A DNA stretch of 64,000 bases from Sphaerolaimus hirsutus (lineage: Eukaryota; Nematoda; Chromadorea; Monhysterida; Sphaerolaimidae). Made by a program: the position numbers and the translations under genes. Position 1 is the first letter of the stretch, and each line of letters starts with the position of its first letter. The notes beneath the pieces were generated by a model that saw nothing but the letters and a program-made list of their open reading frames with translations, was not told the origin of the DNA and did no database searches. This document shows, piece after piece, positions 1-64,000 of this stretch. The stretch spans positions 23,143,927-23,207,926 of the forward strand of contig OZ038451.1 of NCBI GenBank assembly GCA_964036195.1. Reading direction: 5' to 3'.

Positions 1-248
1 TGAAGTGGTTCTTGTGTTTGTATGTTTGTAGAATTTGTGGTTTAGGTGATGTTAGACGTGTGTGGGCTCGAGTTTTGTGGCATTTAATGATGACCATACT
101 GCTAGTTACTCCTGAGTGTAAAAGTGATTAAAACTTGATCTCTAGTCTGAAAATGCCGCCACACGACCACATATTGAGACCATATCCAATACCCACCCCA
201 CCAATCACAATTCACACATTTCATCAATACCCAACTTCCCTCATTCAG

Positions 249-3200
249 GCTGGCCCAACGCGGCCGCGTCCGGCGTGCAGCAACAACAACAGCAGCAGAT
301 CAACCTGAACCAACTGGCGCAGCAGCTCGCCTACGCCAACCCGGGCAACCCCGTCTCCATGCAGGACCCGACGGCTGTTTTTGCGGCCGCCCTGTCCAAT
401 CTTAGCCGCATGACGACTCCTAATCCGGCCGCTGTTACTTGTGAGTGAGGTTTTTGGGTGGCGCTGCGCATGGTAGTTCGCTAGCAGCAGTGAACTCCCA
501 TAAATACACATAAATCAGGTTTGAACGTATTTGAGTTCGCTTTTGTATCTTCGTCAACTGCAGCGACCATGTGCTCCTGTCTAGCTGAATAGGGTGTAAA
601 TAATATAGATTTCACAATCGGTTTGTAAATAATATACTCACGCGCAGCCTCCGCTTTCGGCGGAATGACGTTGGGCGCGCAAGGACTTCGCCAGCCCGGC
701 GGTCTGCAGATTGACGTTTGTTATAAAGTTTCCATACTTTCGAAACGTTAATTTAAACACGTAAATTGCAACACTTTTTGAAAACTTTCAGCCGAAATTG
801 GTGGCGGCCATCTCGAGCGCGTCGGCGATGCCCAACCCGTGGGGGTCAATTATGACGCCCGGCCTTCAAGGGAACCTGCCCACTGGACCGCCCACAGCAA
901 ATCGGTTAGCTGTGCATTTCATTTATGTGTCTATTGGCAGTGCGCACTCTAGTTTACCAAAAGCAGTAAACTCAAGATTGACTGCTCACAAATCGGCTTT
1001 GAACGTATTTAAGTTAAATTTCGAGTTTGCTTTTTAATCTTCAGTTGACGGATATTACAATGGAAACTCAAAATTAAACTGAAATACGTTCAAAGTTGAT
1101 TTGTGAGTACTCAACTTTGAGTTTACTGGTGTAATTAAAAGTTGTGTGTGCAATGACTTTGTGTTGGCAAGGTGCCACTGTCAGAGTGCTAGTTCGAGTT
1201 CGATGATGTTGTATATTTGCTACTTCTGAATTCTCAATGATTAGCAAACTTACTGAGAACTTGAACTTTAGACCTACTTTCCACTGCTGGTCAACTGGAT
1301 TGGTCATTTGGTCAACTGGTTAGTTGGAAACTGATAAATCGACATTGAACGCGTTTGAGCTTAGTTAAGGCTACCGTTAATAACTTGACGGGTAACAAAA
1401 ATGGTTCATTGTGGCGAACGTTGACCAAGCATTTGTAAGTTGCCGAAATTTTGGCTGTAAACTACTGTGCAGAGCCTAAAACCCACCGCTTGCTTCAGTT
1501 CATCAACCGGCAGCCCGGCGCCGATGAACGGCCGGTCGCCGCTGCCGCCGCAGATGGGCATGGGGCTGGCGCAGCGCGGCACGGCCGCCCAGATGGCCCA
1601 CAACCCCCTGGCCGCCCCCGGCATCCGCCCCAACATGGCCGCGGCGCCCGTGCACGATATATTCAGCGGCATGCAGCAGGACAGATCCGGTGTGTTGATG
1701 TGGTCGTGATTAGCGTTGGAAAATTGGGAATTTTGGGGAAATCAAATTTAATATTGATAAGATCGGTCAGAAAGCATATACATTCATTGACTCAAAAACA
1801 TCAATGTTTCTAAGAAATCTGCAATATAAAATATACATATATATATTTATCATATTTTTTTATAAAACACCAAAAATAAAATATACTTTTATCTCGAAAA
1901 AAAAACATAAATATAAAAAATATTTCATTTTCATTTCAAATATTTCATACTTTTAAAATAAATCTCCCAGGTATTTTTTTTCAATGCTTGTCTTGATCAT
2001 TATTGTGGAGCTGGTGTGGAGAGAGAAAATGTTTGTAGCTTTTCTCTCAGAAATTCGTCCGATCGGTACTATCGGGAGCAACGGCAGTGCCGGTTTGCTG
2101 CGCACTCCAGAAATGCAACAGATGACAGTGTTGTGAGTGAAATAACTGCGTTTTATCGTTTTTTAATCCTTTGGCGCCAAAAACTAGTTGACAATAGACA
2201 AGTCGTTAACTGGTAAATCTATTTTTAACATGTTTCAATTCATTATAATGCATACATTTTTGCCTCTCGCAACCAATGTTGTCATATAGACAAAAGTGAT
2301 TCTCCCGTGAACTACAACGCGTGTGAAACGGATTTTCAGTTGACCAGTGAATGATTGTCAACTGTGCTAGCCGTCCTCAACTCATTACATTCTGCTTTGA
2401 TGGTTTTTTCTTTGATAAAACATTCCTTCGCGTCACAGGCGTCGTTTCGGCACAGTCGGACAAGGGAACGGCCAGTTTAATTCGCCGCACGGCTTTTGTC
2501 TGGGTTTCGATACAGAAATTGTCGTGGCAGACACGAATAACCACCGGATTCAGGTAAATAATGTTGAGGAATCTTCGACTGCACACTTTTGGAAGTCGTT
2601 TTTCCTTTCCTATATATTTTCATATAATCAGACCATTATAGTATTTATCCCAAACCAACTATAGTTCGATAATAGTGGGTAACCCTTATCTGGACACAAT
2701 AAAACGCCCTTTGAAAAATAAAAACCTCGCAGGTGTTCTCCAAATCGGCAGAGTACCTGTTCCAGTTCGGCGTGGCCGGCAAGGCGGACGGTGAGCTGTG
2801 GTACCCCCGCAAAGTCGCCGTACTCACAAAAGATGGAGAGAGATTCTACGTGGTCTGCGATCGGGGCAACGAGCGCTCGCGCATGCAGATTTTCAGGACG
2901 AATGGGCAGTTTGTTAAGAAAATTGGTTGGTTTATTATTGAGGAGGGTTGGGTTGATTTTAATTTTTTTTACCAAGATTTTGAAAAGTAATTGCCATCCC
3001 TCTACACGGGCAGGCAATAGATCGTTTTTTAATTAAGATTAATCATTGTGTATTTTGTATAAAAAGACTTTTTTATTATAATTATAAAATTTTTCATAAT
3101 AGCCCAAAGTTGCTGTTCAGCGCGATTGGTTTATCTCTAAAATTGCTAATGTGTTAATCAGTCACAAAAATGTTGCCTTTTCATTTTTAAAATCAAACGT

Positions 3201-4661
3201 TGTTTGTCTCTAATTAGTTTTTGAACAAAAATTATATTTTAATAAACATGAAAAAAAACATTAAAAAATTCACCTAGCTCAGTAGTTCTTTCCCGATCAC
3301 CCCTCAACAATCCCCCCAACCCGCAGTGATCCGCTACGTGGACATAGTTGCCGGATTAGCAGTTGACGAAGACTCGAACATCGTCGCAGTTGACTCAGTC
3401 TCGCCCACGGTTTTCCGCATCGGCGTGGAGACTGGTCAACTCCTCAAATGGTTCGACTGTTCTAGTAATATGAAGGAGCCGAGCGACATTGCGGTCGCCC
3501 GCAGGGAGTATTATATATGCGATTTTAAGGTGGTTTTGGGTTTTGTTTTGATTGGGTGTTGGGCGGTGAGAAGATATCTGATCGAACTATATAGTTTTAA
3601 TACAAAATTGAATGACTACGCAAAAATATCGTAATGTCTTATGGACATTCAGCACCTTTTTGTATTATGGCAATTTGTTGATGTGGATAATGAAATGCGA
3701 TAATGAAATCGTCTTTAAAGCATGGCAAGGTTATCCTACATCGAATTACACAAGGGGCGAGAAATTCTTCCAAACTTTCTGTGGTCGACCTGTCTTTTTT
3801 TCAACAAAAAAATACAATTTTTGAGTATTCGGGCACAGCGTTCGCGGAACTGAATACTTTTGAATGTGGATCACAGTGTGCGAAACATCAATATTGACAT
3901 TTTCTTAGATCTTAAATATTCTTAAATCAAATATTGATACTTTCACGCTGAATTATATCGAAAATTCGAAAATAAAAATACGAAATTGAAGGAAAAAATT
4001 AAAAACAACAACATCAAACACCCCCCCCCCCCCCAGGGCCACTGCGTGTGCGTGTACTCTGCCGACGGGCAGCACCTGCGCACGGTGGGCAGCATGCGCC
4101 TGACCTCCTTCCCCAACGGCATCGACGTGTCCGACGCGGGCGACGTGCTCGTGGGCGATTCCCATGGCAATCGATTCCACGTGGTCGTGTTCCGCAGGGA
4201 TGGCACCCTGCAGGCGGAGTTTGAGTGTACTGATGTGAAGGTGGGTGGGATGGGGTTGGGTTTTTAGTGTAGGGATAGCACTAACTAGGGTCCAAACGGG
4301 ATCTGGAAAATTTGAAAAAATAACTCTTCCCGTGAGAAATCTGAATGAGTGCCACTTCTCTGGCATCCAAGTGGGTTTTAGACTTATTTCTAAAAATTGA
4401 TAGAAAAACCATGTATGCCAGAATTTTTGGTCCAAATCCCGAAAATTTTAAATACCAATCCCGATCCCGATAAGCAAGTTTAGTTTAGTTTAGTACACAG
4501 TTTAGTTTAGTACACAAGTGCAATTTGCCAACCAACAAAAAAAACCTTTTTCGCAGGTGTCTCGCTGCTGCGGCCTGCGCATCAACAACGAGGGCCACAT
4601 CGTGACGCTCGCCAAAAACAACCACTACGCGCTAATTATGAACACATTATTTGTGACCTGA
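249..4661 (+). CDS. brat: Brat/NCL-1-like NHL-repeat protein, 3' ten coding exons (5' end outside window)
   Basis: Ten exons with matching splice phases: 249-440, 648-715, 792-904, 1499-1689, 2051-2132, 2439-2553, 2733-2925, 3327-3529, 4037-4240, 4557-4661, giving about 487 residues before a TGA. The first five exons encode a low-complexity linker rich in Gln, Ala, Pro, Gly and Met (a polyQ run near 280-300). From exon 6 the protein is an NHL beta-propeller: [44 protein letters not shown] and [18 protein letters not shown] are recognisable blades. The end (KNNHYALIM) aligns by eye with Drosophila Brat and C. elegans NCL-1, cytoplasmic translational repressors whose propeller binds RNA. RING/B-box parts, if present, lie upstream of base 1. 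The blades are more diverged than in fly or worm, so a more distant TRIM-NHL paralogue is possible. The acceptor of exon 9 is preceded by an uninterrupted C run. Tail-to-tail with PHLPP. Confidence 0.85.
940..1375. repeat. intronic copy of the GAGTTTACC / TTTATCAG fold-back family
   Basis: This intron segment carries words such as TAGTTTACCAAA, CAAATCGGCTTTGAACG, GTTTACTGGTG and AACTGATAAATC that recur in both orientations at 6.2-6.6, 8.6-9.0, 21.66-21.84, 48.6-48.7, 55.1 and 59.04-59.17 kb. The two halves are imperfect inverted copies, as in a degraded fold-back MITE. Ends are not sharp. Confidence 0.5.
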
Positions 4662-6239
4662 AAAGCGCACTAATAGGTTGGTTTGAATGAAGGTTTTGCG
4701 TGCGATTTGCCTCTCGATGCGGCCGTTTTGATGGGCGGAGTTTTGTGCGGCGCTGCGGCCCTCCACACTTCGCGTTTCTTCTTCACTTCCTGGATAATTG
4801 TTATTATCATTTTATACATATAACTATTTTGTCCAGTCTCTAAATAGGCTCTTTTCATATACCTGAACCGCGTTGTGGGTGTTTGCCGAAAGATTTTTTC
4901 AGTTTTTTTTTGTGTGATGAGAGGATGCTATTTTTTAACCCCCCACCCCCTTCTGTGTTTCGATTCGCCCGGCTCATGGTGTTCGCAGCGAATCTGTGCA
5001 CCCCATTCCAAAAAGCGTCGATTTTTTTTCATCGTGATTTACATTTATCGAAAACCTTAGGAAAATGTAACTTGAAAAGTGCACTTGTCTATTTTGCACC
5101 CCCTATTGGGTGTACTCATAAGCAGGATTGTTTTGTGCAAATGGATGGGACAATCAAAGTATTTTTCTGTCATTTTTTTTTTCGTAACGGTATTTATGTC
5201 CTAGTTACTAAATATACATTTTATACACGTAGAATTTTGACGGTACTATTGCCAGCTGTATCCATGTGCTGTAATTACCCGATCTGCCAAACTGGGTGTA
5301 AGAACCCGGGAACAAAAAAATCCCATGTGTGGTCAACGTCTTGGGTTCTTCAATTATTTAAAAAAATAATAACAGATTTTTAATTGTCCAACATAGGGTG
5401 TAGAATTACATTTTTTTACAAAACTGTTTGAAAAATTAGGTGCCATCCGTAGTCTCGTCATCCATGACAGCACTGATCGGGTCTTTATGGGGTTTTCAGT
5501 TCTAAATGTTAGCTTACTTTTTAAACCCATTTTTTGTTTTATTGTTTGATCCGGTGATTTGATATAGGTTTTATTTACATAATTTTTTCAATCCCCGCTT
5601 CATTTTGCTCGTCATCTCAAAATTGGTTCAACATGTTTTGATGCGATATGCAAATCGTTTTTTCGTCATTTCTGGTATTTTTTGTTTTCCACAGTGATTT
5701 TTATATATTACCACGCTTTGCAGACGCGAAGAATTCAGTTTCTTTGCCTTTCCATATCAGTTTTGAGAGGAAAAAGTTCAGAAAACTACAAAAAAAACTT
5801 CATCACATGAATATTTTTGTGAACCCGTTACCTGATTACCTGGAACATTTTGTATTCTTGTCTTAGCTTATACGCTGTCGGGTGATATTTTCCATATTAT
5901 GTATAGAATCTATTTACATTCACTGGTATTTTTCTGGTGATGAGTGCACTCTCCTATTTTTATCCACAAAATAATAAGTGGTCAATGTGTTCATTTTGTC
6001 ATCAATTGTCACTTTACGTTGTTTTTTGTCAGTCGCCAGGTCAAGATTTCAATTGTTGTGTAATGACGTCAGTCTCTCACTACTGTGTTACCCCCATTGA
6101 TTTTGCTCTACCCCCACGGCGCACCGCATGTGTGAATGTGGATAAAATCATTTTCGACTTTTGTTGTCGATATTCGCTACTTGACAAATTGTTTATTACT
6201 GGTTAATTATTTTACTACGCGCGCAAAATAGTTGACAAG

Positions 6240-6605
6240 CGAAACTTCCAAAGCTGATAAATCTGCTTTGAACACATTTGTGTTTATCAGAATGGCCTCA
6301 CGCTAGTTTTCAGCGGAAATTTCGATAAGCACATAAACTTGCTATAAATGCATTTGAGTTCACCAGAATGAGGTGTCTGTCAACTACAGTTGACACAGAT
6401 CAAAAATAACACATTCTAGTAAACTCAAACGCGTTCAATGTTAACTTCTTTTTTTTGAAATTTCGGTTGAAAACTAGTGGTGTGTGTGTGGGCACATTGA
6501 GTAGTCAATCAACTAGTCGATGTAGAAATGATAATTTATGTCTATGATAAACTCAAATCTGTCTAAAATAGATTTATCGGTTTTGGAAATTTCGATTGTC
6601 AACTG
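6240..6605. repeat. GAGTTTACC / TTTATCAG fold-back element
   Basis: It contains CTGATAAATCTGCTTTGAAC, ACACATTTGTGTTTATCAG, GAGTTCACCAGAATG and the inverted counterparts GTAAACTCAAACGCG and GATTTATCGG, around a GTCAACTACAGTTGACA palindrome. The arrangement (arms about 60-80 bp, centre GTCAACTACNGTTGAC) matches the clearer copy at 59.04-59.17 kb. Confidence 0.6.
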
Positions 6606-8594
6606 ATGTACGTACAGGAAATTTTAAGTGATGTCACCGAAAACTGCCATGCGGTGCATTGTGGGCTAGTGGGGCGCCTATTTTCTGGAGTATTGTGTTT
6701 TGCAAGCTTTTTGCCTTCCACGTTCATGACTGTTGTCGGGATAGCAATCACTTGTAGTCTCGGTTTACTAGCAACTTTGTACAGCCCTATTTTTTTATCG
6801 CCTAAAGTACCTTTGATCATTTAAAAGAATCGTATTTCTCGTCGTTTTTGCCAATATATCTTGGTCTTGGTGCCTTGTTTCAGCCATATGTACTCTTCGT
6901 ATGGTATTACATATTTCAGTGTCTGGTGAAAATCATCGTTGAATCGTTTAGTCAACTGCATATGACACATTTTTGAGTTGACAGACTATCTCCAAACGAT
7001 AGTTTTTGTTCAAATCTCTATTATTTTTGATGAAATTTTCACGGAGGACACTGTACCTTTCGTTATTGCTCCCCGCCGAATCCAAATTTTTGTTGAAGCT
7101 TTTATTTTTTTTACATCAACATATACATCTACATATTTAGCTACGTTTTTTTTGTCTACATAGTACACACTATGGTCAGATTCGATGCACGCACGTTTCA
7201 ATATAATCATTTTTCTATTCGTTTCTACTCCCTATACAATTTGCGTTTACAGACGTCTGCTGGAACTGATTTTAATTGATGTCTTTCGAGATGATCGTTG
7301 ATTGCTGGTTTAGATCGTTTTTGGGTTCTTTGTAATTAGCCGCCATGTTTTTAATTGCTGGGTGGCGCCCCATTTACCATTTTTGTGGAAAATTCGAAAA
7401 AGTCTTCCACCCGCGCTGAAAACTGGCTGCTCCTTTTTTCGTTAGCACGTATTTACAGAGTTTTTTTTTCTATTTCATAACATAAATCGAAATGCATAGT
7501 CCCATATTCGTGTGTTATAAAGGGGTATTTTTGCTGAAACGAAGTGTGATCCTTTTTTATAAAAATACACTCCCTTTTGAGTGTTTCGGATTTTTATTTT
7601 GCTCTGTCGGTTGAAAAATGCCTGCCCATCATTCAAAGTTGTCATTTTTAAACTTTTTCAATATTTCTAACCCTGTTATTTCTATTTCACGTCAAACGAC
7701 TACTGCAAATTGTTTTACGTTGAGTGGCGGCAGTTTTTCAATAGACGAATACACTTTTCGTAGATAACTACCTATTTATTTACGTTTTTTGTTAAGTAAC
7801 ACTATTTACTTTCATACAAGGACGTATCCAGGGAGGCACGGCCGAGTCCGTATACAATTCACCCTCTGAAAAATTCCTGAGTACGTCCCTGCTTTCAGTA
7901 GGAAAAAACCCTGGGTGTTTTTCACCCAACAAAAAAATGTGAATTTCTGCTTTGCTCACCATTTTTGCACCCAAGCACTACATGTTATTTAGAATTTAAA
8001 AAACGTTTTTTTACGACCCCGTTTTTTAAAGCCTCCCAAAATATGGTAAAGGTTCATGCCGTTACAGTGATGTGTCATACTTCAGAAGCATGTTGAAGAA
8101 CATCGGTTTGATTTATGTACTACACTGACACATGGCTTATTATTGCGCACTAAATAGCATTGAAAATTTTCAGCTGTGACACTAGAAATGCCACAAAATC
8201 AATTAAAACAACCACCGATTTTCATTTGTCACCGAAAAATTCCACCTGCTTTAGAAAAGCAGTTTCAATGTTTGCATTTAAAAAACGCCGGTCATTTTTC
8301 TTTACAGCGTATGGAACATTCTCAGAAAACAATCTTCCCAAAAAAAACTTACTGTATAAATAGTAATGTGTTGCTTGTTTTCTGTTGAACGAAGTTCTTT
8401 AATTTTTTCATAATTTTTTTATACTGTAAGTTTGCTCAAAGTTAAGTCGATCGTAGATGTAACTGTTTTTGCCGAGGTTTGCAAATTTCATGGTAAAATA
8501 TATTTGGTCATTGCGGATCGCTTTTGCTTCCCTATTGTGTGGTTGTAATCTGTTTTCATGTTATTTACTGGGGTTTTGACGAATTAACATCAAA

Positions 8595-8965
8595 CAACGT
8601 TTTTAAAACAATTTCCAAAACTGATAAATCTGTTTAAACACGTTTTAATTCACTGCAGTTCATCATTTTCTATTCCTGTCAGCGGTAGTTGACGGACTCG
8701 TCCTGGTAAACTCAAGTACCTACTTCCACTGATTTATCAGTATCTAAGATTTTTGCTGAAAACACATTTCTACGGGACTGCTGTCTCCGACTACCGAGAA
8801 AAAAAATTACGGAAAACTGAAAGGTAAAAATTTTCAGCTGCCGGAAAACGGATTGCGAAAACATAAAAATTTGTCATGCGGAAAACGGAAAGTTGACACC
8901 GTAGACTGCGCGCGCTCTCGTAATCTAACAGCGTTGAAAACAGATTTATCAGTTGACGGATGGTC
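8595..8965. repeat. GAGTTTACC / TTTATCAG fold-back element, degraded
   Basis: CTGATAAATCTGTTTAAACAC at 8621, GTTGACGGACTCGTCCTGG near 8689, ACTGATTTATCAG near 8726 and GAAAACAGATTTATCAG near 8935 belong to the same dispersed family. The region looks like one degraded copy followed by part of a second. Confidence 0.5.
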
Positions 8966-9349
8966 AACTAGTGTGCGCACTGCCAATAGCAACAAGTGCC
9001 CAATTGAGAAATTCCGGAAGAAACTACGAGTGGGTCGTATACCTAAATTCATTGGATTCGCGTGCACTATTTATAGGTATCTGCTTGCCGACAAGCACAA
9101 TCACTCTTGTTCATTGTTCAATCAGTGAGTAATACTAATGTAATAGTACTTTATCTTGGAAAAAGTATAGTTTGATGTGATTTTGCTGTCATGACAACAG
9201 TGATTTTCTGCTTTTCTAAATGTAATTAGGTTTGCGTTTATGTTGTTAAATTTGTGGCGTATCATTTAGTGCAAGTTTCTTATCTTTTTTTTGTGCAACT
9301 CACCCAGCGATCCAGGAATTTGCATATGCAAACATTATTTGCACAGATG

Positions 9350-9761
9350 CATAGTTGTTAAAAGTTATTTACGTTTACTCGATAAATATATATATACTCG
9401 AGTACTGCGTAAATACGTTTGTTCCCTCCTGCAAAACTTATCGGTACTTACTAGCGTACTTGTTTAAAGTACGCGAGTACAGAAAACGGTTTTCAGGTAG
9501 GCTTTTTTAAACGGTTTTTCAAGGCATAAAGGAAAAGGAGAGAAAAGCTAAAAATGGGGACAAAATATCCAAATTAGCTTAAAATAGGCAAAAACACAAA
9601 GTAGAGTGTTGTGAGCAAAAATTTGGGCAAAATTTCTCAAAAATACCCACTTACATTTTCCGGGGACAAAAGTATTTTACTCAGTTTACTCATGAATCAA
9701 AGAAAAAAAAAATTTTACTACGTTTTACTTTCAAAAAACTTCAGTACTTTTAACAACTCTG
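9350..9761. mobile_element. hAT-like MITE, copy 1
   Basis: Terminal inverted repeats CATAGTTGTTAAAAG and CTTTTAACAACTCTG bound an AT-rich body with tracts such as TTTACTCGATAAATA and GAGTACTGCGTAAATACG. It matches the copies at 11425-11891, 24721-25327 and 61739-62209. The flanks (CACAGATG and CACAAGAC) share only part of an 8-bp duplication, so this copy is older or altered at its edge. There is no transposase. Confidence 0.75.
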
Positions 9762-10081
9762 CACAAGACAAAATAGGTAAACTATCATTTTGCAAATTCA
9801 CCTTTGCATACTTACAAACTTCGGATCGTGTGGGACACTGAGAAGCATTTGTAAGTGTAAATATATCTTTTATTATTTGCAACCATTGAAGTGTTTCACT
9901 TCAAGTAATTGAGGCCCATACGTATTTCTATTTCGTATTCCGGAAAGGGGTGTGTAGGAAATGTCTGATGTTAATTAAGTTTTTAATACTCTATGGTAAT
10001 ACTTTTTGTAAACTAAATAGCAACAAAACTGCACTGCACGCTTGGAATATTTTCTTGTATAATATATGTAATGTTTGCGAA

Positions 10082-10087
10082 AATAAA
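10082..10087 (+). terminator. candidate polyadenylation signal AATAAA (+)
   Basis: A canonical AATAAA lies in the gap between the two convergent genes. It could end a long NHL-gene transcript, but it is over 5 kb past the stop codon and such hexamers occur by chance in AT-rich DNA. Confidence 0.25.
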
Positions 10088-10295
10088 CTTGTATTTTAAT
10101 GGAGTTCGATCGAATTGAAGCACTAGTCTAAATGTTCGACTTGAAATACATATAGGTAAATACAAATACATATAAAAAACACACAAAAATTTGACTGCAC
10201 ACTAACTAACTGAAAGCATTCATCGAAGCCTGGGCACTAAAGCAAAAATCGCACAGATCATCATCACAAGTCACAACCCTCAATCGATCAGCCCC

Positions 10296-13200
10296 TCAAC
10301 CCAACTTCCCCCCTCCATGCTGCTCCCTCAGCTGCAGCTTGTGCATGAGAATGTGCCGCGCCGCCTCGAATCTCTGCCGACTGGCTTCCGCCGCCGCGGC
10401 GGACGACCGCGCTCTTCTACGCGTCGGCGTCGCTTCATTTGCAGTCGCGCCGCCGTTTGTGAGCGTTGACGTGGGTGAAGTGGGTGTGGAAGGCGTGTTG
10501 TAGACGCTGGAGCCGGCCGCGGGACTGGTCACGCTGACTTGCCAGGTGAGCGTGCTGGGTTGGGGATTTTGGGAGGGTATTTTTGTAGGTGAGGAAATTG
10601 TAGTAATTGATCGAACTTATACAATCAAGTAATACCAAATTGGGCACGATCTAATTGTCTTGACAAGCGGCACTCAACCGATGCCATTTAGGCGCTCCAC
10701 ACGGTGGTTGACGCTACTTTTTAGAAGTCGATTGAGTCAACTGTTTTAAGTATAACCATTTTTAATTTTTTACCTGTGTTGATTAAGAAATATTGAGAAG
10801 TCGATTGATGTAGAATGAAAGAAGGGGATTTTTTGGATACATATTGTAAATGGCTCAGAGTCAATTGAATTTTTGACCAGTTGACTCTGAGTTGACGCTA
10901 ATTTTGGCGTCAACTAGCGTGTGTGGGACCTTAGGGCCAATCCCAGGCCCTGTAAAATGTTCAGCGTCATGTTAAAGACCCTGTAAAATGTTAAAAGTCA
11001 TGTAAAATACCCTGGATAATGGTAAACACGATTGCATAACATTTGACAGGACCTTTTACATGACTTTTGACATTTTACAAGAGAATTTGACATTTTACAG
11101 TGTCTGCGACTGACACTCAGTTTCCACTGGCCAAGTAACTCACGTGGACTGCGACCTGCTAGTGCGAGTGCAGCTGCGATCGCTATCCGGCGACTCTTGC
11201 AGCTGGCGCGGCTCCAAGCCAAGTTCCTCCCTGTGCTTGCGTCGGCTGATCGTGGCGTAGAGCGACTGCGCCGCCGTGTTGTCCGTCTTGGTGCTGATCG
11301 AGCTGTTCGGCGAGATCGGCGTGTCCAATACGCGCCGCCGCGGCCGGCCCAGCGGCGGGACCTGGGTCGGTGAGAGGAAATTGATAAAAGTTTCCTGATA
11401 AAAATTACTTTGCCAGCTACCATCCATAGTTGTTAAAACATATTCACGTTTACTCCATAAATACGGATACTTGAGTACTGCGTAAATACGTTTACGTTTC
11501 CCCCTGAAAAAATACCAGTACTCACTTACTCGCATACTTTTTGAAAGTACGCGAGTACAGAAAACGTAATTCAAACAGGCTTTTTATTAGGCTTTTTCAA
11601 GACATAAATGGAAAAAGGGAGAGAAAAGCAAAAAATAGGGACACAATATCCGAAATAGCATAAACATTGGCAAAAACACGTTTACTAGCGAATTTGATGG
11701 TGAAAAAGTTCGAAAATTAGTGATTTTGAGCGAAAATTTGGGCAAAATTGCACAAAAATATCCACTTTTACGTTTTCAGGGGACAAAAGTAATTTACTCA
11801 CGTTTACTCATGAGTAAAAGTAAAAAATAAATACTTAAAAATAAATGAATACGTTTACTTTTGAAAAAGTTCAGTACTTTTAACAACTCTGCTACCATCT
11901 CACCGCGGCCATGGGTCTTTTCGGAGCCTCATAAAGCTTGTTCGGATCAAAATCACCGATCGCGGGCGGAATGTCCACGCTGAGCACGTTGACATGGTCC
12001 ATAGTACCGTGTGGGTCAAACGTGCCCGCATTTGCACTAGCCATGTCCAAAGTATCCAACGGCCTGGCTTGTGTGATTGCGTAAGCGTTGGTCGAGTTGA
12101 GAGGAGGCGGCGACACGCTTGGCAGCGGCGGCGGCGGCTCGGTCGCTTCTGATATCGCTGGTTCGGAGCCGCACTCGCTGCCGTCGCTCGTTTCTAGGCC
12201 GCCCTCCTGCGTGGGGAACTGCTGGAATTCTGGACATGTCACAGTAAAACCACTTTGCATTTTATTGGTGCCAATTATGCGCTCCGTCAAGTAACGATGT
12301 TAAATAAATTGGCAAGTGATACAAGGATGCAAGGAAAACTGAAGATAATGCTGGTCATATTTCTTATCATTTTTTAATTTTTAAACTTAAAAGTTTTCTG
12401 ACCACATACACCTTTCTTGTTAGTAGACAATGTTTACAATTTTTTTTATTTTTTGTTTACAATATTACAAACTGCCCAAAATTACAGCCAACTGCCCATG
12501 TGCCTGTAGTCATTTAGTGCCTATCTAATCTAGTCATCTAGCATCTAAACCCACTAGTCATGAAGACCTGTCAGTCATGTATTTATACTTGCTACTCATA
12601 TATACCCGCTAGTCATGTATGCCCCTAATTGGGGAGGTGCAGATAGCATGACTAGCAGGAGTGATTAGCATGGTACAGGGGATAAGCAGTAGCAGGTTTA
12701 CATGATTTATAGTAATACATGTAATAGCACGTGCACTGTGCATGTGCACTCACATTGTTTTCATAACTCCTTTAGTGACACTGCTCAAAAAATTGAAAAG
12801 CATAGATGACTAGCAGGCATAGATGAACAGCGGATAGAAATGCATGACAGACGGGTCTAAATGACTAACGAGTTTACACAACTGGCGGTTTACATAGATG
12901 ACTAGTAGGCCTACACTACTCTAACCCACCTCTTTCTCCAATTCTTTCATTTTCTTCTTATACTCGAAGTAATAATTGGGCTGTTCATCCACGGGTCCCC
13001 TCGGCTCGCTCATGGCATCATCAGAGGCTGCGCAGCTACTCCCCCTCTCAGCTGACATGTAGTAATGGAGGTCAGCCGCTACTGACATGGCTTGCTCTTT
13101 GGCCGTGCCGCTGCTTCGGCCCGGCTTGGCGCGCATTGTGAAGCGGGCGGGCGGCTGGCGCAAGAGCGGCCGTTGGTAGATTGCGGACGTTTGGGCCACT

Positions 13201-16200
13201 GGCACTGTGTCGACTTTGTCGTTGTTGCCGCCGCGGTTGTCCGATTGCCAGAATAGTCGGACGACCACCACGCTTAGATTTTCGGAGTAGCCGTAACTTT
13301 GCGCCATGTCCTGCGAGTGTTTCGATTGTGTCTACCATTGACAAGGGGATGATTTTGAAGAAATTTAATATAATCTCAGAAAATTTTGCAAAAAGAAAAT
13401 ATAATAAAATCTATTTGGAAAAACATGAAGAAGATTTAAAATTAAAAAAACTGGGATATTTTTTACACTTTGTGATATGTTTTCAAAATCCCAGAAAGTC
13501 TCTCAAAGTCAAAATAGAATTCAATATTTCTACCGTGCCAAAACCCTACCAAAATGTAAATAAATAAAAAATCTTATATTTTTGATATCTTCTGATAGTT
13601 GAAGAAAAAAAACAAAGATTTTGTTAATGCTAATCAAGAATCCCCCATCAAACCACCCCATTCACCTGCAAATGCTTGGCAGCGAGCACGGCGTTCGATA
13701 TGGGTCTGACCCTTCTGACGGCCTCGGTGTGGCCCATGGCTTGCCACAGGCCGTGCGAAGCCACTATGATGAACTCGTCGCCGGTGCACAGGTCCAGGTG
13801 CATGCAGTGCGGCCGCGCCGTCACGCCGGGGAACTGGGGGAACATGGTGTTTGTAATTTGGCATTGAAGAATGGATGTTTTGAGATGGATTTCACCATTT
13901 TTTTTCATTGTATCAAAAACGAAAATAAAATGGGATCTTTCTGGAAAGTCCTGGAGAAAATAAAAGTACCTAGGTATAAAATCTCATGATTTTTTTTCGG
14001 TGACGTTTTATTTTACGTTTCATTATCGTTATGCTGCAACTACACCTTTAAATTCACCTCATTCTAAACTGAAAATTTTCGGGGTGAAGAACATTCAGGG
14101 ACATTGAACACGTAAAAAAACATTGTTGCACATGTAGTTTTTATTTACCAGTTAGTGATGGAATAGCGCCATGGCGCTGGCGCCCTTTAATGGCGCCAAA
14201 GGGCGCCAGCGCGATGGCGCCATTGTTCCTGGTTTTTTCATCACTAGGTAGTTTACCAACTCAACCCTCCTAATCCCTTTCCCAAAAACCACCTGAAAGT
14301 ACGATCCAATCTGCCTTGTACACCTCCCCCGTCCATTGACCTCGTTCCCCTCAGTCACAATAGCAGCGGCGGCGCGCACGCGTTCGTACTCGTCGCCGGC
14401 GCTGTCCAGGGTGTGCTTGCGCGACAGGACCAGGGGCCTGCCGCGGCGGCACAGTACCGCTTCGCAGTTGCCCACGTTGCACAGGTTGAGTCTGTGGGTG
14501 GAGGGCGTTTGTGTGCGGTTAATTTGAGTCGTTTGTGTGTGTGGGTGCGTCACTGTTTGCTACTGGCTACAGACAAAGTGCAAAGTCATTTTTCAGAAAT
14601 TTTAACATTTTGCATGACATTTGACAAATTTGGATGACACTGCATGACATTCAACAAATTTATAAACACGACACTTTACATTATGTTTGACACCTTAATT
14701 TCAACTTTACATGGTGCGGGACTGCCCCCAGCTGATGTCTGTACCTGTACTGCTGCGCTTGTTTGTCGCCCTGCGCGGGCAGCGGCACAATGTGCATCAA
14801 AACAATGCTGGCGCCGACTTTCTGTCCGCGCTGCTCCAGATTCAAATGGCCGGATATCACCGAATACTTCAAATAAGCGTGATCTTCGTGCACGGGCGCG
14901 AGCTGCTTTTCGGCCTCCTCGGCGACCTGGGGGCAGTCCCAGACCCTGTAACATGCCCTGTAAAGTGTCAAATGTCATGCAAAGTGTCAAAAGTCATGGA
15001 AAATGCCCTGCAAAATGGCAACTCGGTTGCCATTTTGCAGGGCATTTTCCATGACTTTTGACACTTTGCATGACATTTGACACTTTACACGGCATTTTAC
15101 AGGGTCTGGGACTGGCACCAGCTGTGCCGCTTTGCTCCTGATGAACTGCGGGATTTCGTCGTTTAGATTGCCGTCTATGACGGCCGCCAGCGCCGTGGGT
15201 TGGGCGCACGTCACCAGGCGGAAGTCGGCGCAGCGCACTTGCGAGATGCACAGCCTGCGTGGCGACGTGACTGACTGTGCGTTTATATTTAAATTCAACT
15301 TAAAATCAGGTTCCACATGCAGCAGAGCCTGTAAAATTCCCTGAAAAATGTAAAATGTCATGCAAAGTGTCAAAGGTCATGTAAAATGCCCGGTAAAATG
15401 ACCAACCTGTTGGCAAACTGGCTAACTTTAGATACTTTGCATTACATGAGATTACATAAATTGAGATTTTCCAGGCATTTTACATGACTTTGACACTTTG
15501 CATAACATTAGACATTTTACAGGCTCTCGCAATCCCCCATCCAATCCCTCCCCACAAACTTATTCCTCTCCCCACTAGTCTCGCTGAATCCAATCTGCCA
15601 CGCCCCATTGCCGTTGCGGCCATTTCCATCGTTCGACGAGTCCGCAGTTTCGCAGCCGGACGACGATGCAGAGGAGTGCTGCTGGTGCGGCTTGGAGTTG
15701 GTGCCGGACCCGTTCAGGCGCACCAGCGAGACGGCGCGAGAGCGACTGAGGGGGATTGGTTTTGGGCTCTTTGTGTTTGTTGGATATTGGGAGTGAGGTG
15801 AGAAATGTGGCCGTGTCGCCCGCCGGGGAGCAACCCAGATCCTGTAAAATGTTATGTATAGTTTCAAATGCCATGCAAGTGTCAAAAGTCATGTAAAATT
15901 CCTTGGAAATATCAAACGATCGGTAAAAATAGAATAAAATAAATTAAGACATTTTACAGGGCATTTTCAGGACATTTGACACTTTGCATGACGTTTTACA
16001 TTTCACAGGCCATTTTACAGAGTCTGGGAGTGGAACCTACATTTCAATCCATTTATTTAATCTCACACAAAAATAAAACCCACGGCTGGTCTGCCCAATC
16101 CACGTCAATATTGAGCATTGGGTTGCAGCTCAAGTCCACGTGCTTCAAACTGGTAGCTGACGAAAACAGGCGCTCAATAACCGCGGACATATATTCCCCA

Positions 16201-19200
16201 GCCTCCAAGCAATTATTGGCCAGGTCCAAAGTGGCCAACTTGCTGCACTGAGCTATATCACTTGGCAATGATCGGAGACAATTTGAATGCGCATTGATGA
16301 GTAATATCGTGTTGCCCACTGTGGGCACCAGATTTGTGGGCAGACGGGTCAGGCGGTTGCCAGCTATTGAGAGCTGTTCCAGTGTGGTTAGGCGCGTGAA
16401 ACAGCTGAGGGGGAGTGGTGGATTTTTGTGGCTAGTGGTTACTGTTGATTTCACCTTGGTCTAATTATGCAAGTAGACAATATGTACAGGTGACAAGTCA
16501 CAAGTAATTTCATTTAGAAAAGTACTTGTCACTTGACTATTACAAGTTTTGAATTTGAACATCACTTGAATTTTCTGGTCACTTGACTATGGGTACAGTT
16601 GACAATCAAGAGAACCCCATTGAAGTTTGTAGAAAGTACAAAGTATACATAAATAAATTTACAACTAATCTGACTGCCCAAAAAAGCGTGTACCGTATTT
16701 CTTGTAATAGAAGAGTGCCGTTATAATTTTTCATCAACTTTTTACTTGCCGTTTTATTGGAGGTGCCGCTCAATTGGAGGTATGCTGTTCTATTAGAAGA
16801 AATACGGTAGTTTAACCTTTCTAAGTCTCACCTTTCGTCCAAATGCGTCAGTCGATTGTAGGAAAGATCGAGCACCTTGAGGCGGCGGTAGCCAGTCACA
16901 ATAGGCACGCAATTGTCATCGAGACAATTCGCTGCCAAAATTAGCACTTGCACTTTATTCAAGTCGTGGAATGCGTTCAGCTGAGGCAGCGCGGCGAGGA
17001 AATTTTGAGCCACGTTCAATACTCTTAATCTGTGTTTTTGGTCATAATTAATTACACATGCCACGCAAGCTGCATAACGTTTTAGGGAGAATAATTTTTC
17101 CAGAATTTTCCAGATATATTTTATTATATTTTCCCTTTGATGGATTTTCTGAAATTTTTCAAAATATCAGAAAATATGAAAAAATATCTCATAAATACTT
17201 ATTTATGGATATTCTCAGTAGGGAGATGCTTAATATTTTTATTTTTGAGAGATTTAGTAAAATTATTTTTAATCATATTTTCTCAAACTCATCCATTTTT
17301 GAATGCTATACGCCGCACTGCTATATGAATGCACTGCTATTAGCATTGGAAAAATCTCTGCGAGATTTATATTTTAAAAAATCTCAGAAAATAAAAGATC
17401 TTCTGAGATTTATATTTTTTCAGCGATTTTCCAGAGAGATTTAATTATATTTTCTTTTCTTTAATCGAGAGATTTTCTGAGATTATATTTGATTATATTT
17501 TCCAAAAACGGATGATTTTTTATGCTAACTGCTATTTAAATGCTATACGAAAAATGCTTTCCATTTACCTGTGCATGGAAGCGAGCATTTCATTCGGCAG
17601 TCTGTCCAACTTGTTGTGGTGCAGCAATAGCACCTCCACGCCGCAGTTTTCGAAGCGCGAAGGAAGGCGTGATATACGGTTGTGATGTGCATCCAGCACA
17701 CGCAAGCCGCCCAGACGGCAGAAAACGCTGTGCAAGTGTGCAAGTGTGATGTGAGAACAAACAAGAAAGATGTGTTGGGGTCAGACTGTGTAAAATGCCA
17801 TGTAAAATGTAAAATGTCATGCAAAGTGTCAAAAGTCAAGTAAAATGTCAAACGACCAGAAAAATTGTGCCTTTTTACAGGACATTTTCCATGACTTTAG
17901 ACACTTCACATGACATTTTACAGAGTCTGGGAGTAGGAAAAAGTCTCTGGTGTGGTACTCACTCATGTGGCAGCTCTGCGAGCCTGTTGTTGTGCACTAT
18001 GAGCTTGTCCAAGTGCGGCAGGTGCGCCAGCCAGTCGGGCAGACACGTGAACCGGTTGCTGCGCGGTTGAAAAGGATTTGCCCTACTTATTTGTCATAAT
18101 AAACGTGTTGAGTTATGTTTGCTTACTTTGCGATATCCAGAATCTTTAGACGTTTCGGTAGGTTCTTGCAGTGCAGCTCTTCCAAACCTGCGAGATCGAA
18201 CGAAAACTATTTACTTATTCAGCTTCCCATTGCAGCCACAACCCAATTAACACCAACGATTATATCTCGCATTGACCAGCGTCAAGTGCGCGCCATGGAG
18301 CATCACTCCGAGCAAACCAGTCCTTTCCACCTCTAAACTCTGAAGCATACACAATTGGCTCAAGTCCAAATATGCCAGCGGCGACATGTTGTGGTTGAGC
18401 ACCAGGTGCGCCAGCGAGCTGAACGCGTTTGTGGTTGGTAGAACGTAGTCCGAGCGAATTCGATTTCGCCGTAGGTCCAACTGTGATTGGAGTTTTTCAT
18501 TTTGTGAATAAATGCGATGAGTTTTGCTAAATATTAAAACTCTATTGAACATATTTACACTTTCGATCACGTGATTTGAAGCGCTGATTAGATAGTTTGT
18601 TATAGACTACTACGCTTTGACTGGATCGTTGAATAGTCAATAGGGCACAGAAAGGTTGTCAGGCGATGTTTGGACGAGTCACAAACGAGTCGCATAACTC
18701 CACCCTCCACAGTTCCAGCTTGATGTAATATACGTATGTAATAAATATTTACCGTATTTCCTCGAATTAACCCCCCCCCCCTCGAACTGTCCCCTAAGTA
18801 TATGTTGGTTATAAATAAGTGCTAATTTCTCCGGGGACCCACTTCTATAACAAACCGTTGTTACATGGCCAGCCCTCTTAATGACCTCCTCGCTGATAAA
18901 AGTCTCGATCAAATTGCCCGCCAGCCTCCAATGCTGCACCTTGCCCATTTTCAACAAAACTTGAGGCACGCAGTTGAAACGATTGAATGATGTATCCAAA
19001 TGGGTTAGTATACTGCAGTCGGCCAGAGTGAGAGGCAGCTGTGTCAGCTGGTTGTTGCATAAAATCAACTTTCGAAGACTGCAAATTGGGGGGGGGGGGA
19101 TTTTTGTGCTGACGTTTGTTTGGCATTCTGCGCTTACGCAGCAAAAATGGGTGTTTCGAAGTGTTGTGAACACGCAGACGCTTCACGAAGCTGAGCAGCA

Positions 19201-22200
19201 CTTCACTGAAGTTCACGGAAATTTTCGTGAAGACACTTCACACACTTAACCATGATTTTGTTGACAAATTATAAACGTTGATGAAGTGTGTGGAAACGCC
19301 AGCATCGCGACGTGTCTTCCACAAGTTCCACAAGCATGTGAAGCATGCGTGAAGCGACATGCTTTGGAAGACACTTAACCTAGGTTCTCATGAAGCGTGT
19401 TGAAGCCCAGGGCTTCACGCACTTCCAACCCGCTTCCCCACACTTCACGGGCCCATTTTTTGCTGCGTTGTGTTAAATTTCAGCGCGGAGCTCACTTTTT
19501 CAACCGGTTCACTTCAGCCGGAACTTCAACCAAACCATTGGTAGACAAATTCAGATCAGTCAACGCTGGAAGTTCTAGTAATGATTTTGGTAAGCGGCCA
19601 AGTCTGTTGTCAGCCAAGTTCAAGCATCTCAATGAACGCAAGCGTGTCAAATCATTCAACCAGCCCAAAGGTGGCGACAACAGCTGAGAATTGAAGGAAA
19701 AAAATTTAATGCATGAGAAATATTTATGTTGTATTTTTATAAAAACTAACAAGTTGCATGGGTTTCTCTTTGATACAGTTGTGGCGTAAATTCAGTGATG
19801 TCACCAGTCTTTCAGTGCTCATGGCGAACACTGATTCAGGCACGTATTCGAGATTCTGATTACTCAAGTCTGTCGTTGGTGGCCGAGTCGACGATGCCTG
19901 ACAAGCACATTTTTTTCTGTTGTCAGGGGTTGTATTTACATAAGACGAATCAGTGCATAAATCGATTTGCGTGCAAAAATCGATAGTTTTGAATGGTCAG
20001 GGATTTTTTGATCCTATCACGCATATGGTGCATCGATAAAGATTTAAGGAAAATAAATATATGTAGCTATATACTCGTATGTATTTACCTCAATCGTTGT
20101 TATGGCTTTCCTGATGACTTTAAAAATCTCTAACTCCCGAAATATAGGTAGATTTGCACGCGTTAATAAATAACCACACTCGAAAATAAATTTTTAACAA
20201 ACTACATCACCCCCAAACCCATCCACCCAACCAACAGTAAGACACTTCCCCAGCCACAAACTGGTCTCAGCATCATCCTCAAATGCCAGATACACAGTAG
20301 AAGTATGGTGTTTCCTCGTGTTACTCGGGTAGGATATTTTGATGCACCGGCCCCGCCCCCTGACTCGAGCTTCCTCGACTCGAGCCCTGCTGAGTGGCAC
20401 CGTTTCTAGGAGGGAGGGAATCGCTCCCACTGTGGATAGGGATCTGTTGCTGCCGCATTCTGGGGGGGGGGGTTGAAGGTTGGATTTTTTTGTTGACTGT
20501 CTGATGCTGATTTCAGGCTCTGTCAAGTGATAAGTTGACAAGAAAAGTGACAAGTAAGGTTGTGGAAAACTAAAATTAAAGTCGAAAGTGGGAAGTTGGA
20601 AGTTATACTGGAACTTATACATAAAAGATTGTGACTAAATATTTATGTAGTTGTAAGTATAAAAAAAATTTCCTTTTAACTATTCAAAATATTTTTTTAA
20701 ATTTATTGTCATTTTCAACTTCACGCGTTACCTTTCTTGTCATTTTCTTCGTTGCCTGTTTCTGAGAATTTCTATTGTCAAACATCACTTGGCAAAATGC
20801 TGAAATGGCTCCAAATCGACAAAAAAACGTCTGAGTGCCGCTCAGTAAATACTCACCAAGATCGAGCGCATAAATCGCAATTCTGGCATTGGGCGCCAGG
20901 GCGCAACCTCTACGCGTCCAGTGTTGCAACAGTTTGCCTTTTCGCACTGAGCAGACAGCAGAAAGCAGTGTCTCATTGGCGCTGCCGCACGCTGTCGTCG
21001 ATGATGTGATTGAGGGTGACAGGGGCCCGGAGATTACTGATTGGCATCCGTCCAAATCATGCTCGAAGCTAGATGACATCGTCACTGAGAATGTGTTGAG
21101 AGTTTTCAGTGGGGTATAGTTTGATATGATATGTTGATCGGGGACCACTCCCAGACACTGTAAAATTCAAAATGCAAAGTGCCTAAAGCATGCAAGATGT
21201 CATGAAAGAAGTCACACAAGCATGGAAAAATGAACAAAATTTTACATTTTGCAGTGCATTTTACATCACGTTTGACACTTTGCATGACATTTTATATTTT
21301 ACATGACATTTTACAGGGTCTGGGAGTGGCACCAGCAATAACTCCAGTCTCGTCACTTACACGGATCAATATCCTTCTTGTAGGCGTTTGGACTGCCGGC
21401 CAGAAACCTCACAGCGGCTGAAAGCGACAGCAAATCGCCGCTGTACTGTCTCATTTTCGCATCGTCCATCCCAATAGCGGCGAGATACTGGTCAACTATA
21501 GCCAATGGTCTTTCGTTGCCGGACATTCGTCTGATTGTGTGGCCGGCCAAGTCGATGTGCAGCGCGTCGCGCGGCATGCCCAACTTGGCGCACACGTCCG
21601 CCGCCGTGGTGCCTGTTTTTTGTGGTGAGAATTGACGGAAGTGTGCCTGAATAGCCCTACGCACACTTTTTAGTTGACAGATGATAAATCTTAAGCTAGT
21701 AGATTTTTTTAGCACATTTGAGTTTACCGAAGCGAGTAGTCGGTCAACTACTGTTACGTGCAGATCCAAAAATAGTGTTATTGTGAACTCAAATGTGTTC
21801 AAAACAGACTTATTCGGATTTCGGGAACAGATTTCGGAAAAAAAACACTGCAAAAACACACCCAAGTAGCAGGGCACCACGAGCGAGCGGCACGACCCCG
21901 GCTCTGGATCGAACACCCTTATAAATCCTCTGTCCGTGCCGCCGACCAGCCAGGCGCTTTTCTCGCGTCCGGTAAATTGCTGGACTTCTGCCGCGCTTTG
22001 GAACGCGGACGGCCGCCGGCTGTCGCGCGAGTGCTGTTTGGTGGGTCGGTTGGCATGTTATTGGATGGTTGTTCACTTGTTTGAATGTTTATTCATTTGA
22101 CTTGACACTTAGCAATCGTGGTTCACGTTGGCAGTGAGCTAACAGTGACTAGTGCATGCAACTGCTGTAAAATAACGAAAAAATTTGTCGCCTTTCTAAC

Positions 22201-22645
22201 GTGTTTACGTTTTAACAACAATCTTCGAATCTTTTTCGTCACCTCACGATTGTCCACGCGTTAGCTATGCTGGCACGCTTCCAACGCGCGACATAAATCA
22301 GTGCGCGTGTAAACCGTGCGGTCCGCAGAGTACACGTATAGGCACTTACATGCGCCACCCTCGGCAGCACCACTGCCGGGTCGATCGGGGCCAGGACACT
22401 TCTGCCGGCCGGCCGGCCCCTAGTCGTTTGCGACGCCGACCGGCGACCGAGTTCCATGCCGTTGCCGCGGCCGTTCGCCCGCATCGTGTGATAGTTGCCG
22501 GCCGCCGCCGCGCTTGACGGCTCAGGTTGCTTGTTTGGGTTCCTCGCGCGGCGGACGGAAAAGCGCCCGGCGCTGAGCATCAACGATGATATGCCGCCCA
22601 AACCGTTCACGTTGCCGTCGGATAGTTGCCGCTGCAGCGGTCCAC
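10296..22645 (-). CDS. PHLPP: PHLPP, PH-domain leucine-rich-repeat protein phosphatase (23 exons)
   Basis: Minus-strand exons, 5' to 3': 22350-22645, 21862-22033, 21361-21612, 20857-21084, 20236-20459, 19751-19897, 19496-19683, 18865-19078, 18258-18480, 18127-18187, 17963-18058, 17569-17727, 16832-17029, 16069-16404, 15560-15745, 15119-15254, 14745-14926, 14293-14491, 13666-13833, 12930-13310, 11904-12221, 11144-11361, 10296-10533. Every junction has GT and AG and the phases agree, except the uncertain 5' edge of the first exon. They encode about 1605 residues: Ser/Arg/Gly-rich N-terminus, RA-like region, PH-like region, long LRR array, PP2C domain, low-complexity tail. This order is diagnostic of PHLPP, the phosphatase that dephosphorylates the hydrophobic motif of Akt and PKC. 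The PP2C has IDGNLNDEIP and AQSYGYSENLSVVVVRL, matching PHLPP rather than classical PP2C. The C-terminus (GGGKLG) lacks the vertebrate PDZ-binding end. Convergent with the NHL gene. Confidence 0.95.
10689..10931. repeat. fold-back element with TAGGCGCTCCACAC ends
   Basis: The left end TAGGCGCTCCACACGG...GTTGACGC and the right end GCGTCAACTAGCGTGTGTGG are imperfect inverted repeats of about 27 bp. The body contains GAAGTCGATTGAGTCAACT and TTGACTCTGAGTTGAC. The same left end occurs inverted at 52129-52163. Copy A of the introner-like family starts three bases further on. Confidence 0.65.
10934..11118 (-). mobile_element. introner-like element, copy A (inside a PHLPP intron)
   Basis: The ends GGGCCAATCCCAGGCCCTG and GTGTCTGCGACTGACACTC flank arms made of GTAAAATG/CATGTAAAA words in inverted order. 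It sits in intron 10534-11143 and does not supply the splice sites (donor GTGAGT at 11143). Confidence 0.7.
11425..11891. mobile_element. hAT-like MITE, copy 2, with exact 8-bp target duplication
   Basis: The ends CATAGTTGTTAAAA and TTTTAACAACTCTG are flanked on both sides by CTACCATC (11417-11424 and 11892-11899), an exact 8-bp target site duplication as made by hAT transposases. The right duplication starts only a few bases from the donor of PHLPP exon 11904-12221, so it inserted just inside an intron. No coding capacity. Confidence 0.9.
12430..12920. repeat. degenerate intronic ACTAGTCAT-rich repeat
   Basis: The words CTAGTCATCTAGCATC, CCACTAGTCATGAAG, CCGCTAGTCATGTATG and, inverted, CATGACTAGCAGG, ATGACTAGCAGGCATAG and GATGACTAGTAGGCC are clustered here. 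This indicates a palindromic fold-back repeat inside PHLPP intron 12222-12929. No sharp termini. Confidence 0.5.
14153..14246. mobile_element. 94-bp palindromic mini-element
   Basis: TAGTGATGGAA...TTCATCACTA termini enclose a GGCGCCA-rich palindrome (repeated TGGCGCC and GGCGCCA words). It lies in PHLPP intron 13834-14292 and looks like a tiny fold-back MITE. Confidence 0.6.
14566..14729. mobile_element. introner-like element, copy B (degraded, PHLPP intron)
   Basis: CAAAGTGCAAAGTCAT... and GACACTTTACATTATGTTTGACACC match the arm words of the family; one end, GGTGCGGGACTGCCCCC, is preserved. Intron 14492-14744 uses GTACAG and CCCACAG just outside the element as splice sites. Confidence 0.65.
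14927..15118 (-). mobile_element. introner, copy C: the element is exactly the intron
   Basis: On the minus strand the element starts GTGCCAGTCCCAGACC right after exon 15119-15254 and ends GGTCTGGGACTGCCCCCAG right before exon 14745-14926. The intron is therefore the whole 192-bp element: 5' splice site in one terminal repeat, 3' splice site in the other. The exons join in phase 0 as KAAQL|VAEEAE, inside the conserved PP2C domain. The two arms are near-perfect inverted copies (CCCTGCAAAATGGCAAC at the centre), so the intron could form a long hairpin. Confidence 0.93.
15322..15539. mobile_element. introner-like element, copy D (PHLPP intron)
   Basis: GAGCCTGTAAAATTCCC...ACATTTTACAGGCTCTC arms with CATGCAAAGTGTCAAA and TTTGACACTTTGCAT words. 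It lies within intron 15255-15559, whose splice sites are outside the element. Confidence 0.75.
15824..16038 (-). mobile_element. introner-like element, copy E (PHLPP intron)
   Basis: Minus-strand ends GTTCCACTCCCAGACTCTG and CAGGATCTGGGTTGCTCCCC resemble the family's donor-side and acceptor-side ends. It lies in intron 15746-16068 and the splice sites are outside it. Confidence 0.75.
16691..16809. repeat. ACCGTATTTCTTG family repeat, short copy
   Basis: TACCGTATTTCTTGTAATAG at the left and TATTAGAAGAAATACGGTA at the right are inverted repeats about 20 bp long. They share the ACCGTATTTC end with copies at 18750, 46684, 47727, 55905, 58167 and the window's last bases. Confidence 0.7.
17775..17938 (-). 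mobile_element. introner-like element, copy F (PHLPP intron)
   Basis: Arms with CATGCAAAGTGTCAAAAGTCA and CATGACTTTAGACACTTCACA; ends TTGGGGTCAGACTGTG and CAGAGTCTGGGAGTAGG. Intron 17728-17962 contains it. Confidence 0.75.
18750..18845. repeat. ACCGTATTTCCTCG family repeat (one end)
   Basis: TACCGTATTTCCTCGAATTA followed by a C run and CTCGAACTGTCCCCTAAG. Only one terminal motif is clear; the other end is degraded. It lies in PHLPP intron 18481-18864. Confidence 0.55.
19139..19465. mobile_element. fold-back element with CAGCAAAAATGGG ends, copy 1
   Basis: CAGCAAAAATGGGTG and GGCCCATTTTTTGCTG termini enclose a body dominated by GTGAAG, CTTCAC and CTTCCACA words on both strands. It matches the copy at 25966-26351 and lies in PHLPP intron 19079-19495. 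Confidence 0.75.
21140..21333 (-). mobile_element. introner-like element, copy G (PHLPP intron)
   Basis: Minus-strand ends GGTGCCACTCCCAGACCCTG and CAGTGTCTGGGAGTGGTCCCC. It lies in intron 21085-21360, about 30 bases inside the real donor (GTAAGT). Confidence 0.8.
21655..21840. repeat. GAGTTTACC fold-back element (PHLPP intron)
   Basis: GATAAATCTTAAGC...CATTTGAGTTTACCGAAG and GTGAACTCAAATGTGTTC...GACTTATTCGG are inverted arms around GTCAACTACTGTTACG. It is a clear member of the dispersed family also seen at 59.04 kb, in intron 21613-21861. Confidence 0.7.
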
Positions 22646-22824
22646 CAGGGGCAGTCCCAGACCCTGTTATATGCCCTGTAAAATGTCAAATGTCATGCAA
22701 AGTGTCAAAAGTCATGTAAAATGCCCGGTAAAATGGCAAACAACCGGGCATTTTACATAACTTTTGACACTTTGCATGACATTTGACATTTTACAGGGCA
22801 TTTTACAGTGTCTGTGACTGGCAC
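22646..22824 (-). mobile_element. introner-like element, copy H (between the first PHLPP exons)
   Basis: Minus-strand start GTGCCAGTCACAGACACTG follows exon-like sequence ending CATCCTG; the element ends CTGGGACTGCCCC then TGGTGGACC. If the whole element is the intron, the reading frame joins as HSHPG|GPLQRQ, but the 3' splice dinucleotide would be TG rather than AG. An ordinary CTGCAG acceptor lies 13 bases further at 22632, which would need a different upstream frame. Confidence 0.7.
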
Positions 22825-22976
22825 CAGGATGCGAGTGGTTTTGACGGTGCTGTCGCGCAGCGTGCAGATTCTGCAGTTGCTGTTGCTGCTGCTGCAGTTG
22901 TTGCTGCTGCTTGTGCCGCTGCTTGATTTGAGACAACTTTCCGCGGCGCGTGGTCGCATTCGCCGGGGTTGCAAAT
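22825..22976 (-). CDS. probable upstream PHLPP exon, polyglutamine frame (uncertain)
   Basis: An acceptor ATGCAG is followed by a CAG/CAA-rich stretch that ends at the donor-like GTGCC of copy H. One frame reads as a Gln-rich segment (QQQQLQQQQQQLQN) ending HSHPG; another frame is Ala-rich. The Gln frame is the one that joins to exon 22350-22645 if copy H is spliced exactly. No start codon is seen in that frame, so at least one more 5' exon is implied. It could instead be untranslated. Confidence 0.4.
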
Positions 22977-23202
22977 CTGCATGTGCGGTTTACGATTATT
23001 CTTTTTCATTGAGTGATTGAATTGATGTTTATTTTATTTCAACCGCCGCGAGCGCCGTAATTGATTATCAATCCCGTCAAATTTGTTCGCTCACTCATTG
23101 TTGCTTCTAATAGATAAAATACGACAGCACACATCATCATAGTGCCATAGTTGTTTCTCAAATCCAAACACAATGTAGGTAAAGGTAAACCGCTAACCCA
23201 AC

Positions 23203-23453
23203 CGACTGCGTGTTGTACTGCAGCGACTGCACTTGCAGCGCGGCATTGTCTTCCATCTCGCCGCAGGAAAGTCCCAGCGCCGAGTCGCCGTTGTTCTGCG
23301 AGCGGCCGGACGTCAACTGCTGCTGCAGCTGCGTTTTGCCGCCGCTCGACGCGCTGATCTGCTGGTGCCGCAGCATGTCGTACACGTTGGGCGCGTGCGA
23401 GCTGTTACCCACGCCAATCATCGCATCGTTGATGTGGTAGATGTTGTCGCCGG
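23203..23453 (-). CDS. candidate N-terminal exon, gene uncertain (PHLPP 5' part?)
   Basis: A 251-base minus-strand open segment with coding-like composition (AGDNIYHINDAMIGVG, NVYDMLRHQQISASSGGK, LQVQSLQYNTQS) ends at a possible donor GTTGGG. It lies upstream of PHLPP on the same strand and is Gln/Ser-rich like the PHLPP N-terminal exons. Its phase does not join cleanly to the 22825-22976 segment in the Gln frame, so it may be a missed-exon neighbour, an alternative first exon, or another gene. I recognise no domain. Confidence 0.4.
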
Positions 23454-24720
23454 CTTATGACTATGTTGATGTCGGTTTGGCTGATTTTCCCCGGAAAATA
23501 TTGGTCGGCCGCATTTTTTTATGTATTTAGACCGCCTGAAAAATTGCGTCAGAAATTATCTCACCATCCATATTTATTTTCTCACCTCTGCCGGCATTTC
23601 AATTGGCCCATAAATATGCGGGAGGGAATCACACCCGGCGAAAATTTGTCAAATAATATTGAATGGTACTTCACAACCTTATACGCGACAAAATTATTAT
23701 CTACAAGGAAATATTTAGCCGAGAATCAGCGCCGGGATCGAAATGTCACCCCAAATTTTTGTGTACACCGAAGATACGTATATTTACAAAGCAAATGACG
23801 ATTTTATGATTCCTTAATCTGTCACAAAAATGTTCGGCATTAGATTCACGTATGAGCGCAATTTGTTTGTACTATCGACATGTCATGGGATATGCGATTA
23901 ATAGGCAAATGCGTCCTAAATTGACGTTTTATTATTATAAATTTAGGAGGACGGGCAGGCGTGCCGACTTTTACGTGCGTTGCCGCAAGGAATTTACACG
24001 CAAAATCGGGCAACACCTGTGATAAATAACACGTTTTTATGCATTCTGTACATATTAAATATATCCACCTACATATTTAGATCCCTTCAAGAGGGCACCA
24101 TTGAACACAAACTAAGCTGCCGTTTCCACTCACACATGCGCAATAATGCTCACACCTGTCATATTTTTCCCCCACCTTTTCAAAGCGGCGCGAATTTCAA
24201 GTGGTGCACTGCGAATCAAAAGTGAAAAAATTCCGCAGCGCAATGCGCACGCTCAAACGAACACAATGGGCCCGATGCTCTTAAAGTGTTTGAGAGAAAA
24301 TATATAAAAAATCTTGATTTCTATTGGCGCCGACCACATAGACCTTTGTGGTTTTACCGACAACCGCGGTTTTTTTGTTGTAATCTCCATCCACCGTTTG
24401 CGCTGTTGTATTCCGATATGCGAAAACAATTGGGACCGAAATCGGGAAACATAACCCGGGTCTGGCCGAGGTGGCAGTAACCTTGTGGCCGATGCAACCG
24501 CGTAACAACACAGCGGTTGACACAATAAGTGGGTGCGCGGCGGTGCGATCCAGAAATTCGTGGACAGAAGACTTGGATCTTGTAGGGTACAAATACACTG
24601 ATGCGGTAGACAATTATTGTAGAAAAGGGAACATTCAATGGAAAATTCAATAAGAATCATTTTGATACTACTGTGGAATTATTTTTATTAAACTTTTAAA
24701 ATAAAAATCTATATTATTTT

Positions 24721-25327
24721 CAGAGTTGTTAAAAGGTACGTACGTTTACTCGAAAAATACGCGTACACGAGTACGCGGTAAATACATTTACATATACTTT
24801 TCAAAAAAATACCGTACACACTTGTACGCGTACACTTTCAAAGCGTACGCGTATGGAAAATGTATTTATGAAAATTCAATGTGGGACATATTTATAAAGT
24901 AACTACACTGCTATGTATTTACAGAAGTGGTTCCATTGAATATTTTAGATATGTGGGGGTAGTGCCTTTAAAAATTTCAAAATTCGCAACTAAATCAAAA
25001 TGGTTGTGGAGACAATGGATGTGGTAAACGAGTCAGGAGAATGATGATATTTTTATCTCCTAGAAAAAAGAGACCTTGAAAACTATATAATGTGTCATTT
25101 GCTTTAAGAAAAACATACGTTGTGCTGTACATGTATGAAAAAGTGCCCACTTTTACACATTCTATGAAGAAAAGTAGTCATTTCTACACTCACAAAAAAG
25201 TACCCAAATTTACGCGTATGTGCAAGTAAAAAAAAGTATTTTACATTTTCTATACTTTGTGGTGAGTAAAAAAATACTTTATGTTTACATATACTTTTAA
25301 AAAAGTGCAGTAATTCTAACAACTCTG
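24721..25327. mobile_element. hAT-like MITE, copy 3, with exact 8-bp target duplication
   Basis: CAGAGTTGTTAAAAGG and TTCTAACAACTCTG termini are flanked by ATTATTTT on both sides (24713-24720 and 25328-25335). The body is longer than in the other copies (607 bp) and rich in AAAAAGTA and TTTACG words. No transposase is encoded. Confidence 0.88.
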
Positions 25328-25965
25328 ATTATTTTATAATCATTCAGATATAAATTCACCATCAAAGTATGTACTAACTATAAATGTGCATTTAAATGGG
25401 CTTGGAACGTGAATCTAATCATCAAATTCCTGCATTAATAAGTTATTACAATTATAATGCTATTCTGATGTAAATATGTACACACACATGCATGTAGTTG
25501 TTTGGGGGTGTATGGGTGTGAATACGCAACATGTGCCTACTTTTAAATTCACTTGCATTAAATTTTTTGTTGCTTTTTACACCTAATGAGCTATCCAGCA
25601 TTGGGTATGATTATGCACAGATGGGTATCTCAATAGGATATGAAATGGTACAGATATGCAACAGTAGGTACACAACAGGAATCTGTCAAACTTGGTGTCA
25701 CTTGTAAATGGGGATGTAAATTAACTTGTTTTGGTTGATTTTTAAGTGCAAAAAATCTGATGTAGTGTTAAAATGGGGAAAATGGGCAATATTAACTGCC
25801 TAATTTTGTAAAAATTGGGAATGTAAAATCTTCTATGAATCACAGCAACTAAGCACAAAAATGACAAACTGCAAGGAAATTGGGAATTATATCAATTTAA
25901 ATTGCAGGTCTATCACATACTGAGGTAAATACATACATGCCATATGCCCAGTCTGTCATCTAACA

Positions 25966-26351
25966 CAGCAAAAATGGGTTTGTGAAGTGTGTGGAAGCAG
26001 GGCTGGATGTGTGTGAAGCGGCACACTTCCACATGCTTTCACATGCTTCCACATGCTTCCACCAGCATCACGAAATTCCAGGTGAAGTGTCTTCCACATG
26101 CTTCACCTAGCTTCACCACGCGCATCATGTGCATTTGAAATTGTGAAGACACTTCACTGCGCTGGCACTTCCACACATTTCACTGTCATACACATTTACG
26201 TGCTAGCGCCATCATAAAAAGCGTGAAGTGTCTTCATGCAGATATTTGTGCTATATGCAGAAGCGCTAGCATGCTTGGTGAAGCATCAGGAAGCATTGAT
26301 GTGAAGACACTTCATGATGCTTCACCGCGTATCCACACCCATTTTTTGCTG
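25966..26351. mobile_element. fold-back element with CAGCAAAAATGGG ends, copy 2
   Basis: ACACAGCAAAAATGGGT at the left and ACCCATTTTTTGCTGTGT at the right are inverted repeats. The body consists of variants of GTGAAGTGT and CTTCCACATGCTTC, as in copy 1 at 19139. Confidence 0.8.
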
Positions 26352-27589
26352 TGTAACAAGTGATGCAATTCATATTCATTGCAAATGATGGGTGCAGGAA
26401 GTACAGATAGGGTGATGGGTTGATTGAATTGCAAATGGGGGTGGCCTGTCAATAGCATTCAAAAAAATCACTAATTTTTTGGAAAATATATATAAATACA
26501 TCACCCCAAACTTGGAAAAAAATATAAATATATATAAATCACAGGTTATTTATATTTATTGTGATTTTCGAAAATATAAATCACCGGTTATTTTTCGAAT
26601 GCTCACTGTCCACCACAGACTTGTATTCATGTGTGTTGCATTCATAAAATCCCAGTTGATTCTGAGCATGTGTCCTGGAACTTTTTGAAGGAAGTATCAG
26701 TTGTGGAGTGGTTTCACACTGGCAGTATAGTTCTGTTAGTGTATATGTAGCTCACGCGAGACATGTTCATACACAATATAAATACACCATTTTGCTTGAG
26801 GGCAGAAAGGTCAAATTTACACCAGCGGCCAGCACGAGCACAGTGGTCACTGTTGTTTTGTACATTCGCATGTTTACTCTGATTACAGTGTTAATGGGGT
26901 TGGCCGCATGTAGACGGTCCCTTCATGCCGCATTGTGACCGGTGTAATCAGTAAATAATCAATACAAGTTCAAATGTGTCGCCGCGCGGCGACAACAGCA
27001 GGAAAAACGGACGCGCGACACATGTCGCCGCAGCAAAAGTACATAAATACCGAATGATGGGGTGGGTTCGATAATCGACAAGTGTCGATTATCGATAAGA
27101 TAATAGGGCGACCGAAAAACAACACAATTCTGTTCGGTTGGGGTCATGGTGAAAAATGTGTGCGTTGTATCTTAAAAAGTGTGTGAAACACATCAAGAAG
27201 AAGTTTTTCAGAGGCTAATCTGAAAGTGAATGTTTACCAGGTTGAAAGTGAATGATAACCTGGCATTTTAGTGACAGCTTCCTTTTCAAATAAACTTCTT
27301 TCTTCCTTACAAACCTAAACCGAATTTATTGTGTTGTTTGAAACAGTTAAGAGAAAGTTTGGCTGCTTGTTGTTCTTGTTCTTGTTATTTTAGGCTTAGT
27401 ACGAAATGTACTATAGAATACCTAGATACAAAAAAAATGTAGGAACCTACCTAAATATAAATAATATTAAAAAACTCAAAAGAAGAAACTCGTAGAACTA
27501 GAAAATGACTGCAAATGACAGTAAAAGTGCCCTTCCACAATAAAAATGTCGACAATATAAAATCGCATAATTCGTCAATAACAATGCGG

Positions 27590-27960
27590 GCCGGGCCAGG
27601 CAGGGTGTGTTCTCAAATTGGTCACATGCCAACGCATGATACTCTGCGTGGTCGCAGCGGCACAGGTAACACGAGCGATGTGTCCAGCGTCGCGACAGCC
27701 TTGATCGGCGGCCGTGGTCGCGTCCGCCGCCGCCGCGGCGCGCTATAGCAGCGCATCACAACAACACTGGCGGCGCGGCGACAACCGCGGCGTAGCTATA
27801 CACACTGTGCGCCGCGGCGGCGGCGACGCGACCGCGGCTCGGCGGCGGTCACATGCGACGCGCGAACGACAGTCGGCCGGCCGGCCGTCCGGCGCTGCAC
27901 TGATTGCACCCTGTGTCCGCCGCGCTCGCCGGGGAAGTTCGCAGTGCATGGGGTTTGCGT
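27590..27960. promoter_or_regulatory. GC- and CpG-rich patch, possible promoter region
   Basis: This stretch is far richer in G+C and CpG than its surroundings (CGCCGCCGCCGCGGCGCG, GCGCCGCGGCGGCGG). Such islands often mark promoters or first exons. I can find no start codon context or splice donor that ties it to UBE2K, PHLPP or another gene, so this is only a compositional call. Confidence 0.3.
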
Positions 27961-28285
27961 TGAAGTTTCCGGTTCGATTTCCATCCAAATTTTAACACTT
28001 TAAAGTTGCGGGGGTGAAATGATTGATGGATTATAACGAGACCACTAATAGCTGCAAATCTCGACCAAGTTTCATCCTTATGAAGCTTTAAATCTATCAG
28101 GACACATTTATCTCACTGTATCTTACTTTCTCGATCAAAATCCACTTCCCCGCCGCTGCGCTTTGTTGTACATTGTCAACTGCGGCCGTGCGGCAATAAG
28201 GTCATGCTTTGCGTTCACGTCCGAAATTCCGAGTTGGCCGGCGACGCCACGCCCACATAACACGGGCTGCAGTTTGGTAATATCT

Positions 28286-28493
28286 GGGGATGCTTCCAGA
28301 TACTGGAAAATGCCCAGTAAAATGTCAAGTCTCGTGCAAAGTGTCAACTGTCATGTAAAATGCCCTGTGAAATGGCAAACACGTTTTACATTTTACCGGA
28401 CGGACAGGGATTTTGCACGACTATTGGCACTTCGCGTGACATTTGACATCTTCCGGGGCATTTTACGCGGTCTCGATCTTTGGGAGTGGCACC
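28286..28493 (-). mobile_element. introner-like element, copy I (not in a recognised intron)
   Basis: Minus-strand ends GGTGCCACTCCCAAAG and CCAGTATCTGGAAGCATCCCC, with arms GTGCAAAGTGTCAACTGTCA and ATTGGCACTTCGCGTGACAT. Because nearly all other copies are intronic with this end on the 5' side, it hints at an unseen minus-strand transcript here (inference). Confidence 0.7.
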
Positions 28494-29010
28494 TGTTTGA
28501 ATGAAAGTTCGTCAGAAAAGCTACCTGCCTATTTGCGTGAGTGATGCGTATAATAACAACGTCAGTCGATCGATTCACGTTTTTAAAACGTGAAATTCCG
28601 CCGGCGACAAAAACTTTGTCGGCGACGGATGTCCGGGATTATCTTCCGCAATTGAAATGTGAGTCTTGACGAGCGTGTTTATTCGAAGGGACAATGCATG
28701 GATTTGGATTAGGCGCCGACAAAAAAAACAAACAATAAATTCGACGATGTCTGATGATTGTGTCAGCATATGATGATGCACTAAAATGCAGTAAAATATG
28801 CGTGTGTTTTACAAACATGTGTAAAATATACGCATGGCTTTGTTATATTGTGATCCAGCAAAGTATGATTAGGTAGGTATATTGACTATTGATATTGGAA
28901 TAGGGATATACCTAGGTAGGTAACATGAAAAAGTGCTTTATTCCCACATATAATAAATTTGACATAAAAACACAATTTTTCTGTGTGAACTGTGACTCAA
29001 ACCTTTGCAG

Positions 29011-29081
29011 TCAACCGAATCCACGACTTCGACTACGACAAACTTCAGGAGGAGGACAAAGGAGCCCGGTGGCTTCACAGA
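29011..29081 (+). CDS. exon-like fragment cut off by the LTR
   Basis: After a good acceptor (CCTTTGCAG) one frame reads NRIHDFDYDKLQEEDKGARW, charged and coding-like, then runs directly into the LTR boundary at 29082. It may be an exon of an unidentified plus-strand gene into which the retrotransposon inserted. I do not recognise the protein; chance is possible for such a short stretch. Confidence 0.35.
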
Positions 29082-29651
29082 TGTCATACGATGTTAGTGT
29101 ATGTTTATTTGTGCGCACGTTTGTGAAGTTAGGGTTCAATGTCGTATGTGCTGAGTTACTAAATAGCCAACGCAGCCGATCGTTGCCTGGCACCTGTTTA
29201 TTGATGGTTAAATACTTCAATATTTCACAAAATACTCACGAAATACTCGAATCACACGGCACTGAATCCTACAGCACCGGCTCGGTATTCAGGTTCACGA
29301 AGCAGTGTCACACAGACCTTTCAGCTACTGTTTTCAGCTGTAGCTTGGCTTAGCTAGCTTTTAGATATCCTTCGCATCACGGTTCTGAACCCTGAATACC
29401 TCACCGGGGCTCTCTTTTATACTCAGCCACCCGCCCACGTGGGCTTAGCTCACGCAACATGTCAGACATAAACATCTTTTTCCTAACAAAACTGTAATCC
29501 TTTTGCCCGATTGTAAATGGGCCAGCCAACCTACGTCACACTTCCTAATAACCACGGCAACAAGCCAAAGTACAATAGCTATTTTAGTTCATGGCAAAAA
29601 GCCAACAATACAATAGATCTTATGGCAAAACGCCAACAATACAATAGATCA
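29082..29651 (-). repeat. 3' LTR of the gypsy-type retrotransposon
   Basis: On the minus strand it starts TGATCTATTG right after a polypurine tract (AGGGGG) and ends CGTATGACA, fitting TG...CA ends. Inside, in the right order, are a TATA box (TATAAAAG, 29413-29421) with GC-rich sequence after it, and an AATAAA signal (29197-29202). It starts with short direct repeats (CTATTGTATTGTTGGC twice). The 5' LTR would fall in or beyond the assembly gap, so identity between LTRs cannot be checked. Confidence 0.65.
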
Positions 29652-30236
29652 CCCCCTAATAGAACTTCTGGTTCCACACAGAACAAAACTTAGCAGAATA
29701 TTGGTGCCAGGGCCTACTCTACAAACTTTCACACCTACCTAAAATTTGGTTAACACATAGCCTAAATAAGCCACTGAAAGAAACATACCACCAACTTGGA
29801 ATGATAATATAGTCATGAGCAAAATGTACACGTCACAATGAGTATCATGAACACAACAGTTTCAACACATGAGCAAAATTGTTGAGATGCAATATTTTTT
29901 GAAGATTTTTCTTGGTTTTTGAGACCACAACAGCTATCAAACAAAACTGTACACCAAAGTCAGCTTAAGGTCAGACGCAATGGCAAATTTCAGACAAAAT
30001 TTGCACTATTAGCCAGAGCAAAACCATACAATTTAAAAATGGGAAATTTGATAAAAGTAAAATTTTTCTAGCATAAAATATTTTTATAAGGTGTGGGTGG
30101 GATCACCCCCTAATACAACAAAAGCCTTTCCACAGGCGCAAAATGACAAATTGAAACGTACAATATGCAAAATTATGCACTGCCCCACTCAATCTACTCC
30201 AACCTCCGCCAAATCCTTTTTTCCCGGCTGCAATTG

Positions 30237-30531
30237 TCACTTTTCCTGCCAAACACTGCTCTTAGCCTTTGCCCTTTGCTGGAGCACTCTGTGCCTTGAA
30301 GAGATAGCAGATGGTGGTGGCACAGATTCCGTCATAGGTATAGGCAAATATGTCTGCCTAGCAGCGACCAGCACACTGTTGCCCATTGCCAGTGAATTGG
30401 GAGCTTGGTCATTCTGCATATACATTTTAGATCGCCCTCTGACCGGAATTCTTGACAATGAAGTGCTGAACACAGCAGGTTGTGGGACTTCTGGCTTCAG
30501 GGTTGTGCAGACAGCTGTATCCTCACTGTGA
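30237..30531 (-). CDS. small open frame in the retrotransposon 3' region
   Basis: A minus-strand frame opens after a possible acceptor (TAACGTCACAG) and runs SEDTAVCTTLKPEVPQPAV..., rich in Ser, Pro, Arg and Gln, to a stop at 30237. It lies between the zinc-knuckle coding part and the LTR. It may be a spliced accessory exon or chance; no domain is recognisable. Confidence 0.3.
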
Positions 30532-31192
30532 CGTTAGAGAATATATTGTTCAATTAGACAAGAATAATTAATTGTCAGTCGTTGTGAGTCGTTGTGATGG
30601 TGTAGTAGAGTAGTCGAAGTGACATCCTTTGGTTGGAGCAATTGGTTTAATGTGGATTAGTGCCCTACACTTATGTGGTAAAATGATGGTGTGTGGTAGA
30701 CGATACATAAGCGTAGGATGTTCCCAAAATTTCAAAAATTATCAAAAATGTAGAAACAATCAAAAAAAAACTCAGACAAAATGCAAAACACAGCATATGA
30801 TGATGAAACGTGAAATGTAAGTATTTAAATAAATTTACCACACTTTCCAAAATACTTAGCGTGTTAATGTATGTTTTGAAAATTTGTTTGAGAATGATTA
30901 ATAAAATAATTGTTAAATTATTTTAATTAAGATGAAAAATTTAGTAATTTAGAAGGAAATTTGGTAAAGTGTTTTATTTTTGTTTTGTTTTTGTGTTTTG
31001 GTTAAAGTAGGAGTAAATAAGTGAAAGGAAAAATAAAATAAAACAAGGAGGACCATAATTTTCGCTGAACTGGGAAGGGTCTGACCGAAAAGAAAAAGGA
31101 ATGGACAGAACTTCTCAGCTCCAGCCGCAACCAGAAGGAAAACTGTGTCGACTCTACAACACCACCACAAACACTAGAACATAATCACAAGA

Positions 31193-31661
31193 TTACAAAC
31201 GAACACACATGAAGTCAGTGGTATGTGGCTCCGTAGCAGGGATGATTTGGCACCTCGATGTTAAGGCGCGCACGTCCTGTACCTTCCAATTCCCCTGGTC
31301 GATCATGAATTTATACATTGCCTCTACGTTTTCGGCCTCGCGCTTGCACATTGCCTCTAAAATTCTGAGAAGATGACTGATTAGATGGTGCTAATTGAGA
31401 TATCACAGCAGTCATAACATCAGTCTTAATTTCCTGTGCAAGTTGCTGAATGGAATTTCTACTGCGCGCATACTGTGACTCTCTGTCATCAGGAGCGCCG
31501 AAAATGCAATTTCCTGCCTTATGTGTGTTCACTCGACACTTAGGACAGTATCTATCATATCGACATTCATGTTGTTTATGACCTCGGCGGCCACAACGGT
31601 GACACGAAAAGGCCCTAGCATACCTGCGCTCAGCATCCATGGGACGCGACGGCTTCATCAC
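31193..31661 (-). CDS. CCHC zinc-knuckle coding segment downstream of integrase
   Basis: After an acceptor (CGTTGCAG at 31664-31662) the frame starts VMKPSRPMDAERRYARAF and carries a CHRCGRRGHKQHEC zinc knuckle (CX2CX4HX4C) followed by a second Cys/His cluster, CPKCRVNTHKAGNC. This is the nucleocapsid type of motif normally found in Gag. The frame ends at 31311, but an overlapping frame entered after TTCTCAG at 31366 reads ILEAMCKREAENVEAMYKFM to a stop at 31193, so a second short intron or a frameshift is likely. Confidence 0.65.
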
Positions 31662-31751
31662 CTGCAACGTTTCAACATTTAGGCTACTGCGTCAATTTAA
31701 AATTGGAACTTTAAGTATTAGCATTTAGAACAGAAAGTAACAATTACCGAC

Positions 31752-32249
31752 CACTGGTGTGCCTGTGCCCAGAGGCTGCGCCCTGATTGGCGGCACCTCC
31801 CTATCTATTTCATCACAGGCCAGACCCTCAGATGGCCATGGATGCATTAGCAACTCCTGCCGGCCAGCACTGGTGCCGGGAGCCGGTGCACCCACATTCA
31901 TCACTTGCCCAAATTGCGTATGCCTCGGGTCCAAGTTCACCGTGGGCATTCTGAACAGCAAATTGGACGGTTCGAAAACCTCGCTGCTGGCCACCGGCCA
32001 GTGGGTGCTGCGATCGTGCCACTCTGTCAGGAACGGGCGCACTCCCACTGCGAAGTGCATCACTCCACCTCTCACACGTAGCCACACCCTCTTCAAGTAG
32101 GGCATCTCGTACTTGTGGACACAATGATGCATCTCTATCATTCTGTCTGACAAGGCAGGCCAGCGATGGCATTCCACCATTCCCACCAGGGCTCCATCTT
32201 GAGTGACCTGGATCGGCACCGCCTGTGTTACTGCTAGCGCGGTGAAGGG
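31752..32249 (-). CDS. retrotransposon coding exon between integrase and zinc knuckle
   Basis: After the acceptor TTTCCAG, a frame different from the pol frame reads PFTALAVTQAVPIQVTQDG, then VGMVECHRWPALSDRMIEMH and FAVGVRPFLTEWHDRSTHWP. It is open for 166 codons to a donor near 31751 (or GTAATT at 31747). Composition and length argue it is real. It would join in phase 0 to the zinc-knuckle segment at 31661. It could be a Gag-like or other structural domain; I do not recognise it. Confidence 0.6.
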
Positions 32250-35200
32250 CTGGAAATTTAGAAATTATCACTTTACTTCTCATACAATTCAAAACTTCAC
32301 TTTTCTTCATTTTCTTAGCTTCAGCATCTCCAACAACCTTACAAATGCGCCTAAAAGGAATAAGTTGCGCAGGGCGATCCGGCTCGCCTATTGCACCTAC
32401 ATAGGCAGCACTATTCAAAACTTTGCGAACCACCAATGGTCCCAAAAGTTTTGGCAAAAACTTACTAGTCTGGCCAACCTTTGGCACAAATACTTGTCTC
32501 ACATAAACAGCATCACCTACTTGCAACTTATTTTTTTCCAACTCTACCTGTTTAGCTGTGGTCTGCTCATATTCTAGTTTATTCTTAATCGCTGTTTTCC
32601 ATGCCTGATAAATTGACTCTCTAACAAAACCAATAGCTGACTCACTGGTTCTCAAGGCCAAACTGGGCCTACTCAAAGCATCAGGCAAGAAAAACAGATT
32701 TGGCCGATGTCCAAAAACTACCTCAAAAGCACTCATGCCAATGCTTGCTGAATGACTGGTTCTAAGAGCCAGCATGAGCATGGGCAAGGTTTCATCCCAA
32801 TTTTCATGACTCCTAGCATACTGTGTAATCATTATACCTAATGAAGTCTTGAATCGGTGCCAATTTTCAACTTTATTTGACTGTGGGTTTGCAAGCAGCA
32901 CATTTCTGTGACCCACACGCAAAAACTTGAAGCATTCCCGCAGTGCCATCAAATTGGCACCGTGATCACTGATGCAGACTCTGGGAAACCCAGTAAATGA
33001 AAAAACATGAGTCATTAATGCCTGTGCAATGGTAATTGTGCGCATGTCCGACAGAGGCGCAGCAAAGGGATAACTAGAAAAGGGACAAATGGCTGTCACC
33101 ACTGCCTTGTATTGACATGTGGCACTGTAATGCATGACATTAGAAATATCAAAATATAAAACATCAAAAGGCTTGTCAGCTTGTGGTAATTGGCCGTGTG
33201 GCGAAACCACCTGACCAGTCTGTCCCTTGTGTGCAAAACATTTTGCACATTTCCTAATATATTCAACTACATCATTATAGGCATTGTGCCAATAAAAACA
33301 ATGCAATAGTCGCTGGTAAGTTCTCGATGCACCCTGGTGTGCTCCCCAGCCAGATGCATGATGCAGCGCCATCACTGCACGACGCATGTCTCTAGGCACA
33401 TACAGCAGCAGTGCTGGCTCTAAACCAGGTTTTCTTTTGTCAAAATAATACAAAAGATCCTCCTCCATAACATATTGCTGTGCCGCCAAGACCACCCTCC
33501 TTGCCAAGGTAGAGTTTACTGGCAAATTCCCATGCACCAAAAATTCCTTCATGGCGGCACAGAACTCGTCTGAAACCTGTCCATCACGGAACTTTTGTAC
33601 TATTCCATCTTCCTCCAAAAAATCAGAAAAGTTCTCCTTGTCATAATCAGACGCACTTGGAATTTGGCTTCTAGCGATTTGATCTGGCGTCTGATCCATA
33701 TTTGGATCATTGGGGATAACCAGAGAATGACTAACTCCCTGGTCATTTGTCACCACAACTTTTGGTGTCGCTCCTCTTATCGCAGCAGCTGCTGTCGCAG
33801 TATTCTGCCCATTACCATGAATGTTTGCTGCAGGAAGTGCAGTCGCACCTTCATCTACAACTTTCGCCCTACTTCTTGTTTGCATCACTTGCAAAAGATG
33901 CTTTTGCACATGATCCTTAACGGTTTGCTGCAATTCACATGAGTCACCGCAATCTTCCCCACAGATTTCCATGCGGTCATCATTCAAAATCGCCTCAGAC
34001 GGGTCGGGCACCATTTCAGGTTGGCGGGACACATCGTCAGCTGAAAATTCCCTGGACAATACATCTGCTGGGTTGGTTTTACCAGGAGTGTATTTTATTG
34101 TGACCCCCGGAAAAGAGCTAATTGCCAAAGACCACCTAGCTACCCTAGGGTTCTGTGCGTGCTTGTCCCTCAACAAATAACATGCAGCCGCACAGTCAGT
34201 ATGCACCTCAACCTTATAACAGTAAATAATGCTACGCCAGTGAATTAAGGAAGACACAATGGCGAGCATTTCAAAATCATAACTGGCCATACGTTGCTCC
34301 TGTTTGGACAGCACCCTTGAATAGTACCCAATTACGTTGTGTCTATTTTTGTCAGATTTTTGCGACAAAATACCAGAAATTCCCCTTTTAGACCCATCAG
34401 TTCTCAATTCAAAACCTTTATCATAGTCTGGTGCTGCCAAAATTGGCGCCATCACCAGCTGGTCCTTCAACCATTGCCATTCCTCCTGTGCATTCTCATT
34501 CCACACAAAAGGTTGATTATCCTTTCCTGTTAACAACTTATTTAGGTGTCTCGTATGAAGTGCAAAATCCTTAATCCAACTCCGGTGCCAGTTTGCCATT
34601 CCAAGGAAACTGCGCACCCCAGTCTTGTCCTTTGGTGGGGGCAATTTACAAATTGCCTCCACTTTTTCCTTGTCCATTTCCCTACCCTCTCTACTTATGT
34701 ACTGTCCCAGCATTTTCACTCGTCTAGCAGCAAAAACTGTTTTTTTGAGTGAAATGCGGAATCTGTAGTGAGCAAAACGCTTCAACGCGTCCTCTACGTC
34801 ATGCACATGGTCCTCCACTTTGTCAGACACAGTGCACACGTCATCTACGTACGTTAGAGTTTTTCGACTGTTCCAAAAGATCACGGTCATGGCGAGAGAA
34901 AATATTGATGTGCTCGATGAGGACCCCTGGGGTAAAGAATTAAATTTTAAAACACCACGCGCAGTTGAAATTGCGAACAAATCTTTACTATTTTCAGACA
35001 ATTTTATCATGTCATAGGCGGACAATCCATCAAAAGTGGACCACACCACGCCCAATAAAAGTTTTTCTAATAACTGTTTGAGGGGTGTTACATTTCCTTG
35101 CTCTAAACGACAGAGCGAATTGATTTTCCTCAAATCAAACACTGTACGCCAGTTTTTTATTGACGGTATCTTTTCCGGCTCTGCGGTAGGTTTTCGAACT

Positions 35201-37914
35201 AGAAACACAGGACTCGAAAAACGGCTTACTCCAAACTCTGCTAATCCCAGAGATATCTGCCTTACTAGCCAATGATCGAGAATTTTTTCTTCAAAAAAAC
35301 TAATGGGATACGGGCGTGATTGAAAACCGGGATGGTTTTCATCTTTCAGCCGAATGTCGGCCACCAGGGCACTACAGGAACTCCTGTTTGCCAATTCTAA
35401 CACGAAAACATCATGATAACGTAATAGCATTTCCATGAACTCCTGTTTTTGTTGTTCATTCAAAACAGTATCTTTAAAATTTGCGTCTCGCTTAATTATT
35501 TCATGTCTCTCTTCCAAACTAAGCTGCGGCACCATAGGTTTAGCCAGGTTCGGTAGGTTTAACCTATTATCATCTTCATAATTTTCTTGCACCGTTACCG
35601 TAGCCACTGCATTAGGTGAATCTCTTCTAGCCACCTCTGCTGCCTTTTTCAACTCTGTCAATCTTGCTTTTCCGGCGTCATCTGACATCGCCGCTATAGA
35701 CTCTGGGAACACTTGAGCCATACTCACTTCATTCAATATCATCGAAGACAGCTTGGCTTCTGGATGTATTGACTGCAAACAATCCAACCACTCGCCCAAA
35801 CGTTGCTGGCATTCATCACCAGTCATCACTAATTTCTTAAATTCACTTCCATATTGCGGCGTGAGCAACACAGGGACTTGTGTACCCCTTTTAGTCGTGT
35901 GACCAGTAATATACACTGGCGTCTCTTGGTCCCCTAAACTACTGGGCTTTGCTGGCGCCGAAATTAAAATTTGCTTTTCCGGCACCATTCCCAGTGCCCT
36001 GTGCATGATTCCCCCCAGCTGAGTGATCTTCACCACGGGCCTATCAATGGGCACCGTGATGTCACTCCTATTTGGATTGAACACTGGAACCGAGCCCAAT
36101 AAGACAAAACTCTTACGCTCCTCATCAAAATGTCGCTTTAAATCAACCAGCGTGGGATAGATTTTTATACGATGAACTCTCATCATTTTATCTATCGGAG
36201 CACACACATAATTTCGTTCCAGTTTTCTGTCCTTCAAAACCATAGTCAGAAATTCCTGAGTCACATCAGGTGCATAAATAGACACAGATGTGACACTAAG
36301 TGGCTTTAATTTCACACGCTCCTTAGTGTGCATGACCATAACGTGATTCACGCCCCGGCCCCTAGGCACATTAAAACGTATTTTCTTTCCTGTAATGAAC
36401 TTTATCTCTCCCATGTCCAAGTTTTTATTGTCATTTCCTCGATAGAAAGTGACTTGAAAATCTCCCCACTGTTTCAAAGTTTTGAAGCCGATGTACACAT
36501 CACTGGTAATTCCTTCCAGCACCAAGGCATGCACATTGAACAAAGTGCCGTCTATAACCAATTGCACATCGCACGTGCCAATCGGCACCATGTCAGCGCC
36601 ATCTGCTACTGTAATGGTAATTTGTGTACTTTTATAAGGAATCTTCAACTTGTCGAGCAACCTTTTATTTAGGCATGACATGGACGCCCCTGTATCTATT
36701 ATACAGTGCACTTCTATGTCCCTAATCATTCCATGGGCACTCAAAACCACCCCTGTGCCCGCAGCAGCCAAATGGCCAGTCATAGGCAGAGAATTTAACT
36801 GATGCACAGTGGTCGTTGCAAAAATCATGTGCATACGACCGTGCAACTCATTTATGTGGTGCTTTCGCTCAAGAATCGCCTTATTCTTAAACCTAGGCGC
36901 TTTTGCGCCACCACTACGCACACACCTCTTTTTCTTACTTTTCAACAAATCTTGAATTTGCCCTAGTTTCCTTTCCCACGTGTTCCCCTCAAAGCCCATC
37001 CACACAGCCACATTCCTTTCCAAAACAAATCTTGCTTTGTCAGAAAACTGTAGAAATCCAGACAGGGATGGCACACAGCTCAGCACCCTGGCCCGCAGAG
37101 AAAAGTCAGGTTCCGTTTCAAACACCCCGACCCCAAACTTATCGAGCGGCCATTTCTCGACCTGAGACATCAACACACACCTTGGTAACATTGTACTTGA
37201 GTACTCACTCATTGGCTCACAGCCAGTCAAACCCACAGGCCTCACCGTCATGGGTTTATTCAACATGTTCCACATGCACACACTAAATACAACACACACA
37301 GCCATAACACACTCACACCAATCAACCACACCGACACAAGAAAATGTCTCATGCAATACGCCTCTCCAAGTAGGCACACAATTAGCAGGTGTGATAATCA
37401 TCACAAGCGCCAATAATACTAGAAAAGGAACTTGTCGCGGGGCACGCACGCGCATCGACGCCACCACCTCAGACTGAATCTGTTCATCGAAATCATTTTC
37501 CTCTCTAGTTTGCTTTAAGGTACGCAGCAATTGCGGCCCCAGACGCACCCTAGGTATGCGAACCCTATTTCCAGAATAGCCACTTCCGCTCACATACCGA
37601 ACAGGCAGGTCAAGCGTATTTGGCCTGTCCACTTGCGGTCTGTCACCAAGAGCATCTGGCTTCTGTTGACCGCTACCTACACCAGAATTCGTCACATGCA
37701 TTGCATACTGACGTCGCACCCAAGCCATTCCCATTCCTACCATTTTCACAGGCCACTTACATGCAATCTTCACTGCGCTACGAAAACCCTCGTAACGCAC
37801 ACACAAATAAATGAGCCCCATTACTAACAATGTAATGAAAATCACCCACAGAATGTTCAATACAAATTGAAACAGTCCCCTGATGGCTTTAGGAACAGCA
37901 CTAGTAGTAATCAT
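32250..37914 (-). CDS. gypsy-type Pol polyprotein with hydrophobic N-terminal region
   Basis: One frame of about 1890 meaningful codons; the first base sits at the edge of the gap, so the start is unknown. Residues about 10-40, 160-180 and 190-215 are hydrophobic, membrane-segment-like. Then: aspartic protease near 405 (IDTGASMSC); reverse transcriptase near 920-1100 (FDLRKINSL, SLPQGSS, TYVDD); RNase H near 1170-1250 (ELRTDGSKRG, EMLAIVSSL, VHTDCAAA); integrase near 1515-1690 with an HHCC finger (HHASGWGAH...CAKC), and catalytic Asp, Asp, Glu (LYFDIS, CISDHGANL, NKVENWHRF). The genuine product probably ends near 32340 by splicing (AAG|GTTGTT) into the 32249 exon; the last codons of the open frame read over that exon in the wrong frame. 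Confidence 0.9.
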
Positions 37915-38114
37915 NNNNNNNNNNNNNNNNNNNNNNNNNNNNNNNNNNNNNNNNNNNNNNNNNNNNNNNNNNNNNNNNNNNNNNNNNNNNNNNNNNNNNN
38001 NNNNNNNNNNNNNNNNNNNNNNNNNNNNNNNNNNNNNNNNNNNNNNNNNNNNNNNNNNNNNNNNNNNNNNNNNNNNNNNNNNNNNNNNNNNNNNNNNNNN
38101 NNNNNNNNNNNNNN
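37915..38114. other. assembly gap of 200 N
   Basis: Exactly 200 N, a placeholder length. It separates the truncated retrotransposon from the satellite array, so the true distance and content, including the 5' LTR, are unknown. Confidence 0.99.
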
Positions 38115-38680
38115 TCGCATTAGCATTTTTATACCTAAGATTTCAAAACATGCTGTGTGGTCTAATTGAGGGTCGATAGCATCAAATGTGAGGTCGGAAC
38201 CAGGAAAAACTAAATGCTGTGGTCTATACCATTGGAAAGCTGAGAAAATTCTCTTTCAGAATCTACCACTCTCAAGAAGGTTCACTGTCACGATTTTATA
38301 CCTAAGATTTCAAAACGTGCTGCATGCACTACTCTTGGGTGATTGCATCTCATGTGAGGCCGGAACTAAGGAGACGTAACGGCTATATTTTATACCATTG
38401 CGAAGCTGAGAACATCCTCTTTCAGAATCCACAGCCTCCCCAGAGGCTTGCATTAACATTGTTATACCTAAGATTTCAAAACGTGCTGTGTGGCCTAATC
38501 GAGCGTTGATAGCATCAAATGTGAGGTCAAAACCAGGAAAAACTAAATGCTGTGGTCTATACCATTGGAAAGCTGAGAAAATTCTCTTTCAGAATCTACC
38601 ACTCTCAAGAAGGTTCACTGTCACGATTTTATACCTAAGATTTCAAAACGTGCTGCATGCACTATAGCCGACTGACCCTT
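38115..38680 (+). repeat. satellite monomers, first orientation
   Basis: About 3.4 monomers of roughly 167 bp, recognisable by ATACCTAAGATTTCAAAACG and AAGGTTCACTGTCACGATTT. They run opposite to the larger array that follows. The array meets the gap at its left, so its extent is unknown. Confidence 0.9.
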
Positions 38681-41600
38681 GATTAGGGAGCACAGCACGT
38701 TTTGAAATCTTAGGTATTTTTTGCTAACGCGAGCCTCTGGGGAGGCTGTGGATTCTGAAAGGGGAAGTTTCTCAGCTTCACAACAGTATCAAATATAGCC
38801 GTTACGTCTCCTTAGTTCCGGCCTCACATGCGATACAATCAACCCTGGATTTCTGCAAACAGCATGTTTTGAAATCTTAGGTATAAAATCGTGACGGTGA
38901 ACCTTCTGGAAAGTGGCAGTTTCTGAAAGAGAATTTTCTAAGCTTTCCAATGGTGTGAATCACAGCATTTAGTTTTTCCTGGTTCCGGCCTCACATGTGA
39001 TACAATTGACCATAGATTGGGGCGCATTCCATGTTTTCAAATCTTATGTATAAAATCGTGACGGTGAACCTTCTGGAGAATGGTAGATTCTGAAAGAGAA
39101 TTTTCTAAGCTTTCCAATGGTATAGACCACAGCATTTGGTTTTTTCTGGTTCCGGCCCCACATGCGATACAATCAAACCTAGATTAGGGTGCACAGCACG
39201 TTTTGAAATCTTAGGTATAAAAATGCTAACGCGAGCTTCTGGGGAGGCTGTTGATTCTGAAAGAGGATGTTCTCAGCTTCACAACGGTATCAAATATAGC
39301 CGTTACGTCTCTTTAGTTCCGGCGTCACATGTGATATGATTGACCCTGGATTTCTGCAAACCGCATGTTTTGAAATCTTAGGTATAAAATCGTGACGGTG
39401 AACCTTCTGGAGAGTGGTACTATCTGAAAGAGAATTATCTCAGCTTTCCAATGGTATGAATCACAGCATTTAGTTTTTCCTGGTTCCAGCCTCACATGTG
39501 ATACAATCAACCCTAGATTAGAGCGCACATCACGTTTTGAAATCTTAGGTATAAAAATGCTAACGCAAGCCTCTGGAGAGGCTGTGGATTCTGAAAGAGG
39601 AGGTTCTCAGCTTCACAACGGTATCAAATATAGCCGTTACGTCTCCTTAGTTCCGGCGTCACATGTGATATGATCGACCCTGGATTTCTGCAAACCGCAT
39701 GTTTTGAAATCTTAGGTATAAAATCGTGACGGTGAACCTTCTGGAGAGTGGTACTATCTGAAAGAGAATTATCTCAGCTTTCCAATGGTATGAATCACAG
39801 CATTTAGTTTTTCCTGGTTCAAGCCTCACATGCAATACAATCAACCCTTGATTGGGGCGCATTCCACGTTTTCAAATCTTATGTATAAAATCGTGACAGT
39901 GAACCTTCTGGAGAGTGGCAGTTTCTGAAAGAGAATTTTCTAAGCTTTCCAATGGTATAGACCACAGCATTTAGTTTTTCCTGGTTCCGGCCCCACATGC
40001 AATACAATCAACCCTAGATTAGAGCGCACATCACGTTTTGAAATCTTAGGTATAAAAATGCTAACGCTAGCCTCTGGGGAGGCTGTGGATTCTGAAAGAG
40101 GAGGTTCTCAGCTTCGCAACGGTATCAAATATAGCCGTTACGTCTCCTTAGTTTTGGCCTCACATGTGATACAATCAACCCTCGATTTCTGCAAAAAGCA
40201 CGTTTTGAAATCTTAGGTATAAAAATCCTAACGCGAGCCTCTGGGGAGGCTGTGAATTCTGAAAGAGGATGTTCTCAGCTTCGCAACGGTATCAAATATA
40301 GCCATTACGTCTCCTTAGTTCCGGCCTCACATGCGATACGATTGACCCAGGATTTCTGCAAACAGCACATTTTCAAATCTTATGTATAAAATCGTTACGG
40401 TGAACCTTCTGGAAAGTGGCAGTTTCTGAAAGAGAATTTTCTAAGCTTTCCAATGGTGTAAATCACAGCATTTAGTTTTTCCTGGTTCCGGCCTCACATG
40501 CGATACGATCGACCCTAGATTGGGGCGCATTCCATGTTTTCAAATCTTATGTATAAAATCGTGACGGTGAACCTTCTGGAGAGTGGTAGATACTGAAAGA
40601 GAATTTTCTAAGCTTTCCAATGGTATAGACCACAGCATTTAGTTTTTCCTGGTTCCGGCCCCACATGTGATACAATCAAACCTAGATTAGGGCGCACAGC
40701 ACGTTTTGAAATCTTAGGTATAAAAATCCTAACGCGAGCCTTTGGGGAGGCTGTGGATTCTGATAGAGGATGTTCTCAGCTTCGCAACGGTATCAAATAT
40801 AGCCGTTACGTCTCCTTAGTTCCGGCCTCACATGCGATACGATCGACCCTGCATTTCTGCAAACTGCATGTTTTGAAATCTTAGGTATAAAAATCCTAAC
40901 GCGAGCATCTGGGGAGGCTGTGGATTCTGAAAGAGGATGTTCTCAGCTTCGCAACGGTATCAAATATAGCCGTTACGTCTCCTTAGTTCCGGCCTCACAT
41001 GTGATACGATCGACCCTGGATTTCTGCAAACCGCATGTTTTGAAATCTTAGGTATAAAATCGTGACTGTGAACCTTCTGGAAAGTGGCAGTTTCTGAAAG
41101 AGAATTTTCTAAGCTTTCCAATGGTGTGAATCACAACATTTAGTTTTTCCTGGCTCCGGCCTCACATGCGATACGATCGACCATAGATTGGGGCGCATTC
41201 CATGTTTTCAAATCTTATGTATAAAATCGTGACGGTGAACCTTCTGGAGAGTGGTAGATTCTGAAAGAGAATTTTCTAAGCTTTCCAATGGTATAGACCA
41301 CAGCATTCAGTTTTTCCTGGTTCCAGCCCCACATGCGATACAATCAAACCTAGATTAGGGTGCACAGCACGTTTTGAAATCTTAGGTATAAAACTCCTAA
41401 CGCGAGCCTCTGGGGAGGCTGTGGATTCTGATAGAGGATGTTCTCAGCTTCGCAACAGTATCAAATATAGCCGTTACGTCTCCTTAGTTCCGACCTCACT
41501 TGCGATACGATCAACTTTGGATGTCTGCAAACCGCATGTTTTGAAATCTTATGTATAAAATCGTGACGGTGAACCTTCTGGAGAGTGGTAGATACTGAAA

Positions 41601-43560
41601 GAGAATTTTCTAAGCTTTCCAATGGTATAGACCACAGCATTTAGTTTTTCCTGGTTCCGGCCCCACATGTGATACAATCAAACCTAGATTAGGGCGCACA
41701 GCACGTTTTGAAATCTTAGGTATAAAAATCCTAACGCGAGCCTTTGGGGAGGCTGTGGATTCTGATAGAGGATGTTCTCAGCTTCGCAACAGTATCAAAT
41801 ATAGCCGTTACGTCTCCTTAGTTCCGGCCTCACATGCGATACGATCAACCCTGCATTTCTGCAAACTGCATGTTTTGAAATCTTAGGTATAAAAATCCTA
41901 ACGCGAGCCTCTGGGGAGGCTGTGGATTCTGAAAGAGGATGTTCTCAGCTTCGCAACGGTATCAAATATAGCCATTATGTCTCCTTAGTTCCAGCCTCAC
42001 ATGCGATACGATTGACACTGGATTTATGCAAACCGCATGTTTTGAAATCTTAGGTATAAAATCGTGACTGTGAACCTTCTGGAAAGTGGCAGTTTCTGAA
42101 AGAGAATTTTCTAAGCTTTCCAATGGTGTGGATCACAGCATTTAGTTTTTCCTGGCTCCGGCCTCACATGCGATACGATCGACCATAGATTGGGGCGCAT
42201 TCCATGTTTTCAAATCTTATGTATAAAATCGTGACGGTGAACCTTCTGGAGAGTGGTAGATTCTGAAAGAGAATTTTCTAAGCTTTCCAATGGTATAGAC
42301 CACAGCATTCAGTTTTTCCTGGTTCCGGCTCCACATGCAATACAATCAAACCTAGATTAGGGCGCACAGCACGTTTTGAAATCTTAGGTATAAAAATCCT
42401 AACGCGAGCCTCTGGGGAGGCTGTGGATTCTGATAGAGGATGTTCTCAGCTTCGCAACAGTATCAAATATAGCCGTTACGTCTCCTTAGTTCCGGCCTAA
42501 CATGCGATACGATCAACTTTGGATGTCTGCAAACCGCATGTTTTGAAATCTTAGGTATAAAATCGTGACGGTGAACCTTCTGGAGAGTGGTACTATCTGA
42601 AAGAGAATTATCTCAGCTTTCCAATGGTATGAATCACAGCATTTAGTTTTTCCTGGTTCCGGCCTCACATGCAATACAATCAACCCTTGATTGGGGCGCA
42701 TTCCACGTTTTCAAATCTTATGTATAAAATCGTGACGGTGAACCTTCTGGAGAGTGGCAGTTTCTGAAAGAGAATTTTCTAAGCTTTCCAATGGTATAGA
42801 CCACAGCATTGAGTTTTTCCTGGTTCCGGCCCCACATGCGATACAATCAACCCTAGATTAGGGCGCACATCACGTTTTGAAATCTTAGGTATAAAAAAGC
42901 TAACGCGAGCCTCCGGGAAGGCTGTGGATTCTGAAAGAGGAGGTTCTCAGCTTCGCAACGGTATCAAATATAGCCATTACATCTCCTTAGTTCCAGCCTC
43001 ACATGCGATGCGATCACCCAAGAGTAGTGTGCGCAGCACGTTTTGAAATCTTAGGTATAAAAAAGCTAACGCGAGCCTATGGGGAGGCTGTGGATTCTGA
43101 AAGAGGAGGTTCTCAGCTTCGCAACGGTATAAAATATAGCTGTTACGTCTCCTTAGTTCCAGCCTCACATGCGATGCAATCACCCAAGAGTAGTGTGTGC
43201 AGCACGTTTTGAAATCTTAGGTATAAAAATGCTAACGCGAGCCTCTGGGGAGGCTGTGGATTCTGAAAGAGGAGATTCTCAGCTTCGCAACGGTATAGAA
43301 TATAGCCGTTACGTCTCCTTAGTTTTGGCCTCACATGTGATTTGATTGACCCAGATTAGTTCATGCAGTACACTTTGAAACCTTATGTATAAACTTATGA
43401 CATTGAACCTACTGGTCAGCAGTGGATAATGAAAGTTCACAATTTCAGCTTTCCAATGGTATAAAATATAGCTATTATGTATTGATAGTTGGGCACCAAA
43501 TAGCAAATTATGTCAGAAATGCCCCATTTTGGAAATATTCACTTTCAAGTATATGCGATA
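38681..43560 (-). repeat. satellite array, about 29 monomers of about 167 bp, two subfamilies
   Basis: The motif CGTTTTGAAATCTTAGGTAT recurs every 165-169 bases. Monomers fall in two types: A (GTGACGGTGAACCTTCTGGA ... CTTTCCAATGGTAT) and B (CTAACGCGAGCCTCTGGGGA ... CTTCGCAACGGTATC). From left the order is about B A A B A B A A B B A A B B A A B A B B A A B A A B B B, so an AABB four-mer of about 668 bp is common. The rightmost monomer (43380-43560) is strongly diverged, as expected at an array edge. Confidence 0.92.
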
Positions 43561-43990
43561 TATACGAATGAAAATTTTACATGTATTGCATAACTTACTG
43601 GACCCATTGGAGTACCTTAGGACCATTTTCACAATTTTCATTTTTTTTTCGGTGTCCAGCTTTTGTTCCTGGAGTGGCTATCGACTCGTAGACTGACTCT
43701 TATCCAAGCACGGGCGGCGGTGTATACTTGAGTACAGAGAATTGTAGTTTATGTCATGTGAATATGGTACCGCGCTAGGCTACGTATGAGATAACGCCAA
43801 TCTTCCCACCCGCACCTCCACAGAAACGGCTAAAGCTGCGTTTACGCTGCCGTGTGACGCCAAAATTTTTTTTTGGGCTTTCAACTTTTTTTTGTCACGA
43901 AAATGTAATATTTGTTGTGTCACACATCTAAATCTCGATCACTTTTTTTGCCTAGGACAAACATAAATTTTCACATATGTATGACGTACA

Positions 43991-44626
43991 TAGGGTTGGC
44001 CGATGTTTTTTTAAAACGTTTTTTAAAAAAAAAAAACGTTTTTTTTATTAAAAAAACATGACGTCTGAAATGTTTTTTTTTAAAAACATCGGCCGAAATT
44101 TTTAGTACTAAGCACTAGGTATTTTGCAAAATTTTTGCGCGCAAGCGCGCAATTTCACACACAAATTGACATAGGTGGTTGTTTTCATTGGTTTTGTTGC
44201 ATTTTTAGTATCAAAACATCCATTTCTATGTGCTACCATGGGTGAATAAGCCGACATATGTTGCTGTAATATATAATATTGAGGTAATGTGCTTCCATGT
44301 ACCTCCACAGTGTGTAACTTCACTCCCAAAGTAACAACCTCCTTTTATAACCTTGTTTGATCACCATTCCGTGCCAAACTTTACCTGAAGTCACGAACAT
44401 TCGACTATAAGGCGATATACGAACGATATGTCGACGAAAAATGGATATTTTTGACACAAATCACCACTTATAATGCTATCCCATGGCTCCACAGCCATTA
44501 TATGGTCATATTTAACATCACAGAGTATTGCCAGTGTCTGATATACCTATATATGTTGACACTAGGTCATATCTGGGAGCTTTTAAAAAACATCGAGTTA
44601 AAAAAAAACGTTTTTTTCCAACCCTA
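43991..44626. mobile_element. hAT-like non-autonomous element with exact 8-bp target duplication
   Basis: TAGGGTTGGCCGATG at the left and CCAACCCTA at the right are flanked by GACGTACA on both sides (43983-43990, 44627-44634). Next to each end lie A/T runs with AAAACG or CGTTTT words. A further inverted stretch (CCGATGTTTTTTT and AAAAACATCGG) sits near the left end. There is no transposase. Confidence 0.85.
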
Positions 44627-44830
44627 GACGTACATACACAATAAGACAAAAAATTATTGTCGTCACATGTTGACAGTCATTTGTTCTATGCAACCTCGTT
44701 AACGAGGCCACCGAAAATACCAAAAAAAGCCTCGTCAGCAAAATTTTTTTCGATTCGATGACGCCATCTTTCTAAAAATCGAACTTTTCTAAAAAACCCT
44801 CCCCAACCCTACCCCCTCCCAAACCCCCAG

Positions 44831-46468
44831 GGCGGCTTCCATGACCCTGCGCACCGTCCTTCTATCAATCCAAGCCCTACTGCAGTGCCCGCAGCCCGAC
44901 GACCCCCAAGATGCAGTCGTAGCCAAGCAGGCGCTGGCGCAGCCGGAGATTTTCCGCCGCACTGCCAGATTTTGGGCGCAGCACTTTGCCCAGGCGCCCG
45001 GCAATAAGTGCCCCGAGATGGCCGGAAAACTGCAGCAGCTGTTTGAGATGGGCGTCACCAAGGTGGGGGGGTTGTTTGGTGGACTAAGGGCCGGTGCTCA
45101 TCTGCTCATTTACGGCAATCGCCCTTTGATCATCGTGAGCGTGGCACCATGAGCACAGCGCAAGGGTCCCCTGACCCCCCCCCCCCAAATCGCCTTACAG
45201 ATCTTCACTTCCAAAGTCACTATTCCATGTGTCCAACAGTTTTCAGCGATTTTCAGTGCTATATGTACTTACCTATATACCTATTTTGTGCTATTTTCAT
45301 CCCGGAGGGTCAAATCCGGGAGACCCCTGGTACTGAGTAAACATGAACACCTGGGGCCAGATTAAATTCTCCCTACAGATTTGTAGGGTAGGGCGTACGC
45401 CCGATAGATTTTTTAAAGTTCAGCCGCATCGACGCACATGCACCGAGAGCAAGGCGGTTTGTAAAATATACGAAACCATCCCTTAAGGTCGCCGATATTG
45501 CAATATGACGTATATCACTTCGATTTTGACACGGAAATCATGATTTCGTCATTTCTTGGCCGTCGGCCAATTCGTTTTTTTTATTTTGTCGGGCGGGTTA
45601 CTCGCATAAGTCGCGCTTTTGTGTAGTCAGGTGGTCACTTTTTTAGTGTTCACTGTCTGCAACCGAAACCATGAGGGCAGCGACAAGAAAGAAATGCATG
45701 CACGAGCGTACAAAAGCGCGGGTACGCCCTACCCTACAAATCTCTAGGGAGAATTAAATCTGGCCCCTGGTAGCGCAGGATGAGCACCGGGTAAAAATGA
45801 GCACCGACACAGGCCGATTTGGTGGGGGGTTAGGCTGTTTGACTGTCGAAGTTTTTTTTGAGTGTTTTGAGATTTTGTTTGGCTGTTACTGGCAAGGGGT
45901 AGTTCGTGTGTTTGCGTACTTATGAGATAGTGAAATTCATGGATCTTTGCCAGCAGGTACTGTGATGCCGAAGGAAATTATGATGAACTTTTTTCACGAA
46001 ATGTTTTGTGGTCGACGATACGACATTTTCCACGTACAAGTTCGCATGATCCCTACTCAATGACGGCCCACACACTAGTTGACACATGTGTGTCGACTGG
46101 TCTGTGTCAACTCAGATTACGGCTTCAGGTGTCGCATAGCGATTTTCCAATGCACTTGCCGTAATATTTAATTTTCAACATTTTAAAAGTTCCCCATTTC
46201 CGACAGCACAGCTCAAAATCTTTTTTCATTTATGTTGAGTGTAAAAACTTCAAAATTGCTACATGTTTGGAGATCGCCCTGCGAGACGTGAAGCCGAAAT
46301 CTGAGTTGACACAGACCAGTTGACTTACTTCTGTCAACTAAAGTGCGGGGCGCCAATGAACGGTTCATAAACCTGTTTCAAAAGTGTTTTTTCCAGGATG
46401 TTGCCCTGGCGGCTTTGTCGAATTGTGGCTGGGACGTTGCGCGAGCCACGGAAGATCTATTCAGCTGA
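44831..46468 (+). CDS. UBE2K: UBE2K (E2-25K) ubiquitin-conjugating enzyme, last two coding exons
   Basis: Exons 44831-45062 and 46397-46468 join in phase 0 and end in TGA. They encode ASMTLRTVLLSIQALLQCPQ, PDDPQDAVVAKQALAQPEIF, then a C-terminal UBA domain (LQQLFEMGVTKDVALAALSN, CGWDVARATEDLFS). This is the C-terminal half of UBE2K/UbcD4/Hip2, the class II E2 that makes Lys48-linked ubiquitin chains, with the UBA binding ubiquitin. The catalytic Cys lies in the residues just before this exon (ICLDIL region) and is not in the sequence I can read; the upstream exons must lie beyond the satellite, in the gap, or outside. The first exon starts with one base of a split codon. Confidence 0.95.
45353..45768. 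mobile_element. fold-back MITE in the UBE2K intron
   Basis: Long terminal inverted repeats of almost 50 bp: GGGGCCAGATTAAATTCTCC, CTACAGATTTGTAGGGTAGG, GCGTAC at the left, mirrored as GTACGCCCTACCCTACAAAT and TCTGGCCCC at the right. The body has no coding potential. Confidence 0.85.
46060..46365. repeat. fold-back element with CACACACTAGTTGACAC ends (UBE2K intron)
   Basis: GCCCACACACTAGTTGACAC, GACTGGTCTGTGTCAACTC at the left and GAGTTGACACAGACCAGTTG, GTCAACTAAAGTGCGGGGCG at the right form imperfect inverted arms of about 50-60 bp. Its right end lies about 40 bases before the last UBE2K acceptor. Confidence 0.7.
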
Positions 46469-46683
46469 ATCGATCGTTCGCTTTTATCGCCTTTGCGGTT
46501 CGTCGACGCGCTCAAATAATGCCCGATAAACGAAAATGTCTTCTCCATGGTGAAATTAATTCGCTGTTTTTTTTACGCGCATCGTTATAATACTAATTTT
46601 TTGACCCGATATTGGTGATTGTGGCCGTGGCTGTGCGGGTGCCCTTTGGTCAGTAAATATGCTTGTAACTCTGCAAAACGATC

Positions 46684-46904
46684 TACCGTTTTCCTCGAAC
46701 AACCCCCCCCCCTAAAATAAGACACCTAACATAACATTCTAGTAACTGCAGTAAAATTTGTGACTTGATTGCTTGAATTCTGGAATTCATACGTGGTGAT
46801 ATGTCTAACCCTATTCATACAATAAATTTCTCATGCAATAAATTACTGAAACTTCTGTCGAAAAAAAGCAAATCTGCTGGGGACCTATTTGAGGATTTAC
46901 GGTA
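46684..46904. repeat. ACCGTATTTCCTCG family repeat
   Basis: TACCGTTTTCCTCGAACAAC plus a C run at the left, and GGACCTATTTGAGGATTTAC then GGTA at the right, form inverted ends with the C-run/G-run side. Similar to 47727, 55905 and 58167. Confidence 0.7.
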
Positions 46905-47726
46905 TGCTAAATCATAACTAAATAATAGGTCTGTTCAACTACAAATGGTTAATCAGTTCTCTAAAGAGAACCAATATAAATAACGCTATGATTTTGCATG
47001 TTCGGTTTTGCGTATACTGATAACCGAACACACATAGATATTTATTTCAATTTGTATTTATTTATCTATGATTGTGAAATTAGTGTTGCAGTGTCTGTGA
47101 AGTTTGTGTGTGCCGAATTTTTGGCTTTTCGACTCGCAATTTTTAGTTGTTTGAGGGCTATTAACTGTGTGGGATTCAATGTCACTTGCCCCACCCACTT
47201 TTAGGTGCCACATTTCAACACTTATGGAACAATTCTGAAAAGATGTTAAAGACAATAAGTTGATAACTCCATGCTGTATCCAACAAAAAGTCTCTGGAAA
47301 AGATAAGTAAGAAATGTGTTATGTCCATAAATTGTCCATAGGCAAATTTGTTGGAGCAAAATTTGGTCCCGCTAAGAAGTCAAGTATACTTGTGAACTGG
47401 ACTACTTTCTGGATGCTTTTTGTTCCTGTCCAAATGCATTTTGTGGAAAGGCTACTGCTCCCATACATTTTGAGAGCAGAGGCAGAAAATTTTACACTTT
47501 GTAATTAAAATTTGGACTTTACAATAGTCTGCGGGAGCGTCCATTGGACATGGTGGTGGCCCATCAGTGGCAGGGAATTGGAAATGGAAGATTTAATAGG
47601 TACCATTTTCTTGAAATCGACATTTTGGAGTTATCGACTTTTAAGAATTATAGGCTTCAATTTCATTGCACACATTCGATGCATACATTCAATCTTCAGG
47701 ATAATCCCTAACCACCCTCAGATAAT

Positions 47727-47880
47727 TTACCACAAATCCTCGAATGAGACCCCCCTCGAATACCTCCCCCTGTTGGCGATGTGAGGGAAAAATAACTCCC
47801 CCCTTGAATAAGTCCCCCCCCCGCAAAAACATCTGACGAAAAAATAAATCCCCTGGGGTCTTTTTCGAGTATTTAGGGTA
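47727..47880. repeat. ACCGTATTTCCTCG family repeat
   Basis: TACCACAAATCCTCGAATGA at the left and TTTTTCGAGTATTTAGGGTA at the right, with CCCCCCTCG and CCCCCTTGAATAAG inside. Diverged member. Confidence 0.65.
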
Positions 47881-48589
47881 TACTTTTTGGTTAATCACAA
47901 ACAATTACTCTACACAAACACGATGTGAAAATGCGTATATGCGCTTTTATATAATAGAAAAATGAATACGTTTCGTCAGTTTGATATGCATCAAATGATG
48001 TATTTCAAATCCCATCGCTAACATCGACCATGTGAATGTTGACAATTTTGATCAATTGAGGATGTTTTTATTTTAAAAACACCTATTGCAACTCAATGAA
48101 TTCCGTTTGCCCCTACATTGTGACCACAATTCGACTTTATACATACCCGGATCTCAAAAACCGGTGTCGTACATTTTCCTGAATACCTACTGTCTTTTTT
48201 GCTCTAGAAGACTTGATTTTATGTGCGTGGTGAATTATATTTATTTGCATTATTGTTATTAATAAACTTATTTACATATTGACGCCTATATTAAAATTGT
48301 ACTTTTAATCAAATGAATTTGCAGCGAAATTTCTTCCATTCTGCTGTATATTATTTAGTTTCTATTTTATTTTGTTTATTAACAAATGGTGACGGTTTAT
48401 CACTGACCACCTATTTACAAAAATCCATAGAAAAGCGACAAAAAAATCTGTAAAGCAGCTTCTAAATGTTCCAGTCTTCAAGAAAACGCTAGGCTGATTC
48501 ATAAATATATCACGCCGCCGCTGCGCAAGGGTCAGTTACGGGATGAATGTATGCCGTTGTAGCTTTGTAGCCGCGAACTGTTGAAATTT

Positions 48590-48730
48590 GGGTAACTCAT
48601 TTGTTTGAACACGGTTTTGAGTTTACGTGAGTGAATAATTTTCGATCTGTGTCAACAGCAGTTGACGGGCTCCTGGTTCCTGTCAACTCAAATGTGTTCA
48701 AACCAGATTAATGAGTTTCCAAATTCCGGC
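48590..48730. repeat. GAGTTTACC fold-back element
   Basis: TTGTTTGAACACGGTTTTGA, GAGTTTACGTGAG on the left and GTCAACTCAAATGTGTTC, AAACCAGATTAATGAG on the right surround GTGTCAACAGCAGTTGACGG. It is the same family as at 21.66 and 59.04 kb. Confidence 0.65.
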
Positions 48731-49519
48731 CGTGTACTAATATGCGCAGCGCCTTTGCGTGGCGCGTGTGCCGCTCCGCTTGTGTCAGCCCCTCGCATTT
48801 TATTGATTCCGGGCAGCCTTCCCTGTTTTGCGCTTTCGTTTCTGGATTGATCCCTGCACCGCGTCTTTGTGCATTTTTATCTCGACCCATTGAAGTGGCC
48901 TTTTCACAATGCGACGTTTTCTTTTCACTGGCACGGCGCCTGTCATTTTCGAGTGGCGTGAATCTCTTTATAAATACGTTTGCGGGACTTCAAAGCGCGT
49001 TTTATCGCACGAATTTCTCGCAGTTTTTACCTGTGTAGTAAACAAAATTGTTACCAAAATATTCGGATCGTTATCTGATTACAAAATTGGTCTGTAGTCA
49101 TGGAAAAAAAATCTTAAAAAATTGCGCGAAGAATGCCCACAGCGGCTGCCAGAAAAGAATGTAAATTCCAACACTTCCAACAAAATCTAGATCGCACTAG
49201 TTTAGAACACATGTTTCATCGATTACTTTACATTGTGTTTCTCTCACACATCGCATGTTTTTATGGCTGCACTTTGCGTGTCTTATTTTAATAAAAGGAA
49301 ATTGATCGGATGTGTGTTTCCGCGCGCCGCTCATTCATAAGCGATTATGGAAGGGCATTATATGGATGATTCATTCAATTGGCCTCCTTTGAGGGTGATT
49401 TTGTGGTCGGTTTTGGCGGATAAGTTGCTGACTGATTTGCAACGGGCAAGCCTATTACGCATGTATACCCATCTCGCATGTTGACCCATTATAGACACAT
49501 CACAACCCGGGGGTAAGGC

Positions 49520-50550
49520 GCTGCACACGCTAGTTGACATAGATTCCAGCGTCAACTCAGAGTCAACTCCATTTAGTTGACGCAACCTATTTCTTAGTAG
49601 ACATTTACGCAACGGCACGGGCGCCTGAATCAACTCCGCCCGAATCAACTCTTTCTATGTGTCCCGAATCAACCTACATCTATGTTGACCCCCGTAGAGC
49701 CATGTGTAGCAAATCAACCCCCAGTGTGCCCGAATCAACCCAGAAGTGGAATTGACTCGCGCACCCGCATTGTGTCCCAAAATAACCCAACGGTAGCCCC
49801 ATTGTTTATTGGCATCAACCCCATTGTTTAAGTAAAACTGCCATTACATCATGACAAATGGCATATTTATTCCGCGTGTGCATATCATATGATAGTAAAC
49901 AAGTGTTTGCATAAAAAAATTGGGCCAGTATTAAAAGAAAAATGAATTGAAATTCAAAAAATGAATAAAAAATTATAAACATTTTGGAACTGGAATTTGA
50001 CCCGGAATTGGACACAGAATTGAAATTTACAATTCTGGGTATTTATTTGGAACACTTATTCAGTAAAGTAGTGTTACAAATAAATACATAATCTATAAAT
50101 TTTGAATCCCGGTCCAATTCCAGATCGCGTTTCGGGTCAGACATTGAAAAAATAAGTAATAAATTAAAAACTTTTTGGACCAGGAACGAGACCCAGAATT
50201 GGACCTGGCATTGAAATTTATAATTTGGTTTAATTTGGGCCATAATTTGCTTTGGTCTGCCGCCAGAACAGCCCTCAGGTGTGTCCAATCCATTCCTCTA
50301 TTAGCCATTCATTTAAGTTTCACTTTTGTGACCCGCATTGGGTTTGATCTTTTGACCCCTTTGATGTTTCTTTTTCTGCGCGCCCTATTACGCCATGCGT
50401 GTGAGCGGAAATATCGCATGTGGAGTGATGTGCCCTGAATCAACCCCATGTGCCCTGAATCAACTAATTACTTTTTTTATGTATAGTGAATCAACTAATT
50501 TGATGACTCGGGACATTGTTATTTCGGGGGGAGTTGACTTGGGCCATACA
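49520..50550. repeat. CGAATCAACCC-rich repeat region
   Basis: The word CGAATCAAC (or TGAATCAAC) occurs about ten times, in two clusters at 49625-49750 and 50435-50500, with GTTGACTTGGG inverted at the right end. Between them are two related stretches, TTTGACCCGGAATTGGACAC and GACCCAGAATTGGACCTGG, in opposite relation. It may be one large degraded fold-back element with internal short repeats. Confidence 0.45.
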
Positions 50551-51439
50551 GCCTACGCAACTGCGTATGTGTTAACCTGTTTTTGTTATTTTTTTGGTAG
50601 TTAGGTCTGATTGTCAAATGATATTGTCAACTGCAAAAAATACATTTTCAGAAATGAGTTGACCCAGCCTTCTTTGATGCTATTTGTGTGATTTAAATGT
50701 TCCTATGTTATTAAGCAAAATTCATTTGCTATTGTGACACTCAATTGTTCATGTGAAAGTAAAGTATGATAATTTTAAAATTTATTTTCTAGTTACACAT
50801 TGAAATAATTTTAATTTGTGACATGTGTAATTGTGTGAATATTGTTTTGGTGATTCATGTAGTATTAATATAGGGCAATTTTTTGAATAAACAAAATGTT
50901 TAAATGATGCCTTCATGATATAGGAAAAAATTATTTTGCATCAAACCAAAATTTATTTTTCATTGAACACAACAAATGTATATCATATTGCTAACAGTAC
51001 CAGCAGAAAGATAAAAAATTTGAACATAGTGATCTCTGAACAAAAAGAAATGCATACAGGAAACAAAATATACAATTTTTGGAAAATTCTATGTTAAAAT
51101 ATTTCAAAAATATGTTTTTACTGCAATTTAGATTGTGTAATACATGTCGTTTGATAGAGGAAAAATATTAAAACATATATTTTTTAATTGTTACAAATGG
51201 AAACATATTTAACTTTCAAAAATGATTTTTGAAAATGAGTGAAAAATTGCTGAGTTGAGCATGAATTCATGAATATGACAAATACAATCACAATGTTATG
51301 TCAATTGAGCAATTTGGCCATTTTATCCATGACAGTCTGCAATCACCAGTTATTATCCACTTTTTCACCTTTTCCCTCACTACTCTAGCATCAAATTACC
51401 ATTTTAGTAAGTTTTGTGATAAAATTTTTTTTAAGTTGA

Positions 51440-52163
51440 CCTAGTTAAAAATTGATGGTTGTCAAGTGAGCGTGCGCGTACGATCAGTACAAAAACCTGA
51501 TGTCAACTCAAGCAAAAAATTTGGACAAAAATGTTTTTCAAAACTTAATTATAATTTTTCATGCAAAAAGTTCTTCTATGAAAGATGGAGTAAATTCTTC
51601 TCTATCAGAGTCTCAAATTCCATACATTTTCAATTAAAAATGAATGAATAAAGGTACTTTTAAAAAGTCGGTGAGTGCTGTGTCAACTAGCAAAAAAACA
51701 TACTTTTTCATACATTTTTGGGCAGTTGACAATGAAGAGTGACTACTTGTGTCAATTGAATTTCTGTAAAATGAAAATGTCAACTAAAAACGTACAGTTA
51801 CATGCACTACATACACATTTTTCACTAGTTGACATTTTCACTATAAAAATCAGTTATTTGTGTGCAGCAAAAATGTCAACTGAAGTTGATTTTTGCCTAA
51901 TAAAATCACCCAATTGACAAAGGTGATCATCAAGAAATGTCAACTGTATGAAAAACGTACACTTTTTAGCGCACGCGTGTCATTTTAGTTGACTTGTCAT
52001 TTTCTCAAAATTGTCAACTGTCCAAATTTTACAGTTGACACAAAAAAAGTGCACACGTTTTCAACTAAATAGGTTCCAGGGTCAACTAAAAAAAAACAGT
52101 TGACTCTGAGTTGACTCAATCGACTTCTAAAAAGTAGCGTCAACCACCGTGTGGAGCGCCTAA
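51440..52163. repeat. GTCAACT-rich element ending CCGTGTGGAGCGCCTA
   Basis: GTCAACT or AGTTGAC occurs more than fifteen times over 700 bp. The right end (GACTTCTAAAAAGTAGCGTC, AACCACCGTGTGGAGCGCC) is the inverted counterpart of the left end of the element at 10689. The left boundary is not clear. Confidence 0.55.
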
Positions 52164-52954
52164 GACAGGGGTAAGAAAGGGGGCGGGTGACCCCACCCCA
52201 AACCGCCCAGCTATGTATCTATCCCTGGAGCAAATTTTTTGGCAACTTTCCCCTGAACACCCCCCCCCCCGCGAATTGCCTAGCTATCTGGAGCGCTTTT
52301 GAACACTTTTACCCTAATTTTCACCCAAAATCGCTAATTTTCATACTACTTAGATAGATTTTCACCTTTTAATTCATGTGTTTTTTTGCATATTTTCAGC
52401 ATGCCGGGTATAATTAAATGTATTCCGGCTCAACATGCGGGATGGGTTTACATGCGGAATAGTACAGGCCCTTTGGAACACCGATTTTTCATGGTTTGCG
52501 TGTCTAATCAGCCCGATTAATTACTGATTTGTGCCGTAAATTTTCCTCCAATGCCGTATCACCCTCGTGTTTGCTTTGGTCTGGATCCAGTGCGCTTGCG
52601 TAAATGTGCACTCTAACACTGGCCGTTTCCCAGCCCGCGTTCAAGCGTGCCCAATCTAAATAAACACTCGCTTACACTTGCTTACCTCGCCTCGGAATTT
52701 TGTTTGTGTCTGTCCGAAGTTGGCAGGTTGTTTGCGCACATGTGAGTACATAACCGCGCTGAACTTTGCTTGTAAATAGGTGGTTAAAGTTCGTCTTACG
52801 TGAGGCTGCCGCCGGCCACGCCTTTTACGCAAACGTCTTGCGGTTTGAATACAATTCGCTCCCTGTGCTGTTTTATTAACTATGCGTCATCAGTGCTTCT
52901 GTGTAGAATTGCTGCGAAAGTTTAATTGCGATTTGGGAAGCGTATTTACGTTTA

Positions 52955-53360
52955 GGCCGCGTTTACACGGATTTTTTGTGACGACTCAACATCACTAAAA
53001 AGTTCAATAAGTTGAGTAAAAAGGTGCCATATTCATGGGAAAAAATGGTTAACTGTATATTCTACCTAGGTGAATACGCATGTCAAATTGCAGAATCGTG
53101 CTTGTAGCTTAGATTTGTATACGTTTGAAACGATTTTGCTGTTGTCGCTGGCTGTCGGGAGACTGTCCGACAATGGCAAAATTTTTTCAAACGTCTATAA
53201 GTCTAAACTAGAAACACGATTCTGCAATTTGACATGTATATTCGCCTACATTGAATGTACAATTGACCACTTTTTCTCATGAATTTAGTAACTTTTTACT
53301 CAATTTATAGAACTTTTTAGTGATGTTGAGTCGTCACATAAAATCCGTGTAAACGCGGCC
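52955..53360. mobile_element. long fold-back MITE with GGCCGCGTTTACACGG ends
   Basis: Terminal inverted repeats of about 90 bp: GGCCGCGTTTACACGGATTT, GTGACGACTCAACATCACT at the left, mirrored as AGTGATGTTGAGTCGTCAC and CCGTGTAAACGCGGCC at the right. Inside, ATGTCAAATTGCAGAATCG and CGATTCTGCAATTTGACAT form a second inverted pair, so almost all 406 bases can fold. Confidence 0.88.
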
Positions 53361-53567
53361 TTACGCTTATAGAACTTATAGGCCTTATAGAACTTCAAAA
53401 ACACGCACACAATATTTCAATAACTTTTTTAGAATTTTCAAAATGTTTTGATTATAGTTTTAGTCTAAAACGCCACATTCCCACCACTCGCAGCACTAAA
53501 AACAATCCCACATTCAACACAATCAATCACACACTAAAACCGGGCCCCAATTAAATACATTCCAACA

Positions 53568-56500
53568 ATGTCGCTCTACATTCCCCTACTCACCGGCCTG
53601 TCGTGGCTGCAGTCGATCACCATATTCAGCACGCTGTTGGTGCTGTTAGCCGGTCTTTTGGTGCTGGCACTGCCCGAAGTGGGCCTGGGTGCTAGGATGA
53701 GAAAATTGATCGCTTATGATGATAGGTGCCTGGCCAAGGGATTGGAGGCTTTGATTGGCATGTGCAGAGTGCCTAAGAGGTGGGTTTGGGGTCTGAGGGG
53801 TATTTACATTACTGGAGACTGGGTGCCACTTCCGGACCACGTAAAATGTCATGCAAAGTGTCAAAGTCATGTAAAATTGCAAAAAAAATTTTTTTACCGT
53901 TCGTTTGATATTCTCCAGGGCATTTTTAATACATGACTTTTTTATACTTTACATGGCATTTTCCAGGGAATTTTTCATGACCCTTGACACATTGCATGCC
54001 ATTTTACTACATTCCACCAGTGCGTACATCCTACCACTGAACCCCCATCCCGCAGCTACTTCTCGCACTTCTACCTGACCGGCATCGTCTCTGCCACGGT
54101 AGCGCTGTGGTTCGCCTGTGGCCTGTACCTGTGGCCGTCTATGTGCGCTGACGAGCAGCACAAACGTCTGCGGCAGGGCGTCGACCCGCTGCTTGATACA
54201 AAACATAGCCAGTGGGCTGGTGGTCGGTTTTGGGGTGATTTGGGGGGTCTTAAAAGGTGCCCCCCAGGCGGTTTCAGATTTTTTGAAGGTTGAGCTGAAG
54301 ATTTTTTTGTGGGTTTGGGGTTCAATATATCGTTTTTTCCACGTGTGGAGGACGAAAAGGGTGAAAAATCGCCAAAACTAAGGACGTATGTAGGAGAAAT
54401 ACGTATATACCTAGCTATAAAACGTTGAAATAAATGAAAAATGTACAGAAATTGATGATTTTGGGTGAAAATCAAGGCAAAATCGCTTTACGTAGGTAGA
54501 TGGCCGGCTCATTTTTGGGGTATCGGGGGTTTTCATGGGCCCAAAATTTAGCCTGTGTATAGATGGTCCTGGGCGTTGAGACGATAAATCGCCACCCTCA
54601 ATAGACCCCGTGTCAAATTTCATTTTTAATTCGCGATTCGTAAACTCATTTCTCCCATTCAGTTGACGGGCCGGCGGCTCTATTGGCGGTCACCTTAGTA
54701 CTGCTGCACTGCGTGCGCCGCTGCTACGAGTCCACCTGCGTGCAAGTGTTCTCGCCCTACTCGGACATGACGCTGGCGCACTACGCCCTGGGCCACTGGC
54801 ACTACTTTACGCTGGCTCTGTGCGCCCTGGCTGATGCGAATGTGCTGCTGGGCAAGGCGGATAAAAAGATGATGTTTGACGGTGCGTTGTGATGAAAGTA
54901 GTGTACCGTATATATTTCGATAAACCCATTTGGAGGTCATTTTTTAAGATCACTTAATTTAGAATTTGAGATGATACGTGCGAACAATTACTTCTTCCAT
55001 GGAAATGTGCAACGAAAGGATAAAATTCGCTGTGGCACTGTTCCGAAATAAACAGAAATGGCAGTGGACAGACACATCGTTTCAGTAAGCTCAAATGTGC
55101 GCACAGCTGATTTATGAGCTTTCAAAATTTTTGTTGAAAATTAGTGATGTGTAGTCATTCCCTGTCCCGTGTCAGAGGAGAGTTATTCAAGCGGTTATTA
55201 ATCCCTCCAATATCACCTGTGGCGATCCTTCCACTATTTGTTTCCCAATAAAATAGGCTAAAAAAACCTTCACCACACCTAACCTCCAAATCCGACAAAT
55301 CCCACACTGCAGGGAAGCTGTCCTGGTTTGTCACCGAGCGCCTGTGGGCCCACCTGGTGGGCTCGGTGCTGTTCACGTACCTGAGCTGGGTGCAGTCGCG
55401 CTGCCTGCGCCAGTTGGCCGCGCTGCGCCGCCGCCCCAGCGGCGCCGTGTACACGTACGCGCACGGGATTGTTGTGGGCGGGTACTTTGATGTGGTTTCG
55501 TGCCCGCACTTTTTGTGTGAGGTTCGTGTGGGTGGTTGGGGTTTGTTTTTGTTGGGGTTTTTTTTTGGGGGGGGGCGGGGGGTTCGGAGCAGTGAGGGAA
55601 TTAGGGAAGTTTTTAGCGGTTTATCAGATTTAGTAAAATTAGTAAAAAATTAGTAAAAATAATGCTTTGGTGAAAATTTTGTCGGATTCTACGATCAGCA
55701 ATAATTATTTGGAAATTTTGTCGGATTCTACGATCAGCAATAATTATTTGGAAATTTTGTCGGATTCGTATGTATTTATGGGAAATGGGAATTTAAAGGT
55801 ACTTATCAAAAGATTGCGGGACTATTGGCTTTCAGCAGTGATCATTTTGACGATCAGCAAACAATCGCTGTTTGATGAATCAGCAATCAAAACTGTCCCG
55901 GGTGCCGTATTTGCTTGAATAATCCCCCTGGGGTTTCGTCAGACATTTTTGAGGGGGGGGGACTATTCAAGGGGGGACTATTATTTCGTCAAAATTTTCA
56001 AGCATGTTTCCATCAACCATTTCACGAAATATGCGTGATAAACACAATAACGTGCCTTTTTGTTAAAATTAGGTATAACATATTAATTAAATCTTTAAAG
56101 GAGGGGATATTCGAGGGGGGAATTATTATTTCCTCACTCGTCTTACAGGGGGGATTATTCGAGGGGGAGATTATTCTAGGGGGGTCTATTCAGGCAAATA
56201 CGGTATGTATATCACGAATGGCTGATTTTTTCAATGTTTTGAAAAAAACGTCCAACAAAAAATCAACGGGCGTCGTTGAAAAACAACGCGTTTTTCGTCC
56301 CTAAGATAGCTAGATAGACATGTAAATATGTGTGTAACGCTTTCGGAGGCGGCACCACACTCCCACTGCAGGTGGCAGTCCCAACCCCTGTAAAGTGTAA
56401 AGTAAAGTGTCAATTATCATGCAAAGTGTAAAATGTAAAGTAAAGTGTAAACGAAGGTGTCAAATGCAGAGTAAACTGTCAATATATTCATGCAAAGTGT

Positions 56501-56840
56501 CAACTTCACTTTACTTTTGTCACGTTGCGTGACAATTGACAATTTACTTTGAATTTGACACTTTACTGGACACTTTACAGGGCTATGGAACTACCCCGGT
56601 AAATGATAATGATATTTAAATCGAACAAACCTCAATCCACGTCTCAATCGCGCGCAGGTCGGCATCTACCTGTCGCTCCACTTAATCCTGGGCATTCAGG
56701 CACCCACGTGGGGCTGCGTGACTCTGTTCGTCTGCGTGAACCAGATTATCGCAGCGCTCATCACGCACAACTGGTATAGAAGGCACTTTGGCAAATTGTA
56801 CCCCGAGGGGAGGCACGCTATACTTCCATACTTACTCTAG
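53568..56840 (+). CDS. SRD5A3: SRD5A3, polyprenal/polyprenol reductase (complete, 5 exons)
   Basis: Exons 53568-53779, 54056-54219, 54663-54881, 55313-55521 and 56658-56840 agree in phase and give 328 residues, close to the 318 of human SRD5A3. Start: the first ATG, in CAACAATG, begins MSLYIPLLTGLSW. SRD5A3 is a multipass ER membrane enzyme of the steroid 5-alpha-reductase family needed to make dolichol for N-glycosylation. Supporting motifs: SYFSHFYLTGIV (the family's FSHFY start of the reductase region), LLHCVRRCYESTCVQVFS, LAHYALGHWHYF, and the C-terminal YFDVVSCPHFLCE, LHLILG, ITHNWYRRHFGKLYP and ILPYLL. Introns 1 and 4 contain introner-like copies J and K. I see no break; it should be functional. 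Convergent with the gene at 58728-63167. Confidence 0.95.
53821..54018 (+). mobile_element. introner-like element, copy J (SRD5A3 intron 1)
   Basis: Starts GGTGCCACTTCCGGACCACG on the plus strand, i.e. with the donor-like end towards the 5' side of its plus-strand host, with CATGCAAAGTGTCAAAGTCA and TTGACACATTGCATGCC arms. The right end (ACTACATTCCACC) is degraded. Splice sites of the intron lie outside. Confidence 0.7.
55905..56205. repeat. ACCGTATTTCCTCG family repeat (SRD5A3 intron 4)
   Basis: GCCGTATTTGCTTGAATAAT at the left and CTATTCAGGCAAATACGGTA at the right are inverted. Internal sequence has several G runs such as GAGGGGGGGGGACTATTC and GAGGGGGGAATTATT, each preceded by TTCGA or ATTCAA. 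Confidence 0.8.
56371..56599 (+). mobile_element. introner-like element, copy K (SRD5A3 intron 4)
   Basis: GGTGGCAGTCCCAACCCCTG at the left (plus strand, host sense) and CAGGGCTATGGAACTACCCC at the right, with arms of GTAAAGTGTAAAG and CTTTACTTTGAATTTGACAC words. It is 58 bases upstream of the last acceptor, internal to the intron. Confidence 0.75.
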
Positions 56841-57250
56841 TCGTGTTTTGGAAACTTTCTACTTCATGTTGTCTTGTGCGAGGACTTTTTTCTACCTGTT
56901 TACCTGGAGGTTTTTTTGTAGGTTTTGCAGATTCGTTCTTTTCGGGTACGATGTGTTTTTTCGTTCTGAATTCTGATAACCTCTTGGCCAGGGTTGGTAA
57001 ATTCCGGAAGATTAATGTAGGTAAATAAAATGCTAAAAGCTATAATGAGAGCAAATGTTCCATTTTAGTAAGATATGTCATTGAAACGTGCGGAAATTAT
57101 TACTGCAACTGTAAATGGAACAATAATAACGGCAAATATTTTTTACAATTTTCAAGGTTTTCTATCATTTTAATAAAATCTTATTTTCCGGGACTAACCC
57201 TGTTTTTTGCAAAGTTTTGTTGCTTATCGTTTGCTGACAAAACAATTGAA

Positions 57251-57752
57251 GCGTCTAATTCTAAAAGTCGACAAGTCCACAAAATGCTATTTTGAGTAAA
57301 TCGCATTTTAAGTTTCAGAGCCAATTCCAGGCCCGTTGTGCGTGTCCAATGTTAGAGCAAAACTGTTTTGGGGAGGGAAATGGACTTGTTGACATCTTGC
57401 GCGCTGAAAAAAATTTTTCCCGGAGAACCCGATGCTGCCTAATGCGAAATTTATGGACTTGTCGACTTTTAGAAATCGGTTTCCACAGTGGACTTGTCGA
57501 CTTTTAGCCCAAAACTAAGTGGACTTGTCGACTTCTAGCCCAAAACTAAGTGGACTTGTCGACTTCTGTGGACTTGTCGACTTGCATTTTTCCCAAAAAG
57601 TGTCAAATTTGACACTATCATATATAGGCATCTGAGGTCAAAAAAATTTATGGAAAATAATAAATAATGTGCCTAAGTAGCCCCAGATGAAGTTTCCGGG
57701 CCTAACTCGAAATTTTCATATTTTGGACTTGTCGACTTTTAGAATTGGACGC
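57251..57752. mobile_element. MITE with AAAAGTCGACAAGTCCA ends and internal minisatellite
   Basis: Inverted ends of 29 bp: GCGTCTAATTCTAAAAGTCG plus ACAAGTCCA at the left, mirrored as TGGACTTGTCGACTTTTAGA plus ATTGGACGC at the right. Inside, GTGGACTTGTCGACTTCTAG followed by CCCAAAACTAA repeats in tandem about three times (57488-57582), reusing the terminal-repeat core. Confidence 0.85.
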
Positions 57753-58166
57753 CCCAATTGTCATTGTATAACCATAGAATTTGTTCGTGGCTATTTTGTA
57801 TCCAATTTAGTACGCTGAACGAAATTCACTGTTAGCTGCAGTTACATTCCTCTTTGCATGTTGTAGATGGTTGTTTTAAGCTTTTGGTGATTGCTTGTGG
57901 TTCCTGTAAACTTTTATGTATCCAAAAATGCTTGCTGTGTGCATAATTTCCGTTATCACCATGTAACCAGTGATGCCAATGAGATGATCTATACTTAGGT
58001 TGTAAATACAGTTTTAATCCAAAGTTTTAAAATTCTAGTTGAACACGATAGCTGCTTAGTTTATGCTTTGTTTTATTTTATTGTGTCGTAATTTCGTATA
58101 ATACATATTTACGTAATTATTATATTAGTTGTGGTTTGTGTAAATAAATGTGTGTCTCGAATTAAT

Positions 58167-58595
58167 ATACCGTATTACCTCGAAATACCCCCAGGGGGTT
58201 TATTATTTCGCCAGCAAAATTTGAGGGGGGGATAATTCGAGGGGGGGGGGGTTATTCGAGGGGGGGGTCTATTATTTCGCCAGAAATTTTCGGAAATTCC
58301 CCATACGCAGACGTAGAAAAATCGTACGATTATGTAGATGTATATGTGTTTATAGGCATATATAACTGTATATACACATAAGCCCTTCCCTAACGTCACT
58401 TGATCATCACTTGTAACGTGTGTTATGCAGTGTACAGATGACAAACTGCGGTATTTGTCATGTACGTTCTCTTTACACTCAATTTGAGGGGGGTATTTCG
58501 AGGGGGGGTTTATTATTTCCTCAGCCGAATTTTAGGGGGGGTATTTCGAGGGGGGGGTTAATTCAAGGGGGGGGATAATTCGAGGTAATACGGTA
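58167..58595. repeat. ACCGTATTTCCTCG family repeat, clearest copy
   Basis: TACCGTATTACCTCGAAATA at the left and ATAATTCGAGGTAATACGGTA-type right end are inverted. The body contains repeated units of TATTATTTCGCCAG and AATTCGAGGGGGGG with long G runs. Confidence 0.85.
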
Positions 58596-58727
58596 GGTAT
58601 AGTGGTTGTCATTTGTCAATTGAATTCTCCAACAAAAACTCCAACCTCAATTTTGTAAACTAGAAGTATACAAAGTACATTCCGTCAAACGATCACCAAC
58701 AGCAACTCTGTCGATTAATCAAAAACC

Positions 58728-61700
58728 TCAAACTACTGCCGCGGCGAACATTGAGCCGCGGCGGTCGGACGGCGCGACCGCGTGCCACAATCGTTCCTCA
58801 ACTTTGTGGCTCAGTGTGTTTTTCTTGCAGCCGGCCGTTTGCTTGGCGGCTCCTGAGTGTAAATTGTGTTGACGGTTGATTGTGTTGACGGTTGAAATTG
58901 TGTCGGCGCTGTTTTAGTGGTCTGATTGGAGGCTATTTTTACAGGGAACGTTACCGTATTTTGATGAATGTAGACACGTGAAGAAAATGTGCATCGGATA
59001 CAAACATAATGGCTGCGCACACTGGTGTACCATCGAAATTTGGAACACTCCAATCCGTTTTGAACACTTGAGTTTACCAGAATGAATCGTTTGATCATCA
59101 TCAACAGTAGTTGACCGACTCTTCATTCTGGTGAACTCAAATGTGTTGCCGGGTAAACTCAAGTTTCCCAATTTTCGCTAGTGTTCTAGTTTGCCGTGCT
59201 TTGTTATGGCGACCGGAAAAACCCAAGAAAAAAATTGGGTTTTTTTTCTGTTTCCCACCCTTTCACTCGACTCACCCGGACTGCGTGCCCTCTGCTTGGG
59301 CAGGTAGAGCCTGTCGGCGGTCTTCTGCTGGTGCAGATCGCTCGGGACTTCGCGATTGGCGGCGGCGTGGATGCACGGCTCCGACGCGGCGCGTTTATCG
59401 TGCGCACCTTCGGCGTCCTTGTCGCTGCCCTGTTCGACGCAGGACGACCGTTTGGTAGCTGCTACTGTGCTGCAGTCGCAGGTGTTGCGCTCTGATGGAG
59501 CTGTCGTCACCACGGCTGGCACGTTGCCGTACTCGTACTGGGTGGGGGAGTGCTTGGACAATTCACGTGTTGGGTTCTCAGGTGAATTCAGATGTGGAAC
59601 TGGTTTCGCACCACTGAAAGTGTCATGTCAAGTGTAAAATGTCAGACAAAATGTGTCAAATTCGGGTAACGTGTTTTACTAAGCTTTTTACATTTTGCAT
59701 GTCACTCGACGAACTTAATGGACCGGTCACTTGTCAACTGACAATAAAATTGATTTTCTCATCAATTATTTTACAAAATCCGTCTTGACATGTTTTCTTC
59801 CCAGTCATAAATTCTTATCACATAAAACATCACATTTGAAGCCAGTTGACACGGCGCAGAATTGCTTCCAGATTGTCATTAAGTTGTCAATACGGTCTCA
59901 AAATTGTCAAAATATTGCATGTGAACGAATACCCACAGGTTCGCGCAGCATGATGGAATTGTTGCCCCTGTGCACCTTCCTGTCGACGGTGTTCACCACC
60001 AGCACCAAGATGACCGTGCCGACTGCAGCCACACAGCAGGCGAAAATTACGACCGACGCGCAAACGACACCATTGACTGCGGCGTCAGTGCCGCCGATGC
60101 TTTTCACGTGATTCTCGTCTGGGTGTTAGGGTGATATTTACACTTCGGCGAAAAATATAGGTGAAACGTAAAATACAAAGTCACCGATTTTTTTTCTTTT
60201 TTTCGAGTTTTTTATTCGAAATTCGTGTTAAAAATTCAATTTCTCGCAAAAATTTATCATGTGCGGGATATTATTTTCTAATTTGAATGAAACGTTTTGA
60301 TGAAAAATGGACCGACGTAAAATTAACTTTACGTTGACACATTTTCCGCAGACGATTGCGTAAAAAGGTGCTGCACAAACCGGAACGAAAAATTCCGACG
60401 CAAAACTTCACTCACATTTGACTATCTTTTTAATTATGGCCTCCATGCTCCTAATCATTGCAGTGATTCGTTCCCGCTGCCAACGTTGATCAATATCATC
60501 CGTGGATTGTGCATCTGAAAACATGTTGCGCATCGAGCTAAGGCCAATGTCGTTGGCTATTGGCAACCTGCCAGCTGTGTCTATTCGCTCCAACAACGAA
60601 GTCCAGTGGAGGGGGCGCTGTTCTGTTGGGCCATACAGGACTAAGCCTGAGGGTGGGTGGTAAAATGCTTGCATTATTTGGTTGATACTATTAGGTATTC
60701 TAGTGTGTTAGCCCAGCGGCCATTTCCAAACTGTGACAAATTGCACAATGTGACAAATGTGACAAATTGCAGATGATGTTTTAAAGAACCTTACCGTAGC
60801 TGGAATCTGGAACTAATTAATATAAAGATACCAGCGGAGTAGAGATCGGTTGGAATTTGTCTAGTCATTTGTCAACGGACTGAAATCCAGGGTCCAGTCC
60901 CGCAAGTTTGACAGGTTAAGAGTGGAAAGTCAAGATGCAAGTAAAATGACAAAATATGAGTAAACAGTAAAGTAAAATGAAAAGTGACAAGTTAAAAGTC
61001 AAGAGTGAAATTAAGTGACAAGTTAAAAGTCAAGAGTCAAATGACAAGTTACAAGTGAAAAGTTAAGTCACTTTCACAGATTTTTACCTGTCACGTGTCA
61101 TTTAACTTGATTTAAGTCAAGTGTAATGAAAGTGACTTAACTTTTCACGTGTAACTTGTCATTTGACTTGACACTTCACTTTTAACTGGTCACTTGTCAA
61201 TTTACTTGTCTCTTGACTTGACTCTTGACTTTTAACTTCTCACTTGTCATTTTACTTTACTCTAAACTTATCTTTTGTCATTTTACTTAACTCATGACTT
61301 TTGACTTTTCACTTGTCAACTTACGGGACTGGCCCCAGGGCAATGCAAATGAACTTACCGAAAAGATAGTTAATGCGAATGGCATCTTGCATGGCACTCC
61401 TGTACAGCTGGGGGCAGTCCCAAGCCCTGTAAAGTGTAAAGTAAAGTGTCAAATGTAAAGTCAAATGCAAAGTAAAGTGTCAATCAAAACAAAAAAGAAA
61501 ATATTTTTTTACTGAATGTTGAATGACAATTGTCAGTTTACTTTGCATTTGACTTTACATTTGACACTTTGCTTTACACTTTACAGGGCTTGGGATTGGC
61601 ACCTGATCGTTTCTGGTAGTGCACTCTTCAGTGAAATCATCCTGATGCAGCGACAATTCACTCAAGGCAGTCGCCGGCCAAACGTCACTGAAAGTGTCAC

Positions 61701-63167
61701 ATGGCACTTGTCGGCACTTGGAACACCGTGTATTTATGCATTGTTGTTAAAACGTATTTACGTTTACTCGATAAGTACGGATACTCGAGTACTGCGTAAA
61801 TACGTTTACCTTTCCTCCCGACAAAAATACCGGTACTCACTTACTCGTCCACCTTTTGAAAGTACGCGAGTACCGAAAACGTGTTTTAACTGGACATATA
61901 GAGTGACAAACATGAGATTATATTTCCCCCAAAATACGTATCTGGAGAAAAAACACACACACACATTTGATTTGAGTAAAAATTTAAAAAATACTGACTG
62001 TTACGTTTTCAGCTAGAGAAAATACTCACTTTTACGTTTTCTGCGAGAAAAAATACCCGCTTTTACGTTTTTGATGAGAAAAAATACCCGCTTTTATGTT
62101 TTCTCAGGAAAAAAGTATTTTACTCACGTTTTACGCAGTGTAAAAGTAAAAAAAAATACTTTATGTTTACGTTTACTTTGAAAAAAGTTCAGTACTTTTC
62201 ACAACTCTGTATTTATGTCATTCTAAATCCTAACAACACAAATAATTTTCCTAACCTCATAAAACTTTGACAATCGCCATCCGTTGTTGTGTGCCATAGA
62301 TTTTCTTTTAAACATAGTTTTCTGGTGAATTCGCTGTGGCCTTCCAATGTGCAAGATGCGTAGATTTCCTCGTGCGGATCTTTCAATTTGGTACTGTTCC
62401 TGCGACATGGACATTTTCATCAGTGAAGTTTAGCTGTGAAATATCTATGAAATATTTATGCTCCCTACCCTGTGCATATTTACAGTGCGGTCGCTTCAAA
62501 ATGACTCAGAAAAAGAACACATTGGTGAAAGACATTTTAGATATAAGCATTATCCAAAAGGTTTTGAAAAATTCTCCATTCTCCTATTCGGTGTGTATAT
62601 TATTGATCCATCATTTACCTTTGGCACACTGCCAACATCTGGCGGACCAACAGCGCCCTGACAGCAACATCATTCTTGGACAGCCTCCCAATTATTTGAT
62701 CGTTGGAATCGTAATTTTCATTCCACCTATCCCCACCTAATTCAGACAATATGTGCCACTGCCAAAAAAGCACCAAAATTCCACAGAAACTGGCAGTAGC
62801 CAGGAGGCGCTCCCAAACCGTGCAAAATGTCCTGTAACATGACAAAATGTTATGCAGGGTCATGACAAATGTTATGCAGTGTCATGACAAATGTTATGCA
62901 GGGTCATGACAAATGTTATGTTACATGACAAGTGTCAAAAGTCATGTAATGTCAGAAAATGGCAAAGAAACTATTGTCATTTTACAGGGAATTTTACATG
63001 GCTTTTGACACCTTGAATGACATTTGACATTTTACAGGGCATTTTACAGGGTCTGGGAGTGGCACCAGGAAGGCCAGCCATACTGGCAACATCCAATAAA
63101 TTTTATGGTGGACAACTTTTGTGGGTTGAGGTAGCGCTTGATAGGATGGTGAAGTGTTGCAATTCAT
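58728..63167 (-). CDS. unrecognised single-pass (type I) membrane protein, 9 exons
   Basis: Minus exons with agreeing phases: 63066-63167 (start ATG at 63167 or 63092), 62619-62758, 62256-62399, 61603-61687, 61359-61407, 60416-60646, 59937-60118, 59276-59537, 58728-58852; about 439 residues (414 from the second ATG). The N-terminus has a hydrophobic signal (MLPVWLAFLWHILS). The extracellular part has a Cys cluster (ASCTLEGHSEF, RKLCLKENLWHTTTDGDC) reminiscent of a hormone-receptor-type Cys module, then a helical, charged region (DQLYRSAMQDAIRINYLFG, RWQRERITAMIRSMEAIIKK). One membrane segment follows (GVVCASVVIFACCVAAVGTV, ILVLVVN) and a cytoplasmic tail of about 145 residues rich in Ser, Lys and Arg with YEYGNVP. 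Role unknown; receptor or adhesion protein is possible. Intron 4 is exactly introner copy L. Confidence 0.8.
59040..59168. repeat. GAGTTTACC fold-back element, clearest copy
   Basis: CGTTTTGAACACTTGAGTTT, ACCAGAATGAA at the left and TTCATTCTGGTGAACTCAAA, TGTG at the right, around CAACAGTAGTTGACC. It defines the dispersed family. It lies in the last intron of the membrane-protein gene. Confidence 0.75.
59611..59735. mobile_element. introner-like element, copy O (remnant)
   Basis: GAAAGTGTCATGTCAAGTGT, AAAATGTCAGACAAAATG and, inverted, TTTTACATTTTGCATGTCA show the family words, but both ends are degraded. In intron 59538-59936. Confidence 0.5.
60887..61339. mobile_element. introner-like element, copy M (expanded, 453 bp)
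   Basis: Ends CCAGGGTCCAGTCCCGCAAG and CTTACGGGACTGGCCCCAGG are inverted. The arms are many tandem variants of AAGTGACAAGTTAAAAGTCA on one side and TGACTTTTAACTTGTCACTT on the other, so the arms have grown by short-repeat expansion. In intron 60647-61358. Confidence 0.75.
61408..61602 (-). mobile_element. introner, copy L: the element is exactly the intron
   Basis: On the minus strand, exon 61603-61687 ends GATCAG and the element begins GTGCCAATCCCAAGCCCTG; it ends AGGGCTTGGGACTGCCCCCAG immediately before exon 61359-61407, CTGTACAGG. The exons join in phase 0 (TTRNDQ|LYRSAM). The arms are GTAAAGTGTAAAGTAAAG-type inverted repeats. It is the second element in the window that equals an intron, in a different gene from copy C. 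Confidence 0.92.
61739..62209. mobile_element. hAT-like MITE, copy 4, with exact 8-bp target duplication
   Basis: CATTGTTGTTAAAACG and CTTTTCACAACTCTG ends flanked by TATTTATG on both sides (61731-61738 and 62210-62217). Body with TTTACTCGATAAGTACGG, GAGTACTGCGTAAATACG and repeated AAAAATACCCGCTTTTACG. In intron 61688-62255. Confidence 0.9.
62803..63065 (-). mobile_element. introner-like element, copy N: supplies the donor of intron 1
   Basis: On the minus strand exon 1 ends TTCCTG and the element begins GTGCCACTCCCAGACCCTG, so the 5' splice site is its first base pair. The other end (GTTTGGGAGCGCCTCC) lies 44 bases before the acceptor used (TTTTTTGGCAG at 62759). It contains three tandem copies of CATGACAAATGTTATGCAG on one arm. 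Confidence 0.8.
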
Positions 63168-63543
63168 TGGGAGAAATTTTTGCCGCGACAAACCGTTTTA
63201 ATAGTTAGAGGGAACTGTTGTTGTTGTTGTTCCTGAAACTAAATACGACATGGATATTTCCGGAAAAAGTGAACGCAGGCATAACGAACCGTCTACTTAC
63301 ATTCGTGTTACTTTCATTACATAAGCGAAACTCTAATTTTCTAAGCACTAATTTCTGACGAGACGCTTTCAGTTTGGCTTCAGTTTTGTACAGTTATATG
63401 TGTCTTAATTAATCTCTTCAGACTGTACCGTTAAATGCTGATTATGGACCCCCACCCATACGCACCTATGTTATGCTACGTTTGTTGAATGAGCTTACAA
63501 CAAAAGTATTTATGTTAAATACCTAAACTAGTACTTAGCTACA

Positions 63544-63645
63544 GTAACCTGTAAAATTTAATATGTCATGCACAACATCAAAAGTCATTAATAATTGTAG
63601 TAGTTGATTGAATTTTGATACTTTGCATGATATTTTGCTGTATAT
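63544..63645. mobile_element. introner-like element, copy P (remnant)
   Basis: CCTGTAAAATTTAATATGTC, CATGCACAACATCAAAAGTC and, inverted, TTTGATACTTTGCATGATAT match family arm words. Ends are lost. Upstream of exon 1 of the membrane-protein gene. Confidence 0.5.
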
Positions 63646-64000
63646 GCATGTGTAGTATTTGATTGAATGATTAAATATTAATATTAATATTTACAATATT
63701 AATATTGTAGTAATTCAATCAAATACTACACATGGCATGGCAGTTAACTGCGCGCGTTAACTCAATTCCAGTCGCAGTCGCTATTAAATCCGAGTAACAT
63801 ACCTAAAGCTGTCTTGAAGGTTGGGGGGAGTTATTTGCATTTTACAGTAGTCAGATTGGACAGAAATGATCATTAGCGGCACGTGTTATGATTGGGTACA
63901 GTAAAAACAGTCCCCCACGCAAACAAAGCTGAAAAACTTGTTTCGAGAGAGTGCAGTGAGCTGGAAAAGACTGCTATTTTTATCAATACCGTATTTCCTC
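63645..64000. other. window end without a recognised gene
   Basis: Contains an AT-rich palindrome (TAATATTAATATTTACAATA, near 63675, with GTAGTATTTGATTGAA and TTCAATCAAATACTAC arms) and ends with ACCGTATTTCCTC, the start of another ACCGTATTTCCTCG family repeat cut by the window edge. No coding exon is seen. Confidence 0.5.

Follow-up and report, generated by a model that had tools for sequence, protein, structure and literature searches.

Candidate introners resembling NuwaI transposons in the nematode Sphaerolaimus hirsutus, with target-derived AG and TG intron ends

Introner families with the features of DNA transposons are known from Micromonas and Aureococcus. Introners have been described as repeated introns that carry terminal inverted repeats and duplicated target sites, which fits an origin from non-autonomous DNA elements (Gozashti 2022, PMC9860276). 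Among animals and land plants, just two groups, both of them animals, have introners according to the same survey, the main text of which does not mention nematodes (Gozashti 2022, PMC9860276). NuwaI transposons of the PHIS superfamily, which occur in animals only, duplicate a 5′-CWG-3′ target and have terminal repeats of 12–61 bp that usually begin with GGG (PMC4482050). The hosts given in the available portions of that description are 12 bony fish, a beetle, a crustacean, a mollusc, and an anthozoan, and nematodes are not mentioned in them.

Unusual intron ends have also been described in animals. Fritillaria has many non-GT-AG introns, for which introner transposons with weak splice sites are one possible source, and it exemplifies an animal that is able to change its U2AF and to accept other intron ends (PMC13326754). 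Human TG 3′ splice sites belong to U2-type introns and are reported only as an alternative to a close AG and never as constitutive (PMC2374985). By title, we found no open-access article on nematode introners or on nematode GT-TG splicing. Here we describe a family of short foldback elements in the nematode S. hirsutus that probably represents NuwaI-like introners, in which the element would supply the GT, a copy of the duplicated target would supply the 3′ end, and TG would be used constitutively; excision from RNA is the reading that we infer from the genomic DNA.

The family was recognized in a window of 64,000 nucleotides, the whole stretch of DNA that was analysed. Its minus strand carries a PHLPP gene, for which a 15-exon model with a single open frame was assembled. 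The model starts after the N-terminal part and runs from the leucine-rich repeats past the PP2C domain, and all of its 14 introns are GT-AG, the boundaries having been picked to that end. Pfam recognizes the PP2C part (4.5e-26). In protein searches that scored the 8000 candidates with the most words in common, for PHLPP as for an SRD5A3-like protein described below, the best PHLPP match was that of Plectus sambesii (43%), followed by vertebrates (31–34%) and a fly (29%).

The predicted intron between PHLPP exons 11 and 12 (15118..14927, minus strand) is 192 bp long and lies in phase 0. In the minus-strand reading, its surroundings are ...GCACAGCTG|GTGCCAGTCCC...GGGACTGCCCCCAG|GTCGCC..., and both terminal sequences that a sequence-only reading had claimed for the intron were found exactly at their positions. 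The upstream exon (15119..15254, minus strand; LCISQVR...KAAQL) and the downstream exon (14745..14926, minus strand; VAEEAEKQ...) were placed by both the PHLPP model and alignment. When joined, they align without a gap at KAAQL|VAEEAEKQ to the PHLPP proteins of Plectus sambesii, two vertebrates, and a fly, which bears out the phase 0 junction KAAQL|VAEEAE in conserved PP2C sequence proposed earlier.

The element itself, GTGCCAGTCCC...GGGACTGCCCC, occupies 14930..15118 on the minus strand, that is, the intron minus its last 3 bases, and its own ends are GTGCC...GCCCC. It is followed by a 3′ target-site copy, CAG (14927..14929, minus strand), which provides the terminal AG of the intron, and preceded by a 5′ copy, CTG (15119..15121, minus strand), which lies in the exon as the final codon (Leu) of the upstream exon. 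This copy of the element ends in AG, and its target pair is mismatched, with CTG upstream and CAG at the intron end, making it a mixed case. Including the target copies, the element is a foldback whose arms (14927–15022 and 15026–15121) are 96% complementary and 3 nt apart. Apart from one copy of the target site, the predicted PHLPP intron was confirmed to be a foldback MITE. The earlier equation of intron and element holds at the start, which coincides with the element end, but not for the last CAG, which is target-site copy and lies outside the element. Likewise, the suggestion that the element brings its own splice sites applies to the GT, which is within the element, but not to the 3′ dinucleotide, which comes from the duplicated target (CAG or CTG).

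With at most one mismatch, GTGCCAGTCCC occurs eight times in the window compared with 0.57 expected, and none of 100 shuffles got to eight. Chance matches of the element ends were ruled out, as each end greatly exceeds its chance expectation in the window and the genome control was 0. Merged BLAST hits mark 15 places in the window rather than the 16 or so family copies estimated earlier; many of these are degraded or nested in longer introns, and some could be assigned to no gene. Besides the PHLPP copy, three others match intron-like gaps (22824..22646, 61602..61408, and 63065..62801), with coding frames that were taken from open frames only. The first (22646..22824, minus strand; CTG/CTG) lies upstream within the PHLPP region, in a stretch rich in Q, and would be a GT...TG intron (HSHPG|GPLQRQLSDG). 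The other two are in a gene at 59200–63074 (minus strand), namely a CAG/CAG copy at 61408..61602 (minus strand; RNDQ|LYRSAMQ) and a CTG/CTG copy near the start of the gene at 62801..63065 (minus strand; MLPVWLAFL|ATASFCG). This gene, which carries two exact element copies, possibly encodes a membrane protein; the part of it that was tested matched neither a Pfam entry nor, up to E 1, any protein.

The same gene contains a longer element of 445 bp (60891..61335, minus strand) that has GGG ends and lies between CTG/CTG target copies; only short internal stretches of it resemble the copy at 61408. It lies within a GT-AG intron (61358..60647), as would be expected of a relative without the GT end, and can be regarded as a natural control. 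Nested copies were also found on the minus strand in four introns of the PHLPP model: two degraded ones at 14587..14731 (in intron 14744..14492) and 15323..15523 (in intron 15559..15255), and two more at 15834..16036 (in intron 16083..15746) and 17782..17922 (in intron 17962..17728). A further copy (21145..21335, minus strand) was placed by eye in a longer intron-like stretch in the N-terminal part of PHLPP. Two copies on the plus strand (53819..54017 and 56372..56597) are nested in introns of an SRD5A3-like (polyprenal reductase) gene at 53500–56840 (plus strand), the exons of which were placed by eye; its hand-joined and incomplete protein had five matches, all from nematodes. Long inverted repeats are also densely clustered at 38127–39335.

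Across the genome (348 Mb, 762 contigs), a strict pattern for both ends recovered 471 exact full-ended copies (240 and 231), while the same pattern read backwards recovered none. A DNA similarity search gave 84 matching rows from the 40 candidates scored of 1132, the palindromic element being matched on both strands, and a DNA search in phages returned no match. Two sets of copies were compared. The strict sample comprises the first 50 of the 471 exact copies, all on contig C1, and its pattern imposes a 3′ CWG and a G at −1, so that copies with a 3′ end mutated from CWG are unsampled. The similarity-chosen set comprises 40 copies, 39 fetched and the window's own, with nothing imposed on their ends. 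Both sets include duplicated regions (L079/L080 and L092/L093, with L091 alongside, in the former; L018/L023, L014/L020, and L027/L038 in the latter), and L024 is the same place as L078.

Target copies in the strict sample are CAG/CAG in 23 cases, CTG/CTG in 17, CTG/CAG in four, CAG/CTG in three, and other in three. CWG is therefore present at both ends in 47 of 50 copies and identical in 40 of 50, the pattern itself fixing the 3′ CWG as well as the final base of the 5′ copy. At the unforced positions, C is found at −3 in 49/50 and A or T at −2 in 48/50, and the wider target is CCWGG-like, with C at −4 in 29/50 and G at +1 in 34/50. Where nothing was imposed, CWG is at both projected ends in 25 of the 40 similarity-chosen copies. 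Copies with GGGG at both ends number 29, compared with the 471 that have GT at one end, a comparison between two slightly unlike patterns, the former of which is palindromic and yields each copy twice in the raw listing. On these sequences, the genome holds many similar predicted introns at unrelated positions, which in the exact cases coincide with an element plus a target duplication, and the duplicated target is CWG, as in NuwaI.

TG-ended copies interrupt conserved genes in the sense orientation. Alignments to solved relatives span the junction at copies with a 3′ CTG in EFTUD2 (1.2e-37), RARS1 (3.3e-29), DDX47 (4.3e-25), VMAT (9.6e-24), and BCKDHA (7.3e-13), and in all five the spliced protein aligns without a gap at the junction. 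The same was observed for CAG-ended copies as regards the spanning alignments in PurL (1.7e-13) and TRPV (1.8e-15). In KCC (4.2e-16), which has CTG as its 5′ copy and CCCCAG at the 3′ end, the alignment likewise crosses the junction and has a 2-residue gap 5 residues before it. Pfam matches cross the junction for Sugar_tr, Cation_efflux, FERM_M, and TIL at copies with a 3′ CTG, and for COMM and ZP-N, both near the cut-off, at CAG copies. When 20 spliced proteins were compared with Pfam, 11 matched at 0.01, some of them below the curated cut-off or short of the junction, and nine had no match. The proposal that these are introners is supported by a mobile family with target duplications that sits exactly between conserved exons of several unrelated genes.

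Two of these genes were followed through the whole genome. RARS1 gave two half hits at one genomic locus, near 8.233 Mb of contig C1, with RARS-like exons around it as judged by eye, and no second or uninterrupted locus was found in the genome. EFTUD2 gave four strong hits, all of them halves, each of which stops at the same CTG where the sequence is present, and one of which enters an assembly gap inside the element; no uninterrupted copy was seen in the genome.

By a near-universal rule of splicing, introns end in AG; in C. elegans, AG is reportedly not strictly required. The 3′ end of the strict copies is AG in 28/50 and TG in 22/50, and the latter depart from the canonical U2 ending. Coding sequence is interrupted by 23 of the 50, of which 13 end in TG and 10 in AG; these were grouped by codon score or homology and include L063, whose Srx match came from a query with some mistyped residues, while the remaining 27 were not called coding. 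Median divergence from the consensus is 0.085 for the 22 TG copies and 0.083 for the 28 AG copies (p 0.67). Selection for AG was considered and rejected, as the mixed pairs in the strict sample (four CTG/CAG, three CAG/CTG) have no excess towards AG; the similarity-chosen set has five and one, respectively, with one duplicated region counted twice. Retention of the element as coding sequence was also rejected, since there are in-frame stops in 12/12 genic TG copies.

It is conceivable, if rather unlikely, that the TG copies are not cut at TG, and that an AG inside the element is used at the cost of a protein insert, or that the genes concerned are damaged alleles. All in-frame GT...AG pairs with ends at most 60 nt from the element ends were listed for the 12 genic copies with a 3′ CTG. 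Two of them have a small option that would favour such a route (L040 with 3 extra residues and L033 with 4), and six have options that add 14–22 residues (EFTUD2 22, the sugar transporter 14, VMAT 18, L034 18, L039 21, and L063 17). The dependence of human TG acceptors on a nearby AG points the same way (PMC2374985). RARS1, BCKDHA, DDX47, and the cation-efflux gene have no in-frame option within these limits, which speaks against an internal AG, as do the gap-free junctions in EFTUD2, RARS1, DDX47, BCKDHA, and VMAT. This reading is further opposed by the presence of RARS1 only with the element and by the equal divergence of TG and AG copies. An AG is found 19 nt before the end in 28/50 strict copies, and in 16/50 there is one at a distance of 9 nt. 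A nearby AG may help the use of TG, given the human precedent, yet the nearest AG in the EFTUD2 copy is 50 nt before the end. In a GGGAGTG subfamily (L055, L058, L096, and L040), the AG at 9 nt before the end may offer a canonical alternative, at the cost of three added residues. As no intact copy of RARS1 or EFTUD2 was seen, and as both have no cheap AG option and would carry stops, their products seem to need the removal of a GT...TG stretch. We regard it as reasonably likely that TG is cut constitutively at about half of the copies, even in essential single-locus genes, and that AG would be dispensable at these 3′ splice sites.

The orientation of the copies bears on how they are removed. 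The GTGCC end is 5′ on the coding strand in 14 of 15 clear strict cases (p 0.001), a clear case having a codon score of 4 or more and twice that of the other strand, with the score trained on one gene, PHLPP. The corresponding figure in the similarity-chosen set is 9/10. At a threshold of 3, 19/21 strict cases are GT-first, and one of the two exceptions, L071, a sugar transporter, is GT-first by homology; the codon score chose the wrong strand relative to homology for both L071 and L042. This bias favours splicing at the RNA level, from a genuine 5′ site, over strand-blind removal from DNA. A hairpin-guided, non-spliceosomal excision to which the exact dinucleotide is irrelevant, as suggested for the introners of Amoebophrya, would suit the very strong predicted folding (−163.7 kcal/mol for the PHLPP copy, and a mean of −0.65 per nt over the 50 strict copies), and the Amoebophrya elements combine inverted repeats and short direct repeats with ends that vary (PMC7789003). 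We nevertheless hold this to be improbable, because a symmetrical cutter does not need the GT end to be 5′, and a palindromic MITE folds regardless. An older intron at each place, replaced or filled by the MITE, is brought to mind by the several window copies nested in longer introns. It is very improbable for the exact cases, which hold only the element and one target copy, with target copies abutting the exon on both sides, and an intron within an intron was rejected there. Least probable, to the point of being barely credible, is programmed elimination from body-cell DNA, which would make splicing unneeded. The ends and target copies do resemble those of transposon-derived eliminated sequences in ciliates, but a strand bias relative to genes would be pointless for DNA excision, and the assembly contains the insertions.

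The observed ends and duplications, the precision with which the element fits between exons of conserved genes, its strand bias, and the two genes for which no uninterrupted copy was seen suggest the following mechanism for spliced NuwaI-like introners. A NuwaI-like MITE of about 190 bp, moved by a putative transposase, would insert at CCWGG-like sites and duplicate CWG. Its terminal repeats would differ, with GTGCC at one end and GGGGC (read inwards) at the other, and where the GTGCC end is 5′ in the exon sense strand, the element would donate the 5′ splice site GT. The duplicated target would form the intron end, a CAG giving a GT-AG intron and a CTG giving a GT...TG intron, and exact removal of the element with one target copy would restore the exon. 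The spliceosome would have to accept TG, or alternatively the hairpin may bring the intron ends together. The exonic splice context is CAG|G. CCWGG resembles it, so the target preference of the transposon would already fit splicing.

As to the source of the family, its ends had been called impossible to assign to a described one. The family has GGGGCAGTCCC at one end and GTGCCAGTCCC at the other, the repeats continuing into the 96-nt arms in the PHLPP copy, and the CWG duplication together with GGG-type terminal repeats resembles what has been described for NuwaI. An autonomous NuwaI partner would encode a DDE transposase and a Myb/SANT protein and would share these ends. The Harbinger-type transposase domain DDE_Tnp_4 has 163 matches genome-wide; the two of these loci that were read lacked the family ends when searched with a rough pattern. 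Many of the DDE_Tnp_4 matches are nearly identical in score and probably belong to a recently amplified transposon family. At a locus with a Harbinger-type transposase match (L103, 3285–3713, minus strand), a family-like palindrome lies directly before the open frame and is perhaps an introner in a transposon gene.

If this reading is true, a nematode joins the animals with introners, with NuwaI as the likely source. It would also suggest why this transposon was suited to the role, in that its CCWGG target is like the splice context and a change of one end from GG to GT yields a donor. The natural CAG/CTG pairs, in which the element differs by a single base, would then amount to a genome-wide experiment on the need for AG at the 3′ splice site. 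Compared with the introners surveyed by Gozashti 2022 (PMC9860276), the S. hirsutus family is alike in its repeated introns, terminal inverted repeats, and target duplications, and differs in having TG for AG in about half of its copies. Inverted repeats, direct repeats of 3–5 nt, hairpins, and non-canonical ends are shared with the introners of the protist Amoebophrya, although the ends of the latter reportedly vary a great deal and their repeats are not specific to a family, whereas S. hirsutus has one family with a fixed GT and WG (PMC7789003). In Fritillaria, introns whose 3′ end is, for example, AC or AU are linked to a duplicated U2AF, while the TG of the S. hirsutus family would come from the target copy (PMC13326754). 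Human TG sites share the cutting of U2-type introns at TG, and the constitutive use proposed here sets the nematode family apart (PMC2374985). The likeness to NuwaI lies in the CWG target duplication and perhaps in the GGG-type end, and the difference lies in the other end of the S. hirsutus family, which begins with GTG (PMC4482050).
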